Below, one piece after another: positions 1 to 64,000 of a stretch of 64,000 nucleotides of DNA. This DNA is from Streptomyces sp. NBC_01353 (GTDB lineage Bacteria > Actinomycetota > Actinomycetes > Streptomycetales > Streptomycetaceae): the NCBI RefSeq assembly GCF_036237275.1, contig NZ_CP108352.1:6138001-6202000 (forward strand), read 5' to 3'. The position numbers and the translations under genes are program-made. The first letter of the stretch is position 1. Every line of letters begins with the position of its first letter. Below the pieces are notes generated by a model. The model had not been told where the DNA came from. It saw nothing but the letters and a program-made list of their open reading frames with translations, and did no database searches.

Positions 1-2882
1 AGGCGCAGGACACGACCAGTGGTCCCGCCGGGCCCGCGGGGCGGGGCGGATCCGGGGCCGCGGTGGCCCCGGCGGCCCATCCGGGCGGTCCGGCCCCGGC
101 GCCGCAGTCCCCGGCCACGGGGCGCGCGGCCGAGCCCCTGACCCCGGGCGGTTCCCAGGACGCCGCAGGCCCTGCGGCGGGGACTCTGCCTCCGGGTGGT
201 TCCCAGGACGCCGCAGGCCGCGCGGCGGGGAGGCTGGACGAGGGCGGCCCCCGCCGCGGCGCGGAGCCCCTCGCGGGTCACGCGTACCGCGCGGTCTCAC
301 CACCCCGCCCCGGCAATCTCCGTGCGCGGCTCACCAGTTTCGTCGGGCGCGGGCAGGACATCGCGCAGCTCCGGGACGACCTGTACGGCAGTCGGCTCGT
401 CACCCTTCTCGGGCCCGGCGGGGCCGGGAAGACGCGGCTCTCTCAGGAGGGGGCCGAGCATGCCGCCGACGGCGGGGCGTGGCCGGACGGGGTCTGGCTC
501 GCCGAACTCGCGCCCGTGACCGACCCCGAGGCCGTCACCGAGGCCGTGCTCGGCGCCGTCGGGGCGCGCGAGACCGTGCTGCGCGGCGCGGGCGCCGAAG
601 AGCTGCGCGGCACCGACACCCCGCTCGGGCGCCTCGTCGAACACTGCGCCTCGCGCCGGCTCCTGCTGATCCTGGACAACTGCGAACACGTGGTGGACGC
701 GGCCGCGGCCCTCGCGGAGTCGCTCCTCGCCCGGTGCCCGGGCGTGACGGTTCTCGCCACGAGCCGCGAACCGCTCGGCGTCCCGGGGGAGTTCCTGCGT
801 CCCGTGGAGCCGCTGCCGCCCGAGAGCGCGCTGCGTCTGCTCGGGGAGCGCGGGGCCGCGGCCCGGCCCGGTTTCGACCCCGACGACGACCCCGAGGCGT
901 GTGACGAGATCTGCCGACGCCTCGACGGCCTCCCGCTCGCGATCGAGCTGGCTGCGGCGCGGCTGCGGCTGCTGACCCCACGTCAGATCGCCGACCGCCT
1001 CGACGACCGCTTCCATCTCCTCACCTCGGGAGCCCGTACCGTCCTGCCCCGGCAGCAGACCCTCCGCGCGGTGGTCGACTGGTCCTGGGATCTGCTCGAC
1101 GCGCCCGAACGGGCCGTCCTGCGCCGGCTGTCCGCGTTCACGGGCGGCTGCGACCTGGAGGCGGCGGAGGCGGTCTGCACGGAACCCGTCCGTCCGACCG
1201 CGGAGGCCCACGAGACCGCCCCGCGCGCGGACACCCTCGACGTGCTCGGGTCGCTCGTCGACAAGTCGCTGGTCGTCGCCACGCCCGCCGACGACGGGAC
1301 GATGCGCTACCGCCTCCTGGAGACCGTCGCCGAGTACGCCGGCGAGCGCCTCGACGAGGCGGGGGAGCGGGCGGAGATCGAGCGGCGCCATCTCGTCCAC
1401 TACCGCGAACTCGCCCGCCTCACCGACCCCGAACTCCGCGGCGGCGGCCAGCTCCGCGCCATGACCTGGTTCCGCACCGAGTACGAGAACCTGCGCACCG
1501 CCCTGCGCCACGCCGTCGCCGAACGCGACGAGCACGAGGCGCTCATGCTCGTCCACTGCCTGCTCTGGTACTGGCAGCTGCGCGATCTGCGCGCCGACGC
1601 CCTGCACTGGGCCGAGGCCGCCGCCGCCCTCGGGCCCGACCCCTTCGCGCCGCCGGCCGCCCCCGTCGTACCGCTCCACAAACCCTGCACCGCCGCGGCG
1701 CCTCCGCTGAGCGAGGAGCAGCTGTGGGAGGCCCGGCGCGGGGTTCGGCTGATCGAGCTGCTCAACATGGACTACCAGACGGGCCGGTGGACCACCCCCG
1801 AGGGTGGGGAGCGGCTGCGCCGCATCGTCGCCGTCTACCGGCCGGGGCTGCCGCAGATGTGCCGGCTTCCCGGCTCCTTCGCCATCTTCGCCGTCCTCCT
1901 CGTCGGGGCGGCGGACGAGATGCGGGACGTCCTCGACGCCACCGTCGAGTCGTGCCGTGCCTTCGGGTACGACTGGGAGCTCGCCAACGCCCTCCAGACG
2001 CGCGCCAACCTGCTGGCCAACCGGGCCGACTGGGCCGGTGACGCGGCGGCCGACGCCGAGGAGAGCCTGGAGATCTTCGTCCGCCTCGACGATGCGTGGG
2101 GCGCTGCCGAGGCACTCTCCTCGCGCGGTGAGGCCCGCGAGCGACGGCTCCGGTTCGAGGGCGCGGCCGAGGACTTCGCCGCCGCCATCGGCTACGCGGA
2201 ACGGATCGGCGCCCAGTCCCAGATGGGCCTGCTGCGCGCCCGCTACGCGGACATGCTCGCCGTGACCGGTCGCGCCGAGGAGGCCGAGGCGATCCTGCGC
2301 CGGGTCCTGGCGGACGAGGAGAACCGCGGGCACGAACCGATGCTCGCGGCGCGGCTGTTCCTGGCGGTGCTGCTCGGCCGCACCGGTCGCACGGCCGAGG
2401 CGCGCGAGCAGTTGAAGGCGCTCCTCGCGGACTTCAGCTCCGAGACCCTGTCGATCTTCGGCGGGTTCACCCTCGGCAGCCTGGGCTGGCTGGACAACCT
2501 CGACGGGCAGTACGCCTCGGCGCTCGACCTCGCCCGGGAGGCTCTGGACCGGTCCCTTGGCACGCTGTCGATGATGGTCGCCCCGCAGATGGCGGCGGTC
2601 CATCTGGTCACCGCCGCCTGGGCGCTCGCCGGCCTCGGCGGTCCCCGAGCGGTGATCGGCGCCCGGCTCCTCGGCGCCCACCCGGGCCTGCTCCCGGAGG
2701 GCCATCTGCTCTCGCCGCCCGAGCGGGAGAACCTGGAGCGGGCCACGGAACTCGCCCGCTCCGTGCTCGGCGACGAGGCCTTCGAGGCCGCGTACGCCGA
2801 AGGCGGCGGCCTCTCCCTCGAGGAGGCCACCGCCCTGCTCGCACGCGGCGCCGACGCGATCAACGGGCGCGCCGAGCCCTGA
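1..2882 (+). CDS. SARP/AfsR-type regulator, NB-ARC ATPase and TPR part (5' end outside window)
   Basis: The reading frame is open from the window edge through a Gly/Pro/Ala linker, so the first visible start (GTG at 63) is probably internal and the gene begins upstream. Numbered from that GTG, a P-loop GPGGAGKT lies at residues 117-124, a Walker B-like LLLILDNCEH near 200, the ATSREPLG sensor near 235 and a GLPLAIELAAARL motif near 290. A helical, TPR-like half follows up to residue 939. This architecture is the C-terminal ATPase/TPR portion of AfsR-like SARPs, whose winged-helix and BTAD domains would sit in the missing 5' part; a LuxR-type LAL or another STAND protein cannot be excluded. 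The gene converges with the ABC exporter, only 12 bp apart. A downstream-facing regulatory link to that exporter is inference. Confidence 0.85.
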   Translation, partial: AQDTTSGPAGPAGRGGSGAAVAPAAHPGGPAPAPQSPATGRAAEPLTPGGSQDAAGPAAGTLPPGGSQDAAGRAAGRLDEGGPRRGAEPLAGHAYRAVSPPRPGNLRARLTSFVGRGQDIAQLRDDLYGSRLVTLLGPGGAGKTRLSQEGAEHAADGGAWPDGVWLAELAPVTDPEAVTEAVLGAVGARETVLRGAGAEELRGTDTPLGRLVEHCASRRLLLILDNCEHVVDAAAALAESLLARCPGVTVLATSREPLGVPGEFLRPVEPLPPESALRLLGERGAAARPGFDPDDDPEACDEICRRLDGLPLAIELAAARLRLLTPRQIADRLDDRFHLLTSGARTVLPRQQTLRAVVDWSWDLLDAPERAVLRRLSAFTGGCDLEAAEAVCTEPVRPTAEAHETAPRADTLDVLGSLVDKSLVVATPADDGTMRYRLLETVAEYAGERLDEAGERAEIERRHLVHYRELARLTDPELRGGGQLRAMTWFRTEYENLRTALRHAVAERDEHEALMLVHCLLWYWQLRDLRADALHWAEAAAALGPDPFAPPAAPVVPLHKPCTAAAPPLSEEQLWEARRGVRLIELLNMDYQTGRWTTPEGGERLRRIVAVYRPGLPQMCRLPGSFAIFAVLLVGAADEMRDVLDATVESCRAFGYDWELANALQTRANLLANRADWAGDAAADAEESLEIFVRLDDAWGAAEALSSRGEARERRLRFEGAAEDFAAAIGYAERIGAQSQMGLLRARYADMLAVTGRAEEAEAILRRVLADEENRGHEPMLAARLFLAVLLGRTGRTAEAREQLKALLADFSSETLSIFGGFTLGSLGWLDNLDGQYASALDLAREALDRSLGTLSMMVAPQMAAVHLVTAAWALAGLGGPRAVIGARLLGAHPGLLPEGHLLSPPERENLERATELARSVLGDEAFEAAYAEGGGLSLEEATALLARGADAINGRAEP
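144..230 (+). repeat. Two-copy 48-bp in-frame repeat in the regulator linker
   Basis: Two near-identical stretches, starting at 144 and 192, encode the repeated peptide PGGSQDAAG followed by PAAG or RAAG. The period is 48 bp (16 codons), so the reading frame is kept. It lies in the flexible linker just before the ATPase domain and probably arose by local duplication. Confidence 0.8.
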
Positions 2883-2894
2883 AATCCGTAGGAC

Positions 2895-3758
2895 TCAGGT
2901 CTTCTTGCGGAACTTGGCGACCGCGAGCGGCGCCGTCACGGCCGTGATCACCACGGCCCAGCCGAGCGTCATCCACACGGAGTCGCCGACGGGGGTGCCG
3001 TTGATCATGGCGCGGGCGGCGTCGGCGAGGTTCGACAGCGGGTTGTAGTCGGTGAAGGTCTCCAGCCAGCCGGGCATCGAGGTCGGCGGGGCGAAGATCG
3101 AGGAGCCGAACTGCAGCGGCATCAGAACGATCATGGCCATTCCCTGGACGGCCTGGGCCGTCTTCATCGCGAGACCGAGCAGGATGAAGATCCACATCAG
3201 CGAGGCGCCGAAGACCATGGACAGACCGATGGCGGCGAAGAGGTCCAGGATCGAGCCCTTGATCTCCAGGCCCAGCAGGAAGCCCATGCCGAGCAGGATC
3301 GCGGTGGCGATCAGCATCCGGCCGATCTCGACGACGATCTTCGCGATGAGGACGGAGGACCGGGCGATCGGCATCGTCCGGAACCGGTCCATGACCCCCT
3401 TCTTGAAGTCGTCGTTGATGCCCGTGCCGACGGCCATCGCGATGTTCATGCCCATCATCGCCATCAGGCCGGGGACCACGTAGTTCACGTACGCGTCGTT
3501 GTTGCCCTTGCCGGAGATCGCGCCGCCGAAGACGTACACGAAGAGCAGGACGAAGATGATCGGCATCAGGACGACGTCGAACATCGACTCCGGGTCCTGC
3601 TTGATCTGCAGCGCGTTCCGCCGCGCCAGGGCGCCGATGTGGCGGAGGTTGGCGCGCAGGCCGATCCGGCCCTCGCCGCCGGGGTGCGCGCGCACCGGCG
3701 ACGGCCCGGGCGCGTCGACGGGAGCCTTGGTGAGCTCTGTGGTCGTCGTGGTGCTCAC
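2895..3758 (-). CDS. ABC-2 type exporter permease, DrrB-like
   Basis: The 287-residue protein has a short polar N-terminus and about six hydrophobic segments, the layout of DrrB/ABC-2 permeases that pair with a separate ATPase to export drugs or lipids across the cytoplasmic membrane. The motif FKKGVMDRFRTMPIARSS after the second membrane segment is the typical coupling loop of this family. The start is GTG at 3758, which overlaps the stop of the upstream ATPase gene by 4 bp (GTGA), so the two are translationally coupled. The substrate cannot be read from the sequence. It is convergent with the AfsR-like gene. Confidence 0.9.
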   Translation of the reverse strand: MSTTTTTELTKAPVDAPGPSPVRAHPGGEGRIGLRANLRHIGALARRNALQIKQDPESMFDVVLMPIIFVLLFVYVFGGAISGKGNNDAYVNYVVPGLMAMMGMNIAMAVGTGINDDFKKGVMDRFRTMPIARSSVLIAKIVVEIGRMLIATAILLGMGFLLGLEIKGSILDLFAAIGLSMVFGASLMWIFILLGLAMKTAQAVQGMAMIVLMPLQFGSSIFAPPTSMPGWLETFTDYNPLSNLADAARAMINGTPVGDSVWMTLGWAVVITAVTAPLAVAKFRKKT

Positions 3759-4747
3759 GCGGCGACCTCCTCGAGGGTCGTGTCGGAAACGGTGGTCTTC
3801 TCGCCCGTGATGGCGAGGAAGACCTCGTCCAGGCTGGGCAGGTGCGTGCCGATGTGGGCGATGCCGTAGCCGCGCGCTCCCAGCAGGCCGACGACGGCGG
3901 TCAGCTGCTCGTCGCTCAGGATCGGGACGTACAGCACGCCCTCGTCGGGGACGACGGTCGAGCCGGCGATGCCGTCCAGGCCCGACTCGCGCAGCGCGCC
4001 GGACATCGCGGGCAGGTCGGCCGGGTCCACCGGGCGGATCGTGAGCGTGCGGCCGCCGACGCGGGCCTTGAGCTCGTCGACCTTGCCGTTGGCGATGACC
4101 TTGCCCCGGTCGATGACGGTCAACTCGCTCGCGAGCTGCTCCGCCTCCTCCATGTACTGCGTGGTCAGCAGCACGGTCACGCCCTCGGCGACCATGCGCT
4201 TGACCTCGTCCCAGACCTCGTTGCGGGTGCGCGGGTCGAGGCCGGTGGTGGGCTCGTCCAGGTAGAGGACGGCGGGCTGCCCGATCATCGAGGCGGCGAG
4301 GTCGAGCCGCCGGCGCATGCCGCCGGAGTACTGCATCGCGGGCCGCTTGGCGGCCTCGGTGAGTGAGAACCGCTCCAGGAGGTCGTCGGCGCGGAGCCGG
4401 GCGTCCTTGCGGGAGAGGTCGAGCAGCCGCCCGATCATGTAGAGGTTCTCCCAGCCGGAGAGCTTCTCGTCGACCGAGGCGTACTGGCCGGTGAGGCCGA
4501 TCGTGCGGCGGAGCTGGCGGGGCTGCTTCACCACGTCGTAGCCGGCGACGGTGGCGGTCCCGGAGTCCGGGACGATGAGGGTGGACAGGCAGCGGACGAG
4601 GGTGGTCTTGCCCGCCCCGTTCGGGCCGAGCACGCCGAGAACCGTGCCCTCCCGGACGTCGAGGTCGACCCCGTCGAGGGCCTTCGTCTCGCCGTAGTGC
4701 TTCACGAGGCCTCGTACCTCGACGGCGTTGTGTGCGGATCGCGTCAT
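3755..4747 (-). CDS. ABC exporter ATP-binding protein, DrrA-like
   Basis: This is the ATPase partner of the adjacent permease. Visible motifs are Walker A GPNGAGKTT, signature YSGGMRRRLD, Walker B VLYLDEPTTGLD and the switch-region TTQYMEEAEQL. The extra C-terminal domain of about 90 residues is typical of daunorubicin-type (DrrA) ATPases. The start at ATG 4747 gives MTRSAHNAVEVRGLVKHYG, about 330 residues and normal for the family; the longer frame reaching 4879 is Cys/Arg-rich and lies in the repeat-bearing promoter region. A three-codon reading frame (ATG AGG GCA TGA, start 4755) overlaps this start. Substrate unknown. Confidence 0.92.
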   Translation of the reverse strand: MTRSAHNAVEVRGLVKHYGETKALDGVDLDVREGTVLGVLGPNGAGKTTLVRCLSTLIVPDSGTATVAGYDVVKQPRQLRRTIGLTGQYASVDEKLSGWENLYMIGRLLDLSRKDARLRADDLLERFSLTEAAKRPAMQYSGGMRRRLDLAASMIGQPAVLYLDEPTTGLDPRTRNEVWDEVKRMVAEGVTVLLTTQYMEEAEQLASELTVIDRGKVIANGKVDELKARVGGRTLTIRPVDPADLPAMSGALRESGLDGIAGSTVVPDEGVLYVPILSDEQLTAVVGLLGARGYGIAHIGTHLPSLDEVFLAITGEKTTVSDTTLEEVAA

Positions 4748-4769
4748 GCCCTCATGAGAACAGCAGCCA

Positions 4770-4824
4770 CCGACAACGCACCGACAGAAGGCCGACAGGG
4801 GACCGACAGCCCGCCGACGACAAG
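4770..4824 (-). repeat. Five phased 11-bp direct repeats upstream of the ABC exporter
   Basis: On the + strand CCGACA/CCGACG begins at exactly 4770, 4781, 4792, 4803 and 4814. That is five heptamer-like units CCGACAR or variants with 4-bp spacers (CTGTCGG on the exporter's coding strand). Degenerate further copies lie at 4833 (CTGACAG), 4849 (CCGACAG) and 4862. The array ends 22 bp before the ATPase start. An 11-bp period puts the units on one face of the helix, the geometry of SARP operators. Function is inference. Confidence 0.6.
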
Positions 4825-4946
4825 ACGGCTCACTGACAGAACGGGCGGCCGACAGAAGGGCCGACCGACCGAACGGCACGACGCGGGTCGCGCGCGTACT
4901 TCACGCGCGGCCCGCGCCCAGGGGTGCCGATGGACCGGATCAGGAC

Positions 4947-5810
4947 CTAGTGGAAGGTGTGCTCCTCGGCGGGGAACGCCCCGCCGGTGACGTCCTCCGC
5001 GAAGGCGCGCGCGGCGTCGCCGAGCGTCTCGCGGAGGTTGGCGTACTGCTTGGTGAACCGCGGGACCTTGCCGCCGGTCAGACCGGCCATGTCGGTCCAC
5101 ACGAGGACCTGGGCGTCGGTGTCAGGGCCGGCGCCGATGCCGATGGTCGGGATGTGCAGCGAGCGGGTGACCTCGGCGGCCAGCTCGGCCGGTACGAGCT
5201 CCAGGACGACGGCGAAGGCGCCCGCGTCCTGGGCCGCCTTGGCGTCGCTGAGCAGCCGGTGCGCGGCCTCGTCGCCCCGGCCCTGCACCCGGTACCCCAT
5301 GGTGTTGACGGACTGCGGGGTCAGGCCCAGGTGGGACATGACCGGGATCCCGGCCTGGACGAGCAGCTCGGTCTGCGGCAGCGAGCGCTCGCCGCCTTCC
5401 AGCTTGACGGCGCCGACGCCCGCGTCCTTGACGAGCCGGGTGGCGTTGCGCAGGGCCTGGACGGGCCCTTCCTGGTACGAACCGAAGGGGAGGTCGCCGA
5501 CGACGAGGGCGCGCTTGGTGCCCCGGACGACGGCGGCCGACAGGAGGGTCATCTCGTCCATCGTGACGGGCACGGTGGTGTCGTAACCGAGGTGACAGTT
5601 GCCCATGGAGTCGCCGACGAGCACGACCGGGATTCCGGCCTCGTCGAACACGGACGCGGTCATCGCGTCGTAGGCGGTGAGCATGGGCCACTTCTCGCCG
5701 CGAGCCTTGGCCGCGGTGATGTCGTGGACGGAGATACGGCGCGTGCCCTTGCCTCCGTACAGCGCCTTGCTGCTGTCGGGGGACTGCTTCGGGGCAGGCT
5801 GAAGCGTCAT
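4947..5810 (-). CDS. panB: 3-methyl-2-oxobutanoate hydroxymethyltransferase
   Basis: PanB transfers a hydroxymethyl group from methylenetetrahydrofolate to alpha-ketoisovalerate, the first committed step of pantothenate and CoA synthesis in the cytoplasm. The 287-residue product has the family's metal and substrate motifs: LTAYDAMTA, VVLVGDSMG, GDLPFGSYQ, AVKLEGG and MSHLGLTPQ. Start ATG 5810 is chosen because AAGGAG lies 9 bases upstream; two in-frame upstream starts (5831, 5978) lack this or lengthen the protein with non-conserved sequence. It stands alone between the exporter promoter and a divergent membrane protein gene. Confidence 0.97.
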   Translation of the reverse strand: MTLQPAPKQSPDSSKALYGGKGTRRISVHDITAAKARGEKWPMLTAYDAMTASVFDEAGIPVVLVGDSMGNCHLGYDTTVPVTMDEMTLLSAAVVRGTKRALVVGDLPFGSYQEGPVQALRNATRLVKDAGVGAVKLEGGERSLPQTELLVQAGIPVMSHLGLTPQSVNTMGYRVQGRGDEAAHRLLSDAKAAQDAGAFAVVLELVPAELAAEVTRSLHIPTIGIGAGPDTDAQVLVWTDMAGLTGGKVPRFTKQYANLRETLGDAARAFAEDVTGGAFPAEEHTFH

Positions 5811-6135
5811 GGTGAACGGCTCCTTCGTCATCTCGAGGCGCCCTGACGGCGTCCCCGGATCACGTCCATGGTGGCACCTCGCGCCACGGCGCGGAAAGGG
5901 GGCCGGAGTGGTGCTGTTCACACCACCGCAACGGAAGAAAGTCGCCGAGTGCGGGCACGCCGGGATGCGTTGGGACACGTCGTTGCGAATGTGCGCGTTC
6001 TGTCACAGCCACCCGTCCCCGCGCCACCTGCAGGAACCCGCCGCGCCGCTGTGTCGTCCCCCGTGGCAGTACGGCAGGCCCGGCATCACCTAGTGTCGAC
6101 GTCGGGTCACAGAGCAAGGCAGTGAGGACTGAGTG
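5811..6135. other. Divergent intergenic region panB / EEP-fold gene
   Basis: No convincing gene is seen here. The region holds the panB ribosome-binding site, an inverted repeat GTGGTG-N7-CACCAC at 5908-5926 that could be an operator or small hairpin, and a TAGTGT sequence near 6092 that would fit a Streptomyces -10 element for the rightward gene. Short open frames in it have no recognisable features. Confidence 0.5.
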
Positions 6136-7158
6136 ATGGCGCGGGTGGACATGGCGGAGACCGAGAACGGCGGCCCGGGGGACGAGCGCTCCCGGCCCCG
6201 GTTCCGGGCGGCGCTCGACCGCTGGCGCGGTGACCGGGGCATCTGGCGCCGCGGGATCCTCCTCGCCGTCTGTGCGGTGCTGCTCACCCTGCTGATGGTC
6301 TTCCACGCCGAGATCCCCAACCGGATCGGCAACCTGGGCAGCCTCACCGAGACCTTCCTGCCCTGGCTGGGCGTGCTCGTGCCGGTCCTGCTCGTCCTGG
6401 CGCTGCTGCGGCGCTCGGCCACCGCGTTGATCGCCCTGCTCCTGCCGACCGTGGTCTGGGTCAACCTCTTCGGGGGGCTCATCACCGACAAGTCCGGTGC
6501 GGGCGGCGATCTCACCGTCGCGACCCACAACGTGAACGCCGACAACCCCGACCCGGAGGGGACCGCCCGGCAGATCGCCGCGTCCGGCGCGGACGTGGTG
6601 GCCCTGGAGGAGCTCAAGGGCGAGATGGTCCCGGTGTACGAGAGCGCCCTGGCGAGCACGTACAAGTACCACTCCGTGCAGGGCACGGTCGGGCTGTGGA
6701 GCAGGTACCCGCTGAGCGATCCGCAGCCGGTGGACATCGGCATGGGCTGGACCCGCGCCATGCGCGCCACCGTCGCCACGCCGAAGGGCGATGCGCGGGT
6801 GTACGTGGCGCACCTCCCGTCCGTACGGGTCAAGATGAACGCGGGCTTCACCGCCAACCAGCGCGACAACAGCGCGAACCTGCTGGGCGAGGCCATCGCC
6901 TCCGACCGGCTCGAGCGGATCATCCTGCTCGGCGACCTCAACGGCACCATGAACGACCGCGCGCTCAACGCCGTCACCGCGCAGATGCGCTCCACCCAGG
7001 GCGCGTCGGGCGACGGCTTCGGCTTCAGCTGGCCGGCCTCGTTCCCGATGGCGCGGATCGACCAGATCCTCGTGAAGGGCGTGGAGCCGGTCTCCTCGTG
7101 GACGCTGCCGGAGACCATGAGCGACCACCTGCCGATCGCGGCGCGCCTACGGCTCTGA
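6136..7158 (+). CDS. Membrane-anchored endonuclease/exonuclease/phosphatase-fold protein
   Basis: The N-terminus is a charged cytoplasmic stretch of about 40 residues followed by three hydrophobic segments. The rest, from about residue 120, is an EEP (DNase I-like) domain. Recognisable motifs are VATHNVNADN, VVALEEL, ILLGDLNGTMND and the terminal MSDHLPIAARL, which supply the metal-binding Asn, Glu, Asp and His residues. The hydrolytic domain is probably outside the membrane. The substrate (phosphodiester, lipid or nucleic acid) is unknown. ATG 6136 is preceded directly by an in-frame GTG at 6133, so the start is uncertain by one codon. GAGGA lies about 9 bases upstream. Confidence 0.9.
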   Translation: MARVDMAETENGGPGDERSRPRFRAALDRWRGDRGIWRRGILLAVCAVLLTLLMVFHAEIPNRIGNLGSLTETFLPWLGVLVPVLLVLALLRRSATALIALLLPTVVWVNLFGGLITDKSGAGGDLTVATHNVNADNPDPEGTARQIAASGADVVALEELKGEMVPVYESALASTYKYHSVQGTVGLWSRYPLSDPQPVDIGMGWTRAMRATVATPKGDARVYVAHLPSVRVKMNAGFTANQRDNSANLLGEAIASDRLERIILLGDLNGTMNDRALNAVTAQMRSTQGASGDGFGFSWPASFPMARIDQILVKGVEPVSSWTLPETMSDHLPIAARLRL

Positions 7159-7190
7159 CGCCCGCCCCCCACGCCAGGCCCCACGCTCCG

Positions 7191-7259
7191 CCCCGGCACC
7201 TCGCCGCCCGGCTCCCACACCAGGCCCCGGCGCCTCGCCGCCCCGGCTCCCACGCCCCG
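7191..7259. repeat. Two-copy 34/35-bp GC-rich tandem repeat
   Basis: A 34-bp unit at 7191-7224 and a 35-bp unit at 7225-7259 share the core CGCCTCGCCGCC or CACCTCGCCGCC followed by CGGCTCCCAC. Partial copies continue to about 7290. It lies directly downstream of the EEP-fold gene and before the MFS promoter, and no coding function is seen. Confidence 0.6.
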
Positions 7260-7382
7260 CCCCGGCGCCGGGCGCCGCCCCGGCACCACGCCCCACAGCG
7301 CCGCCCGGCCTTGAACCGAGCGCAGGTCGAAACCCCCTCTTCACCTGGGGGAGGCCGGCGGGAACATTTCACCTGAGAGTAT

Positions 7383-7401
7383 TTGTTCAGTCGAAGAACT
7401 A
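7383..7401. promoter_or_regulatory. Inverted repeat upstream of MFS gene, candidate repressor site
   Basis: TTGTTC-N7-GAACTA forms an imperfect palindrome in an AT-rich island 23 bp before the MFS start. Local AT-richness in this GC-rich genome suggests a promoter/operator. The cognate regulator is not adjacent. GGAAAGG at 7409-7415 is the likely ribosome-binding site. Confidence 0.4.
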
Positions 7402-7423
7402 TTCGTCTGGAAAGGCTCTCCCC

Positions 7424-8659
7424 ATGCCCCTGGCGCTGCTCGCGCTCGCCGTCTCCGCCTTCGGCATCGGCACCACCGAGTTCGTGATGATGGGCCTGCT
7501 GCCCAATGTCGCCGACGACCTCGGCACCTCCGTCCCCACCGCGGGACACCTCGTCTCCGCCTACGCGATCGGCGTCGTCATAGGCGCCCCGCTGCTCACC
7601 GCGCTCGGCTCGCGCGTCCCGCGCAAGAAGATGCTGCTCCTGCTGATGGCGCTGTTCGTCGTCGGCAACCTGGCGTCCGCGCTCGCCCCCGGCTTCGGCT
7701 GGCTGATCGGCGGCCGCGTCCTCGCCGGGCTCCCGCACGGCGCGTTCTTCGGCGTCGGCGCCGTCGTCGCCGCGCGGCTCGTGCGCGAGGACCGGCAGGC
7801 GCGCGCGGTGGCCACGATGTTCCTCGGGCTCACCGTCGCCAACATCCTCGGCGTACCGGCCGCGACCCTGCTCGGCCAGCACCTCGGCTGGCGGGCCACC
7901 TTCCTCGTCGTCACCGTCATCGGCCTGCTGGCCATGGTGGCGCTCGCCCGGCTCGTGCCGTACGTGCCCGTCGACGAGCGGCAGAGCCTGGGGCGCGAGG
8001 TGCGCGCGCTCGGCCGCCCGCAGGTTCTGCTCGGTCTGCTCACCGCGGTCTTCGGCTTCGCGGGCGTCTTCGCCGTCTACTCCTACCTCGCGTCGATGAC
8101 CACCGAGGTGATGGGCTTCGGGGAGTCCTCCGTCACCCTCGTCCTCGCCCTCTTCGGCATCGGCATGACGGCCGGCGCGCTCGCCGCGGGCCCGCTGACC
8201 GACCGGGCGCTGCGGCCGACGCTGTACGGCTCCCTCGGCGCCCTCGCGCTCGTCCTGGTCGCCTTCCGTTTCACGATCCATGTGCCGTGGCTGGCGCTCG
8301 TGACCGTCGTCGTCCTCGGCGCCGTCGGCTTCATGACCACCACCCCGCTCCAGATGCTGGTCATGAACAAGGCCAAGGACGCGCCGACCCTGGCCTCCGC
8401 CTCCAACCACTCCGCCTTCAACCTCGCCAACGCGGGCGGCGCCTGGGCGGGCGGCGCGGCCGTCGCCGCCGGCTGGGGCTGGACCTCCCCGACGCTTGTC
8501 GGCGCGGGCCTCGCCGTCGTCGGCCTGGCGATCGCGGCGGTGGCGGGCCTGCGGGACCGTCCACGGACGGACGAGGGCGCCTCCCGCGTGGTCGCGGGAA
8601 GCGCCCCGGCCGTCGAGCGGGCCGTCAGCGGCTCGTCGTCTCCCGCCAGCGGTTCGTGA
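7424..8659 (+). CDS. MFS transporter, DHA1 family (AraJ/Cml-type exporter)
   Basis: A 411-residue major facilitator protein with about 12 membrane segments. The first segment carries ALLALAVSAFGIGTTEFVMMG, typical of the AraJ/YdhP/chloramphenicol-exporter branch of DHA1. The loop between segments 2 and 3 has the family A-motif region GSRVPRKKMLL. It is expected to export a small molecule by proton antiport; the substrate is unknown. GGAAAGG upstream of ATG 7424 is the likely ribosome-binding site. The 3' end overlaps the convergent nadE gene by 35 bp. Confidence 0.93.
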   Translation: MPLALLALAVSAFGIGTTEFVMMGLLPNVADDLGTSVPTAGHLVSAYAIGVVIGAPLLTALGSRVPRKKMLLLLMALFVVGNLASALAPGFGWLIGGRVLAGLPHGAFFGVGAVVAARLVREDRQARAVATMFLGLTVANILGVPAATLLGQHLGWRATFLVVTVIGLLAMVALARLVPYVPVDERQSLGREVRALGRPQVLLGLLTAVFGFAGVFAVYSYLASMTTEVMGFGESSVTLVLALFGIGMTAGALAAGPLTDRALRPTLYGSLGALALVLVAFRFTIHVPWLALVTVVVLGAVGFMTTTPLQMLVMNKAKDAPTLASASNHSAFNLANAGGAWAGGAAVAAGWGWTSPTLVGAGLAVVGLAIAAVAGLRDRPRTDEGASRVVAGSAPAVERAVSGSSSPASGS

Positions 8660-10385
8660 TCGGCAGTCGGCGGTCCTTGCCGAAGCCCTTCGCCGAGATC
8701 TTGGTGCCCGGCGGGTACTGGCGCCGCTTGTACTCCGCCATGTCCACCATCCGCAGCGTCCGCGTGACCAGCTCCTCGTCGAAGCCGGCCGCGACGATGG
8801 CGTCCTTGCCCCGGTCGCGGTCGACGTACATCGCGAGGATCCGGTCCAGGACGTCGTAGTCCGGCAGCGAGTCGGTGTCCACCTGCCCCGGGCGCAGCTC
8901 GGCGCTCGGCGGCTTGGTGATCGAGCTCTCCGGGATCGGCGGGGTCATGCCCCGCTCCTCGGCCGCCCGGTTGCGCCAGCGCGCGAGCCGGAACACGGTC
9001 GACTTGTAGACGTCCTTGATGGGCCCGTAGGCGCCGACCGAGTCGCCGTACAGCGTCGAATACCCCACCGCCAGCTCGGACTTGTTGCCGGGCGCGAGGA
9101 CGATGTGGCCCTCCTGGTTGGAGATCGCCATCAGCGTCGTCCCACGCAGCCGGGACTGCAGGTTCTCCTCCGCCAGGCCCGTGAGGCCGAGCGCACCCAT
9201 GTACGCGTCGAACATCGGCTCGATCGACACCGTACGGAAGTTGAGCCCGGTGCGGCGGGCGAGCTCGGCGGCGTCGCCGCGCGAGTGGTCCGAGGAGTAC
9301 TTGGACGGCATCGAGACGCCGTACACGTTCTGCGCGCCCACCGCGTCACAGGCGATCGCCGCGACCAGCGCCGAGTCGATTCCGCCGGAGAGACCGATGA
9401 GGACCGAGCGGAAGCCGTTCTTGGCTGCGTACGCGCGCAGGCCCACGACCAGCGCCGAGTACACCTCCTCGTCGTCGTCGAGCCGGTCCGCGTAGCCGCC
9501 GGTCAGCTCCGGCTCGTACGCGGGAAGCGGCTCCCCGGAGAGCACCACGCGGTCGATCCGCAGACCGTCGTCGACGATGCCGGTGGGCGCGTCGGCCGCG
9601 GCGGCCGGCAGGTCGAGGTCGAGGAGCACACTGCCCTCGGAGAACTGAGGGGCGCGCGCGACGACTTCGCCGCTCGCGTCGACGACGATCGAGTCGCCGT
9701 CGAAGACCAGCTCGTCCTGACCGCCGATCATCGCGAGATAGGCGGTGGTGCAGCCCGCCTCCTGGGCGCGCTTGCGGACCAGTTCGAGCCGGGTGTCGTC
9801 CTTGTTCTGCTCGTACGGCGAGGCGTTGATCGAGACGAGCAGCCCGGCGCCCGCACTGCGCGCGGCCGGCACCCGGCCGCCCTCCTGCCAGAGGTCCTCG
9901 CAGATCGCGAGGGCCACGTCGACGCCGTGGACCCGGACGACGGGCATGGTGTCGCCCTGGACGAAGTAACGGAACTCGTCGAAGACGCCGTAGTTGGGGA
10001 GGTGGTGCTTGGCGAAGCGCAGTACCACCTCGCCGCGGTGCAGCACGGCGGCGGCGTTCTCGGGGGATCCGGCGGGCCGCCCGAGCCGGGGCTCGGCGCG
10101 GTCCGAACGGTCGAGATAGCCGACGATCACGGGCAGCTCCCCGAAACCCGCGGCGTCGAGGCGCCGGGCGAGCGCCCGCAGGGCGTCCCGGGACGCCTCG
10201 ACGAAGGACGAGCGCAGCGCGAGGTCCTCGACGGGGTAGCCGGTCAGCACCATCTCGGGGAACGCGACCAGATGCGCGCCCTGCTCGGCGGAGTGCCGGG
10301 TCCAGTGGACGATCGCCTCGGCGTTCCCGGCGAGATCGCCGACGGTCGAGTCGATCTGATTCAGAGCGAGGCGTAGTTGAGGCAC
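8625..10385 (-). CDS. nadE: Glutamine-dependent NAD+ synthetase
   Basis: Catalyses ATP-dependent amidation of deamido-NAD+ using glutamine, the last step of NAD synthesis. The N-terminal nitrilase-type glutaminase domain (about residues 1-270) shows Glu44 in FPEMVLTGYP, the Lys in FAKHHLPNYGVFDEF and the nucleophilic Cys in AICEDLWQEGG. The C-terminal synthetase domain has the PP-loop GLSGGIDSALVAA near residue 340 and YSTLYGDSVGAYGPIKDV. At 586 residues it is the full-length glutamine-dependent form. The 3' end overlaps the convergent MFS gene by 35 bp. Confidence 0.97.
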   Translation of the reverse strand: MPQLRLALNQIDSTVGDLAGNAEAIVHWTRHSAEQGAHLVAFPEMVLTGYPVEDLALRSSFVEASRDALRALARRLDAAGFGELPVIVGYLDRSDRAEPRLGRPAGSPENAAAVLHRGEVVLRFAKHHLPNYGVFDEFRYFVQGDTMPVVRVHGVDVALAICEDLWQEGGRVPAARSAGAGLLVSINASPYEQNKDDTRLELVRKRAQEAGCTTAYLAMIGGQDELVFDGDSIVVDASGEVVARAPQFSEGSVLLDLDLPAAAADAPTGIVDDGLRIDRVVLSGEPLPAYEPELTGGYADRLDDDEEVYSALVVGLRAYAAKNGFRSVLIGLSGGIDSALVAAIACDAVGAQNVYGVSMPSKYSSDHSRGDAAELARRTGLNFRTVSIEPMFDAYMGALGLTGLAEENLQSRLRGTTLMAISNQEGHIVLAPGNKSELAVGYSTLYGDSVGAYGPIKDVYKSTVFRLARWRNRAAEERGMTPPIPESSITKPPSAELRPGQVDTDSLPDYDVLDRILAMYVDRDRGKDAIVAAGFDEELVTRTLRMVDMAEYKRRQYPPGTKISAKGFGKDRRLPITNRWRETTSR

Positions 10386-10500
10386 GCGCCCAGTGTAATC
10401 GTCAGACCGACGCTATGTCCTGGTGGCGCCAAGGTTCGAGAAGGCCGTCTCGACGTGGCCGGGTGGCCCGGCGCGTCCCGGCGTCGGGCGTCCCGGTGTC

Positions 10501-10519
10501 CCGGTGTCCCGGACACAGG
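10501..10519 (-). terminator. Candidate stem-loop downstream of the DUF4190/DUF4352-like gene
   Basis: CCGGTGTCC-C-GGACACAGG is a nearly perfect 9-bp stem just 3' of the membrane protein gene that ends at 10538 on the minus strand. It sits in a stretch where TCCCGGTG is repeated with an 8-bp period (about 10491-10510). No U-tract is seen, as usual in actinomycetes. Confidence 0.4.
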
Positions 10520-10537
10520 GACCGGCCGGGCGTCCGC

Positions 10538-11392
10538 CTACTTCGTCGGGCCGGTCCAGATCGCTTCCTCGTGGTCGAGGATCGTCGGGCTCAGCTCGAC
10601 CTGCAGCTCCCCGTCCGCCTTCGGCGTGACCGAGAACGTGAAGTCGGCCTTGGCCTGCTTGCCAGGGAGCACGTTGCCCTGGAACATCTCCGTCGCGTTG
10701 CTGCCGTCGAAGACCGGCTCGGCCCGCGAGCCCTCCGCGTCGCTCGCGTCCACCAGGGCGCCGGAGACGTCGAGGGTCTTCTTGCTGCCGTTGACGATCG
10801 TGACCGTCACCTGGAACGCGCTGTTGCCCTTGGCGTGCCCGGCGGCGAACTGGTCGGGCTCGTAGGCGCGCGGCTTGGAGACGGTCACCTTGATCCCGTC
10901 CTCGTACGCGAAGGTCTGACCGAACTTCAGCGCCGCCGGGGCGGTCTCGGTCGGCTCGGCCTCCGTGGGCGCCGCGCCGGGCTCGGCGGGAGCGGCGGTG
11001 GCCTTCTCCTGCTTCTCGATCTCCTTGTCGATGTCCTCGGCGATGTCCTTCACCGCGGTGACGACGACGATCAGCCAGACGATCGAGACGACGATGGAGA
11101 GCGCGCCGAGGATGAGGCCCGTGAGGGCCATCCCCGTGTTCGTCGCCTCGCCCTTGCGGCCGCGGGAGTGGCCGATGATGCCGAATATGAGGGCCAGTAC
11201 GCCCAGGATCCCGCCGAGCCAGAACGAGAACGGGAAGATCGCGAAGAGCAGGCCCACGATGCCGAGGACGAGAGCGGTCACCCCGAGACCGTTGCGCGGC
11301 TGCTGGAACGGGGGCTGCGGAGGCATCCCGGGCATACCGGCCGGCGGCGGGCTCCAGGAGCTCTGGCCGGGGGTGTTCGTGGGCATGGTCAT
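10538..11392 (-). CDS. DUF4190/DUF4352-like membrane-anchored protein
   Basis: The protein starts with a Pro-rich cytoplasmic tail, followed by two or three hydrophobic segments (TALVLGIVGLLFAIF, LGVLALIFGII, LILGALSIVVSIVWL) as in DUF4190. A Glu/Ala/Pro-rich linker then leads to an extracytoplasmic beta domain of about 140 residues resembling DUF4352/Telomeric repeat-binding-like immunoglobulin folds (FQVTVTIVNGSKKTLDV). Start ATG 11392 has GGAGG six bases upstream; the ATG at 11398 would abut the GGAGG and is less likely. The role is unknown; the layout suggests cell-surface sensing or a structural role. Confidence 0.8.
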   Translation of the reverse strand: MTMPTNTPGQSSWSPPPAGMPGMPPQPPFQQPRNGLGVTALVLGIVGLLFAIFPFSFWLGGILGVLALIFGIIGHSRGRKGEATNTGMALTGLILGALSIVVSIVWLIVVVTAVKDIAEDIDKEIEKQEKATAAPAEPGAAPTEAEPTETAPAALKFGQTFAYEDGIKVTVSKPRAYEPDQFAAGHAKGNSAFQVTVTIVNGSKKTLDVSGALVDASDAEGSRAEPVFDGSNATEMFQGNVLPGKQAKADFTFSVTPKADGELQVELSPTILDHEEAIWTGPTK

Positions 11393-11436
11393 GCGCATCC
11401 TCCGAGGTGGCTGAGGGGTTGACGGTAAGCCAGATG

Positions 11437-11467
11437 ATTATGGAGGAGCCACGTATTTTGTGTGCAA
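11437..11467 (-). promoter_or_regulatory. Candidate promoter of the DUF4190/DUF4352-like gene
   Basis: On the minus strand TTGCAC and CATAAT are separated by 19 bp, in a clearly AT-rich patch 45 bp upstream of the start at 11392. The match to the vegetative -35/-10 consensus is reasonable, though the spacer is 1-2 bp longer than ideal. Confidence 0.45.
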
Positions 11468-11617
11468 CTCGTGTCCATGAGGCGAGAGCCGCCGACATGC
11501 GAGGCGCTCGCGCCCCGCTGACCATGGGCTCATGACGACCAGTGAGCACCGCGAATCCGGCCGGATCCACCCCGACCACCCGGGCGAGAAGGCTCCCGAA
11601 TAGCATCTCGTACCACT

Positions 11618-12289
11618 ATGTCCAGAAGCCGTACGCGACCGGTCGCCGCACTCCTGCTGTCGCTGGGCGCGCTCGCGTACACCGCCTGGGTCCTCGAAGT
11701 CGTCGTCCGGACCGGGCTCGACCCGATACGGACGTACGTCTCCGAACTCGCCGCCGCCGACCAGCCGCTGGGCGGGCTGTTCCGCGCGACCGACCTCGTC
11801 GCCGGTCTCCTCGTCCTCGCCGGGGCCCTGACCGCACTCGCGCTCCCCGCCCGCCGCCCCTGGACCGTCACCGGCTGGCTCGCCCTCGCCGTCTTCGGCG
11901 CCGCCACCGCCGTCGACTCCCGGCTGCCGCTCAGCTGCGCGCCCACCGTCGACCCGGAGTGCGCCGCGCGCGAGACCGCCGGACTCGTACCGGCCACCCA
12001 CACGGCGCACGCCGTCAGCTCCGGCCTTGCCATGACGGGCGCCCTGGCCGGCATGCTCGCCCTGACGATCGCCGCCCGCCGCTACCGAATCTGGCGGCCC
12101 CTCGCCCGCACCGGGCCCCTCGTCGTCGCCCTCGAACTGGCCGCCACCGCCTGGACGCTGGCCGCCGTCGCCGCCTTCGAGGCCGGCAAGGGCACCTTCT
12201 CCCTGGGGGCCGGGCAAAGGCTGCAGGTCCTGCTCGTGGCAGTCTGGCTCGCGATACTCGCCGTCTCCGTGGCCAGGGAGAGAGCTTGA
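11618..12289 (+). CDS. DUF998 family membrane protein
   Basis: A 223-residue integral membrane protein with about six hydrophobic segments. The segment after the first helix, YVSELAAADQPLGGLFRATD, matches the DUF998 family signature (SELG/SEL followed by a second helix). The function of DUF998 proteins is not established. The stop codon is 2 bp before the start of the alpha/beta hydrolase gene, so the two form an operon. A TAGCAT hexamer 12 bp before ATG 11618 could be a -10, leaving almost no leader. Confidence 0.85.
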   Translation: MSRSRTRPVAALLLSLGALAYTAWVLEVVVRTGLDPIRTYVSELAAADQPLGGLFRATDLVAGLLVLAGALTALALPARRPWTVTGWLALAVFGAATAVDSRLPLSCAPTVDPECAARETAGLVPATHTAHAVSSGLAMTGALAGMLALTIAARRYRIWRPLARTGPLVVALELAATAWTLAAVAAFEAGKGTFSLGAGQRLQVLLVAVWLAILAVSVARERA

Positions 12290-12291
12290 GC

Positions 12292-13131
12292 ATGTTCCTA
12301 CGGGTCGGGGGCGTCGCCCACCACGTCGTCGTCGAGGGCGGCGGACCCGTCTGCGTGCTCAGCGCCGGCCTCGGCATGAGCTGGTTCGACTGGGCCCCGG
12401 TCGTCCCGCTGCTGACCCCGCACCGCACGGTCGTCCGCTTCGACCGCCCCGGCCACGGACTCTCCGCCCCGGCCGCCGTCCCACCCAGCGCCACCGGCGA
12501 GGCCCACCGCATCGCCGGCCTCCTGGACGCGCTGGGCCACCCGGAGCCCGTCACCGTCGTCGGGCACTCCATCGCCGGGTTCCACGCCGAGGCCTTCGCC
12601 CGGCTCCACCCGGACCGTACTTCCGGGATCCTCCTCGTCGACTCCTCCGTCGAGGAGCACGCCCGTACACCCGCCGCGCCGGCCCTGCGTACCGCCGCCG
12701 CCCGCGGCCTGGGCACGCTGCTCGCCGCCGTCGGAGCCCCGGCCGCCCTCGGCCCGGCCGTCCGCCGCGCCACCGTTCGGCTCTCCCGCGCCGCCGGCGG
12801 GGACCCGGCGCCCCTGGAGCTCGTACGCCGCTGCTACACCACCTCACGCGTCATGCAGGGCACGCTCCTGGAGAACACCCACTACCGCGCGGTCGCCGCC
12901 GAACTCCTCGCCCTGCGTGAACGACACCCGCTCCCGCCCGGCCTCCCCGTCACCGTCCTCGCGGCCCCGGACGGCTCCGCCCGCTGGGCGCGGCGGCAAC
13001 GCGCGCTGGCCCGCCGGCTCGACGCCCACTACGAGGCGGTCGAGCCGTCGGGCCACCTGATGATGCTGGACCGCCCCGACGCGGTGGCACGGGCGGTGCT
13101 GCGCCACGGTCCCGGTCAGCGGGACGCGTAG
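12292..13131 (+). CDS. Alpha/beta-fold hydrolase
   Basis: A 279-residue hydrolase of the alpha/beta fold. The nucleophile elbow is VVGHSIAGFHAE (Ser near residue 92), the acid is probably the Asp in ILLVDSSVEEH or a later Asp, and the His is in PSGHLMML near the C-terminus. An oxyanion-type segment SAGLGMSWFDW follows the first strand. The start at ATG 12292, with GGGAG upstream, removes an Arg-rich, non-conserved extension. It is co-transcribed with the DUF998 gene. Its 3' end overlaps the convergent CBS-domain gene by 16 bp. The substrate cannot be predicted. Confidence 0.88.
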   Translation: MFLRVGGVAHHVVVEGGGPVCVLSAGLGMSWFDWAPVVPLLTPHRTVVRFDRPGHGLSAPAAVPPSATGEAHRIAGLLDALGHPEPVTVVGHSIAGFHAEAFARLHPDRTSGILLVDSSVEEHARTPAAPALRTAAARGLGTLLAAVGAPAALGPAVRRATVRLSRAAGGDPAPLELVRRCYTTSRVMQGTLLENTHYRAVAAELLALRERHPLPPGLPVTVLAAPDGSARWARRQRALARRLDAHYEAVEPSGHLMMLDRPDAVARAVLRHGPGQRDA

Positions 13132-13535
13132 ACGCTCGCGCAGAACTCCTTGATCTGCTCGTCGTCCAGATGCTGCGCCAGATCCGCCTCGCTGATCATG
13201 CCCACCAGGCGCTTGTTCTCGATGACCGGGAGCCGCTTGATCTGGTGGCCCGTCATCTCGTGGAGTACCTCGCCCACATCCGAACCCGCCTCGATCCAGC
13301 GCGGGGTGCCCTGCGCCATCTCTCCGCAGGTGACCTTCGCCGGGTCGCGGCCCATGGCCACACAGCCGACGACGATGTCGCGGTCCGTGATGATGCCGCA
13401 CAGCCGTTCGTTCTCGTCGGCGATGGGCAGCGCGCCCACATTGAGGTCGCGCATCAGCTGTGCCGCGCGGTCGAGCGTTTCGTGCCGGGGGATCCACTGG
13501 GCCCCGGAGTGCATGATGTCCTTCGCCGTGGTCAT
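13116..13535 (-). CDS. CBS-domain protein
   Basis: The 139 residues are two tandem CBS motifs and little else (IMHSGAQWIPRHETLDRAAQLM... LCGIITDRDIV, then IKRLPVIENKRLVGMISEADL). Such stand-alone Bateman modules bind adenine nucleotides and modulate partner proteins. GGAGGT lies 9 bases upstream of ATG 13535. It is monocistronic. Homologues are common in Streptomyces and are often stress-induced; the partner here is unknown. Confidence 0.93.
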   Translation of the reverse strand: MTTAKDIMHSGAQWIPRHETLDRAAQLMRDLNVGALPIADENERLCGIITDRDIVVGCVAMGRDPAKVTCGEMAQGTPRWIEAGSDVGEVLHEMTGHQIKRLPVIENKRLVGMISEADLAQHLDDEQIKEFCASVYASR

Positions 13536-13652
13536 GGGGTGCGTACCTCCGTCAGAACGTCGTCGTACGTACGTCCCCGAGCGTCAACCATTGTCCGCGT
13601 ACGAGGCGGCCCCCGCGACCGCTGGGGTCACGGGGGCCGATCGGGGTCATGC

Positions 13653-14294
13653 TCAGGCGCGCGGCTTCGCGCCCCGCGCCTTCAGCAGATCCGCCATGAG
13701 CGCGATCTCGGACTCCTGGGCGTCGACCATGCCCTGCGCGAGGTTCCGCTCGATCTCCACGGAGCACCTGTCCACGCAGCCCTGGGCCATGTGGACGCCG
13801 CCCTTGTGGTGGTCGGTCATCAGCTGGAGGTAGAGGACCTCGGCCTGCTTGCCGCTGGCCTTCCGCAGCTGGTCCAGCTCGGACTTCGTCGCCATGCCCG
13901 GCATCAGAGCCCCGTCGAGGGGACCGGTGTCGCCGTGCCCGCCCATGCCCATCCAAGCCATCGGCTCGGTGCCCGACTCGACCTTCGGCAGACCCCACAT
14001 GTCCAGCCAGCCCAGCATCATGCCGCGCTGGTTGGCCTGGGTGTTGGCGATGTCGTACGCCAGCCGGCGCACCTCCTCGTCCTGGGTGCGGTCCCGGACG
14101 ATGAACGACATCTCGACGGCCTGCTGGTGGTGGACCGACATGTCACGGGCGAAGCCCGCGTCCGCCGAAGCCGACACAGGGGTCGCCGGCGCCTCCTCGC
14201 GCTGCGCGGAGGCGACCGTGACGGCGCCCCCGGCGAAGAGCAGCGCGAGGGCGACGGCGACGATCGACGCCCCGTGCGTACGGGTCAGCTTCAC
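13653..14294 (-). CDS. DUF305 secreted protein
   Basis: A 213-residue protein with an N-terminal signal/anchor (SIVAVALALLFAGGAVTVASA) and a DUF305 four-helix domain marked by ARDMSVHHQQAVEMS and MTDHHKGGVHMAQ. The His- and Met-rich helices (including GMGGHGDTG) are typical of this ferritin-like family, some members of which bind copper; metal binding here is inference. It is the last gene of a three-gene minus-strand cluster: its GTG start overlaps the stop of the DUF3105 gene by 4 bp, indicating coupled translation. Confidence 0.9.
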   Translation of the reverse strand: MKLTRTHGASIVAVALALLFAGGAVTVASAQREEAPATPVSASADAGFARDMSVHHQQAVEMSFIVRDRTQDEEVRRLAYDIANTQANQRGMMLGWLDMWGLPKVESGTEPMAWMGMGGHGDTGPLDGALMPGMATKSELDQLRKASGKQAEVLYLQLMTDHHKGGVHMAQGCVDRCSVEIERNLAQGMVDAQESEIALMADLLKARGAKPRA

Positions 14295-14944
14295 TGGGTG
14301 GCCCCGACACCGCCGGTGCAGGCCGCGCCCGGCTCCGGGGTCTGCGGGCCCTGCACGTACTTGGTGAAGAAGGCGTCGACCCGCGGGTCGCTCGCGCTGT
14401 CCACGGACACCTGCTTGCCCCAGGCGCTCAGCATGATCGCGCCGGACTGGTCGTCGACCGGGCTCATCAGCGAGTACGGGGTCTTCCCGACCTTCTCGGC
14501 CAGCTTCTTCACATCGGCCTCCGCGGCCTTCTTGCTGTACGTGACCCAGACCGCGCCGTGCTCCAGCGAGTGCACGGCGTTCATCTCGGCGATCTTCGTC
14601 GTGTAGACGTCGCCGTCGCAGTTCTGCCAGACCTGGTCGTGGTCACCGCCGACCGGCGGCTTCATCTCGTAGGTGACCGGGGTGGTCACGTGGTTGCGGC
14701 CGAGCTTCTTGGCGTCCCAGGACTTCTCGTCCTTGATGGGGGCCTTGGCGGCTGCCTCCTGCTGCTCCTTCTTCTCGGACTGCTGGTTGAGCACATAGCC
14801 GCCGAAGCCGACGAGGCTCAGGACGACCACGGTGGAGACTCCGATGGTGATGAAGCGGTTGCGGCGCTCGCGGGCCTGCTCGGCGCGGCGCATCTCCTCT
14901 ATTCGGGCGCGGCGGTCGGCGTTGGAGGAGCGGTTGGCGGCCAT
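14291..14944 (-). CDS. DUF3105 membrane-anchored protein
   Basis: The 217-residue protein has a charged cytoplasmic N-terminus, one transmembrane helix (FITIGVSTVVVLSLVGFGGYVL) and an extracytoplasmic DUF3105 domain with the characteristic NCDGDVYTTKIAEMNAVHSLEHGAVWVTY region. The domain's conserved His and Cys residues suggest metal or redox chemistry, but no activity is established. ATG 14944 has GAAGGA upstream; the longer open frame to 15235 is Arg/Ser-rich and overlaps the preceding gene. It is translationally coupled to DUF305, a pairing often seen in actinomycetes. Confidence 0.92.
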   Translation of the reverse strand: MAANRSSNADRRARIEEMRRAEQARERRNRFITIGVSTVVVLSLVGFGGYVLNQQSEKKEQQEAAAKAPIKDEKSWDAKKLGRNHVTTPVTYEMKPPVGGDHDQVWQNCDGDVYTTKIAEMNAVHSLEHGAVWVTYSKKAAEADVKKLAEKVGKTPYSLMSPVDDQSGAIMLSAWGKQVSVDSASDPRVDAFFTKYVQGPQTPEPGAACTGGVGATQ

Positions 14945-15017
14945 GGTGATGTCGTCCTTCTCGGATGTGGGGTGGCGTGGGGCGTGAGCCGTGGGGCGGA
15001 GCGATGCGGCCCGTCGG

Positions 15018-15395
15018 CTATGTCCGCAGTACTTGAAGGACGTGCAGGTCCGGTGCGCGGGGCTGCGCGCCGGAGCGGGGCGCCCGGCCGGCGTCGTACG
15101 ACGGTCCGAGGCGCGGGAAACGGCCCTCCGCGTGGTGCGGCGGGTCGAGCGGCGGCGCGGTGAGCACCGCCGGGCTGAGCGAGGGGAACAGGGAGCAGTC
15201 GCCGCGGTCGTACGGGCAGACGTACTCGTCGGCACCCGTGCTCCGCTGATGGTGCGCCTGCGCGGGCTCGTCGTGGGTCACGGCGTCGCCTGCACCCAGA
15301 CAGACGAAGAGCGCGGCAAGGAGCGTCGCCACGGCACTCACCAGTGCCATGGGACGCGCGCGCCGGGACAGGCGTACGAGTGGAGTGCCCCCCAT
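15018..15395 (-). CDS. Small secreted hypothetical protein upstream of the DUF3105 gene
   Basis: About 125 residues from ATG 15395. It has an N-terminal hydrophobic segment (MALVSAVATLLAALFVCLGAGDAV) followed by a His/Asp-containing mature part with two Cys residues (YVCPYDRGDCSLFPS) and a Pro/Arg-rich C-terminus. I do not recognise a family. Its position 73 bp upstream of the DUF3105-DUF305 pair and in the same direction suggests one transcription unit for three exported proteins. The start is uncertain because no good ribosome-binding site is visible. Confidence 0.6.
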   Translation of the reverse strand: MGGTPLVRLSRRARPMALVSAVATLLAALFVCLGAGDAVTHDEPAQAHHQRSTGADEYVCPYDRGDCSLFPSLSPAVLTAPPLDPPHHAEGRFPRLGPSYDAGRAPRSGAQPRAPDLHVLQVLRT

Positions 15396-15520
15396 GGGCG
15401 GAGATCGTAGTGGCCGGAGCGCCTGGAGGGGACAGGCGGGGGGAACGTAGGGGGAACAGACGCACGGAATCGGGCGGTCCCCCGTTACCTGAGTCACACC
15501 CGAGCAGGCACTATGGGTGT

Positions 15521-15536
15521 GCAACGTGCGCGAAAC
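15521..15536 (+). promoter_or_regulatory. Candidate GlnR half-box upstream of glnA2-type gene
   Basis: GCAAC-N6-GAAAC lies about 70 bp upstream of the GS start. GlnR recognises repeats of gTnAC-n6-GaAAC. Here the GAAAC half is perfect and the first half has one mismatch. A single a-b unit is less than the four-part box seen upstream of glnII, so binding is only possible, not likely. Confidence 0.35.
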
Positions 15537-15607
15537 CATGTGGTGGGATGCTCAGGTGCCCCCCGATGTGCCCGAGGCGGTGGGAACAGGCGGCCTGACC
15601 AGCAAAG

Positions 15608-16981
15608 ATGGGTGTGGAAATGGACAAGCAGCAGGAATTCGTGCTCCGGACGCTCGAGGAGCGCGACATCCGGTTCGTGCGGCTGTGGTTCACCGACGTC
15701 CTCGGCTTCCTGAAGTCGGTGGCCGTGGCGCCCGCCGAGCTTGAGCAGGCGTTCGACGAGGGCATCGGCTTCGACGGCTCCGCCATCGAGGGCTTCGCCC
15801 GCGTATACGAGTCAGACATGATCGCCAAGCCGGATCCGGGCACCTTCCAGATCCTGCCGTGGCGCGCGGAGGCCCCGGGCACCGCCCGGATGTTCTGCGA
15901 CATCCTCATGCCGGACGGCTCCCCGTCCTTCGCGGACCCGCGCTTCGTCCTCAAGCGCATCCTGGCCAAGACCTCGGACCTGGGCTTCACCTTCTACACG
16001 CACCCCGAGATCGAGTTCTTCCTGCTGAAGGACAAGCCGCTGGACGGCACGAAGCCGACCCCCGCCGACAACTCGGGCTACTTCGACCACACCCCGCAGA
16101 ACGTGGGCATGGACTTCCGCCGCCAGGCCATCACCATGCTGGAGTCGATGGGCATCTCGGTGGAGTTCTCCCACCACGAGGGCGCCCCGGGCCAGCAGGA
16201 GATCGACCTGCGCTACGCCGACGCGCTGTCCACGGCCGACAACATCATGACCTTCCGCCTGGTCATGAAGCAGGTCGCGCTGGAGCAGGGCGTGCAGGCC
16301 ACGTTCATGCCGAAGCCGTTCTCGGAGTACCCGGGCTCGGGCATGCACACCCACCTCTCCCTCTTCGAGGGCGACCGCAACGCGTTCTACGAGTCGGGCG
16401 CGGAGTACCAGCTCTCCAAGGTGGGCCGCTCCTTCATCGCCGGCCTGCTCAAGCACGCCGCCGAGATCTCGGCCGTCACCAACCAGTGGGTCAACTCCTA
16501 CAAGCGCATCTGGGGCGGCTCGGCCCGCAGCGCGGGCGCGGGCGGCGAGGCCCCCTCGTACATCTGCTGGGGCCACAACAACCGCTCGGCACTGATCCGC
16601 GTCCCGATGTACAAGCCCGGCAAGACGGGTTCGTCGCGCGTCGAGGTCCGCTCGATCGACTCCGGCGCCAACCCCTACCTGACCTACGCGGTCCTCCTCG
16701 CGGCGGGCCTCAAGGGCATCGAGGAGGGCTACGAACTCCCGGCCGGCGCCGACGACGACGTCTGGGCCCTCTCGGACGCGGAACGCCGCGCGATGGGCAT
16801 CGAGCCGCTGCCGCAGAACCTGGGCGAGGCGATCGCCCTGATGGAGAAGAGCGAACTGGTCGCCGAGACGCTGGGCGAGCACGTCTTCGACTTCTTCCTC
16901 CGCAACAAGAAGCAGGAGTGGGAGGAGTACCGCTCCGAGGTCACCGCGTTCGAGCTGCGGAAGAGCCTGCCGGTGCTGTAG
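15608..16981 (+). CDS. glnA2: GlnA2-type glutamine synthetase-like enzyme (gamma-glutamylpolyamine synthetase candidate)
   Basis: A GSI-fold ligase of 457 residues (453 if ATG 15620, MDKQQEF, is used). It carries the nucleotide/metal motifs FDGSAIEGF, THPEIEFFLL, GSGMHTHLSLF and SGANPYLTYAVLLAAGL. Unlike true GlnA it lacks the C-terminal adenylylation Tyr motif (NLYDLPPE) and has NRSALIRVP in place of NRSASIRIP, so it is neither a normal assimilatory GS nor a target of GlnE. In S. coelicolor the syntenic GlnA2 makes gamma-glutamylpolyamines; assigning that role here rests on similarity and position. It is divergent from the secreted-protein cluster. Confidence 0.88.
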   Translation: MGVEMDKQQEFVLRTLEERDIRFVRLWFTDVLGFLKSVAVAPAELEQAFDEGIGFDGSAIEGFARVYESDMIAKPDPGTFQILPWRAEAPGTARMFCDILMPDGSPSFADPRFVLKRILAKTSDLGFTFYTHPEIEFFLLKDKPLDGTKPTPADNSGYFDHTPQNVGMDFRRQAITMLESMGISVEFSHHEGAPGQQEIDLRYADALSTADNIMTFRLVMKQVALEQGVQATFMPKPFSEYPGSGMHTHLSLFEGDRNAFYESGAEYQLSKVGRSFIAGLLKHAAEISAVTNQWVNSYKRIWGGSARSAGAGGEAPSYICWGHNNRSALIRVPMYKPGKTGSSRVEVRSIDSGANPYLTYAVLLAAGLKGIEEGYELPAGADDDVWALSDAERRAMGIEPLPQNLGEAIALMEKSELVAETLGEHVFDFFLRNKKQEWEEYRSEVTAFELRKSLPVL

Positions 16982-17008
16982 GCGCAGGTCGTCGGCCCGT
17001 ATGCGGCT

Positions 17009-17059
17009 GAGACGGAGATCCGGGCCGGTGGCATTCAGCTGCCGGCCCGAATCCGTCTC
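17009..17059 (+). terminator. Long stem-loop after glnA2-type gene
   Basis: GAGACGGA and TCCGTCTC, then CGGGCCGG and CCGGCCCG, pair around a loop of about 13 bases to give a stem of some 18 bp with small internal mismatches, 28 bp after the stop codon. It ends just before the AraC gene. Confidence 0.75.
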
Positions 17060-17091
17060 ACCGGATCCCGGCCTTGTGCGATGGTGGTCGT

Positions 17092-17514
17092 GTGACCAGC
17101 TTGGAGGATCTCGTTCGGCTGCGCCGGGCCCGTGACCTGATGGACCGCGAGTACGCGGAGCCGTTGGACGTGCCCGCGTTGGCGCGGGTCGCGCTCATGT
17201 CGGCGGGGCATTTCTCCCGCAGCTTTCGGGCCGCCTTCGGCGAGACGCCGTACAGCTACCTGATGACGCGCCGCATCGAGCGGGCCAAGGCGCTGCTGCG
17301 GCGCGGGGACCTGTCGGTGACGGAGGTCTGCTTCGAGGTCGGCTGTACGTCGCTGGGGTCGTTCAGCTCGCGGTTCACCGAGCTCGTCGGCGAGAGCCCC
17401 AGCGCCTACCGGGCCCGCGACCACGCAGACGGCGCCGCCATCCCCGCCTGCATCGCCAAGATCCACACGCGACCGGTCAGGAACGGAGAAGCGAAAGCCG
17501 ACCCCCGCTCGTAG
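17092..17514 (+). CDS. AraC-family DNA-binding protein, HTH domain only
   Basis: About 140 residues made up almost entirely of the two helix-turn-helix motifs of AraC/XylS regulators (LDVPALARVALMSAGHFSRSF and DLSVTEVCFEVGCTSLGSFSSRF, followed by GESPSAYR). There is no separate ligand-binding domain; the C-terminal tail of about 30 residues is short and unstructured. GTG 17092 is preferred to the upstream TTG at 17074. The VOC gene starts 9 bp after the stop, so the regulator probably controls or is co-expressed with that enzyme. Confidence 0.9.
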   Translation: MTSLEDLVRLRRARDLMDREYAEPLDVPALARVALMSAGHFSRSFRAAFGETPYSYLMTRRIERAKALLRRGDLSVTEVCFEVGCTSLGSFSSRFTELVGESPSAYRARDHADGAAIPACIAKIHTRPVRNGEAKADPRS

Positions 17515-17523
17515 CGTGAACGC

Positions 17524-17940
17524 ATGGACATCAACCTCTCTCAGTGCTTCATCGCCGTCGACGACCACGACAAGGCGCTCACCTTCTACCGGGACGCCCT
17601 CGGCCTGGAGGTGCGCAACGACGTCGGGTTCGAAGGGATGCGCTGGGTGACGCTCGGCGCCCCCTCGCAGCCCGATGTGGACATCGTCCTCGAACCGCCG
17701 CTCGCCGACCCCAACGCCTCGCCCGCCGACCGGGAGGCCATGGCGGAGCTGCTCGCGAAGGGCCTGCTGCGCGGTGTCATCTTCCGCACCGACGACGTCG
17801 ACGCCACCTTCGAGCGCGTCCGCGCCGCGGGCGGCGAGGTCCTGCAGGAGCCGGTCGACCAGCCGTACGGCGTCCGCGACTGCGCCTTCCGCGACCCCTC
17901 CGGCAACATGCTCCGCTTCGCCCAGCCCCGCGGGCAGTGA
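17524..17940 (+). CDS. VOC-family (glyoxalase-like) protein
   Basis: A 138-residue vicinal-oxygen-chelate protein. It has paired beta-alpha-beta modules starting SQCFIAVDDHDKALTFYRDALGLEV and ending DCAFRDPSGNMLRFAQ, the usual C-terminal metal-ligand region. VOC proteins include glyoxalases, dioxygenases and antibiotic-binding proteins; the substrate cannot be told. It directly follows the HTH-only AraC gene, an arrangement frequent in Streptomyces, suggesting a small regulated detoxification unit. Confidence 0.9.
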   Translation: MDINLSQCFIAVDDHDKALTFYRDALGLEVRNDVGFEGMRWVTLGAPSQPDVDIVLEPPLADPNASPADREAMAELLAKGLLRGVIFRTDDVDATFERVRAAGGEVLQEPVDQPYGVRDCAFRDPSGNMLRFAQPRGQ

Positions 17941-18006
17941 CCCCACCCACGCGGTGTCCTGATACACGCCGTTGACGCTCTGTCGGGGACGGCGGAAACT
18001 GCCCCG

Positions 18007-18513
18007 ATGAAGATCACCTCGTTCGTCACCGGGCGTCTGCTGCTGCATCCGCTCACCGTTGCCGAGGCCGAGCGGATCGTCGCGCAGGCGCCCGCCGCGG
18101 AGGACCGTTGGGCGCCGGGGTATCCGGCCGACGGGGACCTGGCCGGGGCACGCGGATTCCTCGGCGTGTGTGACGCGCAGGGGGATCCGGGCGTGTTCGG
18201 GGCGTACGAGATACGGCGGCGGACGGACGGGGCCGCCGTCGGCGGGATCGGGTTCCACGGGCCGCCGGACGACGAGCGGTTCGTGACCGTCGGGTACGGG
18301 CTGATCCCGGACGTACGGGGGCTCGGGTACGCCACCGAGGCGCTGCAGGCCCTGCTCGAACTGGCCAGGGAACAGGGTGTCGCCGGCGCGAAGGGCGACG
18401 CCGATCTCGCGAATGTCGCCTCGCAGCGCGTGATGGAGGCCGCCGGGATGCGGTACGCGGGGGAGGACGAGCGGGTGCGGTACTACCGGATGGACTTCAC
18501 GCCGGTGGTCTGA
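18007..18513 (+). CDS. GNAT-family N-acetyltransferase
   Basis: The 168-residue protein has the GNAT order: an N-terminal strand-helix with TGRLLLHPLTVAEAERIV, then AVGGIGFHGP, then motif A at VGYGLIPDVRGLGYATEAL (acetyl-CoA pyrophosphate loop), and NVASQRVMEAAGMRY near the end. It resembles the RimJ/RimL-like branch that acetylates amino groups of proteins or small molecules. The stop codon TGA falls inside the first unit of a tandem repeat that continues downstream. Confidence 0.92.
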   Translation: MKITSFVTGRLLLHPLTVAEAERIVAQAPAAEDRWAPGYPADGDLAGARGFLGVCDAQGDPGVFGAYEIRRRTDGAAVGGIGFHGPPDDERFVTVGYGLIPDVRGLGYATEALQALLELAREQGVAGAKGDADLANVASQRVMEAAGMRYAGEDERVRYYRMDFTPVV

Positions 18514-18571
18514 GTCTGGACCGGTGGTCTGAATACGGACCGGTGGTCTGACATACGGACCGGTGGTCTGA
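18502..18571. repeat. Four-copy 19-20-bp tandem repeat crossing a stop codon
   Basis: The 12-mer CCGGTGGTCTGA occurs at 18502, 18521, 18540 and 18560, each followed by a short spacer (GTCTGGA, ATACGGA, CATACGGA and similar). The first copy encodes the last residues and stop codon of the acetyltransferase; the others are intergenic. A different repeat follows immediately. Confidence 0.85.
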
Positions 18572-18590
18572 GTACGGACCTGGGGCCCGA

Positions 18591-18660
18591 CTGCGGACGG
18601 TGGACCGGGGCTGCGGACGGTGGACCGACTGCGTTGGGACCCACTGCGGACGCGTTGGAC
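18591..18660. repeat. Second direct repeat cluster in the same convergent gap
   Basis: CTGCGGACGGTGGACCG occurs at 18591-18607 and 18611-18627 (period 20 bp). Degenerate ACTGCG...TTGGACC copies continue to about 18662. The cluster lies between the convergent acetyltransferase and VOC genes; no coding or hairpin role is evident. Confidence 0.7.
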
Positions 18661-18718
18661 CGACCCCGCGGGGCCCCGGCATCGACGTGCCGGGCTGTTC
18701 CGCCGCCCCCCGTACCCC

Positions 18719-19150
18719 TCAGCGTTCCGACAGCTCCGCCGGGGCCTCCTGGACCACCCAGCCGTTGCCGTCCGGGTCCTGGAACGACATGAACGAGTTC
18801 CACGTCTCGCCCTTGCCGTCCTCCCAGCCCGTCTTGCCGACGCGCCGGACCGGGCTGACGTCCACGCCCCGGTCGACGAGTTCCTTGCGTGCCGCCTCGA
18901 TGTCGGTGACGCAGAGCTGAAGGCCGTGCAGGGTGCCCGGGGCCATCGCCTTCGTGCCGGGCATCGGAGGCAACCCGCTCTCCATCGCGATCGAACAGCG
19001 CGAGCCCGGCGGCGTCGCCTGGATGACGCGGATCCCCGGCGAGACCTCGGTGTCGAGGTCGATCCTGAAGCCGCACCTCTCGCCGTAGAACTCCTTGGCA
19101 CGGTCGAGGTCGGTCACGGGCACCAGGACGACTTCGAGCGTCACGTTCAT
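18719..19150 (-). CDS. VOC-family protein
   Basis: A 143-residue vicinal-oxygen-chelate protein (VVLVPVTDLDRAKEFYGERCGF at the start; SFQDPDGNGWVVQE at the end). ATG 19150 has GAGGAG upstream. It starts 8 bp after the end of the flavin-reductase-like gene, so the two share an operon. It may bind or modify a hydrophobic small molecule; no substrate is indicated. Confidence 0.9.
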   Translation of the reverse strand: MNVTLEVVLVPVTDLDRAKEFYGERCGFRIDLDTEVSPGIRVIQATPPGSRCSIAMESGLPPMPGTKAMAPGTLHGLQLCVTDIEAARKELVDRGVDVSPVRRVGKTGWEDGKGETWNSFMSFQDPDGNGWVVQEAPAELSER

Positions 19151-19158
19151 GGGTCTCC

Positions 19159-19659
19159 TCAGAAACGCCAGCGGGTCTGGCCGAAGGGCTCGCCCTTGGT
19201 GAAACCGAACGCCGTGCGCGGCGCCACGGCGAACACCAGGGCCGTCCCACCGTCGCCCACGAACGCGCCGTCGCGCACCTCGAATCGCCAATCGTCGCCG
19301 TACTTCTCGACGTACGCCCTGGTCAGCGCCTGTAGGCGAGTCTCGTCGGTCACCCGAACGGCCGTACCTTCGACCACCAGATCGAAGCCCTCGGCGAGCG
19401 AGGCGGTCCCGGTGGTGAGGACCACCTCCTTGTTCTCCTCGAGGTTGCGCGCCTTGCGCTCCTCGGGACCCGTGCAGAAGTGCAGCGCGCCCTCCGACCA
19501 CACCGCGATCAGCGGAGTGACGTGCGGGCGGCCGTCCGGGCGGACGGTGGTGAGCCAGAAGACCTCGGCCTCGGCGAGCCGCACGGCGGCCTCGGACCAC
19601 TCGGCGGCGTGGGCCTTCGGGTCGCTGAAGCGGGGGTCGAGAGTGGTCTCCGGGGCCAT
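19159..19659 (-). CDS. Pyridoxamine 5'-phosphate oxidase-fold flavin/F420-binding protein
   Basis: The 166-residue split-barrel protein begins with a helix and then VFWLTTVRPDGRPHVTPLIAVW, the typical nucleotide-binding region of the PPOX/FDOR superfamily. It continues with FCTGPEERKARNLEENKEV and ends in FGFTKGEPFGQTRWRF, the usual C-terminus of the class that binds FMN or F420. The reaction is unknown. It is the first gene of a two-gene unit with the VOC gene. Confidence 0.9.
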   Translation of the reverse strand: MAPETTLDPRFSDPKAHAAEWSEAAVRLAEAEVFWLTTVRPDGRPHVTPLIAVWSEGALHFCTGPEERKARNLEENKEVVLTTGTASLAEGFDLVVEGTAVRVTDETRLQALTRAYVEKYGDDWRFEVRDGAFVGDGGTALVFAVAPRTAFGFTKGEPFGQTRWRF

Positions 19660-19716
19660 GATCTCCTCCAGTGCGGTCGGCGTTCCTCCAAGGAAGACCG
19701 TGCACCGACCCGGAAC

Positions 19717-21792
19717 TCATCGCACGGCGGGCGTCCAGTGCAGTTTCCCGTCCAGGCCCATCGCCGCCACTCCGTCCACGACCCCGCCGGGAGCGCCGGA
19801 GAACAGGAACTTCTCCAGCGTCCAGATCGGCCGGGTGCCCGCGCTCGCCGCCGGGGCCGTCGCCAGGACACCCGTACGGGAGCGGACCGCCAGCAGGCTC
19901 TGGCCGCCGCCCACCGGGCCGAAGCCGGCGACCCCGCCGGCCAGCTCGGTCACGGGAGAGGCGAGGGCGCCGCCGGAGAGATCGGCCGTGCGCAGGTCGC
20001 CGGAGGCGGGCTTGCGGAACCAGAGCCGTATGCCCTGCCCGTCCGGGACGGGGCTCGCACTCATGGCCAGCGTCGTCGCCGGCAGCCCGGTTCGCAGCGG
20101 CCCCGACAGCGGCGCGCCGGGTCGCTGCTGCGACCAGGTGAGGACGGTCTTCGTCGTGCCGGCGAACGCGTGGATGCGGCCCGCGCCGTCCGTCGTGGCC
20201 ACCGGGTCGCCGTGCAGACCGTCGCCGCCCAGGGTGCGCCAGGGGCCCCACCCTCCGTCGGGGCCCTGCTCGCGCGCGGCCGGCCGGTGCCGGCTGTCGC
20301 GCAGCAGTACGGTCGCCCGGCCGGTGCCGTCCACGGCCACGGCCGGGGCGCTGATGTCGGAGGTGCCGCGGGCGTCGTTCTTCTCCGGCGTGCCGAGCGA
20401 CCGCCACGGCCCGAACGCGCCGCCGGGCGCGGACTGCTCGGTCGTCACCACCTCACGGCCGTATGCCTGCGCCGAGCCGAGCGTCGTACGGGTGCCGAAC
20501 ACCGCGATCCGGCCGTCCGGGAGTCGTACGGAGGTCACTCCGCTGTCCAGGCCGTCGCCCTGGAGCAGGACCGGCCCCTGCCAGTCGCCGGCCCCGCCCG
20601 CGGGCTTCTTCCACACCGCGAGGCGCCCGTCGAGCACCGAGAAGGCGTGCAGGCCACCGTCGGTGTCGCGCTGCACCCAGGAGGTGGAGGTCCCGCGGGC
20701 GTAGCGGATGGTCTCGGTCCAGCCCCATCCGCCGGGACGGCCCGCCACCTTGAGGTCGCCGCAGCCGGCCGGGTCGGCGCAGTCGTTGACCTCGTCGATC
20801 CAGGCGTACGTCTTCAGCGTGCTCAGCTTGGCGCCGGCCGACTCGGGGTCGAGGGTGCGCGGCAGCGTGCCGGTGGGGTACCCGAGGTAGTTCTGGACAC
20901 CGAAGTGGGGACGGCCGGTGGTGGTCGCGTACCGCGCGAGGGCGGCCTGTGCGAACCGGGCGCCGTACAGGTGGTCCTGGTGGTCGGTGTACGTCCCGGT
21001 CTTGGCGTTCCGGCCCGGCGTCGGGTCCTGCATCCGGACGAAGGTGGGCCGGAACCGTGTGAGGAGTCCGGCGAGGGTGTCGATCACCTGCTCCCTCGTG
21101 TACGAGAAGTCGGTGTCGACGGGGGTGCCGGCGGCGCGCTGCGACTCGAGCGACTCGACCCGGCCGTTCCACAGTCCGTTCAGGCTGTGCGGGCGGTTGC
21201 CGTTGATGGAGCCGGCCTCGCGCATCTGGAGCCAGACCAGGCTTATCTGCGGCTTGGCGCGCAGGACGTCCAGCTCCGCCCGGGCCCCGCCGGCCGTGGG
21301 GATGACGACCCGGTCCCAGGGGCTGGTGCGGTTGCCGGTGGCCATCTCGGCGTACGCGGCGCGTATGCCGTTCTGCCGGGCCTCGGCGAACGCGGCCTTG
21401 TCGGGCGCGGGGCGGTGGGGGGCGCGGGGGCGGGCGTTGACGCCGTCCGACTCGCCGGAGGTCATGTATATGGAGGTCAGGGCCGCGCCCGAGCGTATGG
21501 ACTGGGCCGTGTCCGGGTTCATGAAGTACAGGTCGTCGTCCGGGTGGGCCACGATCTGGGCCACGGCGACGTCGGGCGTCCGGAGCGGCTTCGTCTCGCG
21601 GGCCGGGGCCGCCGCCTGACCTGGCGGGCGATCGGCCCCCTTCGACTCCTGGCTCGCCGGGGCTCCGGAGACGGTGCCGGAGGAGAGGTGGACCAGCCCC
21701 GCCAGAGAACCGCCCACGAGCGCGGTCGTCGTCAGGACGGAGACGAGCCGGGCGCGGGGCGTCAGGGAGGGGCGACGGAGACGGACACGCAT
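19717..21792 (-). CDS. Secreted PIG-L family deacetylase with C-terminal propeller-like region
   Basis: After a twin-Arg-poor signal segment (LVSVLTTTALVGGSLAGLVHL) the first 300 or so residues form a PIG-L/LmbE zinc deacetylase. The AHPDDDLYFMNP motif supplies the zinc-binding His and Asp residues and YTDHQDHLYGA gives another His pair. The remaining 350 residues contain repeated short units (WGPWRTLGGDG, FGPWRSLGTP, DGRIAVFGTR) resembling a sugar-binding beta-propeller. It probably removes acetyl groups from an extracellular glycan. ATG 21792 is preferred; the frame extends to 21861. It is divergent from glnE. Confidence 0.88.
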   Translation of the reverse strand: MRVRLRRPSLTPRARLVSVLTTTALVGGSLAGLVHLSSGTVSGAPASQESKGADRPPGQAAAPARETKPLRTPDVAVAQIVAHPDDDLYFMNPDTAQSIRSGAALTSIYMTSGESDGVNARPRAPHRPAPDKAAFAEARQNGIRAAYAEMATGNRTSPWDRVVIPTAGGARAELDVLRAKPQISLVWLQMREAGSINGNRPHSLNGLWNGRVESLESQRAAGTPVDTDFSYTREQVIDTLAGLLTRFRPTFVRMQDPTPGRNAKTGTYTDHQDHLYGARFAQAALARYATTTGRPHFGVQNYLGYPTGTLPRTLDPESAGAKLSTLKTYAWIDEVNDCADPAGCGDLKVAGRPGGWGWTETIRYARGTSTSWVQRDTDGGLHAFSVLDGRLAVWKKPAGGAGDWQGPVLLQGDGLDSGVTSVRLPDGRIAVFGTRTTLGSAQAYGREVVTTEQSAPGGAFGPWRSLGTPEKNDARGTSDISAPAVAVDGTGRATVLLRDSRHRPAAREQGPDGGWGPWRTLGGDGLHGDPVATTDGAGRIHAFAGTTKTVLTWSQQRPGAPLSGPLRTGLPATTLAMSASPVPDGQGIRLWFRKPASGDLRTADLSGGALASPVTELAGGVAGFGPVGGGQSLLAVRSRTGVLATAPAASAGTRPIWTLEKFLFSGAPGGVVDGVAAMGLDGKLHWTPAVR

Positions 21793-21905
21793 CGACGGTA
21801 TGCACTTTCGAAGGACGAACAGGGCCGGGGCAGGACTTCGGCCAGGAAGAGGGACTTTCAAGGAGTACGGTTCATCGGCCGCGAATAGTGAGCAATGTGC
21901 GTGAC

Positions 21906-21917
21906 ATCACGTGTGAT
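21906..21917. promoter_or_regulatory. Inverted repeat in PIG-L / glnE divergent promoter region
   Basis: ATCAC-GT-GTGAT is a short inverted repeat in the 272-bp divergent gap. A second, GGGG-N7-CCCC, lies at 21943-21957. Neither matches a regulator I can name. TAGGCT at 22005 could serve as a -10 for glnE. Confidence 0.3.
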
Positions 21918-22064
21918 CCTCTGCGAAACGAAGGTGCAGAGTGGGGTGTTATGCCCCAATTCTTCAGTTCTGCTCCCCGGGGCGACCGCGTCGGCCGCTC
22001 CGGATAGGCTCGATCAAGGCCCCTCGGAAGAGCGGCTGGGTGGATGGGTGGAGGGAGTCGCGGA

Positions 22065-25052
22065 ATGACGGTGCCGGGGCGCAGAGGCAGTACCTTCACC
22101 CGGCTGCTGCGGCACGGGTTCACCGATCCGTCCGGCGCCGAGCGTCTGCTCGACGTCCCCGATCTCGCCGCGCTGCGCGACGACTCCGTGCTCCTCGACG
22201 CGCTCGGCGCGACCGCCGACCCCGATCTCGCCCTGCGCGGCCTGGTCCGACTCGTGGAGGCTCAGCCCGACGAGGAGCGCCAGACGCTCACCTCCACGCT
22301 GCTCTCGGCCAAGCCCTTCCGGGACAGGCTCCTCGGTGTGCTCGGCGCCTCCGAGGCGCTCGCCGACCATCTGGCCCGGCACCCGAAGGACTGGCAGGCC
22401 CTCGTCACCTACGAGGCCGCCGATCTGCACCCCGGGGTCGCCGAGTTCGAGCGGGGCCTCGCCGAGGCCGTCGACGCGATCACCCTGCGGGTCGCGTACC
22501 GCCGCTGTCTCCTGGCCATCGCCGCCCGGGACGTCTGCGGCACCACCGACGTCGCCCAGACCGCCGCCGAGCTGGCCGACCTCGCCACCGCGACGCTGCG
22601 CGCCGCCCTCGCCATCGCCCGTACCGCCGCCCCCGCCGACGCGGCCCACTGCCGGCTCGCCGTCATCGCCATGGGCAAGTGCGGCGGCCACGAGCTGAAC
22701 TACGTCTCCGACGTGGACGTGATCTTCGTCGGCGAGGCCGTCGAGGGCGCCGACGAGGGCAAGGCTATGCAGGCCGCGACCCGGCTCGCCTCCCACCTCA
22801 TGCGGATCTGTTCCGAGACGACCGTCGAGGGCACCATCTGGCCCGTCGACGCCAACCTCCGCCCCGAGGGCCGCAACGGCCCGCTGGTGCGGACCCTGTC
22901 GAGCCATCTCGCCTACTACCAGCGCTGGGCGAAGACCTGGGAGTTCCAGGCCCTGCTCAAGGCGCGGGCCGTGGCGGGCGATCCGGAGCTGGGCGCCGAG
23001 TACATCGACGCCGTCTCCCCACTGGTCTGGCAGGCCGCCGAGCGCGAGAACTTCGTCCCCGACGTGCAGAAGATGCGGCGACGGGTCGTCGACAACATTC
23101 CGGCCGCCCAGGTCGAGCGGGAGCTGAAGCTCGGCCCCGGCGGGCTCAGGGACGTCGAATTCGCCGTCCAGCTCCTCCAGTTGGTGCACGGCCGCGGCGA
23201 CGCCACGCTGCACAGCGGCACCACCCTGGACGCCCTCGCGGCGCTCGCCGCCGGCGGATACGTCGGCCGCGCGGACGCGGCCCAGCTGGACGAGGCGTAC
23301 CGCTTCCTGCGCGCCATGGAGCACCGCATCCAGCTGTACCGGCTGCGCCGCACCCATCTCGTCCCCGAGGGCGACAGCGATCTGCGCCGCCTCGGCCGCT
23401 CGCTCGGCCTGCGCACCGACCCGGTCGCCGAGCTCAACAAGGAATGGAAGCGGCACGCCTCGGTCGTCCGCCGGCTGCACGAGAAGCTCTTCTACCGACC
23501 GCTGCTCGACGCCGTCGCCCAGCTCACCCCCGGCGAGACCCGGCTCAGCCCGAAGGCCGCCGGTCAGCGCCTCGAAGCGCTCGGGTACGCCGATCCCGTC
23601 GCCGCCCTGCGCCATCTGGAGGCCCTCTCCTCCGGGGTCACCCGCAAGGCCGCGATCCAGCGGACGCTGCTGCCGGTCCTGCTCGGCTGGTTCGCGGACT
23701 CCGCCGACCCCGACGCCGGGCTCCTGGGCTTCCGCAAGGTCTCCGACGCGCTCGGCAAGACCCCCTGGTACCTGCGGCTGCTGCGCGACGAGGGCGCCGC
23801 GGCCGAGAACCTCGCGCGGGTGCTCTCCGCCGGGCGGCTCGCCCCCGACCTGCTGCTGCGCGCCCCGGAGGCGGTCGCGCTCCTCGGCGACCCGGAGGGG
23901 CTGAAGCCGCGCGGGCGCGACCACCTGGAGCAGGAGATCCTCGCGGCGGTCGGCCGCGCCGACGGCGCCGAGCAGGCGGTCGCGGCGGCCCGTGGCGTAC
24001 GGCGCCGGGAGCTGTTCCGTACCGCGGCGGCCGATCTCATCGCCTCCTACGGGACGGAGGACAACCCCCGCGAGGCCGATCCGGGCGCGCTGGTCGACCA
24101 GGTCGGCCAGGCCCTCACCGGCCTCAACGCGGCGACGATCGCGGGCGCGCTGCGGGCCGCCGTGCGCGAAGGATGGGGCGACACGCTGCCCACGCGGTTC
24201 GCGGTCATCGGCATGGGCCGCTTCGGCGGGAACGAACTCGGCTACGGCTCCGACGCCGACGTCCTGTTCGTCCACGAGCCGCGCGAGGGCGTCGACGAGC
24301 AGGAGGCCGCCCGGGCCGCGAACCAGGTCGTCACCGAGATGCGCAGACTCCTCCAGGTCCCCACGGCCGACCCGGCGTTGCTCATCGACGCGGATCTGCG
24401 CCCGGAGGGCAAGAGCGGCCCGATGGTCCGCACGCTGAAGTCGTACGAGGCCTACTACCGCCGCTGGTCCCTGGTCTGGGAGAGCCAGGCGCTGCTGCGC
24501 GCCGCCCCCATGGCGGGCGACGCGGACCTCGCCCGGCGCTTCATCGATCTGATCGACCCGCTGCGCTACCCGGCCGAGGGGCTCGGCGAGGACGCGGTGC
24601 GCGAGATACGGCGTCTCAAGGCCCGGATGGAGACCGAGCGTCTGCCGCGCGGCGCGGATCCGACGCTCCACGCCAAGCTCGGCCGGGGCGGTCTGAGCGA
24701 TGTCGAGTGGACGGTCCAGCTGTTCCAGATGCGGCACGGCTGGGCCGAACCGGGCCTGCGCACCACCCGCACCCGGGAGGCCCTGGCCGCCGCCCACGCG
24801 GCGGAGCTCCTCCCCACGGAGGAGGCACAGATCCTCGACGAGGCATGGGTCCTGGCGACCCGCGTCCGCAACGCGGTGATGCTGGTACGCGGCCGCCCGG
24901 GGGACACCTTCCCCTCGGACGGCCGCGAACTGGCGGCGGTCGGACGGTACTTGGGCTACACCCCCGGCCATGTCGGCGAGATGGTGGACGACTACCGCCG
25001 CATCACCCGGCGGGCCCGCGCGGTCGTCGAGGAGCTGTTCTACGGCGCGTAG
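22065..25052 (+). CDS. glnE: Bifunctional glutamine-synthetase adenylyltransferase/adenylyl-removing enzyme
   Basis: GlnE attaches AMP to, and removes it from, GSI in response to nitrogen status. The 995-residue product has two nucleotidyltransferase domains. The N-terminal (removing) domain has MGKCGGHELNYVSDVDV near residue 205; the C-terminal (transferring) domain has GMGRFGGNELGYGSDADV near residue 720. Each is followed by a helical domain. GGAGGG lies upstream of ATG 22065, which removes a seven-residue extension. Its target GlnA is not in the window; GlnII and the glnA2-type protein are not substrates. Confidence 0.97.
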   Translation: MTVPGRRGSTFTRLLRHGFTDPSGAERLLDVPDLAALRDDSVLLDALGATADPDLALRGLVRLVEAQPDEERQTLTSTLLSAKPFRDRLLGVLGASEALADHLARHPKDWQALVTYEAADLHPGVAEFERGLAEAVDAITLRVAYRRCLLAIAARDVCGTTDVAQTAAELADLATATLRAALAIARTAAPADAAHCRLAVIAMGKCGGHELNYVSDVDVIFVGEAVEGADEGKAMQAATRLASHLMRICSETTVEGTIWPVDANLRPEGRNGPLVRTLSSHLAYYQRWAKTWEFQALLKARAVAGDPELGAEYIDAVSPLVWQAAERENFVPDVQKMRRRVVDNIPAAQVERELKLGPGGLRDVEFAVQLLQLVHGRGDATLHSGTTLDALAALAAGGYVGRADAAQLDEAYRFLRAMEHRIQLYRLRRTHLVPEGDSDLRRLGRSLGLRTDPVAELNKEWKRHASVVRRLHEKLFYRPLLDAVAQLTPGETRLSPKAAGQRLEALGYADPVAALRHLEALSSGVTRKAAIQRTLLPVLLGWFADSADPDAGLLGFRKVSDALGKTPWYLRLLRDEGAAAENLARVLSAGRLAPDLLLRAPEAVALLGDPEGLKPRGRDHLEQEILAAVGRADGAEQAVAAARGVRRRELFRTAAADLIASYGTEDNPREADPGALVDQVGQALTGLNAATIAGALRAAVREGWGDTLPTRFAVIGMGRFGGNELGYGSDADVLFVHEPREGVDEQEAARAANQVVTEMRRLLQVPTADPALLIDADLRPEGKSGPMVRTLKSYEAYYRRWSLVWESQALLRAAPMAGDADLARRFIDLIDPLRYPAEGLGEDAVREIRRLKARMETERLPRGADPTLHAKLGRGGLSDVEWTVQLFQMRHGWAEPGLRTTRTREALAAAHAAELLPTEEAQILDEAWVLATRVRNAVMLVRGRPGDTFPSDGRELAAVGRYLGYTPGHVGEMVDDYRRITRRARAVVEELFYGA

Positions 25053-25094
25053 GAACGGAGCGATGACGGCGGCGTCACTTCAATGCGGAGGCGC

Positions 25095-25703
25095 CTACGG
25101 AGTGTTCAGCAGCTTCCGGCAGTGCGCCAGGTACCCCGCGAGTGCCAGCTCGAAGGCCGCGTCCGCGCGGCCGTCGCCGATCGCGGCCAGGGCGCCCGCG
25201 AGTCTCGGGGTGGCCGTCTCGTCGGCGAGTTCCCACATGGCCTCGGGGGCGGCCATGTCGAGGGCCGAGCCGAGGACCAGGTTCTCCAGAGCGATGATCA
25301 CCGGCATGACGTCGGGCAGGGCGAAGCCCGCGTCCAGGAGGAGGCCGACGGCTCGTTCGTACTGGAGGAGCACCTTCGGCGCGCGGACCGGTGACGTGGT
25401 GAGCAGCGGGATGGTCCGCGGGTGCGCGGCGAAGGCGGCGCGGTAGGAGCGCGCCCATGCCGCCATGGCCGCGTCCCAGGGGTCCCGGTCGAGCGTGCCG
25501 CCGTCGATGGCGTCGCAGACCCGCTCGCGCAGGAGCTCCACGATCCCGTCCCTGCCGTCCACATGGTGGTACACCGAAGCCGTCTGGGTGCCGAGCCGCC
25601 GAGCGATCTGCGGGACGCTGAAGTCGCCCTGCTCGTCGACGAGTTCGAGCGCCGTCGTGGTGATGCGCTCCCGGTCGAGCAAAGGGGTCCGCGGCCGTCC
25701 CAT
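25095..25703 (-). CDS. TetR-family regulator
   Basis: The 202-residue protein has an N-terminal HTH (FSVPQIARRLGTQTASVYHHVDGR) and a helical ligand-binding C-terminal domain of the TetR_C type. It is divergent from the amino-acid permease/amidohydrolase operon, with a 104-bp gap containing a near-perfect 21-bp palindrome, so it probably represses both itself and that operon. The inducer may be the permease substrate or an amide. Confidence 0.93.
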   Translation of the reverse strand: MGRPRTPLLDRERITTTALELVDEQGDFSVPQIARRLGTQTASVYHHVDGRDGIVELLRERVCDAIDGGTLDRDPWDAAMAAWARSYRAAFAAHPRTIPLLTTSPVRAPKVLLQYERAVGLLLDAGFALPDVMPVIIALENLVLGSALDMAAPEAMWELADETATPRLAGALAAIGDGRADAAFELALAGYLAHCRKLLNTP

Positions 25704-25760
25704 GTACCCGCTCTCTCTGTGAGGTCTTCCCGTACGCCGTGACGGAGGCTACATTGCCGC

Positions 25761-25781
25761 AAACCGAAAGCCTTTAGGTTT
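25761..25781. promoter_or_regulatory. 21-bp palindrome, likely TetR operator
   Basis: The sequence AAACC-g-AAAG-c-CTTT-a-GGTTT is a palindrome with only one mismatched pair besides the centre. It lies 58 bp from the regulator start and 27 bp from the permease start, where binding would block both promoters. An overlapping CGAAAG...CTTTCG repeat is also present. Confidence 0.75.
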
Positions 25782-25807
25782 CCTTTCGCGGAAGGGCTTC
25801 CCCTCCC

Positions 25808-27391
25808 ATGTCCTCATCCACCTCCGACGCGCCCAAGGGGCTGAGAACCGGCACCCTCTCCACCGCCGACGTCTCCTTCTTCGTCGTCTCAGCCGCCGCC
25901 CCGCTCACCGTCATGGCCGGCGTCGCCCCGATCGCCGTCGTCCTCGGCGGCATCGGCGCACCCGCCGGCTATCTCCTGGCCGGCATCACCCTGGCGGTCT
26001 TCGCCGTCGGATTCACCACCATGAGCCGCCACGTGAAGAGCGGCGGCGCCTTCTACGCCTACATCACCCGCGGCCTCGGCAAGCCCGTCGGTATCGCCGC
26101 CGCCCTGCTCGCCATGCTCGGCTACAACGGCATGGAGATCGGCGTCTACGGACTGCTCGGCACCGCCACCGCCGACACCGCGCAGGCCCTGTGGGGCGTC
26201 GACATCCCCTGGCTGCCCGTCTCCCTCGCCGGGCTCCTGCTCATCTGGTACGGCGGCTTCCGCTCCATCGACTTCGGCGCCAAGGTCCTCGGCGTCCTGC
26301 TCGTCGCCGAGACCGGCATCCTCGTCCTGCTCGCGGGCGGCGTGCTCCTCGACGGCGGCGCGGACGGGCTCTCCCTCGGCTCGTTCACGCCCGGCAACAT
26401 CCTCGTCCCCGGCAGCGCGGCCGTCCTGGCCTTCGCCTTCGCCGCCTTCACCGGCTTCGAGTCGACCGTCATCTACCGCCGCGAGGCCCGCGACCCGAAC
26501 CGGACCGTTCCCCGCGCCACCTACATCGCCGTCACCTTCCTCGGCCTCTTCTACGCCTTCGTCGTCTGGACCGTCATCCAGGCCTTCGGCGACGACACGG
26601 TGGTCCAGGCTGCCACCGACGACCCCGGCGGCCTCTTCTTCGCCGCCATCACCACCTACGTGGGCGCCTGGGCGGCCGACCTGATGCACATCCTCATCGT
26701 CACCAGCGTCCTCGCCTCACTCCTCGCCTTCCACAACGCGATCAACCGCTACGGTCTCGCCCTCGCCGAGGAGGGCGTCCTGCCCAAGGCCCTCGGCCGC
26801 GTCCACCCCCGCCACCGCTCCCCGTACCTCGCCGGCATCCTGCAGACCGCCCTCGGCGCGGCCGTCGTCCTCGCCTTCGCGGCCGCGGGAGCCGACCCGT
26901 ACCAGCAGCTCCTGCTCTGGGTGAACACCCCCGGCATGATCGGCCTGATGGTGCTCCAGCTGCTTGCCGCGCTCGCCGTGCCGCTGTTCTTCCGTCGGAT
27001 CAGCCACGACGAGGGACCGCTGCGCACGGTGGTCGCCCCCGTCACCGCTTTCGTCCTGCTCGCCGGGGCGATCACGCTCGTCGCCCTCCACGTCGAGCTG
27101 TTCACCGGTGCCTCCGCCACCGTCAACACCGTCCTGCTCGCCCTCGTCCCCGCCGTCTTCGTCCTCGGACTCCTCCTCGCGTACCGGCTGCGCCGTACTC
27201 GCCCCGAGGTCTACGCGAACTTCGCCGCGGAACCCGAAACCGAAGAGCCCGAAGCCGAAGAGCCCGAAACCGAGAAGACCGCAGAAGGAGCATCGTCGTC
27301 GTGTCCGCACCCGACCTCGTCCTCGTCAACGCCCGTGTCCGCGATCCCGAGCTCACCGGCGCCACTGCCGTCGCCGTCCGCGACGGACTGA
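25808..27391 (+). CDS. APC-superfamily amino-acid permease
   Basis: The 527-residue protein has 12 predicted membrane segments and motifs of the APC family (GAPAGYLLAGITLAVFAVGF, SGGAFYAYITRGLG, FAAFTGFESTVIYRREARDP). Its C-terminal tail is a repeated Glu/Pro stretch (PEAEEPETE) that runs 91 bp into the downstream amidohydrolase gene in another frame. It should import an amino acid or amine by proton symport. The divergent TetR gene and the operator at 25761-25781 suggest substrate-dependent control. Confidence 0.93.
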   Translation: MSSSTSDAPKGLRTGTLSTADVSFFVVSAAAPLTVMAGVAPIAVVLGGIGAPAGYLLAGITLAVFAVGFTTMSRHVKSGGAFYAYITRGLGKPVGIAAALLAMLGYNGMEIGVYGLLGTATADTAQALWGVDIPWLPVSLAGLLLIWYGGFRSIDFGAKVLGVLLVAETGILVLLAGGVLLDGGADGLSLGSFTPGNILVPGSAAVLAFAFAAFTGFESTVIYRREARDPNRTVPRATYIAVTFLGLFYAFVVWTVIQAFGDDTVVQAATDDPGGLFFAAITTYVGAWAADLMHILIVTSVLASLLAFHNAINRYGLALAEEGVLPKALGRVHPRHRSPYLAGILQTALGAAVVLAFAAAGADPYQQLLLWVNTPGMIGLMVLQLLAALAVPLFFRRISHDEGPLRTVVAPVTAFVLLAGAITLVALHVELFTGASATVNTVLLALVPAVFVLGLLLAYRLRRTRPEVYANFAAEPETEEPEAEEPETEKTAEGASSSCPHPTSSSSTPVSAIPSSPAPLPSPSATD

Positions 27392-28869
27392 TCACCGCCG
27401 TCGGAGACGACACCGACGCCCGCGGCTGGCGCGGCGCGGGCACCGAGACGGTCGACCTCGGCGGCGCCACCCTCACCCCCGGCCTCACCGACGCCCACAG
27501 CCACCCCGTCTGGGGCCTGGAGATGTTCACGGGCACCGACCTCTCCGGCGTACGCGACCTCGACGAGCTGCGCGCGGTCCTCGCCACGGCCGAGCGCCGC
27601 GACGGCTGGATCATCGGCTTCGCCCTCGACCACAACGTCTTCGGCGGCCGACCGATCCACCGCGAGCTCATCGAGGACGTCCTCGGTGGCGCCCCCGCCT
27701 TCCTGCGGCTCTACGACGGCCACTCCGCCCTCGCCGGCGAGGCGGCCCTGAAGGCCGCCGGTATCCATGGTCCGCGTGCCTTCGCGCAGCGTTCCGAGAT
27801 CGTCTGCGACGCCGAAGGACGGCCCACCGGCCATCTGATCGAGCACGCCGCCATGGACCTCATGACGCCCGTGCTCCCCGCCCAGCCCTACGCCGAGCGA
27901 CGCGACCGGCTCGTCGAGCTGCTGACCTCCATGGCCGCCACCGGACTGACCGGCGCCCATGTCATGGACCTCGGCAGCCACGACGTGCCCGGCCTGCTCA
28001 CCTCCCTGGAGGCCGACGGCGATCTGCCGCTGCGCCTGCGGCTCGCCCCCTGGTGCATGCCCGGTGCCGACCCGGAGGAGCTGGCGGAGCTCGTACGGCT
28101 CCAGGAGCGGTCGGGGCGGCTGTGGCGGGTCGGCGGGGTGAAATTCTTCATGGACGGCACCGTGGAGGGCGGCACCGCCTGGCTCGAACACGCCGACTGC
28201 CACGGCCAGGGCACCGACGCCTTCTGGCCCGACCCGGCCGCGTACTCGGCCGCCGTACGCCACTTCCACGAGGCCGGCGTCGGCACCGCCACGCACGCCA
28301 TCGGCGACGCGGCCGTCCGGCACGTCCTCGACACGGTGGAGGCACTGGGTGCCGGTGGTCCCCGGCATCGGATCGAGCACATCGAGACCGTCCCGGACGG
28401 CGAACTCGCCCGGTTCGCCGCACTCGGCGTCGTCGCCTCGATGCAGCCCCCGCACACCGCCTACACCCGCGCCGACCACACGGACGAGTGGTCAAAGCGG
28501 CTCGGCGACGAGCGGGCGGACCGCGCCTGGCGCTGCCGGGACCTGCGGGACGCGGGCGCGTACCTCGCGCTCGGCTCGGACTGGCCGATCGCCCACTACG
28601 ACGCCCGTCAGGTCCTGGCCACCGCCCAGGCCCCGCGCGGCGCCGCCTCGGCCCGCCCGGGACTGAGCGGCCTCATGGCGCTGGAGGGCATGACCACGCA
28701 CGCGGCGGTCGCGGCGGGCGAGGAGAAGGTCGCGGGGCGGATCGCCCCGGGGCACCGGGCGGATCTGACCGCTTTCACGGTCGACCCCGTGACGGCACCC
28801 GGCGACGAGACCTCACAGGCGCCGATCCGGCTCACGACGGCCGGCGGCCGGATCACGTACCGGAGCTGA
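27301..28869 (+). CDS. YtcJ-like amidohydrolase (amidohydrolase_3 family)
   Basis: The 522-residue enzyme has the metal-dependent TIM-barrel motifs of the amidohydrolase superfamily: TDAHSHPVW near residue 66, KFFMDGTVEGGTAWL near 285, THAIGDAAVRHVLDTVE, HRIEHIE and GSDWPIAHYDARQVL near 425. The fold hydrolyses C-N bonds in amides or cyclic ureas; the substrate is unknown but may be what the permease brings in. GTG 27301 has AAGGAG 10 bases upstream and overlaps the permease tail by 91 bp. The 3' end overlaps the PAP2 gene by 17 bp. Confidence 0.92.
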   Translation: MSAPDLVLVNARVRDPELTGATAVAVRDGLITAVGDDTDARGWRGAGTETVDLGGATLTPGLTDAHSHPVWGLEMFTGTDLSGVRDLDELRAVLATAERRDGWIIGFALDHNVFGGRPIHRELIEDVLGGAPAFLRLYDGHSALAGEAALKAAGIHGPRAFAQRSEIVCDAEGRPTGHLIEHAAMDLMTPVLPAQPYAERRDRLVELLTSMAATGLTGAHVMDLGSHDVPGLLTSLEADGDLPLRLRLAPWCMPGADPEELAELVRLQERSGRLWRVGGVKFFMDGTVEGGTAWLEHADCHGQGTDAFWPDPAAYSAAVRHFHEAGVGTATHAIGDAAVRHVLDTVEALGAGGPRHRIEHIETVPDGELARFAALGVVASMQPPHTAYTRADHTDEWSKRLGDERADRAWRCRDLRDAGAYLALGSDWPIAHYDARQVLATAQAPRGAASARPGLSGLMALEGMTTHAAVAAGEEKVAGRIAPGHRADLTAFTVDPVTAPGDETSQAPIRLTTAGGRITYRS

Positions 28870-29785
28870 CCTTCGACGAGGCACGCGCGCGGTCCGTCTC
28901 CGCCTCCGAGTCCGGAGGCGGACCGCCCTGTGCCACAGGTGCGGGCGTTTCCACCAGCTTGGGCAGTCGCTGCGGCAGTGCCCCGTACCAGAAGTAGGAG
29001 ACGGCGAAGCCGAAGGCCAGGCAGATCATGCCGCCCACCGCGTCCAGCCAGAAGTGGTTGGCGGTGGCGACGATCACGACCAGGGTCGCGGCCGGATAGA
29101 GCAGACCGAGGATGCGCGCCCAGGGCGCCGAGGCCAGCGCGAAGATGGTCAGACCGCACCACAGTGACCAGCCGATGTGCATCGACGGCATCGCCGCGTA
29201 CTGGTTCGACATGTGCTTCAGGTCGCCCGAGGCCATCGAACCCCAGGTGTGGTGCACCAGGACCGTGTCGATGAAGCTCTGGCCGTTCATCAGCCGGGGC
29301 GGCGCGAGCGGATACAGGTAGTAACCGACCAGCGCCACACCGGTGGTGGCGAACAGGACCGTACGGGACGCGGCGTAACGGCCCGGCTGCCATCGGTACA
29401 GCCACACGAGCACACCGATCGTCACGACGAAGTGCAGCGTGGCGTAGTAGTAGTTCATCGACACGATCAGCCATGTCATCGAATTGACGCCATGGTTGAC
29501 GGCCTGCTCGAAGGCCAGCCCGAGGGACTTCTCCACGTCCCAGATCCAGTCGGCGTTCTTCAGCGCCTGGGCCTTCTGCTCCGGTACCGCGTTGCGGATG
29601 AGCGAGTAGGTCCAGTAGCTGACGCCGATCAGCAGGATCTCGAACCAGATCCTGGGACGTCGGGGCGCGCGAAGGCGTGCCCGCATTCCGCCACCGTCCG
29701 GCATGGGTGACGGGGCGGCCGCCGTCCGGCCTTCCAAACTCTTCACGGTCGATTCACCCATAGGAGGAGAGTCTGCCAGATCCAC
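28853..29785 (-). CDS. PAP2-superfamily (inositolphosphotransferase/Aur1-like) membrane protein
   Basis: A 310-residue protein with six membrane segments. The catalytic PAP2 motifs are visible as LYPLAPPRLM (C1 region), PSMHIGWSLW (C2) and ATANHFWLDAVGG (C3, His and Asp). Proteins of this branch act on lipid phosphates at the membrane; in actinomycetes some are phosphoinositol synthases, but this one is not assigned. GTG 29785 follows a GGACGGGGGG stretch and is chosen; ATG 29761 is an alternative. Convergent with the amidohydrolase gene (17-bp overlap). Confidence 0.88.
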   Translation of the reverse strand: MDLADSPPMGESTVKSLEGRTAAAPSPMPDGGGMRARLRAPRRPRIWFEILLIGVSYWTYSLIRNAVPEQKAQALKNADWIWDVEKSLGLAFEQAVNHGVNSMTWLIVSMNYYYATLHFVVTIGVLVWLYRWQPGRYAASRTVLFATTGVALVGYYLYPLAPPRLMNGQSFIDTVLVHHTWGSMASGDLKHMSNQYAAMPSMHIGWSLWCGLTIFALASAPWARILGLLYPAATLVVIVATANHFWLDAVGGMICLAFGFAVSYFWYGALPQRLPKLVETPAPVAQGGPPPDSEAETDRARASSKVSSGT

Positions 29786-29854
29786 GCCCCCCGTCCGATC
29801 ATCCCTCGGACGGGTTCGGGGCGCACACGCTCCACCTTGCGATGGAGTCCCGGC

Positions 29855-30883
29855 TCAGTGGTTGCCCTGATGCGGCGCGGAAGCGGTTGAACCGCGAACG
29901 ACCAGCTCAGGCATGAAGACGAACTCGCTGTGCGGCGCCGGGGTCCCCCCGACCTCCTCGAGCAGCGCCCTGACCGCGGCCTGCCCCATCGCCTGCACGG
30001 GCTGCCGGATGGTGGTGAGCGGCGGATCGGTGAACGCTATGAGGGGCGAGTCGTCGAAGCCGACGACGGAGACGTCCTTGGGGACCTGGAGCCCCTGCTG
30101 GCGGGCGGCCCGGATGGCACCGAGTGCCATCATGTCGCTGGCGCACACGACGGCCGTGCAGCCCGCGGAGATCAGGGCGCCGGCGGCGGCCTGCCCGCCC
30201 TCCAGGGTGTACAGCGAGTGCTGGATCAGCTCCTCGGACTCCTCGGGGGACAGGCCGAGCCGCTCCTTCATCCCTCGCTGGAACCCCTCGATCTTGCGCA
30301 GCACGGGCACGAACCGCTTCGGCCCCACGGCGAGCCCGATCCGGGTGTGCCCGAGCGCGGCGAGATGTGTCACGGCCAGCTGCATCGCGGCCCGGTCGTC
30401 GGGCGAGACGAAGGGGGCCTGCACCTTGGGCGAGAAGCCGTTGATGAGGACGTACGGGACGCCCTTGCCGCGCAGCTGGTCGTAGCGCGTCATGTCGGCG
30501 GTGGTGTCGGCGTGGAGTCCGGAGACGAAGATGATCCCGGAGACACCCCGCTCGACCAGCATGTCGGTGAGCTCGTCCTCGGTGGACCCGCCGGGGGTCT
30601 GGGTGGCGAGGACGGGGGTGTAGCCCTGACGTGTCAGGGCCTGCCCGATGACCTGCGCGAGCGCGGGGAAGATCGGGTTGTCCAGTTCGGGGGTTATCAG
30701 CCCGACGAGCCCGGCACTGCGCTGACGCAGTCGTACGGGCCGCTCGTATCCGAGGACGTCGAGTGCGGCAAGCACGGATTCACGGGTGGCCGCGGCCACA
30801 CCGGGCTTGCCGTTGAGCACGCGGCTGACTGTGGCTTCACTGACCCCCGCCTGGGCTGCGATGTCGGCAAGCCGCGCGGTCAT
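29855..30883 (-). CDS. malR: LacI-family repressor, MalR-like (copy 1)
   Basis: A 342-residue LacI/GalR protein with HTH RLADIAAQAGVSEATVSRVLNG and a periplasmic-binding-protein-like effector domain ending in VVGFDDSPLIAFTDPPLTTIRQP. It lies 25 bp downstream of an alpha-glucosidase gene and near malEFG, and resembles the second LacI gene at 37992-39065 over its whole length. By analogy with S. coelicolor MalR it should repress the maltose regulon and be released by a maltose-derived ligand. Start ATG 30883 gives MTARLADI. Which of the two copies is the true MalR orthologue cannot be decided here. Confidence 0.85.
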   Translation of the reverse strand: MTARLADIAAQAGVSEATVSRVLNGKPGVAAATRESVLAALDVLGYERPVRLRQRSAGLVGLITPELDNPIFPALAQVIGQALTRQGYTPVLATQTPGGSTEDELTDMLVERGVSGIIFVSGLHADTTADMTRYDQLRGKGVPYVLINGFSPKVQAPFVSPDDRAAMQLAVTHLAALGHTRIGLAVGPKRFVPVLRKIEGFQRGMKERLGLSPEESEELIQHSLYTLEGGQAAAGALISAGCTAVVCASDMMALGAIRAARQQGLQVPKDVSVVGFDDSPLIAFTDPPLTTIRQPVQAMGQAAVRALLEEVGGTPAPHSEFVFMPELVVRGSTASAPHQGNH

Positions 30884-30908
30884 GGGATTGGACTGTACCG
30901 GTCGCACG

Positions 30909-32777
<1,869 letters not shown>

Positions 32778-33114
32778 GTGCGGTGTCCCTCTCGCGTGTT
32801 CCGGATGTAGGGCGTCTTCCTGCCCAACGAGGTCAAAGCGGACATGAAACGGTCCTGCAAGCCGCGATGAAAAGGTTTGCAGGCCGTCCGGCGCCCCGCA
32901 AGAGGCCCTCGATTCCCGCTGTCAAGCGACTCGTCGGCAACCTTCAGGACACGCCGATGTAACGATCCCCGCTCCTTGCAGAAAGTTCTCGCAAGCTCTT
33001 TCGGCTCGTTTTCATCCCTGTTACGTTCCTGGCAACCCGGCGCGCCGCGAGGGAGCGGTCGCATGAGGCAGGTTCCAGCCCCTCGTCCCCCCGGGATCAG
33101 TTGAAGGAGTTCAC
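32778..33114. promoter_or_regulatory. Divergent malE / alpha-glucosidase control region with MalR-type boxes
   Basis: No gene lies in these 337 bp. Three box groups are visible: CCTGCAAG at 32854-32861 with its inverted counterpart TTTGCAGG at 32876-32883; CTTGC-N11-GCAAG at 32975-32995; and GAAGGAG just before the malE start at 33115. The second has the same 21-bp geometry as a site upstream of the amylase gene. The region should carry both divergent promoters. Confidence 0.6.
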
Positions 33115-34389
33115 ATGCGGCGTGGCATAGCGGCCACCGCGCTGGTCGCGGCCCTGGGCGTGACCCTGGCGGCGTGCGGAAGCGATGACGGCAACAGCGG
33201 CGGCTCGAAGGGCTCGGGCGAGCTCTCCGGCACCGTGACCTGGTGGGACACCTCCACGGTGGGCAGCGAGGACAAGGTCTTCAAGAAGCTGGCCGAGGAC
33301 TTCACGAAGAAGCACCCCAAGGTCACCGTCAAGTACGTGAACGTGCCGTTCGGTGAGGCTCAGAACAAGTTCAAGAACGCCGCCCAGTCCGGCAGTGGCG
33401 CCCCCGACGTGATCCGCTCCGAGGTCGCCTGGACCCCGGACTTCGCGAACCTCGGCTACCTCGCGCCGCTCGACGGCACGGCCGCGCTGAAGGACGACAA
33501 GGACTTCCTCAAGCAGGCCTCCGCCTCCACCAAGTACAACGGCAAGACCTACGGCGTGCCGCAGGTCATCGACTCCATGGGCATCTTCTACAACAAGAAG
33601 ATCTTCAAGGACGCCGGCGTCGATGTCCCCAAGAGCGTCGACGAGCTCAAGTCCGTCGCCACCAAGATCAAGGAGAAGACCGGCAAGACCGGTCTCTACC
33701 TGCGCGGCGACGACGCCTACTGGTTCCTCTCCTTCCTCTACGGCGAGGGCGGCGACATGGCCAACGCCGAGCAGAAGAAGATCACCATCGACAACGCCGC
33801 CGGCGTGAAGGCCTTCTCCACCGTGAAGGACCTGGTCGACTCGAAGGCCGCGATCACCGACGCGACCAACGGCTGGGACAACATGCAGGCCGCCTTCAAG
33901 GACGGCAAGGTCGCGATGATGATCAACGGCCCGTGGGCCGTCTCCGACACCTACGCGGGCAAGGAGTTCGCCGACAAGGCGAACCTCGGCATCGCGCCGG
34001 TCCCCGCCGGCTCCGCCGGCCAGGGCGCCCCGCAGGGCGGCCACAACCTCGCCGTGTACGCGGGCTCCAAGAACCTGGACGCCTCCTACGCGTTCGTCGA
34101 GTACATGACCTCCGTCGAGGCGCAGACCACCGCCGCCAAGGAGCTCAGCCTGCTCCCGACCCGCGAGTCCGTCTACGTCAAGCCGGACGTCGCGAGCAAC
34201 GAGATGATCGGCTTCTTCAAGCCGGTCGTCGAGAAGGCCGTCGAGCGCCCCTGGATCCCCGAGGGCGGCAGCCTCTTCGCGCCGCTGCAGACCGAGTACA
34301 CCAAGGTCCTCACCAACCAGGCCACCCCGGAGCAGGGCGCCAAGGCGACGGGTGACGCCTACCGCAAGCTCCTGAAGGACTGGAAGTAA
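33115..34389 (+). CDS. malE: Maltose/maltodextrin-binding lipoprotein
   Basis: The solute-binding component of the maltose ABC importer, anchored to the outer face of the membrane. A signal peptide ends in a lipobox (VTLAAC, Cys21). The mature part is a two-lobed family-1 solute-binding protein (TVTWWDTSTVG, GKTYGVPQVIDSMGIFYNK, KVAMMINGPWAVSD). GAAGGAG lies 6 bases before ATG 33115. It heads malEFG, with malF 20 bp downstream. The promoter region has the MalR-type boxes. No ATPase is encoded nearby, as in Streptomyces, where MsiK serves several sugar importers. Confidence 0.96.
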   Translation: MRRGIAATALVAALGVTLAACGSDDGNSGGSKGSGELSGTVTWWDTSTVGSEDKVFKKLAEDFTKKHPKVTVKYVNVPFGEAQNKFKNAAQSGSGAPDVIRSEVAWTPDFANLGYLAPLDGTAALKDDKDFLKQASASTKYNGKTYGVPQVIDSMGIFYNKKIFKDAGVDVPKSVDELKSVATKIKEKTGKTGLYLRGDDAYWFLSFLYGEGGDMANAEQKKITIDNAAGVKAFSTVKDLVDSKAAITDATNGWDNMQAAFKDGKVAMMINGPWAVSDTYAGKEFADKANLGIAPVPAGSAGQGAPQGGHNLAVYAGSKNLDASYAFVEYMTSVEAQTTAAKELSLLPTRESVYVKPDVASNEMIGFFKPVVEKAVERPWIPEGGSLFAPLQTEYTKVLTNQATPEQGAKATGDAYRKLLKDWK

Positions 34390-34409
34390 CTAGGAAGGCA
34401 GGCCGGCTG

Positions 34410-35420
34410 ATGGCTGTGGACACCAGCAGCCAGTCGGCGGTGAAGGCCGCGGGCGACGACGCCCGCGGCCGCCACCGTGGTACTGGCACCCCCGGGGGAA
34501 AGGTGCGCCGTTCCCTCTCCACACACTGGTACGCCTGGGCGATGGTCGCTCCGGTGGTGATCGTGATCGGCGTGATCATCGGGTACCCGCTGGTACGCGG
34601 GATCTACCTCTCGCTCACCGACGCCAACGAGCGCAACGTCGCGCGGAGCATCGGCGTCAACGAGATACCCGCGACCTACGAGTTCGTCGGCCTGGACAAC
34701 TACGTCGAGGCTCTCACCGGGGGGCAGTTCTTCAGCACCCTCGGCTGGACGCTGGTGTGGACGGTGTGTTGTGTCTCCGTCACCTTCGGCCTCGGCCTCG
34801 GCCTCGCCAACATCCTCAACCGCAGGATCGCCGGCCGTTCCTTCTACCGGATGATGCTGATCCTGCCCTGGGCCGTGCCCGGCTTCGTCTCCGTCTTCGC
34901 CTGGCGCTTCCTGTACGACGAGCGCCGCGGCATGCTCAACCAGATCCTCGCCGGCGGCGGCATCGACGCCGTGCCGTGGCTCAACGACCCCACCTGGGCC
35001 AAGTTCTCGGTCATCGCCGTCAACGTCTGGCTGGGCGTCCCCTTCATGATGGTCGCCCTGCTCGGCGGACTGCAGTCCATCCCCGGTGAGCTCTACGAGG
35101 CCGCCGAGATGGACGGTGCGAACGCCTGGCAGCGCTTCCGGAACATCACGCTTCCCGGGCTGCGCTCGGTGTCCACCACCGTGATCCTGCTGAGCACCAT
35201 CTGGACCTTCAACATGTTCCCGGTGATCTTCCTGCTCACCCGGGGCGGGCCAGGCGAGGCCACCCAGATCCTGGTCACCCAGGCGTACAAGTTCTCCTTC
35301 GAGATCAGCCCCCGTGACTTCGCCCAGTCGTCCACCTGGGGCGTCCTCATCCTGATCCTCCTGATGGGCTTCGCCGCGATCTACCGGCGAGTCCTCCGCA
35401 AGCAGGGAGAAGTCTGGTGA
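34410..35420 (+). CDS. malF: Maltose ABC importer permease
   Basis: A 336-residue membrane protein with six or so membrane segments. The EAA loop is clear as EAAEMDGANAWQRFRNITLP near residue 230, the contact site for the ATPase. The N-terminal 30 residues are a polar cytoplasmic extension. It forms the translocation pore with MalG. The stop overlaps the malG GTG start by 4 bp, so the two are translationally coupled. Confidence 0.96.
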   Translation: MAVDTSSQSAVKAAGDDARGRHRGTGTPGGKVRRSLSTHWYAWAMVAPVVIVIGVIIGYPLVRGIYLSLTDANERNVARSIGVNEIPATYEFVGLDNYVEALTGGQFFSTLGWTLVWTVCCVSVTFGLGLGLANILNRRIAGRSFYRMMLILPWAVPGFVSVFAWRFLYDERRGMLNQILAGGGIDAVPWLNDPTWAKFSVIAVNVWLGVPFMMVALLGGLQSIPGELYEAAEMDGANAWQRFRNITLPGLRSVSTTVILLSTIWTFNMFPVIFLLTRGGPGEATQILVTQAYKFSFEISPRDFAQSSTWGVLILILLMGFAAIYRRVLRKQGEVW

Positions 35421-36280
35421 CCACCGCACAGACCACCGCGACCAACGCCCCCCGGCGCGGCCGCCGCTCGCCGCTCGCCTCGATCGGGCTGCACACCACC
35501 CTGATCGTCGCCTCCGTGATCGCCGTCTTCCCGGTGCTGTGGGTCCTGCTCACCTCGCTCAAGCCGGCGAAGTACGCGACCACGTCCGACTTCTTCAAGG
35601 AGACGACGCTCGCGAACTACACCGACCTGCTGGAGAACACCGAGTTCCTCGCATGGTTCGGCAACTCGCTGCTCATCGCGGGCCTCACCACGCTCCTCGG
35701 CGTCTTCGTCGCCTCCACCACCGGCTATGCCGTCAGCCGCTTCCGGTTCCCCGGCAAGCGCGGACTGATGTGGACGCTGCTGATCACCCAGATGTTCCCG
35801 GTCGCCGTCCTCATCGTGCCGATCTACAACATCATGGCGACGCTCGGACTGCTGAACAGGGCCGCCGGTCTGGTCATCACGTACCTGACCATCGCCGTCC
35901 CCTTCTGCGCCTGGATGATGAAGGGCTTCTTCGACACCATCCCGCGCGAGATCGACGAATCGGGCCAGGTCGACGGGCTCAACCCGTTCGGCACCTTCTG
36001 GCGGCTGATCCTGCCGCTCGCCAAGCCGGGCCTCGCGGTGACCGCGTTCTACTCCTTCATCACCGCCTGGGGCGAGGTCGCGTACGCGTCCGCCTTCATG
36101 GTCGGCGACGAGAACCTCACCCTGGCCGGCGGACTGCAGAAGTTCGTCAACCAGTACGGCGCCCAGTGGGGTCCGATGTCCGCGGCCTCGGTGCTCATCG
36201 CCATCCCGGCGGCGCTGGTGTTCCTCTTCGCCCAGCGGCACCTGGTGACCGGCATGTCCGCCGGCGCCGTCAAGGGCTGA
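35417..36280 (+). CDS. malG: Maltose ABC importer permease
   Basis: The second pore subunit, 287 residues with six membrane segments. Its EAA loop is divergent, EIDESGQVDGLNPFGTFWRL, with the Gly and final hydrophobic motif retained, as is usual for MalG. It is coupled to malF through a GTGA overlap. A 47-bp gap separates it from the alpha-glucosidase gene, which should lie on the same transcript. Confidence 0.96.
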   Translation: MTTAQTTATNAPRRGRRSPLASIGLHTTLIVASVIAVFPVLWVLLTSLKPAKYATTSDFFKETTLANYTDLLENTEFLAWFGNSLLIAGLTTLLGVFVASTTGYAVSRFRFPGKRGLMWTLLITQMFPVAVLIVPIYNIMATLGLLNRAAGLVITYLTIAVPFCAWMMKGFFDTIPREIDESGQVDGLNPFGTFWRLILPLAKPGLAVTAFYSFITAWGEVAYASAFMVGDENLTLAGGLQKFVNQYGAQWGPMSAASVLIAIPAALVFLFAQRHLVTGMSAGAVKG

Positions 36281-36327
36281 CCCTGAACACCCCACACGTA
36301 CCTCCCTCCTTACCTCTCAAGGAAGAC

Positions 36328-37995
36328 ATGACCCAGCACCTCGCTGCCCCCGCCGCCGCCCCGACCACCGGCACGCACACGGGTTGGTGGAGAGACGCGG
36401 TGATCTACCAGGTCTATCCGCGCAGCTTCGCCGACGGAAACGGCGACGGCATGGGCGACCTGGAGGGCATCCGCGGCCGGCTGCCGTATCTGAAGGAGCT
36501 CGGCGTCGACGCCGTCTGGCTCAGCCCGTTCTACGCCTCCCCACAGGCCGACGCGGGTTACGACGTCGCCGACTACCGGGCCATCGACCCGATGTTCGGC
36601 AGCCTCCTCGACGCCGACGCGCTCATCCGCGAGGCGCACGAGCTGGGCCTGCGGATCATCGTCGACCTGGTGCCCAACCACTCCTCCGACCAGCACGAGT
36701 GGTTCCAGCGCGCGCTGCGCGAGGGCCCCGGCTCCCCGCTGCGCGAGCGCTACCACTTCCGCCCGGGCAAGGGCGAGAACGGCGAACTGCCCCCCAACGA
36801 CTGGGAGTCCATCTTCGGCGGCCCCGCGTGGACGCGGGTCGAGGAGGCGGACGGCACCCCCGGAGAGTGGTACCTGCACCTCTTCGCGCCGGAGCAGCCC
36901 GACTTCAACTGGGAGCACCCCGCCGTACGCGACGAGTTCCGCTCCATCCTGCGGTTCTGGCTCGACATGGGCGTCGACGGCTTCCGCGTCGACGTCGCCC
37001 ACGGTCTGGTCAAGGCCGAGGGGCTGCCGGACATCGGCGCGCACGACCAGCTCAAGCTGCTCGGCAACGACGTCATGCCGTTCTTCGACCAGGACGGCGT
37101 CCACGAGATATACCGCTCCTGGCGCCAGGTCCTCTCCGAGTACGACGGAGAGCGCGTCCTCGTCGCCGAGGCGTGGACCCCGACCGTCGAGCGCACCGCG
37201 CACTACGTGCGCCCCGACGAGATGCACCAGGCCTTCAACTTCCAGTACCTGGGCACCCATTGGGACGCCGAGGAGCTGCGCCGGGTGATCGACGCCTCGC
37301 TCGCCGCGATGCGTCCGGTCGGTGCCCCGACGACCTGGGTGCTCTCCAACCACGACGTCACCCGGCACGCCACCCGCTTCGCCAACCCGGCGGGCCTCGG
37401 CACCCAGCTGCGCGAGCCCGGCGACCGTGAGCTGGGTCTGCGCCGGGCCCGGGCCGCGACGCTGCTGATGCTGGCGCTGCCCGGCTCCGCGTACGTCTAC
37501 CAGGGCGAGGAGCTCGGCCTGCCGGACGTCACCGACCTGCCGGACGAGGTCCGTCAGGACCCGTCGTTCTTCCGGGCCACCGGCCAGGACGGCTTCCGTG
37601 ACGGCTGCCGGGTCCCCATCCCGTGGACCGTCGAGGGCGGCTCGTACGGCTTCGGCAGCGGCGGCAGCTGGCTGCCGCAGCCCGCCACCTGGGGCGGGCT
37701 CAGCGTCGAGGCACAGGCCGGGGACCCCGGCTCCACCCTGGAGCTGTACCGCAGCGCGCTCGCCGTGCGCCGCGAGCAGCCCGGGCTCGGTGCGGGCGAG
37801 GACATCGAGTGGCTGGAGGCGCCCGAGGGCGTGCTCTCCTTCCGCCGCGACGGCTTCGTCTGCACCGCCAACACCACCGGTCGGGCCATCTCCGTCCCGC
37901 TGCCCGGCCGGTTCCTTCTCTCCAACGAGCCCGTCTCCCACGGGGAGGGCTTCGCGGAGCTGCCCGCCGACACCACCGTCTGGTGGGCGGTGTGA
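36328..37995 (+). CDS. aglA: Alpha-glucosidase, GH13 (AglA-like)
   Basis: The cytoplasmic enzyme that degrades imported maltose and maltodextrin, 555 residues. GH13 motifs: GWWRDAVIYQVYPRSFAD, VDLVPNHSSDQH, nucleophile in [12 protein letters not shown], acid in VLVAEAW and VLSNHDVTRH. AAGGAA lies 5 bases before ATG 36328. It follows malEFG and precedes a second LacI gene with which it shares a GTGA overlap, and it is a paralogue of the enzyme encoded at 30909-32777 but lacks its insertion. Confidence 0.95.
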   Translation: MTQHLAAPAAAPTTGTHTGWWRDAVIYQVYPRSFADGNGDGMGDLEGIRGRLPYLKELGVDAVWLSPFYASPQADAGYDVADYRAIDPMFGSLLDADALIREAHELGLRIIVDLVPNHSSDQHEWFQRALREGPGSPLRERYHFRPGKGENGELPPNDWESIFGGPAWTRVEEADGTPGEWYLHLFAPEQPDFNWEHPAVRDEFRSILRFWLDMGVDGFRVDVAHGLVKAEGLPDIGAHDQLKLLGNDVMPFFDQDGVHEIYRSWRQVLSEYDGERVLVAEAWTPTVERTAHYVRPDEMHQAFNFQYLGTHWDAEELRRVIDASLAAMRPVGAPTTWVLSNHDVTRHATRFANPAGLGTQLREPGDRELGLRRARAATLLMLALPGSAYVYQGEELGLPDVTDLPDEVRQDPSFFRATGQDGFRDGCRVPIPWTVEGGSYGFGSGGSWLPQPATWGGLSVEAQAGDPGSTLELYRSALAVRREQPGLGAGEDIEWLEAPEGVLSFRRDGFVCTANTTGRAISVPLPGRFLLSNEPVSHGEGFAELPADTTVWWAV

Positions 37996-39065
37996 CGATC
38001 CCCCTGCCGCGGGGCGCCGGGAACGGCGCCCCGCGGCTCGCGGACATCGCGGCCCAGTCGGGCGTCAGCGAGGCCACCGTCAGCCGTGTCCTCAACGGCA
38101 AGGCGGGGGTGGCCGGCGCGACCCGGCACCGGGTCCTCGCCGCGCTCGACGTGCTCGGCTACGAGCGCCCCGTACGGCTCAGACGCCGTAGCGCCGGCCT
38201 GGTCGGCCTGGTCGTGCCCGAGCTGACCAACCCGATCTTCCCGGCCTTCGCCCAGGTGATCGAGCAGGTCCTGGCCGGGCACGGCTACACCCCGGTGCTC
38301 TGCACCCAGATGCCCGGCGGCGCCACCGAGGACGAGCTCGTCGAGCAGCTGGAGGAGCGCGGGGTCACCGGCATCATCTTCCTCTCCGGGCTGCACGCCG
38401 ACGCGAGCGCCGACCCGGAGCGGTACGTCCGACTGGCCGCGCGGGGCGTCCCGTTCGTCCTCATCAACGGCTTCAACGAGCGCGTCGACGCCAACTTCGT
38501 CTCGCCCGACGACCGGGCGGCGGCGCGGATGGCCGTACGGCACCTGGTCGAGCTGGGCCACGAGCGGATCGGCCTGGCGATCGGCCCGACGCGCTATGTG
38601 CCCTCGCGCCGGAAGGCGGAGGGGTTCGCGGCCGAGCTGCACCACCTGCTCGGGATCGAGCGGGCGGAGGCCGAACGGTTCGTCCGCCCCACCCTGTTCG
38701 GCGTCGAGGGCGGGCACGCGGCCGCCGACATCCTGCTCGACCAGGGCTGCACGGGGATCGTCTGCGGCTCCGACCTGATGGCACTCGGCGCGATCCGCGC
38801 CGTGCGCGCCCGGGGTCTCGACGTGCCCAGTGACGTGTCGGTCGTCGGCTTCGACGACTCTCCGCTGATCGCCTTCACGGACCCGCCGCTCACCACCGTC
38901 CGCCAGCCCGTGCAGGCGATGGCGACGGCGGCGGTGGGCGCGCTCCTGGAGGAGGTCGAGGGGAACCCCGTGCAGCGCACGGAGTTCGTCTTCCAGCCGG
39001 AGCTGGTGGTACGCGGGTCCACGGCGCAGCCGCCGGCCGGAACCTCGCTGCAACTCCTTGCGTAA
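37992..39065 (+). CDS. LacI-family repressor, MalR-like (copy 2)
   Basis: A 357-residue LacI/GalR regulator with HTH RLADIAAQSGVSEATVSRVLNG and effector domain ending VVGFDDSPLIAFTDPPLTTVRQP. It is highly similar to the LacI protein encoded at 29855-30883. Start GTG 37992 overlaps the aglA stop by 4 bp, so it is translated with the alpha-glucosidase. Together with copy 1 it means the maltose genes are flanked by two repressors; they may differ in ligand or DNA preference. Confidence 0.92.
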   Translation: MTIPLPRGAGNGAPRLADIAAQSGVSEATVSRVLNGKAGVAGATRHRVLAALDVLGYERPVRLRRRSAGLVGLVVPELTNPIFPAFAQVIEQVLAGHGYTPVLCTQMPGGATEDELVEQLEERGVTGIIFLSGLHADASADPERYVRLAARGVPFVLINGFNERVDANFVSPDDRAAARMAVRHLVELGHERIGLAIGPTRYVPSRRKAEGFAAELHHLLGIERAEAERFVRPTLFGVEGGHAAADILLDQGCTGIVCGSDLMALGAIRAVRARGLDVPSDVSVVGFDDSPLIAFTDPPLTTVRQPVQAMATAAVGALLEEVEGNPVQRTEFVFQPELVVRGSTAQPPAGTSLQLLA

Positions 39066-39134
39066 CTTCCTGCATTGAGGGGTCCGAAGGGTTGACCGGG
39101 GGTCGGGGCGCTCGTACGGTCACGGCTGAAAACA

Positions 39135-39155
39135 GTTGCTGCTAGTTTCGGCAAC
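39135..39155. promoter_or_regulatory. GTTGC-N11-GCAAC inverted repeat, candidate MalR operator of the amylase gene
   Basis: The site is a 21-bp inverted repeat with 5-bp arms, located 34 bp before the amylase start. Its spacing is identical to CTTGC-N11-GCAAG upstream of malE. A TTGCG-type half lies just downstream (39160) and CCTGCA-type boxes at 39056-39073 lie upstream. This is the expected position for a repressor of starch degradation. Confidence 0.55.
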
Positions 39156-39188
39156 ATCTTGCGACAGTGAAGTCAGCAGGAGGACAAC

Positions 39189-40889
39189 ATGGCCAGAAAG
39201 ACCGTGGCCGCTGCACTCGCCTTCGTGGCGGGAGCCGCTGTGGCCGTCACGGCGCCGACCCCCGTACAGGCCGCCCCGCCCGGTGAGAAGGACGTCACCG
39301 CGGTGATGTTCGAGTGGAAGTTCGCCTCCGTGGCGAAGGCCTGCACCGAGCAGCTCGGCCCCGCGGGCTACGGCTACGTCCAGGTCTCGCCGCCCCAGGA
39401 ACGGATCCAGGGCTCCACCTGGTGGACCGCGTACCAGCCGGTCAGCTACAAGATCGCCGGACCTCTCGGCGACCGCACCGCTTTCAAGTCCATGATCGAC
39501 ACCTGTCACGCGGCGGGCGTGAAGGTCGTCGCCGACTCCGTCATCAACCACATGGCGAACGCGTCGGGCACGGGAACGGGCGGGACCTCGTTCTCCAAGT
39601 ACGACTACCCGGGCCTGTACTCGGGCGGCGACATGGACGACTGCCGTGCCACGATCTCGAACTACCAGGACCGGGCGAACGTCCAGAACTGCGAGCTCGT
39701 CGGCCTTCCGGACCTCGACACCGGCGAGGACTGGGTACGCGGCCGGATCGCCGCCTACATGAACGACCTGCTCTCCCTCGGCGTGGACGGCTTCCGCGTG
39801 GACGCGGCCAAGCACATGCCTGCCGCGGACCTCGCGAACATCAAGTCGCGGCTGAGCAACCCGGGCGTCTACTGGAAGCAGGAGGCGATATACGGGGCCG
39901 GTGAGGCGGTCTCCCCGAGCGAGTACCTGGGCAACGGAGACGTCCAGGAGTTCCGCTACGCACGGGACCTCAAGCGGATCTTCGGCTCGGAGAAGCTGTC
40001 GTACCTGAGCAACTTCGGCGAGTCCTGGGGCTACATGTCCTCCGGAAAGTCCGGCGTCTTCGTCGACAACCACGACACCGAGCGCGGCGGCGACACCCTC
40101 AACTACAAGTACGGCTCCGCCTACACCCTGGCGAGCGTCTTCATGCTGGCCTGGCCCTACGGCTCCCCGGACGTCCACTCCGGCTACGAGTGGTCCGACA
40201 AGGACGCCGGCGCACCCAACGGCGGCCAGGTGAACGCCTGTTACAGCGACGGCTGGAAGTGTCAGCACGCCTGGCGCGAGATCGCCTCGATGGTCGGCCT
40301 CCGCAACGCCGCGCGCGGCACGGCGGTCGGCAACTGGTGGGACAACGGCAACAACGCGATCGCGTTCGGCCGCGGAGACAAGGCGTACGTCGCCATCAAC
40401 CACGAGGCCTCGTCGCTGACCCGCACGTTCCAGACCGGGCTGCCCGCGGGCACGTACTGCGACGTCCAGTCGAACACGGGCGTGACGGTGAACGCGGCGG
40501 GCCAGTTCACGGCGACGCTGGCATCGAGCACGGCGCTGGCGCTGCACGTGAACGCGAAGAGCTGCGGCGGCGGCACGACGACCCCGCCGCCGGCCGCCAC
40601 GGGCGCCTCGTTCAACGCCACGGCGACGACCACGGTCGGCCAGAACATCTACGTGACCGGCAACCGCGCGGAGCTGGGCAACTGGTCCCCGTCCGCGGCC
40701 CTGAAGCTGGACCCGGCCTCGTACCCCGTCTGGAAGCTCGACGTCTCCCTGCCGGCCGGCACGGCCTTCGAGTACAAGTACATCCGCAAGGACGCCGCGG
40801 GCAACGTGACCTGGGAATCCGGTGCGAACCGCACCGCGACGGTCCCCGCCTCCGGCCAGATCGTCCTGAACGACACCTTCCGCAACTGA
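39189..40889 (+). CDS. Secreted alpha-amylase with starch-binding module
   Basis: An extracellular endo-1,4-alpha-glucanase of 566 residues. The signal peptide is about 28 residues and ends VQA. The GH13 barrel has nucleophile [13 protein letters not shown], acid Glu in YGAGEAV and Asp in [11 protein letters not shown]. After a short Gly/Thr/Pro linker ([11 protein letters not shown]) a CBM20 starch-binding domain follows, with [13 protein letters not shown] and [15 protein letters not shown], up to the end. AGGAGG lies 6 bases before ATG 39189. It has its own promoter with a MalR-type inverted repeat. Confidence 0.96.
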
Positions 40890-40904
40890 CCGCTCCTCCC
40901 ACCA

Positions 40905-40927
40905 GGGCCGCCCCGCCGGGGCGGCCC
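40905..40927 (+). terminator. Stem-loop after amylase gene
   Basis: GGGCCGCCCC-GCC-GGGGCGGCCC is a perfect 10-bp stem with a 3-base loop, 15 bp after the amylase stop codon, followed by a short C/T-rich stretch. Confidence 0.85.
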
Positions 40928-40956
40928 CCCTTCCCGTACCTCCAGGGAGAACCCCC

Positions 40957-43900
40957 GTGATACGCAAGAGAACGGCGGCCGCCGTGGCCGCCGCCCTGTG
41001 TGCGGCGCTCGTGCCCGCCGTTCCCGCGGCCGCCGCGCCCCCGCCCCCACCCCCGCCGTCCGACAAGGCGCTCGCTGCTCAGCCCGCGCGTCACGACCTC
41101 ACCCAGGAGCAGTTCTACTTCGTCCTGCCCGACCGGTTCGCCAACGGAGACACCGCCAACGACCGCGGCGGCCTCGCCGGCACCCGGCTCGACACCGGCT
41201 TCGACCCCGCCGACAAGGGCTTCTACCAGGGCGGCGACCTCAAGGGCCTCACGAAGAAGCTCGACTACATCAAGGGCCTCGGCACCACCGCCATCTGGAT
41301 GGCGCCGATCTTCAAGAACCAGCCCGTCCAGGGCACCGGCAAGGACGCGAGCGCCGGCTACCACGGCTACTGGATCACCGACTTCACCCAGGTCGACCCG
41401 CACTTCGGCACCAACGCCGACCTGGAGAAGCTGATCGACCAGGCCCACGCCAAGGGCATGAAGGTCTTCTTCGACGTCATCACCAACCACACCGCCGACG
41501 TCGTCGACTACGAGGAGAAGACCTACAACTACCTCTCCAAGGGCGCCTTCCCCTATCTGACGAAGGACGGCGTCCCCTTCGACGACCGCAGCGGCTCGTT
41601 CCCGCGCGTCGACACGGACTCCTTCCCCCGCACCCCCGTCGTCCCCGCCGACAAGAAGAACCTCAAGGTCCCCTCCTGGCTCAACGACCCGACGATGTAC
41701 CACAACCGGGGTGACTCGACCTTCGCCGGCGAGTCCTCCCAGTACGGCGACTTCGTCGGCCTGGACGACCTGTGGACCGAGCGTCCCGAGGTCGTCGAGG
41801 GCATGGAGAAGATCTACCAGCGCTGGGTGCGCGACTTCGACATCGACGGCTTCCGCATCGACACCGTCAAGCACGTCGACACCGCGTTCTGGACCCAGTG
41901 GGCCACCGCCCTCGACGAGTACGCCGCGAAGCGCGGCCGCGACGACTTCTTCATGTTCGGCGAGGTCTACTCCGCCGACCCGGCGATCACCGCCCCGTAC
42001 GTGACGGAGGGCCGCCTCGACGCCACCCTCGACTTCCCGTTCCAGGACGCCGCCCGTACCTTCGCCTCCCAGGGCGGCTCCGCGGACAAGCTGGCGAACC
42101 TCTTCGGCCAGGACTACCGCTACACCACCGACAAGGCCAACGCCTACGAGTCGGTGCCCTTCCTCGGCAACCACGACATGGGCCGCTTCGGCACCTTCCT
42201 CAAGCAGGACAACCCGAAGGCCGGTGACGCCGAACTGCTCCAGCGCTACCGGCTCGCCAACGAGCTGATGTTCCTCACCCGCGGCAACCCCGTCGTCTAC
42301 TACGGCGACGAGCAGGGCTACACCGGCGCCGGTGGCGACAAGGACTCCCGCCAGACCCTCTTCGCGTCGAAGACCGCCGACTACCTGGACGACGACCAGC
42401 TCGGCACCGACCGCACCCACGCGAGCGACGCCTACGACGCCTCCCACCCCCTGTACCGGCAGATCGCCGCCCTCTCCAAGCTCACGCGCGAGCACCCGGC
42501 GCTGCGCGACGGCGTCCAGCAGCAGCGGTACGCCGAGGGCTCCGTCTACGCCTTCTCCCGTACCGACACCCGTGCGAAGAGCGGGCCCGCCGAGTACGTG
42601 GTCGCGGTCAACAGCTCCACCGAGGCGAAGACCGTCGAGATCCCGACCGGCTCCGCGGGCATGGCCTTCACCCCCGTCCACGGCGGCGACGCCCGCGTCA
42701 CCAGCGCCGACGACACGAAGATCAAGGTGACCGTCCCGGCGCTCGGCTCCCTCGTGCTCAAGGCGGCCAAGTCGCTCGGCGCGCCCGCCGCCACGCCCAC
42801 GATCACGCTCAAGGCCCCCGAGGCCGGGGCCACCGGCACCGTCGAGCTCTCCGCCGACGTCACCGGCGGGCAGCTGAACCGCGTCGTCTTCGCCGCCCAG
42901 ACCGGCAACGGCACATGGCAGGTCCTCGGCTCCGCCGACCACGCCCCGTACAAGGTCACCCAGACGGTCACCGCGCCCGCCGGAACCGCCCTGCGCTACA
43001 AGGCCGTCGTCGTCGACAGCGCCGGCCGCACCGCGAGCGCGACCGCCGCGACCACCAGCGGCGCCCCGGCCGTCGAGCAGCCGCCGACCGCCACCCAGCG
43101 CGACTACGCGATCGTCCACTACAAGCGCACCGATGGGGACTACACCGACTGGGGCCTGTACACCTGGGGCGACATCGCCGACGGCGAAGGCACCACCTGG
43201 CCCGCCGGAAAGCCCTTCACCGGCCGTGACGCTTACGGCGCCTTCGCCTACGTCAAGCTCAAGCCCGGTGCCTCCTCGGTCGGCTTCATCGCCGTGAACA
43301 AGGACGGCGTCAAGGACACCGACGCCGACCGGACCGTCGACCTCTCCAAGACCGGCGAAGTCTGGATCGAGCAGGGGAAGCCCGAGGTCCTGAACGCCGC
43401 GCCCGAAGGCGCGTACCCGCCCCAGGACACGACGAAGGCCGTCCTGCACTACAAGCGCGCCGACGGCGACCACGCGGGCTGGGGCCTGCACACCTGGACC
43501 GGCGCCGCGAACCCCACCGACTGGAGCAAGCCGCTGGAGCCGGTGCGCACCGACGCCTACGGAGTGGTCTACGAAGTCCCGCTCGCGGTCGGCGCCACCT
43601 CCCTCTCCTACATCCTGCACAGGGGCGACGAGAAGGACCTGCCCACCGACCAGTCCCTCGACCTCAAGGCCAACGGCCACGAGGTGTGGATGCTCGGCGG
43701 CCAGGAGAAGTACCTGCTGCCGCAGCCCAAGGGCAGCGGCGCCGCGCTCGACCTCACCAAGGCCCAGGCCGTCTGGATCGACGAGACCACCCTCGCCTGG
43801 AACGGCAGCGCCGCCGCCGCCTCCAGCGTGCTGCTCTCCTCCCGCGACGGCTCGATCAAGGCCGAGAACGGGACGCTCACCGGGAACCGCCAGGCGCTGC

Positions 43901-46323
43901 GCCTGAACCGGACCGAGCTCACCGACGCCCAGAAGGCCGCCTTCCCGCACCTGAAGGCGTACGGGGCCTTCACGGTCGACCCGCGCGACCGCGACCGCGT
44001 CCGCGAGGCGCTCAAGGGGCAGCTCGTCGCCGCCCAGTACGCCGCGAACGGCGCCGTCCTGACCGCCACGGGCGTCCAGCTCGCCGGTGTCCTCGACCAC
44101 CTGTACGCACCGAAGGCGGCCGGGGCCGACCTCGGCCCGGTGTTCCGCAACGGCCGCCCCACACTGTCCCTCTGGGCGCCCACCGCCCAGTCCGTCGCCC
44201 TCGAACTCGACGGCAAGGCCGTGCCCATGCGCCGCGACGACGCCTCCGGCGTCTGGTCGGTCACCGGCACGCGCGCGTGGACGGGCAAGCCGTACCGGTA
44301 CGCGGTCAAGGTCTGGGCGCCCACCGTCCGGCAGATCGTCACCAACAAGGTCACCGACCCCTACTCCACCGCCCTGACCACCGACTCGGCCCAGAGCCTC
44401 CTCGTCGACCTCGCGGACCCGAAGCTCGCCCCCAAGGGCTGGAAGAGCCTGGCCAAGCCCGCTGCGGTACCGCTGCGTGACGCCCAGATCCAGGAGCTCC
44501 ACATCCGCGACTTCTCCGTCGCGGACACCACGGCCGTCCCGGCCCACAAGGGCACGTACCTCGCCTTCACCGACGCCGGCAGCAAGGGCTCACAGCACCT
44601 GAAGGCCCTCGCCGCCTCCGGGACCTCCTACGTCCACCTGCTCCCGGCCTTCGACATCGGCACCATCCCCGAGAAGAAGTCCGACCGGACAGAGCCCGCC
44701 TGCGACCTGAAGGTCTACGCCCCCGACTCCGAGGAGCAGCAGGCCTGCGTGGCCGCCTCCGCGGCCAAGGACGCCTACAACTGGGGCTACGACCCGCTGC
44801 ACTACACCGTCCCCGAGGGCTCCTACGCCACCGACCCCGAAGGCACCCGCCGCACGGTCGAGTTCCGGCAGATGGTCCAGTCCCTCAACGGTGCCGGTCT
44901 GCGCACCGTCATGGACGTCGTGTACAACCACACCGTGGCGAGCGGCCAGGCTGACAAGTCCGTCCTGGACAAGATCGTGCCCGGCTACTACCAGCGCCTC
45001 CAGGCCGACGGCTCCGTCGCCACCTCCACCTGCTGCGCCAACACCGCGCCCGAGAACGCCATGATGGGCAAGCTCGTCGTCGACTCGATCGTCACCTGGG
45101 CCAAGCAGTACAAGGTGGACGGCTTCCGCTTCGACCTCATGGGCCACCATCCGAAGGAGAACATCCTCGCCGTCCGCAAGGCCCTGGACGCGCTGACCGT
45201 CGCCAAGGACGGCGTCGACGGCAAGGCGATCGTCCTCTACGGCGAGGGCTGGAACTTCGGCGAGATCGCCGACGACTCCCGCTTCGTCCAGGCCACCCAG
45301 AAGAACATGGCCGGCACCGGGATCGCGACCTTCTCCGACCGGGCCCGCGACGCCGTCCGCGGCGGCGGCCCCTTCGACGAGGACCCGGGCGTGCAGGGCT
45401 TCGCCTCCGGCCTCTTCACCGACCCCAACTCCTCGACGGCCAACGGCACTCCGGAGCAGCAGAAGGCCCGCCTGCTCCACTACCAGGACCTGATCAAGGT
45501 GGGGCTGACCGGCAACCTCGCCGACTACTCCTTCACGGACACCTCGGGCCGTACGGTCAAGGGAAGCCAGGTCGACTACAACGGCGCCCCGGCCGGCTAC
45601 GCCGCCGCTCCGGGTGACGCCCTCGCCTACGCCGACGCCCACGACAACGAGACCCTGTACGACGCGCTCGCCTTCAAGCTCCCGGTGACCACCTCGGCCG
45701 CCGACCGGGCCAGGATGCAGGTCCTCGCCATGGCGACGGCGACCCTCTCGCAGGGCCCGGCGCTCTCCCAGGCGGGCTCGGACCTGCTGCGTTCCAAGTC
45801 GCTCGACCGCAACTCGTACGACAGCGGTGACTGGTTCAACGCGATCCACTGGGACTGCCGGGACGGCAACGGCTTCGGCCGCGGCCTGCCTCCGGCGGCC
45901 GACAACAAGGCCAAGTGGGGCTACGGAAAGCCGCTGCTCACCGCCCCGTCCCTGACGGTCGGCTGCGCGCAGATCGACGGCGCCTCGGCCGCCTACCGGG
46001 ACCTCCAGAAGATCCGTACGACCGAACCCGCCTTCTCCCTCGCCACCGCCGGGCAGGTCCAGGACACCCTGTCCTTCCCGCTCTCCGGCGCCGGCGAGAC
46101 CCCTGGCGTGATCACCATGCGTCTCGGCGACCTGGTCGTGGTCTTCAACGCCACCCCGGAGCGGCAGACCCAGCGGGTCGCCGCCCTGGCCGGAAAGGGC
46201 TACGGCCTGCACCCGGTCCAGGTCGCGGGCGGGGACTCCGTGGTCAAGTCCGCGTCGTACGAGACGGGCTCGGGCACCTTCACGGTCCCGGCCCGCACGG
46301 TGGCGGTCTTCACCACACGCTGA
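40957..46323 (+). CDS. Secreted amylopullulanase: alpha-amylase fused to pullulanase
   Basis: A 1788-residue extracellular enzyme with two GH13 catalytic domains. After the signal peptide (residues 1-27) the first barrel covers about 45-500 ([15 protein letters not shown] near 298, [17 protein letters not shown] near 405). A linker and two CBM41-type starch-binding modules follow at about 720-820 and 828-920. A CBM48/N-terminal pullulanase domain lies near 1065, and the second barrel has [14 protein letters not shown] (1387), [10 protein letters not shown] (1428) and [11 protein letters not shown] (1562). It should cleave both alpha-1,4 and alpha-1,6 bonds. GTG 40957 follows AGGGAGAA. Confidence 0.94.
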
Positions 46324-46340
46324 CCGCACACACGCACATA

Positions 46341-46379
46341 CGGCGAGGCCGGCCGGGGGCTCCCCGACCGGCCTCGCCG
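46341..46379. terminator. Stem-loop between pullulanase and acetyltransferase genes
   Basis: CGGCGAGGCCGG...CGGGG pairs with CCCCG...CCGGCCTCGCCG around a 4-base loop with one mismatch. It lies 17 bp after the pullulanase stop and 23 bp before the end of the convergent gene, so it can act in both directions. Confidence 0.85.
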
Positions 46380-46402
46380 CACGTCTCAGCCCGGCGCGCG
46401 GG

Positions 46403-46915
46403 TCAGGCCAGCGCCTTCTCCAGCAGGACCACTCCGTACCGCGTGCCGTCGGCGGCGAGCTTTCCCGGCTCCTCGCCGACGGCCGTGTACCCCGCGGCCT
46501 CGTAGTACGTCCGCAGCCGCGGGTTGCGCGACACACAGTCCAGCCGGGCCACCGTCCTCCCACCGGCCGCGATCCGCCCCTCGGCGTGCGTGAGGAGTGC
46601 CCGGCCCGTGCCGGCGGGGGCGGACTCCCGGTCGGTCATCAGCCGGTGGACATAGCCCGCCACCGGAGGCTGCGGGCCCCAGGCCTGCTCGTCGTCCCAC
46701 CACAGCTCGTACGCGCCGACGACGCGGCTCCCGGCCGACGCCAGCCACACCTCGCCGGCCGCGATCCGCGCCCGGAAGTGCTCCGCGCTCTTGTCGCCCG
46801 GCTTCCACTGGTCGATCCCGCCCCGCACCATCCACCGCGCCACCCCGTCGAACATCCCCACCAGAAGGTCGAGATCGCGGTCGTCCGCCTGCCGGAAGGT
46901 CACTTGTGCGCTCAT
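46403..46915 (-). CDS. GNAT-family N-acetyltransferase
   Basis: A 170-residue GNAT protein. Motif A is degenerate but recognisable ([21 protein letters not shown], with the acetyl-CoA loop), followed by [20 protein letters not shown]. The substrate is unknown. ATG 46915 gives [15 protein letters not shown]; an upstream in-frame start at 46981 would overlap the divergent isomerase gene and is rejected. The 52-bp gap to the divergent isomerase gene must hold both promoters. Confidence 0.9.
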
Positions 46916-46967
46916 GGAGATCACCGTAAAGGTGTGGCCAGACATCCGTTCTACCGGGAGTGACCCC

Positions 46968-47300
46968 ATGCCGCAGATCACCGTGGACTACTCCGCGCCG
47001 CTCGACCGGCGCGGCTTCGCGCTCGCGCTGCACCCGCTCGTCGTGGAGACCGTCGACACACGGATCGACGCCTGCAAGACCCGCTTCCGCGAGGTCGAGG
47101 AGACGGTCATCGGGGACGGCTCGACGAACGACGTCGTCGTCCATGTCGACATCGCGCTGCTGGCCGGCCGTACGGACGAGACGAAGGCCCGCCTCGCGGA
47201 GGCCGTGGTCGCGCTGCTGCCCGCGTACCTCAAGGAGCCGGAGGGCGTCCATGTCTCCGCCGAGGTGCGCGACCTCGAACCCTCCTACCGCAAGGCCTGA
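46968..47300 (+). CDS. 5-carboxymethyl-2-hydroxymuconate delta-isomerase-like tautomerase
   Basis: A 110-residue protein of the tautomerase superfamily. MPQITVDYSAPLDRRGF places the catalytic Pro right after the initiator Met, and the later VHVDIALLAGRTDETK matches HpcD/CHMI proteins. Those enzymes ketonise an intermediate in homoprotocatechuate breakdown, but no other genes of that pathway are nearby, so the physiological substrate is uncertain. GGGAG lies 8 bases before ATG 46968. Its stop borders a 13-bp tandem repeat. Confidence 0.85.
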   Translation: MPQITVDYSAPLDRRGFALALHPLVVETVDTRIDACKTRFREVEETVIGDGSTNDVVVHVDIALLAGRTDETKARLAEAVVALLPAYLKEPEGVHVSAEVRDLEPSYRKA

Positions 47301-47301
47301 C

Positions 47302-47404
47302 GACGGCGGTCGACCGCGGCGGTCGACGACGGCCATCGGCCACGGAGGTCGACCACGCCGGTCGACCACGGCCATCGGCCACCGCGGTCGACTACGCCAG
47401 TCGC
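47302..47404. repeat. 13-bp tandem repeat with 39-bp higher-order period
   Basis: Seven exact-length 13-bp units run from 47302 to 47392, with a degenerate eighth to 47404. Most end GGTCGAC; the third and sixth instead end CATCGGC. The order is A-A-B, A-A-B, A-A', so a 39-bp superunit is repeated twice and begins a third time. The array starts one base after the isomerase stop and its last units cover the stop and last codons of the convergent TetR gene. Confidence 0.9.
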
Positions 47405-48105
47405 TGCGCGGGCACTCGCGGTGCGAGGGCCGCGAGCCGGTCCACCAGGTCGCCGAACGGCCCGTCGGCCGGCTCGTCGGCGAGGATCCGGACCAGGACG
47501 TCCGCCATCTCCGTGTCGTACGCCGCGCTCACCGCCGCCAGCGCCGCGAAGTCGTGCACCAGCTGCAATTCCAGCTCGGCGCGCGGCACGCGGCGCCCGT
47601 CCAGCCAGATCAGCGCCGTCGACTCGGCCAGCGACACCCAGGAGCGGACGACCAGTTCGAGTCGGGCGGAGGGCTGCTCGACGTCCAGATGGGCCAGGAT
47701 CTGCTCGTAGGCGGCCTGCCGCACCTCGTCGATCATCGCGTTGGTGGTGGAGGAACCCACCGCGGGACCGCCCCGCATCAGCGCCGCGAAACCCGGCCCG
47801 TGCTCGTCCACGAAGTCGAAGAACCGGCCCATCACCCGCAGTAGCCGCGCGCCCAGCGGGCCCTGCGGCGGCTCCAGGAAGCGGGCGGCCAGCTCGTCGG
47901 CCGCCCGCCGCAGCGCCGCCTCGTACAGGCTCTGCTTGCCGGGGAAGTAGTGGTAGACCAACGGCCGCGAGATTCCCGCGGCCGCCGCGATCTCGTCGAT
48001 GGAGACCTCGTCGGGAGAGCGGTGGCTGAACAGCTCGAGAGCCACCCCGATCAGCTGCTGTTTGCGCTCCTCGACGCCCATCCTGCGGCGCACCCCGGTC
48101 GTCAT
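47392..48105 (-). CDS. TetR-family regulator
   Basis: The 237-residue protein carries a TetR HTH (VSIDEIAAAAGISRPLVYHYFPGK) and a long helical domain with FFDFVDEHGPGFAALMRGG. Its last codons overlap the end of the 13-bp tandem repeat. It is divergent, with a 38-bp gap, from a small membrane protein gene, which it may control. Ligand unknown. Confidence 0.92.
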   Translation of the reverse strand: MTTGVRRRMGVEERKQQLIGVALELFSHRSPDEVSIDEIAAAAGISRPLVYHYFPGKQSLYEAALRRAADELAARFLEPPQGPLGARLLRVMGRFFDFVDEHGPGFAALMRGGPAVGSSTTNAMIDEVRQAAYEQILAHLDVEQPSARLELVVRSWVSLAESTALIWLDGRRVPRAELELQLVHDFAALAAVSAAYDTEMADVLVRILADEPADGPFGDLVDRLAALAPRVPAQRLA

Positions 48106-48143
48106 GCGAACAGCCTAACCGCCGTCCGTTACGCTCCCACGAC

Positions 48144-48410
48144 ATGAGCACCTCCGGTTTGAGCCCGAAGCAGGCACGCCAACTGCGGATAGCGGCCGCG
48201 TCCGTTCTGCTGGTCGCCATGGCGGCGGTCCTGGTGATCCGGCTCGCGAGCCGCACGTCCGTCCTCGTCGTCGGCGTGTACGGCCTGGCCATGATCCTCT
48301 GCGGCGTGGTGATCGAACTCTCCCGCAACGGCCGCACGCGCCTGGGCACCTGGCTCCTGGTGGGCGGCCTCTCCGCCGCGCTCGCCTTCGACTGGCTGAT
48401 CCTGCCGTAG
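48144..48410 (+). CDS. Small three-helix membrane protein
   Basis: An 88-residue protein with three hydrophobic segments (LRIAAASVLLVAMAAVLVIRL, VLVVGVYGLAMILCGVVI, GTWLLVGGLSAALAFDWLIL). No enzymatic motif is seen and I do not recognise the family. It starts 38 bp from the divergent TetR gene, and no ribosome-binding site is obvious, so translation may be leaderless. Confidence 0.75.
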   Translation: MSTSGLSPKQARQLRIAAASVLLVAMAAVLVIRLASRTSVLVVGVYGLAMILCGVVIELSRNGRTRLGTWLLVGGLSAALAFDWLILP

Positions 48411-48453
48411 GGGATGTCCCGGCCGGCCGGGCCCTGTTCCGGCCCCGCTGCCG

Positions 48454-49446
48454 TCAGGACGCCGCGCGTAGCGAGTGCCCGAGCGGCGAACAGCCGTAGA
48501 AGACCTCACGTCCGCTGCGGTTGCGGGTCAGCAGACCGCCGGCGTGCAGCACCTTGAGATGCTGGCTGACCGCTCCCGGAGTCATGGACAGCCGGCGGGC
48601 GAGGATCGCCGTGGTCGCCGGCTCCGCGAGGGCGACCAGGATCCGGGCCCGGGTGCGGCCGATCAGCGCGTCGAGCGCCTCCGTCGTCGGCACGGCCCCC
48701 TGCTGCCACACCGTGGCCACCCCGGGCGCCGGGTAGATCAGCGTCGGCTGGTACGGCTCGGCCATCACCAAGGTGTCCGGCCAGTGGAAGACGCTCGGCA
48801 CGAGGATCAGACCGTCCCCCCGGAGCGGCCCGCTGCGCCGCCACGCGCGCGTACGGATCCTCAGCCGGCCGTCCCGCCAACCGATGTTCTCGTGCAGGTC
48901 GTTGAACATCGCGGCCGCCCCCTCGCGGGTGAGCTGGCGGGAACGGCGCAGTACCTCCGACTCGAACAGGCCCCGGATCTGCGGCCAGTACGGAGCGAGG
49001 GCCGTGTCCCAGTAGCGGCGCAGCTGCTCGGCGGCGAGCGCCGTACCGGCGACCGGGTCGGCCAGGAACTCCCGTACGGGCGGTGAGTCCGCGGCAGGCA
49101 TCCGGGCGGCTTCCGCCGCCGCCTCGGCCGGGTCCGCCGACGCCACCAGGGCGAGTTCCTCCGCGATGTCCGGCAGCGGCCCGGTCGGCGCAGGGGTGAG
49201 GAAGTCGGCGACGTACGGGCCCAGGGGGGCGAGCGCGAACAGCAGCCGCAGGTCCAGGGAGCGGAGGAGGGGTCGGACGGCCCGGATCCAGGGCAGATGC
49301 AGGGCGTGCCGCCCCGGGTCCTGGAGCATCCTCAGGCTCGCCACCGCCTCGGAGACCGGGGAGAACGCGAAGCGCAGGCGGGCGAGGTCACCGGAGGCGA
49401 ACTCGAACTCCGCGTAGGGCGGTGGGACGGCGGAGGATTCAGGCAC
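48454..49446 (-). CDS. ArsR-type HTH regulator with N-terminal DUF5937-like domain
   Basis: A 330-residue regulator. The C-terminal 80 residues form a winged HTH (EPATTAILARRLSMTPGAVSQHLKVLHAGGLL, then REVFYGCSPLG), while the N-terminal part is helical with FEFASGDLARLRFAFSPVSEAV, typical of a common Streptomyces ArsR-like family. It is divergent from the isochorismatase-fold gene, and a 27-bp inverted repeat lies between them, so autoregulation and control of that gene are likely. Confidence 0.9.
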   Translation of the reverse strand: MPESSAVPPPYAEFEFASGDLARLRFAFSPVSEAVASLRMLQDPGRHALHLPWIRAVRPLLRSLDLRLLFALAPLGPYVADFLTPAPTGPLPDIAEELALVASADPAEAAAEAARMPAADSPPVREFLADPVAGTALAAEQLRRYWDTALAPYWPQIRGLFESEVLRRSRQLTREGAAAMFNDLHENIGWRDGRLRIRTRAWRRSGPLRGDGLILVPSVFHWPDTLVMAEPYQPTLIYPAPGVATVWQQGAVPTTEALDALIGRTRARILVALAEPATTAILARRLSMTPGAVSQHLKVLHAGGLLTRNRSGREVFYGCSPLGHSLRAAS

Positions 49447-49456
49447 AGCTGAAACA

Positions 49457-49483
49457 TTGACCGAGTCGGGCCCGGGTGGTCAA
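49457..49483. promoter_or_regulatory. TTGACC-N15-GGTCAA inverted repeat, candidate ArsR-type operator
   Basis: The two perfect 6-bp arms lie in the 121-bp divergent gap, only 10 bp from the start of the HTH regulator. The inner CGGGCCCGGG adds dyad symmetry. TTGACC could also serve as a -35 element of the rightward gene. Confidence 0.6.
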
Positions 49484-49567
49484 CCATCGTCACCGAGGGC
49501 GGCCGCGCCGCACCGGGGCGACCGGCCGTCCTCACCCCATCTCCCCACCACGGACGAGGACTTGGCC

Positions 49568-50188
49568 ATGACGAACCCCTTCCACCAGCCCCTCACCACC
49601 GACAACGCCGTGCTCCTGCTGGTCGACCACCAGATCGGGCTCTTCACCGGCGTGCGGGACATGGGCGTCGACGAGCTGAAGCACAACGTGGTCGCCCTGG
49701 CCCGGGCGGCCCTGCGGCTGGACATCCCGGTCGTCGTCACCACCACGTCGGCCGACGGCATGTGGGGGCCGCTGATCCCCGAACTCCAGGACGTCCTGCC
49801 CAAGGACCTGGAGGTGTTCGACCGGTCCACGGTGAACGCCTGGCACGACGACCGGGTCCGCGGCGCGGTCGAGGCGGCGGGCCGGGACCGGATCATCGTC
49901 GCCGGGACCTCCTTGGAGGTCTGCGCCGCCCTGCCGGCGATCGCGGCGACCGCCGCCGGCTACACCGCCCATGTCGCCGTGGACGCCTCGGGCACCTTCT
50001 CGGCGGTCAAGCGGGAGACGGGCCTGCTCCGCCTCCAGCAGGCCGGTGTGATCGTGAGCGACTACGCGAGCCTGGTGGTGGAGATGCTCGCCGACAACTC
50101 CCACCCCATCGCGCCGCACGTGTACCAGGACCTCGACATGCCCTTCGCCGCGCTCGTGGGACAGCTCGCCGCCGCCCGCTCCCGCTGA
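49568..50188 (+). CDS. Isochorismatase-fold hydrolase, YcaC-like
   Basis: A 206-residue cysteine hydrolase fold protein. The N-terminus NAVLLLVDHQIGLFTGVRDM contains the catalytic Asp, and AGTSLEVCAALPAIAA contains the Cys. The lysine usually between them is not obvious (VFDRSTVNAWHDD). Overall it resembles YcaC-type proteins, whose substrate is unknown; it is not expected to make dihydroxybenzoate. ATG 49568 gives MTNPFHQPLTTDNAV. The gene is convergent with the oxidoreductase gene, 4 bp apart. Confidence 0.9.
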   Translation: MTNPFHQPLTTDNAVLLLVDHQIGLFTGVRDMGVDELKHNVVALARAALRLDIPVVVTTTSADGMWGPLIPELQDVLPKDLEVFDRSTVNAWHDDRVRGAVEAAGRDRIIVAGTSLEVCAALPAIAATAAGYTAHVAVDASGTFSAVKRETGLLRLQQAGVIVSDYASLVVEMLADNSHPIAPHVYQDLDMPFAALVGQLAAARSR

Positions 50189-50192
50189 ACCG

Positions 50193-51245
50193 CTAGAGGT
50201 CGAGAACCAGCCGTTCTCCGGCGCAGCGCGAGACGCAGATCAGCATCGAGTCGCCGCGCTCCGCGTCGGTGAGCAGCTCGTCGCGATGGTCGATCTCGCC
50301 CTCCAGGACGCGCTGTTGGCAGGTGCCGCAGAAGCCCTGTTCGCAGGAGTACGCGACGCCGGGCAGCTCGGTACGGACCGCGGCGAGCACCGACTGGTCC
50401 GCCGCCACCGTCACCGTACGCCCGGAGCGACGCAGTTCGACCTCGAAGGCGCCGCCGCCGGCCGTCGCGGCGGGGGAGAAGCGCTCCAGATGCGGGGTCC
50501 GGCCCGCCGGCATCGCGGCGGTCACCGCGTCCATCAGTCCGTCCGGACCGCAGCAGTACACCGCCGTCTCCTCGGGGACCTCGGCGAGGAATCCGAGCTC
50601 CGGAAGGCCGGACTCGTCCTCGGCCACCACCGTCACCCGGGAGCCGCCGAGCTTCTCGATCTCGTCTAGGTACGGCAGGGTGGCGCGGCTGCGGCCGCAG
50701 TACAGCAGCCGCCAGTCGGCGCCCGTCACCTCCGCCGCGTGCAGCATGGGCAGCACGGGTGTGATGCCGATGCCTCCCGCCACGAAGACGTACGCGGGGG
50801 AGTCGACGAGCGGGAAGCGGTTGCGCGGCCCGCGGATCTCGATCTCCGTGCCCTCGTGGAGCTGTTCGTGCACCTCGCGCGAGCCGCCCCGGCCGTCCTC
50901 GATCAGCCGGGTCGCCACCGTGTACGTGTCGGTGTCGGCCGGGTCCCCGCACAGCGAGTACTGGCGCACCAGACCGGACGGCAGCACCAGGTCGACATGG
51001 GCGCCGGGCTGCCAGGCCGGCAGGCCGGTGCCTTCGAGGCGGAGCCGGACCACGCACTCGGCGGGTTCGGTGCGCTCCGTGACCAGGACCTTCCTGGTCA
51101 CGGTCGCGAGGCGGCCGCGGCCCGAGGTCGGCTCGTCGAGGGCGGGCATCGGCCATAGTGGGGCGGCGTTGATCCGGCGGCGCATGGCGCGCTTGGCGAG
51201 GACCGCGGCCCCGGCGACCAGGACGACGGTACGCAGTCGGGGCAT
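50193..51245 (-). CDS. Ferredoxin-NADP reductase-type oxygenase reductase with 2Fe-2S domain
   Basis: A 350-residue phthalate-dioxygenase-reductase-like flavoprotein. Order: a hydrophobic N-terminus of about 20 residues, an FMN/FAD barrel (LVRQYSLCGDPADTDTYTVA), an NAD-binding domain (VFVAGGIGITPVLPMLHAA, YCCGPDGLMDAV), and a C-terminal plant-type 2Fe-2S ferredoxin domain (YSCEQGFCGTCQQRVLEG plus a distal LICVSRC). It passes electrons from NAD(P)H to an oxygenase. The gene starts 2 bp after the end of the putative di-iron protein gene, its likely partner. Confidence 0.95.
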   Translation of the reverse strand: MPRLRTVVLVAGAAVLAKRAMRRRINAAPLWPMPALDEPTSGRGRLATVTRKVLVTERTEPAECVVRLRLEGTGLPAWQPGAHVDLVLPSGLVRQYSLCGDPADTDTYTVATRLIEDGRGGSREVHEQLHEGTEIEIRGPRNRFPLVDSPAYVFVAGGIGITPVLPMLHAAEVTGADWRLLYCGRSRATLPYLDEIEKLGGSRVTVVAEDESGLPELGFLAEVPEETAVYCCGPDGLMDAVTAAMPAGRTPHLERFSPAATAGGGAFEVELRRSGRTVTVAADQSVLAAVRTELPGVAYSCEQGFCGTCQQRVLEGEIDHRDELLTDAERGDSMLICVSRCAGERLVLDL

Positions 51246-51247
51246 GG

Positions 51248-52132
51248 TCAGCGACCTCCGTTGGCGCCGGGGGAGTTGGCCAGATAGGCGACTGCCTGGG
51301 CGGTGTTCCCCTCCTGGGAGGGGTGGTAGGCGCGGCTGAGGTAGCGGGGGATGGCCCGGAGCAGGTCGGGCGTGGACGGCAGCACGCCCTCCCGGCCCTT
51401 GCGGACGAGCTGGCCGACCGACGCCTTGCCGTCGATGAGGGTGGGGTCGTTCTCCATGAAGAAGCGGGTGCCGCGCTGCCAGAGGAAGACCATCGCGGTG
51501 AAGGCGGTGGCCCAGGTGCGGGCGCGCCGCCGGTAGCCGCCGTCGAGGTGCAGGAACAGCTCGAAGGCGACGGAGCGGTGCTCGACCTCCTCGGCACCGT
51601 GCCAGCGCAACAGGTCCAGCATCGTCGGGTCGGCACCCCTGCGGTCGAGCTCCTCGGCGTTGAGGACCCAGTTGCCGAGGAAGGCGGTGTAGTGCTCGAT
51701 GGCGGCGATGAGCGCGACCCGCTCCATCAGCCACCAGCGGCGCGCCCGGCCGGGCGGCAGGGTCCGGTCGCCGAGCAGCTTCTCGAAGAACCAGTCGACC
51801 TGGGCGGTGTACGGCGTGGGGTCCAGACCGAGCTTCTTGAGGTGCGGGAGCACGTCGTCGTGCGCCTGGGAGTGCACGGCTTCCTGGCCGATGAAGCCGA
51901 TGACGTCCGCACGCAGCCGGTCGTCGGTGATGAAGGGGAGCACCTGCTTGTAGACGTGCACGAACCAGCGTTCGCCGGCCGGGAGCAGCAGGTGCAGCAC
52001 GTTGATGGTGTGGGTGGTGAACGGGTCGCCGGGAACCCAGTGGAGCGGGGTCTCCTCCCAGTCGAAGGAGACCTTTCGGGCCTTGAGTTCGATGTGCTCC
52101 GACGCCACCGGTGCAGGCTGCGTATTAGACAT
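51248..52132 (-). CDS. PF10118-like metal-dependent, ferritin-like di-iron protein
   Basis: A 294-residue protein annotated in relatives as a metal-dependent hydrolase. The sequence has a four-helix pattern of likely metal ligands: ERWFVHVYKQVL, IGQEAVHSQAHDD, AIEHYTAFLGNW and HGAEEVEHRSVAFE, i.e. Glu/His-x-x-His repeats as in ferritin-like di-iron enzymes. With the adjacent ferredoxin-type reductase this suggests a two-component oxygenase or desaturase acting on a lipid or hydrophobic substrate. That function is inference. The ATG at 52132 may be leaderless (see the promoter at 52139-52166). Confidence 0.85.
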   Translation of the reverse strand: MSNTQPAPVASEHIELKARKVSFDWEETPLHWVPGDPFTTHTINVLHLLLPAGERWFVHVYKQVLPFITDDRLRADVIGFIGQEAVHSQAHDDVLPHLKKLGLDPTPYTAQVDWFFEKLLGDRTLPPGRARRWWLMERVALIAAIEHYTAFLGNWVLNAEELDRRGADPTMLDLLRWHGAEEVEHRSVAFELFLHLDGGYRRRARTWATAFTAMVFLWQRGTRFFMENDPTLIDGKASVGQLVRKGREGVLPSTPDLLRAIPRYLSRAYHPSQEGNTAQAVAYLANSPGANGGR

Positions 52133-52138
52133 GACGTC

Positions 52139-52166
52139 AATGTACTGAAGAGTAAGCAGTTGGCAA
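52139..52166 (-). promoter_or_regulatory. Likely promoter of the di-iron protein/reductase operon
   Basis: On the minus strand TTGCCA and TACATT are separated by 16 bp. The -10 ends 6 bases before the ATG at 52132, so transcription would begin at or close to the start codon, giving a leaderless mRNA. TGACGTCA, a perfect 8-bp palindrome, covers 52132-52139 between -10 and start. Confidence 0.55.
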
Positions 52167-52241
52167 CAGGCTCGTGCATGCGGAATCTTCGGGCTGGGAC
52201 GGCGACTTGCCGCGCCGCCCTCGTCGAGTGGGCAGCGTCGC

Positions 52242-54167
52242 CTACCGCAGCGCGCCCACCTTCGCGCCGTCCTCCAGCGTGCCGTTCAGGTCCGCCCGGG
52301 TCCCTGCCTTCGCCTTCACCGCGAGCAGCCTGCCCTCCGTCTCGCCCTTCACCCCGCCCGTGGTGCGCAGGGACGCGAATTCCTCGCTGCCGGCGGCCAG
52401 GACGTACCACTGCCCGCTCTTCGCCTGCCAGAGCACCCCGGAGAGGACCCGTGGCTCGCGCGCCCCGCACGCCGGGGACTCCTCGGCCTTCGCCACGACG
52501 GCCGCCGTCCCGCCGGGCGCCGGGACCGCGAACTGGGCGAGCACCCTGCTGCCCGTGCCCCGCCAGGTCTCCGCCCTGGTGCACAGCCAGGCCGCCCGGC
52601 CCCCGTCCTCCGGCAGCCGCTGGGTGGCGAACTGCCAGGCGTTGACCGCTCGCACCCCGTGCGAGCGGACGGTCGCCAACTGGCAGGCCGTCCGTGCCCA
52701 CGCCGCCCGGGCCGCCGCCCCCGTCCCGTCCACCGGTGCGGCGGTCGGCGGCCCCGAGGTCAGCCGGGCCGGCACCAGCTCGCCCAGATCGGTCAGCAGC
52801 CGCAATCCCGTCGCGTCCCGCACCTGGAGCGTGTTCCACACCGAGCAGCCCCGCGCCTGCGCCGGGCTGAGCATCACACTTGTCACCCCGTGCCGGTCGC
52901 GCTCCAGCCGCCAGGGCTCCTTCGTGGGCGCCAGCAGGTCCCGTACCGCCGTCTCCCGTACCCAAGGGGCCGTCAGATAACGGACGTTCGCCGTGGTGCG
53001 GGAGACGACGAGGGCCGCCGAGCCGACCGCGTCCGCCCCGTCCGTCCGCGCGAAGTCCAGCGCCGCCCCGCCCGTCCCCGTCCCTACGGCCGGTTCCGCG
53101 TACCGCACCGCCCGAAGCCCGTCGTGGAACACCACCACACGCGACCCGTCGACCTCCCCCGCGAACAGCAGCTGCGACGGACCCATCGGCGGCCCCACCG
53201 GCGTCCCGGGCGTCGCCGAGGACCGCACCGAACCGCCTGGCCGCGCCCAGACCGCCAGCGCCCGCCGCAGCAGGGCCCGGTCGCCGGTCAGACCGCCGCG
53301 CGCCGGCCACACCGAGAAGTCCGTACGCGCCGAGCTCCGCCAGAACCCCGCGGGGACCCGCTTCAGCGTCGCCGGGTCGAGCGCCGCCTCGGCCGCCGGA
53401 TTGCGCGCGTACGAAGGCGCCGCAGCACCGTTTCTCCCCCAACCCTCCCCGGGCAGACCGAGCAGCGTCCCGCAGACCACCACGGCCGCCGCCGCGGCGA
53501 GCGCGGCCTTGACATGCTGGCGGCGGCGCATCAGATCCGTCGGCCGGGCCTGCAGCGAGCACGGATCGAACTCGGGCGAGTCGAGCAGGGCGTACAGCGC
53601 CTCGACGCCGTCCGCCTCCTCCAGCGCGACCCTCGCGCCCTCCTCCGGGACCCCCGCCGCAGCGAGCACCCGCAGCACCTCCGGGTCGCCCTGCCGCTCC
53701 AGACCCCGCAGCACGTACACCGCGCGCGCCGGCCCGGACAGCGCGGAGAGCCGCTGGTCCAGGGCCAGTTCGTCGGCGCCGCCGGCACGCGGGAACAGCC
53801 GCAGCCCCCACACGTGCGGCAGCAGCGGCGGGAACTGGGCCCGTCGCGGCAGCGCCCGGCGCCGCAGCGGCAGCCCCGCGATCAGCGCCTGCCGCAGCAC
53901 CTCGCCCCGTACGTACGCGTACCCGGGGTCGACGGCGTCCTCGGTACGGCGCGGTCCGGGGATGCCGGCACCGGACGTCCGCCTGCGCGGCAGCGACCCC
54001 TGGACCAGCGCGTGTGCTGTCAGCACCCGGCGGTTGCGCCCCAGCGAGGGCGGCAGTACGAGGTAGGCGATCCGGACCAGCCGCGGATAGTGCTCGACGA
54101 GCGCGGCCTCGGCCTGTTCGACATCGACCGGGCCGAGGGGGGAGGGGGCGAGTTCCTGGGTGCTCAC
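52242..54167 (-). CDS. Degenerate ECF-sigma-like protein fused to a membrane anchor and extracytoplasmic domain
   Basis: A 641-residue protein. Residues 15-55 (VEHYPRLVRIAYLVLPPSLG...RRVLTAHALVQ) resemble sigma region 2. Residues around 145-185 (LSALSGPARAVYVLRGLERQGDPEVLRVLAAAGV) resemble region 4, but both lack recognisable DNA-binding segments. A single membrane helix (HVKAALAAAAAVVVCGTLLGLP) follows near 217-237. The remaining 400 residues are predicted extracytoplasmic. I do not know the family's function; the layout suggests a membrane-bound regulatory or scaffold protein. GTG 54167 lacks a clear ribosome-binding site. Confidence 0.75.
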   Translation of the reverse strand: MSTQELAPSPLGPVDVEQAEAALVEHYPRLVRIAYLVLPPSLGRNRRVLTAHALVQGSLPRRRTSGAGIPGPRRTEDAVDPGYAYVRGEVLRQALIAGLPLRRRALPRRAQFPPLLPHVWGLRLFPRAGGADELALDQRLSALSGPARAVYVLRGLERQGDPEVLRVLAAAGVPEEGARVALEEADGVEALYALLDSPEFDPCSLQARPTDLMRRRQHVKAALAAAAAVVVCGTLLGLPGEGWGRNGAAAPSYARNPAAEAALDPATLKRVPAGFWRSSARTDFSVWPARGGLTGDRALLRRALAVWARPGGSVRSSATPGTPVGPPMGPSQLLFAGEVDGSRVVVFHDGLRAVRYAEPAVGTGTGGAALDFARTDGADAVGSAALVVSRTTANVRYLTAPWVRETAVRDLLAPTKEPWRLERDRHGVTSVMLSPAQARGCSVWNTLQVRDATGLRLLTDLGELVPARLTSGPPTAAPVDGTGAAARAAWARTACQLATVRSHGVRAVNAWQFATQRLPEDGGRAAWLCTRAETWRGTGSRVLAQFAVPAPGGTAAVVAKAEESPACGAREPRVLSGVLWQAKSGQWYVLAAGSEEFASLRTTGGVKGETEGRLLAVKAKAGTRADLNGTLEDGAKVGALR

Positions 54168-54209
54168 GTTCAGCAGAACGAGCGAATCATCCGATGGTCA
54201 CCCCGGTGG

Positions 54210-54443
54210 TCAACCCGGTCGGACGGCCCCGCTCCGGATCCCCCGGAGTGCGGATTCCAGCCGGTCGCGGGCCTCGGTCTGGGTGGCGATTCGTTCGTTG
54301 AGGACCGCCAGCCGTTCCAGCGCGACCCGCAAGCCCTTGTCCGAACGCGGTGCGGCAGCCACATCGCCGTCCAGGCACGGCAGGAACACGCGGACGTCTT
54401 CCAGGGTGAGCCCGGCGGACAGCAGGTGGCGGTGGGGCGCTGT
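54210..54443 (-). pseudogene. MerR-family regulator remnant (C-terminal part only)
   Basis: On the minus strand a frame without a start codon encodes about 77 residues, HRHLLSAGLTLEDVRVFLP, then CLDGDV, RSDKGLRVALERLAVLNERI and a coiled-coil-like tail ending SGAVRPG. This matches the end of the HTH-linker helix and the dimerisation helix of Streptomyces MerR proteins. The first 45 residues, including the DNA-binding helix-turn-helix, are missing; TGA at 54444-54446 stops the frame upstream. The only nearby ATGs (54456, 54447) are in another frame. A deletion or frameshift is likely. Confidence 0.75.
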
Positions 54444-54517
54444 TCATGCCGGTCATCTTGCAACCCTGCCGCCGGCGGCAAGGTCAACTCCGGATGGGTA
54501 TGGTCGGCCCCCGGACC

Positions 54518-55318
54518 TCACGCGTCGTACACCGTCAGCCGCTCGCGGATCACGGCCGTCACCTCGTCCGGGACGCCCAGCCCCTCCCGTACGTACTTCT
54601 CCATCGAGCCGTGCCGCACCGCCACCTCGTCGAGCGCCGCCTCCAGGTACTCCGGTACGACCCCGATCAGCGCGAGCGCCAGCTCCGGGTCGCCGCCCTG
54701 CGCCGTGAACCCCTCGATCATCGGCGCGAAGGCCTGCCGGACGGCCGGGTTGACCGACAGATACTCCGCCATGACCGTCTCCTCGTCCGCGCCGAGCAGC
54801 GACAGCACGATCGTCGCCGCCCAGCCGGTGCGGTCCTTGCCGGCCGTGCAGTGGAAGAGCAGCGGACCGGCGTGCGGATCACCCAGCTCGCCGAGGAAGG
54901 CCCGATAGGACGCGCGCGCGGAATCGGAGCTCACGAAGGCCCGGTAGGTCCGGCGGAAGGCCTCCTGCGCCCGGCCCTCGCCGAGGTACCTGTCGGCCAG
55001 CGCCGGGTCGGTCAGCAGCTGCTTGAGCCGGGCGGCGGGCGGCAGGCCACTGGTGGCGAGATGGTCGGCGAGCACGTCCGCGACGAGCACCCGCCCGCCC
55101 GGCGGAAGGTGGTCGGGCCGGTCGGCGCGTTCGTTCTCGGTGCGGAAGTCCACGACCGTACGGACCCCGAGCGCCGCCACCGCGGGTTCGGCGGGGTCGA
55201 GTCGGTCGAGCTGGGCGGAGCGGAAGACCCGGCCCTCGCGGACGCTGCGCCCCTCGCCGAGGGGGAGGGAGCCGAGGTCCCGGAGGTTGGCGACGGTGGC
55301 GGCGGGGATGGCGGGCAT
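54518..55318 (-). CDS. Tyrosine/serine-type protein phosphatase (PF13350-like)
   Basis: A 266-residue dual-specificity-type phosphatase of the actinobacterial PtpB-like family. The signature loop HCTAGKDRTGWA holds the Cys and Arg of CX5R. The N-terminus NLRDLGSLPLGEGRSVREGRVFRSAQL is the family signature. It could dephosphorylate proteins or phosphoinositides. ATG 55318 has GGAGGAG 9 bases upstream; the frame continues to 55657 without support. Divergent from the lipoprotein gene. Confidence 0.93.
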   Translation of the reverse strand: MPAIPAATVANLRDLGSLPLGEGRSVREGRVFRSAQLDRLDPAEPAVAALGVRTVVDFRTENERADRPDHLPPGGRVLVADVLADHLATSGLPPAARLKQLLTDPALADRYLGEGRAQEAFRRTYRAFVSSDSARASYRAFLGELGDPHAGPLLFHCTAGKDRTGWAATIVLSLLGADEETVMAEYLSVNPAVRQAFAPMIEGFTAQGGDPELALALIGVVPEYLEAALDEVAVRHGSMEKYVREGLGVPDEVTAVIRERLTVYDA

Positions 55319-55412
55319 GGCGTCGACTCCTCCATATCGGTACCTATCGGACAAGACCGTAGCTGATCGGATTTCGCTTCTCCCGGCGCGACCGGGCGGG
55401 CAGGATGGGCGG

Positions 55413-55826
55413 ATGCTGATGCGTACGCGACGAACGGTGGCGGTGGCGGTGCTCGTGATGCTGGCGGGGTGCGCGTCCACGCCCGAAGAGGCGAGCGGGA
55501 CCTTGGAGCAGATCGCCACGAAGGCGGAGTGCGCGCCGGACGTCCAGACGGACGCGGCCGAGCTGCGCCAGGCGAAGTGCGCGACGGACGACGGGACGTA
55601 CGTCCTGACCACCTTCGCGACCGACCGGGGCCAGCGCGAGTGGCTCAACCAGGCCAAGGACTACGGCGGTTCGTATCTCGTCGGCCGCAAGTGGACCGTG
55701 TCGGGCGACACGGGGACCGTGGAGAAGGTACGCGAACGGCTCGGCGGTCAGGTCGAGACCACCGAGCCGCACGGGTCGCACACGCCCCAATCGCCGCACG
55801 CGTCACACTCCGCCGGACACCACTAG
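55413..55826 (+). CDS. Small lipoprotein
   Basis: A 137-residue exported protein with a lipobox (VLVMLAGC, Cys near residue 21) and a mature domain containing a Cys pair (KAECAPDV, RQAKCATDD) that may form a disulfide. The C-terminus is His/Ser-rich (PHASHSAGHH), perhaps binding metal. No family recognised. ATG 55413 or 55419 is the start. A bidirectional stem-loop follows. Confidence 0.8.
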   Translation: MLMRTRRTVAVAVLVMLAGCASTPEEASGTLEQIATKAECAPDVQTDAAELRQAKCATDDGTYVLTTFATDRGQREWLNQAKDYGGSYLVGRKWTVSGDTGTVEKVRERLGGQVETTEPHGSHTPQSPHASHSAGHH

Positions 55827-55848
55827 GGCACGACCAGGGCACCACTGA

Positions 55849-55881
55849 GGGGGTGTCCGGCCGATCGGGCCGGACACCCCC
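55849..55881. terminator. Bidirectional stem-loop between lipoprotein and DUF1996 genes
   Basis: GGGGGTGTCCGGCC-GATCG-GGCCGGACACCCCC is a perfect 14-bp stem with a 5-base loop midway between two convergent genes (stops at 55826 and 55906). Confidence 0.92.
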
Positions 55882-55905
55882 CGGGGGCCTGTCCACGACG
55901 CAGGC

Positions 55906-57318
55906 CTAGGTGCAGCGGCGCCCCTCGTTGATGCAGCTCACCACCTTCCGCATCAGCCGCTCGTCGAAGACGTTGATGAAGTCGCCATGGTCGGTGATCG
56001 GCTTGTGCAGCTGCTCGGGGAACGAGTCGACGGCGAAGCCGGGCCCGGGCGGAACGTCGTAGACGATCCGCTGCACCAGCTGCGGGATGGCCCGGAAACC
56101 GTTGCCGCAGCGCCCGCTCGCCGGGTCCGCGAAGGCCACGTGCGTGCGGTGGTTGGCGCTGTCGGTGTTCTGACCGTCCCAGCAGCTCTGGAACGTGAAC
56201 GTCCGCACCACCTTGCTGCCCTGCGGACAGATCGGGTACTTGTCCTTCAGCTGCCGGTCCTCGAAGCCGGTGCACGACCACGAGGCGTTGGCGTTGGCAT
56301 CGCCATTGGTGAACGCCTTGGCGTCGCCGGTGATGATCCGCAGGAACCGCGGCATCGCGGTGACCTTGGAGACCGGGTTGCCGACGAAGTTCAGCGTGAC
56401 CTGCGCGGGTGTCTGGATCTCGCCGACGTTCTGGTCCTTGCCGCCGCCGTCGGCCTGGGCGTCGTCCTCCGCCTGCCCGTTCTGGAGCCGCAGGACCGGC
56501 CAGTAGTACGTGGACCTGTCGCCCTGGTTGCGGCAGGTGGTCTGGCCTTTCGCCAGGTCGTCGTCACTGGCGAAGGCGTCGTTGGCCTGGTTGCCGACGT
56601 AGTCGTGCATGTGGTGGGCGCCGTTGCTCACACCCGGCGCGACGATGACGTTGTCCGGGTTGAACTTGCCGTTCTCGTTGCGCCCGCAGTTGGTCGCGAA
56701 CGTACCGCGCGAGGCGCCGCGGCGCTGCTGGGGACGCTTCACATTCGGCTGCACGGACTGGATGTCGACGAAGTCGGAGGCCTCGGGGCCGTTTCCGGAC
56801 TGCCCCTCCGGCTCCTCCTGCCCCTCCCCGTCACCGTTGTCGCCGCCGTCACCCTCGCCGGCACCGTTGTCGCCACCGTCGTCGTCGGCGCGCAGCGTGC
56901 AGGGCGCCATGTCGTCCAGCTGCTTGCCGGTCAACTGAGTGATCCGCTGAAGGATGTTCAGCCGCTCGTTCTTGAGAGGGGTGAGGATCTGCTGCTCGGC
57001 GAAGGCGGGATCGCTCTCCACCCGCTCCCTGTTGTCGGCGAAACGCTGGTACGCGACGGTGATCTGACTGTCCAGTGTGGCGAGTTCGCGGTCCACCGAA
57101 GCCCGTGCGGACTCCGGCACCTCGGTCAACTCCTGGGCGACATCGGGACAGTCGATCGTCGAGACCGCATTCTGCCGGTCCGGCGGCGGATCGCCCCAGC
57201 CCTGGCCGGCCGAGGCATACACATTGGCGGCGATCAGGCCGCCCCCGCCCAGGATCAGGGCGACGGAGGCGGCCACCGCTCGTTTCGCGCGTGTCGAACG
57301 TTTTCTTGTGCGTCGCAT
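55906..57318 (-). CDS. Secreted DUF1996 protein
   Basis: A 470-residue exported protein. An Arg/Lys-rich N-terminus and signal segment ([22 protein letters not shown]) are followed by a coiled-coil-like stretch of 90 residues, an acidic Gly-rich linker (about 145-180), and the DUF1996 domain starting near [14 protein letters not shown]. The domain contains [12 protein letters not shown] and several conserved Cys/Trp residues ([16 protein letters not shown]). DUF1996 is often near carbohydrate-binding or WSC domains in fungi; its function is unknown. The promoter region holds a 14-bp tandem repeat. Confidence 0.88.
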
Positions 57319-57370
57319 GGGACTTCATACGGACGCCAGGGCCCGCGCGTTCAACGGAGCCGACACGGAC

Positions 57371-57454
57371 ATCAGTCCGAGCGCGTCAGCCCGAGCGCAT
57401 CAGTCCGATCGGGTCACTCCGATCGCGTCACTCCCATCGCGTCAGTCCGAGAGG
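57371..57454. repeat. Six-unit 14-bp tandem repeat overlapping a stop codon
   Basis: Six consecutive units of exactly 14 bp run from 57371 to 57454 with consensus RTCAGTCCGAKCGC. The last unit includes the stop codon of the epimerase gene (57442-57444), whose end therefore lies inside the array. The array occupies much of the promoter region of the DUF1996 gene. Confidence 0.92.
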
Positions 57455-58437
57455 AGTGCTGCCTCCCGCTCCGGGTCGAGGCCCACCGACGGCCGGTCCG
57501 GGCGTTGCGGCGCCGACCCGCCGATCGACTGCAGCCAGGCCCAGGTGTCCTGGACCGTCTCGGCCACCGGGCGGCAGCGCAGCCCCGTCGCGAGCGCCTT
57601 GGAGACATCGGCGGTGTGCATCGCGTCGTACGCCTCGCCCGGCGGAATCCACACCGGCAGGTCGGACCAGGGCTCGACCCCGGCCTCGAGCAGCTTCTCC
57701 GGGTCGGTCCAGCGCAGTTCGGCGTCCGAGCCGGTCGCCCCCACACAGGCGTCGAGCAGCTCGCCCGTCGTGGTGTGCCCGGGCTCCGAGACCAGGTTGT
57801 ACGGGCCCGAGAGCCCGGCCTCCGCCGCGTCGAGCGTCCACTCGGCCAGATCGCGGGCGTCGATGTACTGGAGCGGCAGCTCGCGCGGTCCCGGCGCGAG
57901 GACCGGGCCGCCCCGGGCGATGCGGCCCAGCCACCACGGCAGCCGGCCGATGTTCTCGTACGGGCCGATGATCAGCCCCGCGCGGACGAGGAGGGAGCGG
58001 TCCGCACCGAAGGCATCGACCGTCGCCAGCTCGCCGCCCCGCTTGGCCTCGCCGTACGGCACCTCGCCCGCGTCCGGCGAGCCCTCGACCAGCGGACCGT
58101 CCTCGGCCAGACCCGCGGCCGGCGGCCAGGCGTAGACGGAACGGCTCGACACGTAGACGAAGCGGTCCACCCGGTCCTCGAGCAGCCGGGCCGCGTCCCG
58201 GACCACCGAGGGCGCCGCGGACCAGGTGTCCACGACCACGTCCCAGGAGGACTTCTCGTCGTCGGTGAGGGCGGCCAGCCCGCCCGGGGCGATGCGGTCG
58301 CCGATCAACGAGACGGCCCCCGCCGGCGGCTCATGCCGGCCACGGTGGAAGACCGTCACCTCCCAGCCCCGCGCGAGCGCGGCCTCGGCGACAGCGCGCC
58401 CCACGAACTCGGTACCACCCAAGATCAAAAGTCTCAT
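57442..58437 (-). CDS. NAD-dependent epimerase/dehydratase-like SDR protein
   Basis: A 331-residue extended short-chain dehydrogenase. LILGGTEFVGRAVAEAALARG is the NAD-binding Rossmann motif, FVYVSSRSVYAWPP holds a Ser in the active-site strand, and YGEAKRGGE gives the YxxxK catalytic pair. Streptomyces homologues are often labelled NAD-dependent epimerase or reductase; the substrate is unclear. Its stop codon is in the 14-bp repeat. Divergent from the metal-linked membrane protein gene. Confidence 0.92.
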   Translation of the reverse strand: MRLLILGGTEFVGRAVAEAALARGWEVTVFHRGRHEPPAGAVSLIGDRIAPGGLAALTDDEKSSWDVVVDTWSAAPSVVRDAARLLEDRVDRFVYVSSRSVYAWPPAAGLAEDGPLVEGSPDAGEVPYGEAKRGGELATVDAFGADRSLLVRAGLIIGPYENIGRLPWWLGRIARGGPVLAPGPRELPLQYIDARDLAEWTLDAAEAGLSGPYNLVSEPGHTTTGELLDACVGATGSDAELRWTDPEKLLEAGVEPWSDLPVWIPPGEAYDAMHTADVSKALATGLRCRPVAETVQDTWAWLQSIGGSAPQRPDRPSVGLDPEREAALLSD

Positions 58438-58518
58438 GCCACGACTGTGCCTCGCCGGAGGGAGAAGTGCCCAGCCGTTCCTCTACGGGAGAAATGCAGG
58501 GTGGTGGTCGGGGAAGGC

Positions 58519-58557
58519 GCGGCGGGGTGGGCGGGGAATCGCGGCGGGGTGGGCGGG
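58519..58557. repeat. Two 17-bp direct repeats 22 bp apart
   Basis: GCGGCGGGGTGGGCGGG occurs at 58519-58535 and 58541-58557 in the 176-bp divergent gap between the epimerase and the PepSY-pair genes. The 22-bp period equals about two helical turns. It could be a regulator site or a simple G-rich duplication. Confidence 0.75.
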
Positions 58558-58613
58558 AGAAATACGGAGGTGGTCTCCCGCTCCCGGCCACGGGGTGTCA
58601 CCATGGCCGAATC

Positions 58614-59264
58614 ATGACCGATGCCCGCTCGCCGATACGCGCCCTGCGAGCCGCACTTTTCGCGGCGGTGTGCGTGTCATTGGCGGCCGTGGGGCATTCG
58701 TCCATGTCTGCGCACGACCTTCCCGCGGGATCGCTGTACACGGCCTTCGCCGTCACGGCCGCCCTCTCCTGGCCGGCCACCGGCCGCCGGCGCGGGGCGT
58801 ACACGATCTCCGGCGGCCTGGTCGCCGTACAGGCGGCCCTGCACCTGATCTTCTCCGCCGGGGAGGAGCGGGGCACCACGGACCACACGGCGATGGCGGA
58901 CCACGCGGCGGCCATGGGCCACACGGCCATGGACCCCTCGATGCTTCCGGTGATGGAGGCGGCCGCCGGCCACTCCTCCCTCGGCATGATCGGCGCCCAC
59001 CTCCTCGCCGCCCTGGTCTGCGGACTCTGGCTGGCCCGAGGTGAAGCCGCGCTCTTCGCACTCGCCCGGACCGTCGGGGCGCTCGCCTTCACCCCGCTGC
59101 GCCTGCTCCTCGCCGTCGTCCGCGTCCCCGAACTCCCGCACCCCGTACGCCCGCGCCCGCACACCCGCCGGCTGCACGGCGTCGTCCTCGCGCACACACT
59201 CTCCCGGCGCGGCCCGCCCCGGCTGTCCGTACCCCGCGCCACAGCCCTCGGAGCACACGTCTGA
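58614..59264 (+). CDS. Membrane protein with His/Met-rich loop, partner of the PepSY protein
   Basis: A 216-residue protein with about five hydrophobic segments. Between the third and fourth lies a His/Met/Asp-rich loop (TTDHTAMADHAAAMGHTAM) suited to bind copper or a similar metal. The C-terminal 50 residues are Arg/Pro/His-rich and cytoplasmic. The family is common upstream of PepSY genes in Streptomyces. The stop is 45 bp before the PepSY gene. Metal handling is inference. Confidence 0.85.
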   Translation: MTDARSPIRALRAALFAAVCVSLAAVGHSSMSAHDLPAGSLYTAFAVTAALSWPATGRRRGAYTISGGLVAVQAALHLIFSAGEERGTTDHTAMADHAAAMGHTAMDPSMLPVMEAAAGHSSLGMIGAHLLAALVCGLWLARGEAALFALARTVGALAFTPLRLLLAVVRVPELPHPVRPRPHTRRLHGVVLAHTLSRRGPPRLSVPRATALGAHV

Positions 59265-59309
59265 CCCGGGGGCCGATTCCCCCTGTCGACACCGACTCCT
59301 AGGACAGTC

Positions 59310-60725
59310 ATGACCATTGACGATCCCGCGCGCCCGGACACTGCGGAAGCGCCCACCACCCCCGACGCGGCCGCCGCGAGCGGCGGCGGAAAGGGGACCT
59401 GGAGCGCCCTGCGCCCCCTCGTCCTGCGCCTGCACTTCTACGCCGGCGTTCTCATCGCCCCCTTCCTGCTGATCGCCGCCGCCAGCGGCCTGCTCTACGC
59501 GCTCTCGTTCCAGGCGGAGAAGGTCGTCTACGCGCACGAGCTGGAGGTCCCCGTCGGCGACAAGGTCCTGCCGCTCTCGCAGCAGGTCCACGCCGCCACC
59601 AAGGTCAACCCCAACGGCACCGTCACCGCCGTCTGGCCCTCCGCCGAGGACGGCGCCACCACCCGCGTCCTCATGGCCGACCCCGACGTCGAGGAAGGCA
59701 AGTCCCTCGCCGTCTTCGTCGACCCGTACACCGCCGAAGTACGCGGACAACTGCCCAGCTACGGCGGCTCGGGCGCCCTTCCGCTGCGCACCTGGATCGA
59801 CGAACTCCACCGCGATCTGCACCTCGGCGACCTCGGCCGCAACTACAGCGAACTGGCCGCCAGCTGGCTGTGGGTGATAGCCCTCGGCGGTCTGGCGCTC
59901 TGGATCGGCCGCAAGCGGAAGAACCGTCGCGCCCTCCTCGTCCCCGAGCGCGGCCCGAAGTCGCGCCGCCGCACGCTGTCCTGGCACGGCACGGTCGGCC
60001 TGTGGGCCGTCACCGGACTGGTCCTGCTCTCCGCCACCGGCCTGACCTGGTCGCGGTACGCGGGCGAGAACATCGGCGCGGTCCAGGACCAGCTCGGCGG
60101 CGCCACCCCGACCGTCTCCGCGACCCTCGAAGGCGCGGCCGGCGGCTCCTCGGAGCACGAGGGCCACGGCGGCGGTCACCAGGCCCCGGCCGCCAAGGGC
60201 CCGGACGTCGGCATCGACCGGATCGTCGAGGCGGCCCGCGCGGAGGGCATCGAGGGCAAGACGTCCGTCGTCCTGCCCTCCGAGGGCAAGGGGTACGTGG
60301 TCAAGGAGACCGACACCCAGTTCCCCGTCCACCTGGACTCGGTGGCGGTGGACCCGGCCGACGGCGCGGTCATGGACGAGCTCCGGTTCGCCGACTACCC
60401 GGTGCTCGCCCAGCTGACCCGCTTCGGCATCGACGCCCACACGGGTGTCTTCCTGGGCCTGTTCAACCAGCTGGCGCTCGCGGCCCTGGCGCTCTCGCTG
60501 ATCCTGCTGATCCTGTGGGGCTACCGGATGTGGTGGCTCCGCCGCCCCGGCCGGCCGGTCGCGCGCGGTGCCTGGCGGAAGGTTCCGGCGACGATGCTGC
60601 TGCCACTGCTCGCGGCGACGGCCCTCGTGGGCTGGTTCGTCCCGATGCTGGGCATCAGCCTGCTGGCGTTCCTGGTGGTCGACCTCGCCCTCGGCCTGGT
60701 GGCCAGGGCGAGGTCCCGGGCCTGA
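59310..60725 (+). CDS. PepSY-associated transmembrane protein
   Basis: A 471-residue protein of the PepSY_TM family. There are four hydrophobic segments: one near residue 45, then one following each large external domain. The external parts carry PepSY-like pairs (YTAEVRGQLPSYGG, YVVKETDTQFPVHLDSVAVD) and EHEGHGGGHQAPAAKG, a His-rich loop. Homologues take part in iron or copper uptake or in controlling peptidases. The His-rich loop and the neighbouring gene suggest a metal-related role. It ends immediately beside the convergent wHTH gene (TGATCA joins both stops). Confidence 0.9.
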   Translation: MTIDDPARPDTAEAPTTPDAAAASGGGKGTWSALRPLVLRLHFYAGVLIAPFLLIAAASGLLYALSFQAEKVVYAHELEVPVGDKVLPLSQQVHAATKVNPNGTVTAVWPSAEDGATTRVLMADPDVEEGKSLAVFVDPYTAEVRGQLPSYGGSGALPLRTWIDELHRDLHLGDLGRNYSELAASWLWVIALGGLALWIGRKRKNRRALLVPERGPKSRRRTLSWHGTVGLWAVTGLVLLSATGLTWSRYAGENIGAVQDQLGGATPTVSATLEGAAGGSSEHEGHGGGHQAPAAKGPDVGIDRIVEAARAEGIEGKTSVVLPSEGKGYVVKETDTQFPVHLDSVAVDPADGAVMDELRFADYPVLAQLTRFGIDAHTGVFLGLFNQLALAALALSLILLILWGYRMWWLRRPGRPVARGAWRKVPATMLLPLLAATALVGWFVPMLGISLLAFLVVDLALGLVARARSRA

Positions 60726-61271
60726 TCACGGCGTGTACTTGTAGCCCACCCGCCGCACGGTCTGGATCGTGCGGCGGTGCTCGGCGCCCAGCTTGCGGCG
60801 CAGCCGGGCGACATGGACGTCGACGGTCCGCCCGTCGCCCACATGCCCGTACCCCCAGACCGTCGTGACCAACTGGTCGCGGGTGTGCACCCGGTGGGGG
60901 TGGGCGACGAGGTGGGCGAGCAGTTCGAACTCGAGGTACGTGAGATCCATCGGCTGCCCGTCCACGACGGCGGTCCGCTGCGCGTTGTCGATGGCCACCG
61001 GCCCCTGCTCCTCGGCCACGGGGCCGGGGCCGGGGGCCGGCGCGGGCTCCTCCTGGTCGACGGGCAGCAGCACCAGGTACCCGACCATCGGCGGCCGCCC
61101 GGGCAGCGTGGGCAGCGCGTTCGGAGGCGCGGGAAGCAGCGTGGCGCCCGGGGGCAGGAAGTCCGCGACCCGGGAGAGGTCGACGACCTCGTCGGGATCG
61201 ACGGCACGAAGCCGGGGCCGAAGGGGACGGACGGCGGTCAGGGACGCGGTACCGGTCTGGGTGTGGGCCAT
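60726..61271 (-). CDS. OmpR-type winged-helix regulator without receiver domain
   Basis: A 181-residue protein. The last 80 residues are an OmpR/PhoB winged-helix domain (MDLTYLEFELLAHLVAHPHRV, VWGYGHVGDGRTVDVHVARLRRKLG, VRRVGYKYTP). The first 100 residues lack the Asp pocket of a receiver and end in a Pro/Ala-rich linker. It therefore cannot be phosphorylated in the normal way. Its position between the PepSY pair and glnII leaves its targets open. The stop abuts that of the PepSY gene. Confidence 0.9.
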   Translation of the reverse strand: MAHTQTGTASLTAVRPLRPRLRAVDPDEVVDLSRVADFLPPGATLLPAPPNALPTLPGRPPMVGYLVLLPVDQEEPAPAPGPGPVAEEQGPVAIDNAQRTAVVDGQPMDLTYLEFELLAHLVAHPHRVHTRDQLVTTVWGYGHVGDGRTVDVHVARLRRKLGAEHRRTIQTVRRVGYKYTP

Positions 61272-61370
61272 GAGGGCTCAGCTCTTTCGCGCGAAGAAAC
61301 GAACGGACGGGTGTCGTACGTCATGCGCGTCGGCCGAAGGCCGCGGAACCGGACGGAGGCCGGTCGGGCG

Positions 61371-61493
61371 TTAGGGGGTCGACGCGTTCCTCACGCGCCG
61401 ACAGCACCGGTCGAAGTCGTGGTGCTGCCGGGAAGGCCAGAACGGCTCGAGGTCGAAGCGACCCGTCGCGGTGTCGTTCTGCTTGCTGGCCAT
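61371..61493 (-). CDS. Possible small protein (40 residues)
   Basis: Between the wHTH gene and the glnII terminator an open frame from ATG 61493 encodes MASKQNDTATGRFDLEPFWP and continues with SRQHHDFDRCC to a basic, Cys/Arg-containing C-terminus. A longer version from GTG 61565 adds a Gly-rich hydrophobic lead. The composition looks coded, with a predominantly polar, non-repetitive sequence, but no homologue is known to me and no strong ribosome-binding site is present. Confidence 0.4.
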   Translation of the reverse strand: MASKQNDTATGRFDLEPFWPSRQHHDFDRCCRRVRNASTP

Positions 61494-61572
61494 ATCCCTA
61501 TTGAACCAGAAGGGAATGCCGCCGACGAGTCCCACCCCGGCCAAACCCCCTGTCGTCCTTGCCACATACGAG

Positions 61573-61606
61573 AAGGGGCGCCCACCGTGAACGGTGGGCG
61601 CCCCTT
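61573..61606 (-). terminator. glnII terminator stem-loop
   Basis: AAGGGGCGCCCACCGT-GA-ACGGTGGGCGCCCCTT is a perfect inverted repeat with a 16-bp arm (14 bp once a 6-base loop is allowed), 17 bp after the glnII stop on the minus strand. Confidence 0.92.
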
Positions 61607-61622
61607 CGGGAAGCAGTGCGGA

Positions 61623-62654
61623 TCAGACCTGGCCGGCCTTCTCCAGGGCCTCGCAGCAGGTGTCCACCAGGAGGCGGGTCACCGTGTACGGGTCCACGTT
61701 CGCGTTCGGGCGGCGGTCCTCGATGTAGCCCTTCTGGTCCTGCTCGACCTGCCACGGGATACGGACCGAGGCGCCGCGGTCCGAGACGCCGTAGGAGTAC
61801 TGGTCCCACGGGGCGGTCTCGTGCAGACCCGTCAGGCGGTCGTCGATGCCGGCGCCGTAGTTCTTGACGTGGTCGAGCGGCTTCGAGCCCTCGCCCAGCG
61901 ACTCGGCCGCGGTGATGATCGCGTCGTAGCCCTCGCGCATCGCCTTCGTCGAGAAGTTGGTGTGCGCGCCCGCGCCGTTCCAGTCGCCCTTCACCGGCTT
62001 CGGGTCCAGCGTCGCCGAGACCTTGAAGTCCTCGGCCGTGCGGTAGAGCAGCCAGCGCGCGATCCACAGCTGGTCCGCGACCTCGAGCGGCGCCAGCGGG
62101 CCGACCTGGAACTCCCACTGGCCCGGCATGACCTCGGCGTTGATGCCGGAGATGCCCAGGCCCGCCGTCAGGCAGTTCTCCAGGTGCGCCTCGACGATGT
62201 CACGGCCGAAGATCTCGTCGGCGCCGACACCGCAGTAGTAGCCGCCCTGCGGGGCCGGGAAGCCGCCGACCGGGAAGCCGAGCGGGCGCTCGCCGTCGAA
62301 GAAGGTGTACTCCTGCTCGATGCCGAAGATCGGCTCCTGCGCGGCGTACTTCGCGTAGACCTCGGCCAGCGCGGCACGCGTGTTGGACTCGTGCGGCGTC
62401 ATGTCCGTGTTGAGGACCTCGCACATCACCAGGATGTCGGCGCCGCCGCGGATCGGGTCCGGGCAGACGAAGACCGGCTTGAGGACACGGTCCGAGGCGT
62501 GGCCCTTGGCCTGGTTCGTGCTGGATCCGTCGAAGCCCCAGATCGGCAGCTCCTCCAGCGTGGCGCCCGTGCCCGGCAGAATCTTCGTCTTGGAGCGAAG
62601 CTTCGCGGTCGGCTCGGTGCCGTCGATCCAGATGTACTCAGCCTTGAAGGTCAC
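61623..62654 (-). CDS. glnII: Glutamine synthetase type II (eukaryotic-like)
   Basis: GSII makes glutamine from glutamate, ammonia and ATP. It is the shorter (343 residues), decameric, heat-labile form found in Streptomyces besides GSI. Motifs are EYIWIDG, WGFDGSSTNQA, EQEYTFFDGERPLGFP, WEFQVGP, GAGAHTNFST and NYGAGIDDRLTGLHET. It has no adenylylation site, so it is controlled at transcription. A four-part GlnR box lies 98-135 bp upstream of the start. The gene is followed by a strong terminator. Confidence 0.98.
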   Translation of the reverse strand: MTFKAEYIWIDGTEPTAKLRSKTKILPGTGATLEELPIWGFDGSSTNQAKGHASDRVLKPVFVCPDPIRGGADILVMCEVLNTDMTPHESNTRAALAEVYAKYAAQEPIFGIEQEYTFFDGERPLGFPVGGFPAPQGGYYCGVGADEIFGRDIVEAHLENCLTAGLGISGINAEVMPGQWEFQVGPLAPLEVADQLWIARWLLYRTAEDFKVSATLDPKPVKGDWNGAGAHTNFSTKAMREGYDAIITAAESLGEGSKPLDHVKNYGAGIDDRLTGLHETAPWDQYSYGVSDRGASVRIPWQVEQDQKGYIEDRRPNANVDPYTVTRLLVDTCCEALEKAGQV

Positions 62655-62991
62655 GGGGTCTCATCCTTTGGCGTGCTGCTGCGGGGTTTGCTGCGGCTCG
62701 CGACGCTGCGAGAGCTGCGTTGTGTGTCTGCGCGCAGCTTCGCAACACGGGATTTCCCGCCCGTTGCTCGTTTGTGAACCCCGTGTTACCGGAGTCCCGG
62801 CATGATCGCGTCACCTTGGTGAACCCCTGAGGCGACGGCCGTGGAGCCCGGGCCGCTCAACCAGGATCCATGCCGCGCTGAGATCCAAGATCGACGGTAA
62901 ACGACACAGTTTGCCTTCCGAAGCAGGCACCTGTCTTGATTTTCAGGAAGTTCCTCGGCCTTGGGCAGGCTGGGCAGGGAGCGTGGAGCGT
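62655..62991. other. glnII promoter region and left flank of the tnpB element
   Basis: No gene is seen in these 337 bp. The left half is the glnII upstream region with the GlnR box. The right half, from about 62880, is more AT-rich than average and leads into tnpB. TTGAT at 62936-62940 followed by the small palindrome AGGAA-G-TTCCT (62945-62955) could mark the left end or target-adjacent motif of the element. The boundary is not certain. Confidence 0.5.
62752..62789 (-). promoter_or_regulatory. GlnR box upstream of glnII
   Basis: On the minus strand GTAAC-N6-TTCAC-N6-GCAAC-N6-GAAAT follows the GlnR pattern gTnAC-n6-GaAAC twice, with exact 11-bp phasing. GTAAC and GAAAT match best; the two middle parts are weaker. 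The site is about 98-135 bp before the glnII ATG, as expected for an activator. GlnR itself is not in the window. Confidence 0.75.
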
Positions 62992-64000
62992 ATGCAGCTG
63001 CGCTACAACTTTCGTGTGTATCCGGATGCCTCGCAGCGCTCCGCGCTGGCGAAGGCGTTCGGGTGCGCTCGTGTGGTGTGGAACGACTGTCTGCGTGATC
63101 GCAGAGAGGCGCATGCGGCGGGCCTGCCGTATGTGAAGTCGGCAGAGTTGTCCCGCGTGCGTATCACGCAGGCCAAGCGCAACGCAGAACGTGCTTGGCT
63201 GGCGGACGTGTCGGCGGTCGTGCTGCAACAGTCCCTACGGGATCTGGACACCGCCTACAAGAACTTCTTCGACTCCGTCGGCGGTAAACGCAAGGGGCGG
63301 AGGGTATCCCCACCCCGGTACAAGTCGAAGAAGGACGCGCGCCAGTCGATCCGGCTGAACACCAACGCCTTCTCTCTCCAGGAGGACGGCCGCGTGTATG
63401 TGGCCAAGATCGGCACCATCAAGGTGAAATGGTCGCGGCGGCTTCCGGCCGCACCCACGTCCCTCACGGTCGTCCTGGATTCGTCGGGTCGGTACTTCAT
63501 GAGTTTTGTCGTGAACACCGAACCGGAGGTTCTGCCTGAGGTCGAGTCCGAGGTCGGTATCGACCTGGGACTCACAACCTTCGCCGTCCTGTCCGACGGC
63601 ACGAAGATCTCGTCTCCGAGGTTCCTGCGTCGCTCCGAGAAGAAGCTCAGGCGACTGCAGAAGGACTTGTCCCGGAAGGTGAAGGGGTCGAAGAACCGGG
63701 CCAAGGCTCGGATCAAGTTGGCGCGGCAGCATGCCAAAGTGGCCGACCGGCGGCGGGACTGGCACCACAAGGCATCCACACAGATCATCCGCGACAACCA
63801 AGCGGTGTATGTGGAAGACCTCGCGGTAGCCGGGCTTGCCCGCACACGCCTGGCCAAGTCCGTACACGACGCTGGATGGTCCGCGTTCGTGAATATGCTG
63901 GAGTACAAGGCTGCCAGACACGGACGGTACTTCGGGAAGATCGGCCGCTTCGAGCCGACCTCCCAGGTCTGCTCCTCCTGCGGCATCAAGGACGGCCCCA
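62992..64000 (+). CDS. tnpB: TnpB RNA-guided nuclease of an IS200/IS605-type element (3' end outside window)
   Basis: From ATG 62992 an uninterrupted frame of 336 codons runs off the window edge. The N-terminus LRYNFRVYPDASQRSALAKA is OrfB-like. The RuvC-like active site is seen as VGIDLGLTTFAVLSDG (Asp191) and VYVEDLAVAGL (Glu275). The start of the zinc finger, TSQVCSSCG (Cys327, Cys330), is the last visible part. No tnpA is adjacent, as in IS1341-type elements. TnpB proteins use a guide RNA from the element's 3' end, which would lie beyond the window. Codon use is less GC-biased than in its neighbours, consistent with acquisition. Confidence 0.93.
   Translation, partial: MQLRYNFRVYPDASQRSALAKAFGCARVVWNDCLRDRREAHAAGLPYVKSAELSRVRITQAKRNAERAWLADVSAVVLQQSLRDLDTAYKNFFDSVGGKRKGRRVSPPRYKSKKDARQSIRLNTNAFSLQEDGRVYVAKIGTIKVKWSRRLPAAPTSLTVVLDSSGRYFMSFVVNTEPEVLPEVESEVGIDLGLTTFAVLSDGTKISSPRFLRRSEKKLRRLQKDLSRKVKGSKNRAKARIKLARQHAKVADRRRDWHHKASTQIIRDNQAVYVEDLAVAGLARTRLAKSVHDAGWSAFVNMLEYKAARHGRYFGKIGRFEPTSQVCSSCGIKDGP

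Follow-up and report, generated by a model that had tools for sequence, protein, structure and literature searches.

Directly upstream of a predicted DrrAB-type exporter in the window (the whole 64-kb stretch of DNA that was analysed) a short sequence is repeated at regular intervals, and the question raised by this locus is whether these repeats form an operator, and if so for which regulator, or whether they are a tandem array of no regulatory consequence. The features on which the analysis relies are the following, in coordinates of the window:

1..2882 (+): 3' part of the gene for a predicted large SARP, converging on the exporter; the whole gene was followed outside the window
2895..3758 (-): drrB-type ABC-2 permease, 287 aa (PF01061, 105.8 bits)
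3755..4747 (-): drrA-type exporter ATPase, 330 aa (TIGR01188 drrA, 384.9 bits, cut-off 312.45; PF00005, DrrA1-3_C)
4745..4747 (-): ATG start codon of DrrA, 6 nt past the -10
4754..4759 (-): -10 hexamer TCTCAT, 10 nt past the last unit, with an extended -10 TG at 4762-4761 (from the orthologue alignment)
4775-4770, 4786-4781, 4797-4792, 4808-4803 (TGTCGG) and 4819-4814 (CGTCGG) (-): putative operator of five 11-bp-phased units (from the sequence and conservation in orthologues)
4838-4833 (TGTCAG), 4854-4849 (TGTCGG) and 4861-4869 (overlapping GTCGG) (-): out-of-phase unit relics (from the sequence)
4947..5810 (-): panB (TIGR00222, 304.4 bits)

Results and discussion

The repeat array and the exporter operon

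The units CCGACA (starting at 4770, 4781, 4792 and 4803) and CCGACG (at 4814) follow each other with an exact 11-bp period, positions and period being precisely those of the original prediction, which had placed five units from 4770 onward upstream of an ABC exporter. On the exporter's strand (minus) they read as four copies of TGTCGG and one of CGTCGG. The interval 4748-4946 contains one 5-mer five times and one 6-mer four times, spaced exactly 11 bp, and since none of 2000 dinucleotide-preserving shuffles of this interval had four or more copies of any 5-mer at periods 7-30, chance does not produce the array. Throughout the 64-kb window at least four exact copies of a 5-mer (periods 7 to 39) were found only here and once with a period of 27 bp; a repeat finder also listed tandem arrays at 18502-18580, 47299-47403, 57370-57451 and 7172-7294, with periods of 19, 39/13, 28/14 and 35 bp. 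A coding array was considered as well, as an ORF of 374 aa (3755-4879) reads through it, and was rejected because 11 bp is no whole number of codons and the number of units varies; the similarity to DrrA, which begins at the ATG at 4747 in many orthologues, also counts against it.

The DrrA model is above its cut-off, and the drrB product scores 90.2 bits against TIGR00025, under the cut-off of 146.9. Upstream of the exporter, panB is the neighbour at most orthologous loci, and the regulator gene converges on the exporter from the opposite side; panB is not part of the switch. In S. coelicolor panB is SCO2256 (PMC2853524), and the exporter and the regulator would be expected beside it. A gene of a VanJ-like phosphatase family (6133-7158, plus strand; NCBIfam vanJ 408.9 bits, cut-off 700) adjoins panB. 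By eye, TGTCGG also occurs in the right arm of a terminator-like inverted repeat of panB at many of the loci L009-L088, often in phase with the operator, so the terminator and the operator may share sequence.

The adjacent gene encodes a predicted large SARP

The complete regulator gene starts at genome position C1:6137142, 859 bases to the left of the window (L008:7142-10882), and encodes a protein of ~1246 aa, a length that assumes the GTG start at L008:7142, an ATG 30 bases earlier being also possible. It had been claimed that an AfsR-like regulator is encoded next door, and the lack of BTAD and winged-helix domains in the complete protein had been named as evidence against the SARP-operator reading; the completed gene carries both above cut-off, namely Trans_reg_C, an N-terminal OmpR-type winged helix (28.6 bits, cut-off 26.2, residues 25-77), and BTAD (137.5 bits, cut-off 22.1, residues 95-237). 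In the scan of the full-length protein NB-ARC (23.3 bits, cut-off 23.5) and TPR_12 (24.4 bits, cut-off 30.1) stay just under their cut-offs, and NB-ARC passes with 24.0 bits if the C-terminal part is scanned alone; regular expressions found Walker A at 56 and Walker B at 57 of the 80 loci described below. The closest solved relatives by sequence are AfsR (8hvr/8k60/8jke) and EmbR (2fez). Aligned with AfsR, the regulator has A65 opposite T88 and R69 opposite R92, and it is these two AfsR residues that reportedly make base contacts, according to the part of PMC10936776 used here. By these matches the neighbouring gene is a predicted large AfsR-type SARP with a winged helix and BTAD.

Conservation of the array in orthologous promoters

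A scan with PanB yielded 80 loci, 72 of them with a DrrA match, which together with the window gave 73 promoters; 69 were anchored automatically on a TGTCRG last unit, hence the conservation of the last unit is partly by construction. As for the others, L076 and L088 fit by eye, the units of L029 are mostly TGTAGG, and L041 has only a fragment of DrrA. Among the 69 anchored promoters a TGTCRG unit stands 11 nt before the last unit in 60 and 22 nt before it in 53, while at any other distance before it TGTCRG is found in at most 11. Contiguous units (with up to one mismatch) number from 2 to 7 in 68 of the 69, and one promoter has a single unit. In the same set the information content per column is 1.5-2 bits in the second and third units and mostly below 0.9 in the spacers, one column of which reaches 1.4 bits. 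The comparison of orthologous promoters, suggested earlier as the check on an operator, thus finds the units and their phase conserved and most spacer columns variable. At L047, L050 and L079 the array is retained at drrA where panB is 1.6-2.4 kb off.

The promoter itself is equally regular. All 69 anchored promoters have a T 21 nt past the first base of the last unit, and in all of them an ATG follows the last unit after 22 nt (15 promoters) or 23 nt (54), distances from 18 to 27 nt being allowed. A larger set comprises 130 placed promoters, of which 123 are distinct and 7 repeat another row (L173, L177 and L258 were unplaceable and left out); the script used for it imposes T at the last base of the -10 and ATG 6 or 7 nt on, and leaves the first two bases of the -10 free. 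A TANNNT hexamer is found in 0/69 and 0/130 promoters, respectively. Of the distinct promoters 45/123 have T in the first place and 78/123 have A in the second, each having the one or the other and none both, so that the -10 is always one step from TANNNT; CACTGT occurs in 5/130. A -10 that is never TANNNT and that ends 6-7 nt before the ATG implies an activator-dependent, leaderless promoter, and the start of drrAB is probably leaderless. The last unit begins at about -28, which matches the placement of the AfsR box within about a base.

Co-occurrence of the exporter and the regulator

At the 80 panB loci (E<=1e-20) the exporter and the regulator are found together, on opposite strands, in 66 cases, a match to the exporter only in 6, neither in 8, and the regulator only in none. 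Among the six, L071 is truncated where its stretch ends, L064 extends only 1.5 kb beyond drrA, with no drrB match there, and at L041 DrrA and the SARP domain are present only as fragments. The remaining three, L026, L043 and L078, are true exceptions, with no adjacent regulator and with a sole relative (E<=1e-45) of 60-65% elsewhere in each genome. Further operators without an adjacent regulator were found at L252, L255 and L260 and in the stretches L231-L233.

In a search of 38 genomes for the SARP domain (E<=1e-55), it was present in each of the 22 that have either the operator pattern (18) or DrrA (4) and in 2 of the 16 lacking DrrA, namely G054, a two-contig genome, and G145, with 1040 contigs. 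The regulator and the operator or DrrA lie within ~6 kb of each other, on opposite strands, in 17 of the 22 genomes, five of the 22 (G010, G013, G115, G121 and G244) being without operator coordinates. The exporter and the regulator are therefore mostly retained or lost together, with exceptions. Possible relics of the SARP domain were noticed at L034:6663-6430, where the exporter is lost, and at L041:2536-2381.

Distribution in the genus and the family

To search whole genomes we used a composite pattern of two TGTCRG units in 11-bp phase, followed by T and ATG at a fixed distance. It is present in 204 of 247 Streptomyces genomes, and the reversed-pattern control in none of the 247; there are ~218 matches, or about one per genome, with more than one in twelve genomes (by eye). 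All 30 matches for which the surrounding DNA was fetched are just upstream of a DrrA homologue. DrrA (E<=1e-120) is encoded in 27 of the 43 Streptomyces genomes that lack the exact pattern, and in each of these 27 at least one unit is still in place, in 19 of them with TGTAGG (by eye); L134 has one clear unit only, plus TATCGG. Among 150 genomes of the family the pattern is found in 74, which span 12 of 17 genera (control 0). Outside Streptomyces 20 matching stretches were read, second sites being deliberately among them; 14 lie ahead of a DrrA-like gene and six (L254, L262-L265 and L268) do not, so the family count does not consist of exporter sites only. In genus g14, four phased TGTCGG units at L263:10780 (minus) and two such units at L264:6276 (plus), with TACCCT or TAGCCT, precede genes resembling those for the small and large subunits of exonuclease VII (by eye).

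A search of the window's own genome for further targets returned TGTCRGN5TGTCRG seven times, three of them within the array, versus five for the control, i.e. not above the control elsewhere. The array is conserved and no neutral minisatellite, and it is very probably a real operator.

A coupled change of repeat base and recognition helix

Genus g14 has its array at the same site and in the same phase, with units that are mostly TGACAG; second copies in genus g3 have TGACGG. All 14 regulators beside changed arrays whose helix is covered (that of L198 is not) have Thr at the position that aligns to AfsR T88, whereas Ala is the residue there in the drrAB-linked regulators of the other group. Altogether T in the third base of the unit goes with Ala in 62 pairs and A goes with Thr in 13; the other rows are L167, with a TGTCAG/TGACAG tie and Thr, L269, with TGTCAG and Arg beside a distant DrrA, and L040, in which the residue is not covered. 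Removal of repeated promoters leaves 61 T/Ala, 13 A/Thr, 1 tie and 1 T/Arg. A tree was built from 59 SARP domains, for which the Ala-type rows from panB loci had been reduced to 22. In it the Thr rows form one clade with support 100/96, and since they share a single branch, the 75 concordant pairs amount to one event. Both modules, each with its own code, are found in G264 (L176/L200 and L186/L201). AfsR reportedly contacts the pair at -36 through T88 and the T at -38 through R92, according to the sections of PMC10936776 available to us. If the first T of the unit is taken as -38, a register that we chose, its third base falls at -36, or at -37 if counted from the -10, and the switched base would accordingly be at or next to the pair that AfsR T88 reportedly contacts.

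Which factor reads the array?

The unit nearest the promoter also looks like the RecA-NDp/PafBC box, a likeness absent from the original prediction. TTGTCRGTG, which we take to be that box, with a TANNNT -10 after 8 nt as its consensus, is the form of the last unit in 46/62 Streptomyces cases versus 1/62 for the penultimate unit, and it is also that of the window's own last unit. The exporter could thus be under dual control, with a SARP on the phased array and PafBC sharing its last unit in Streptomyces only, which would couple the exporter to DNA damage; such a scheme overlaps with the explanation that we prefer. The extra TTGTCRGTG conservation, confined to the last unit, would come atop the evidence for a SARP, but it may as well serve contacts of RNA polymerase or of the SARP, and TANNNT is missing in all 130 promoters, hence we regard dual control as rather unlikely.

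Control by the DNA-damage activator PafBC as such, with the exporter damage-inducible from a RecA-NDp promoter and the upstream units mere side effects, has still less to recommend it and seems to us improbable. RecA-NDp-like sites are common in the own genome (21 TTGTCRGTG-N8-TANNNT sites, control 0), but a TGTCGG unit (up to one mismatch) is found 11 bp upstream in 0/30 of such sites examined, which together with the lack of TANNNT at the exporter (TCTCAT in the window) makes pure PafBC control unlikely. Moreover, the box is lost from the last unit outside Streptomyces (0/7 Actinacidiphila-like loci), and in g14 the last unit is mostly TGACAG, yet TTGTCRGTG-N8-TANNNT sites persist in three genomes (13, 4 and 9; control 0). 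RecA-NDp promoters have been described in S. coelicolor (PMC5087735, consulted in part), and for S. venezuelae the portion of PMC9380542 used here mentions that an initial motif search suggested that the PafBC motif of M. smegmatis is not conserved.

The array might also be the operator of a different regulator, either a PhoP/OmpR-family factor or another SARP, such as a paralogue of 60-65% with the same recognition helix. OmpR-family factors, too, use 11-bp direct repeats, but the unit of PhoP is a different sequence. A paralogue in the own genome, encoded at C1:7861201 (L165:9204 onward), has the same ALQALVGRLRR helix and converges on a gene for a siderophore-interacting protein (PF04954, 119.7 bits), upstream of which we found TGTCGG-N5-TATCGG-N5-TGTCGG-N10-AAGGGT (L165:13563-13536, C1 ~7865540), and at the threshold given above such a relative is all that the genomes of L026, L043 and L078 contain. 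On the other hand, Thr-type regulators adjoin the changed operators, and the two modules of G264 each have their own code, which leaves a different regulator with little likelihood. The paralogue suggests that the regulator-operator pair was duplicated onto another target, as a further module that keeps the code. In a strict three-unit scan of 20 stretches at paralogous regulators of other Streptomyces, L209 gave a believable site, L226 a chance-like one and the other 18 nothing, and a TGTCGG-type scan of the paralogue stretches returned L209 only. At L228:8204 (minus; C1 ~5930200) four CCCGAAC repeats at 11 bp, followed by CAGAGT, separate another large SARP gene from a divergent short-chain dehydrogenase-like gene (by eye), and are perhaps that SARP's own putative operator with another code.

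Finally, a neutral minisatellite, the caveat of the original prediction, or a by-product of the panB terminator can be dismissed, for although the number of units varies, the terminator-like repeat holds TGTCGG at many loci and the window has further tandem repeats, conservation across the genus contradicts it: the unit, the phase and the distance to the -10 and ATG are fixed while most spacer columns vary, the array stays at drrA in L047, L050 and L079, away from panB, and the units change together in g14.

Proposed mechanism and significance

We consider it highly probable that the array is the predicted operator of the adjacent large AfsR-type SARP and drives the DrrAB-type exporter. This SARP-operator reading, already put forward on the grounds that SARPs bind repeats 11 or 22 bp apart just upstream of a -10, gains support from the conserved units and phase, the domains of the regulator, the position of the repeats, the near co-occurrence of exporter and regulator and the matching change in the recognition helix, all of which are observed, whereas binding by the regulator, activation, the leaderless start and the signal are inferred. 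Each 11-bp unit would be occupied by one SARP domain, adjacent domains lining up along the same face of the helix. With the promoter-proximal unit at about -28 and the next one covering the -35 region, the bound domains could hold RNA polymerase on the poor -10, from which it would initiate drrAB transcription without a leader. The putative NTPase-TPR part would presumably restrain the SARP domain until both ATP and the signal are present, and the signal is plausibly a compound exported by DrrAB. The array and its neighbouring genes point to a dedicated pair of regulator and pump.

A bolder version, possible but held only tentatively, extends this to the family as a one-receptor/one-exporter detoxification module, in which an AfsR-like STAND regulator would sense the exporter's substrate, assemble on a rheostat array of 2-7 units and fire a promoter exactly one substitution off TANNNT, the code having been switched once via Ala/Thr (AfsR T88) and one repeat base, with both codes kept in G264.

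SARPs are familiar chiefly as activators of antibiotic clusters, and to our knowledge little is known of the stimuli to which the NTPase-TPR class responds. If the proposal is true, a conserved regulator with apparently one main target would make a clean reporter for its signal in many Streptomyces, and the paired change in helix residue and repeat base would be a natural experiment on DNA recognition by SARPs, one that could let their targets be predicted from sequence. We found no description of the regulator-operator-exporter set in the open-access literature searched, which is weak evidence of novelty; the kind of system is known, while this pair, its reach and the natural code switch were not found described there.

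Comparison with known systems

With the RecA-NDp/PafBC promoters the exporter promoter shares the TTGTCRGTG box, equally spaced from the -10 in Streptomyces, but it lacks TANNNT and has extra phased units. Among SARP systems, PimR-pimM (a SARP-LAL) is similar in that the operator of PimR consists of three heptamers with 4-nt spacers, lies at its unique target gene and needs at least two monomers, according to the part of PMC5930380 used here; it differs in its CGGCAAG units, its target in a biosynthetic cluster and the LAL-type C-terminus. In S. peucetius the SARP DnrI is reported to bind the DrrAB exporter genes (as cited in PMC10972967, of which a part was available). DnrI, however, is one of the small SARPs and belongs to the daunorubicin cluster (PMC5930380, in the same part), whereas here a large SARP is found and the exporter lies beside panB. 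AfsR is likewise a large SARP, with NTPase and TPR parts that are candidates here, and has 11-bp direct repeats and a poor -10: the AfsR box of afsS in S. coelicolor, as given in the excerpt of PMC10936776, comprises two 11-bp repeats from -40 to -19, a poor CACTGT -10 and a poor -35. R92 of AfsR is conserved, as R69 here, whereas the position of T88 is occupied by Ala in the Streptomyces regulators read, and unlike at afsS, the units have another sequence and number up to 7, the target is a conserved exporter and the start is probably leaderless.
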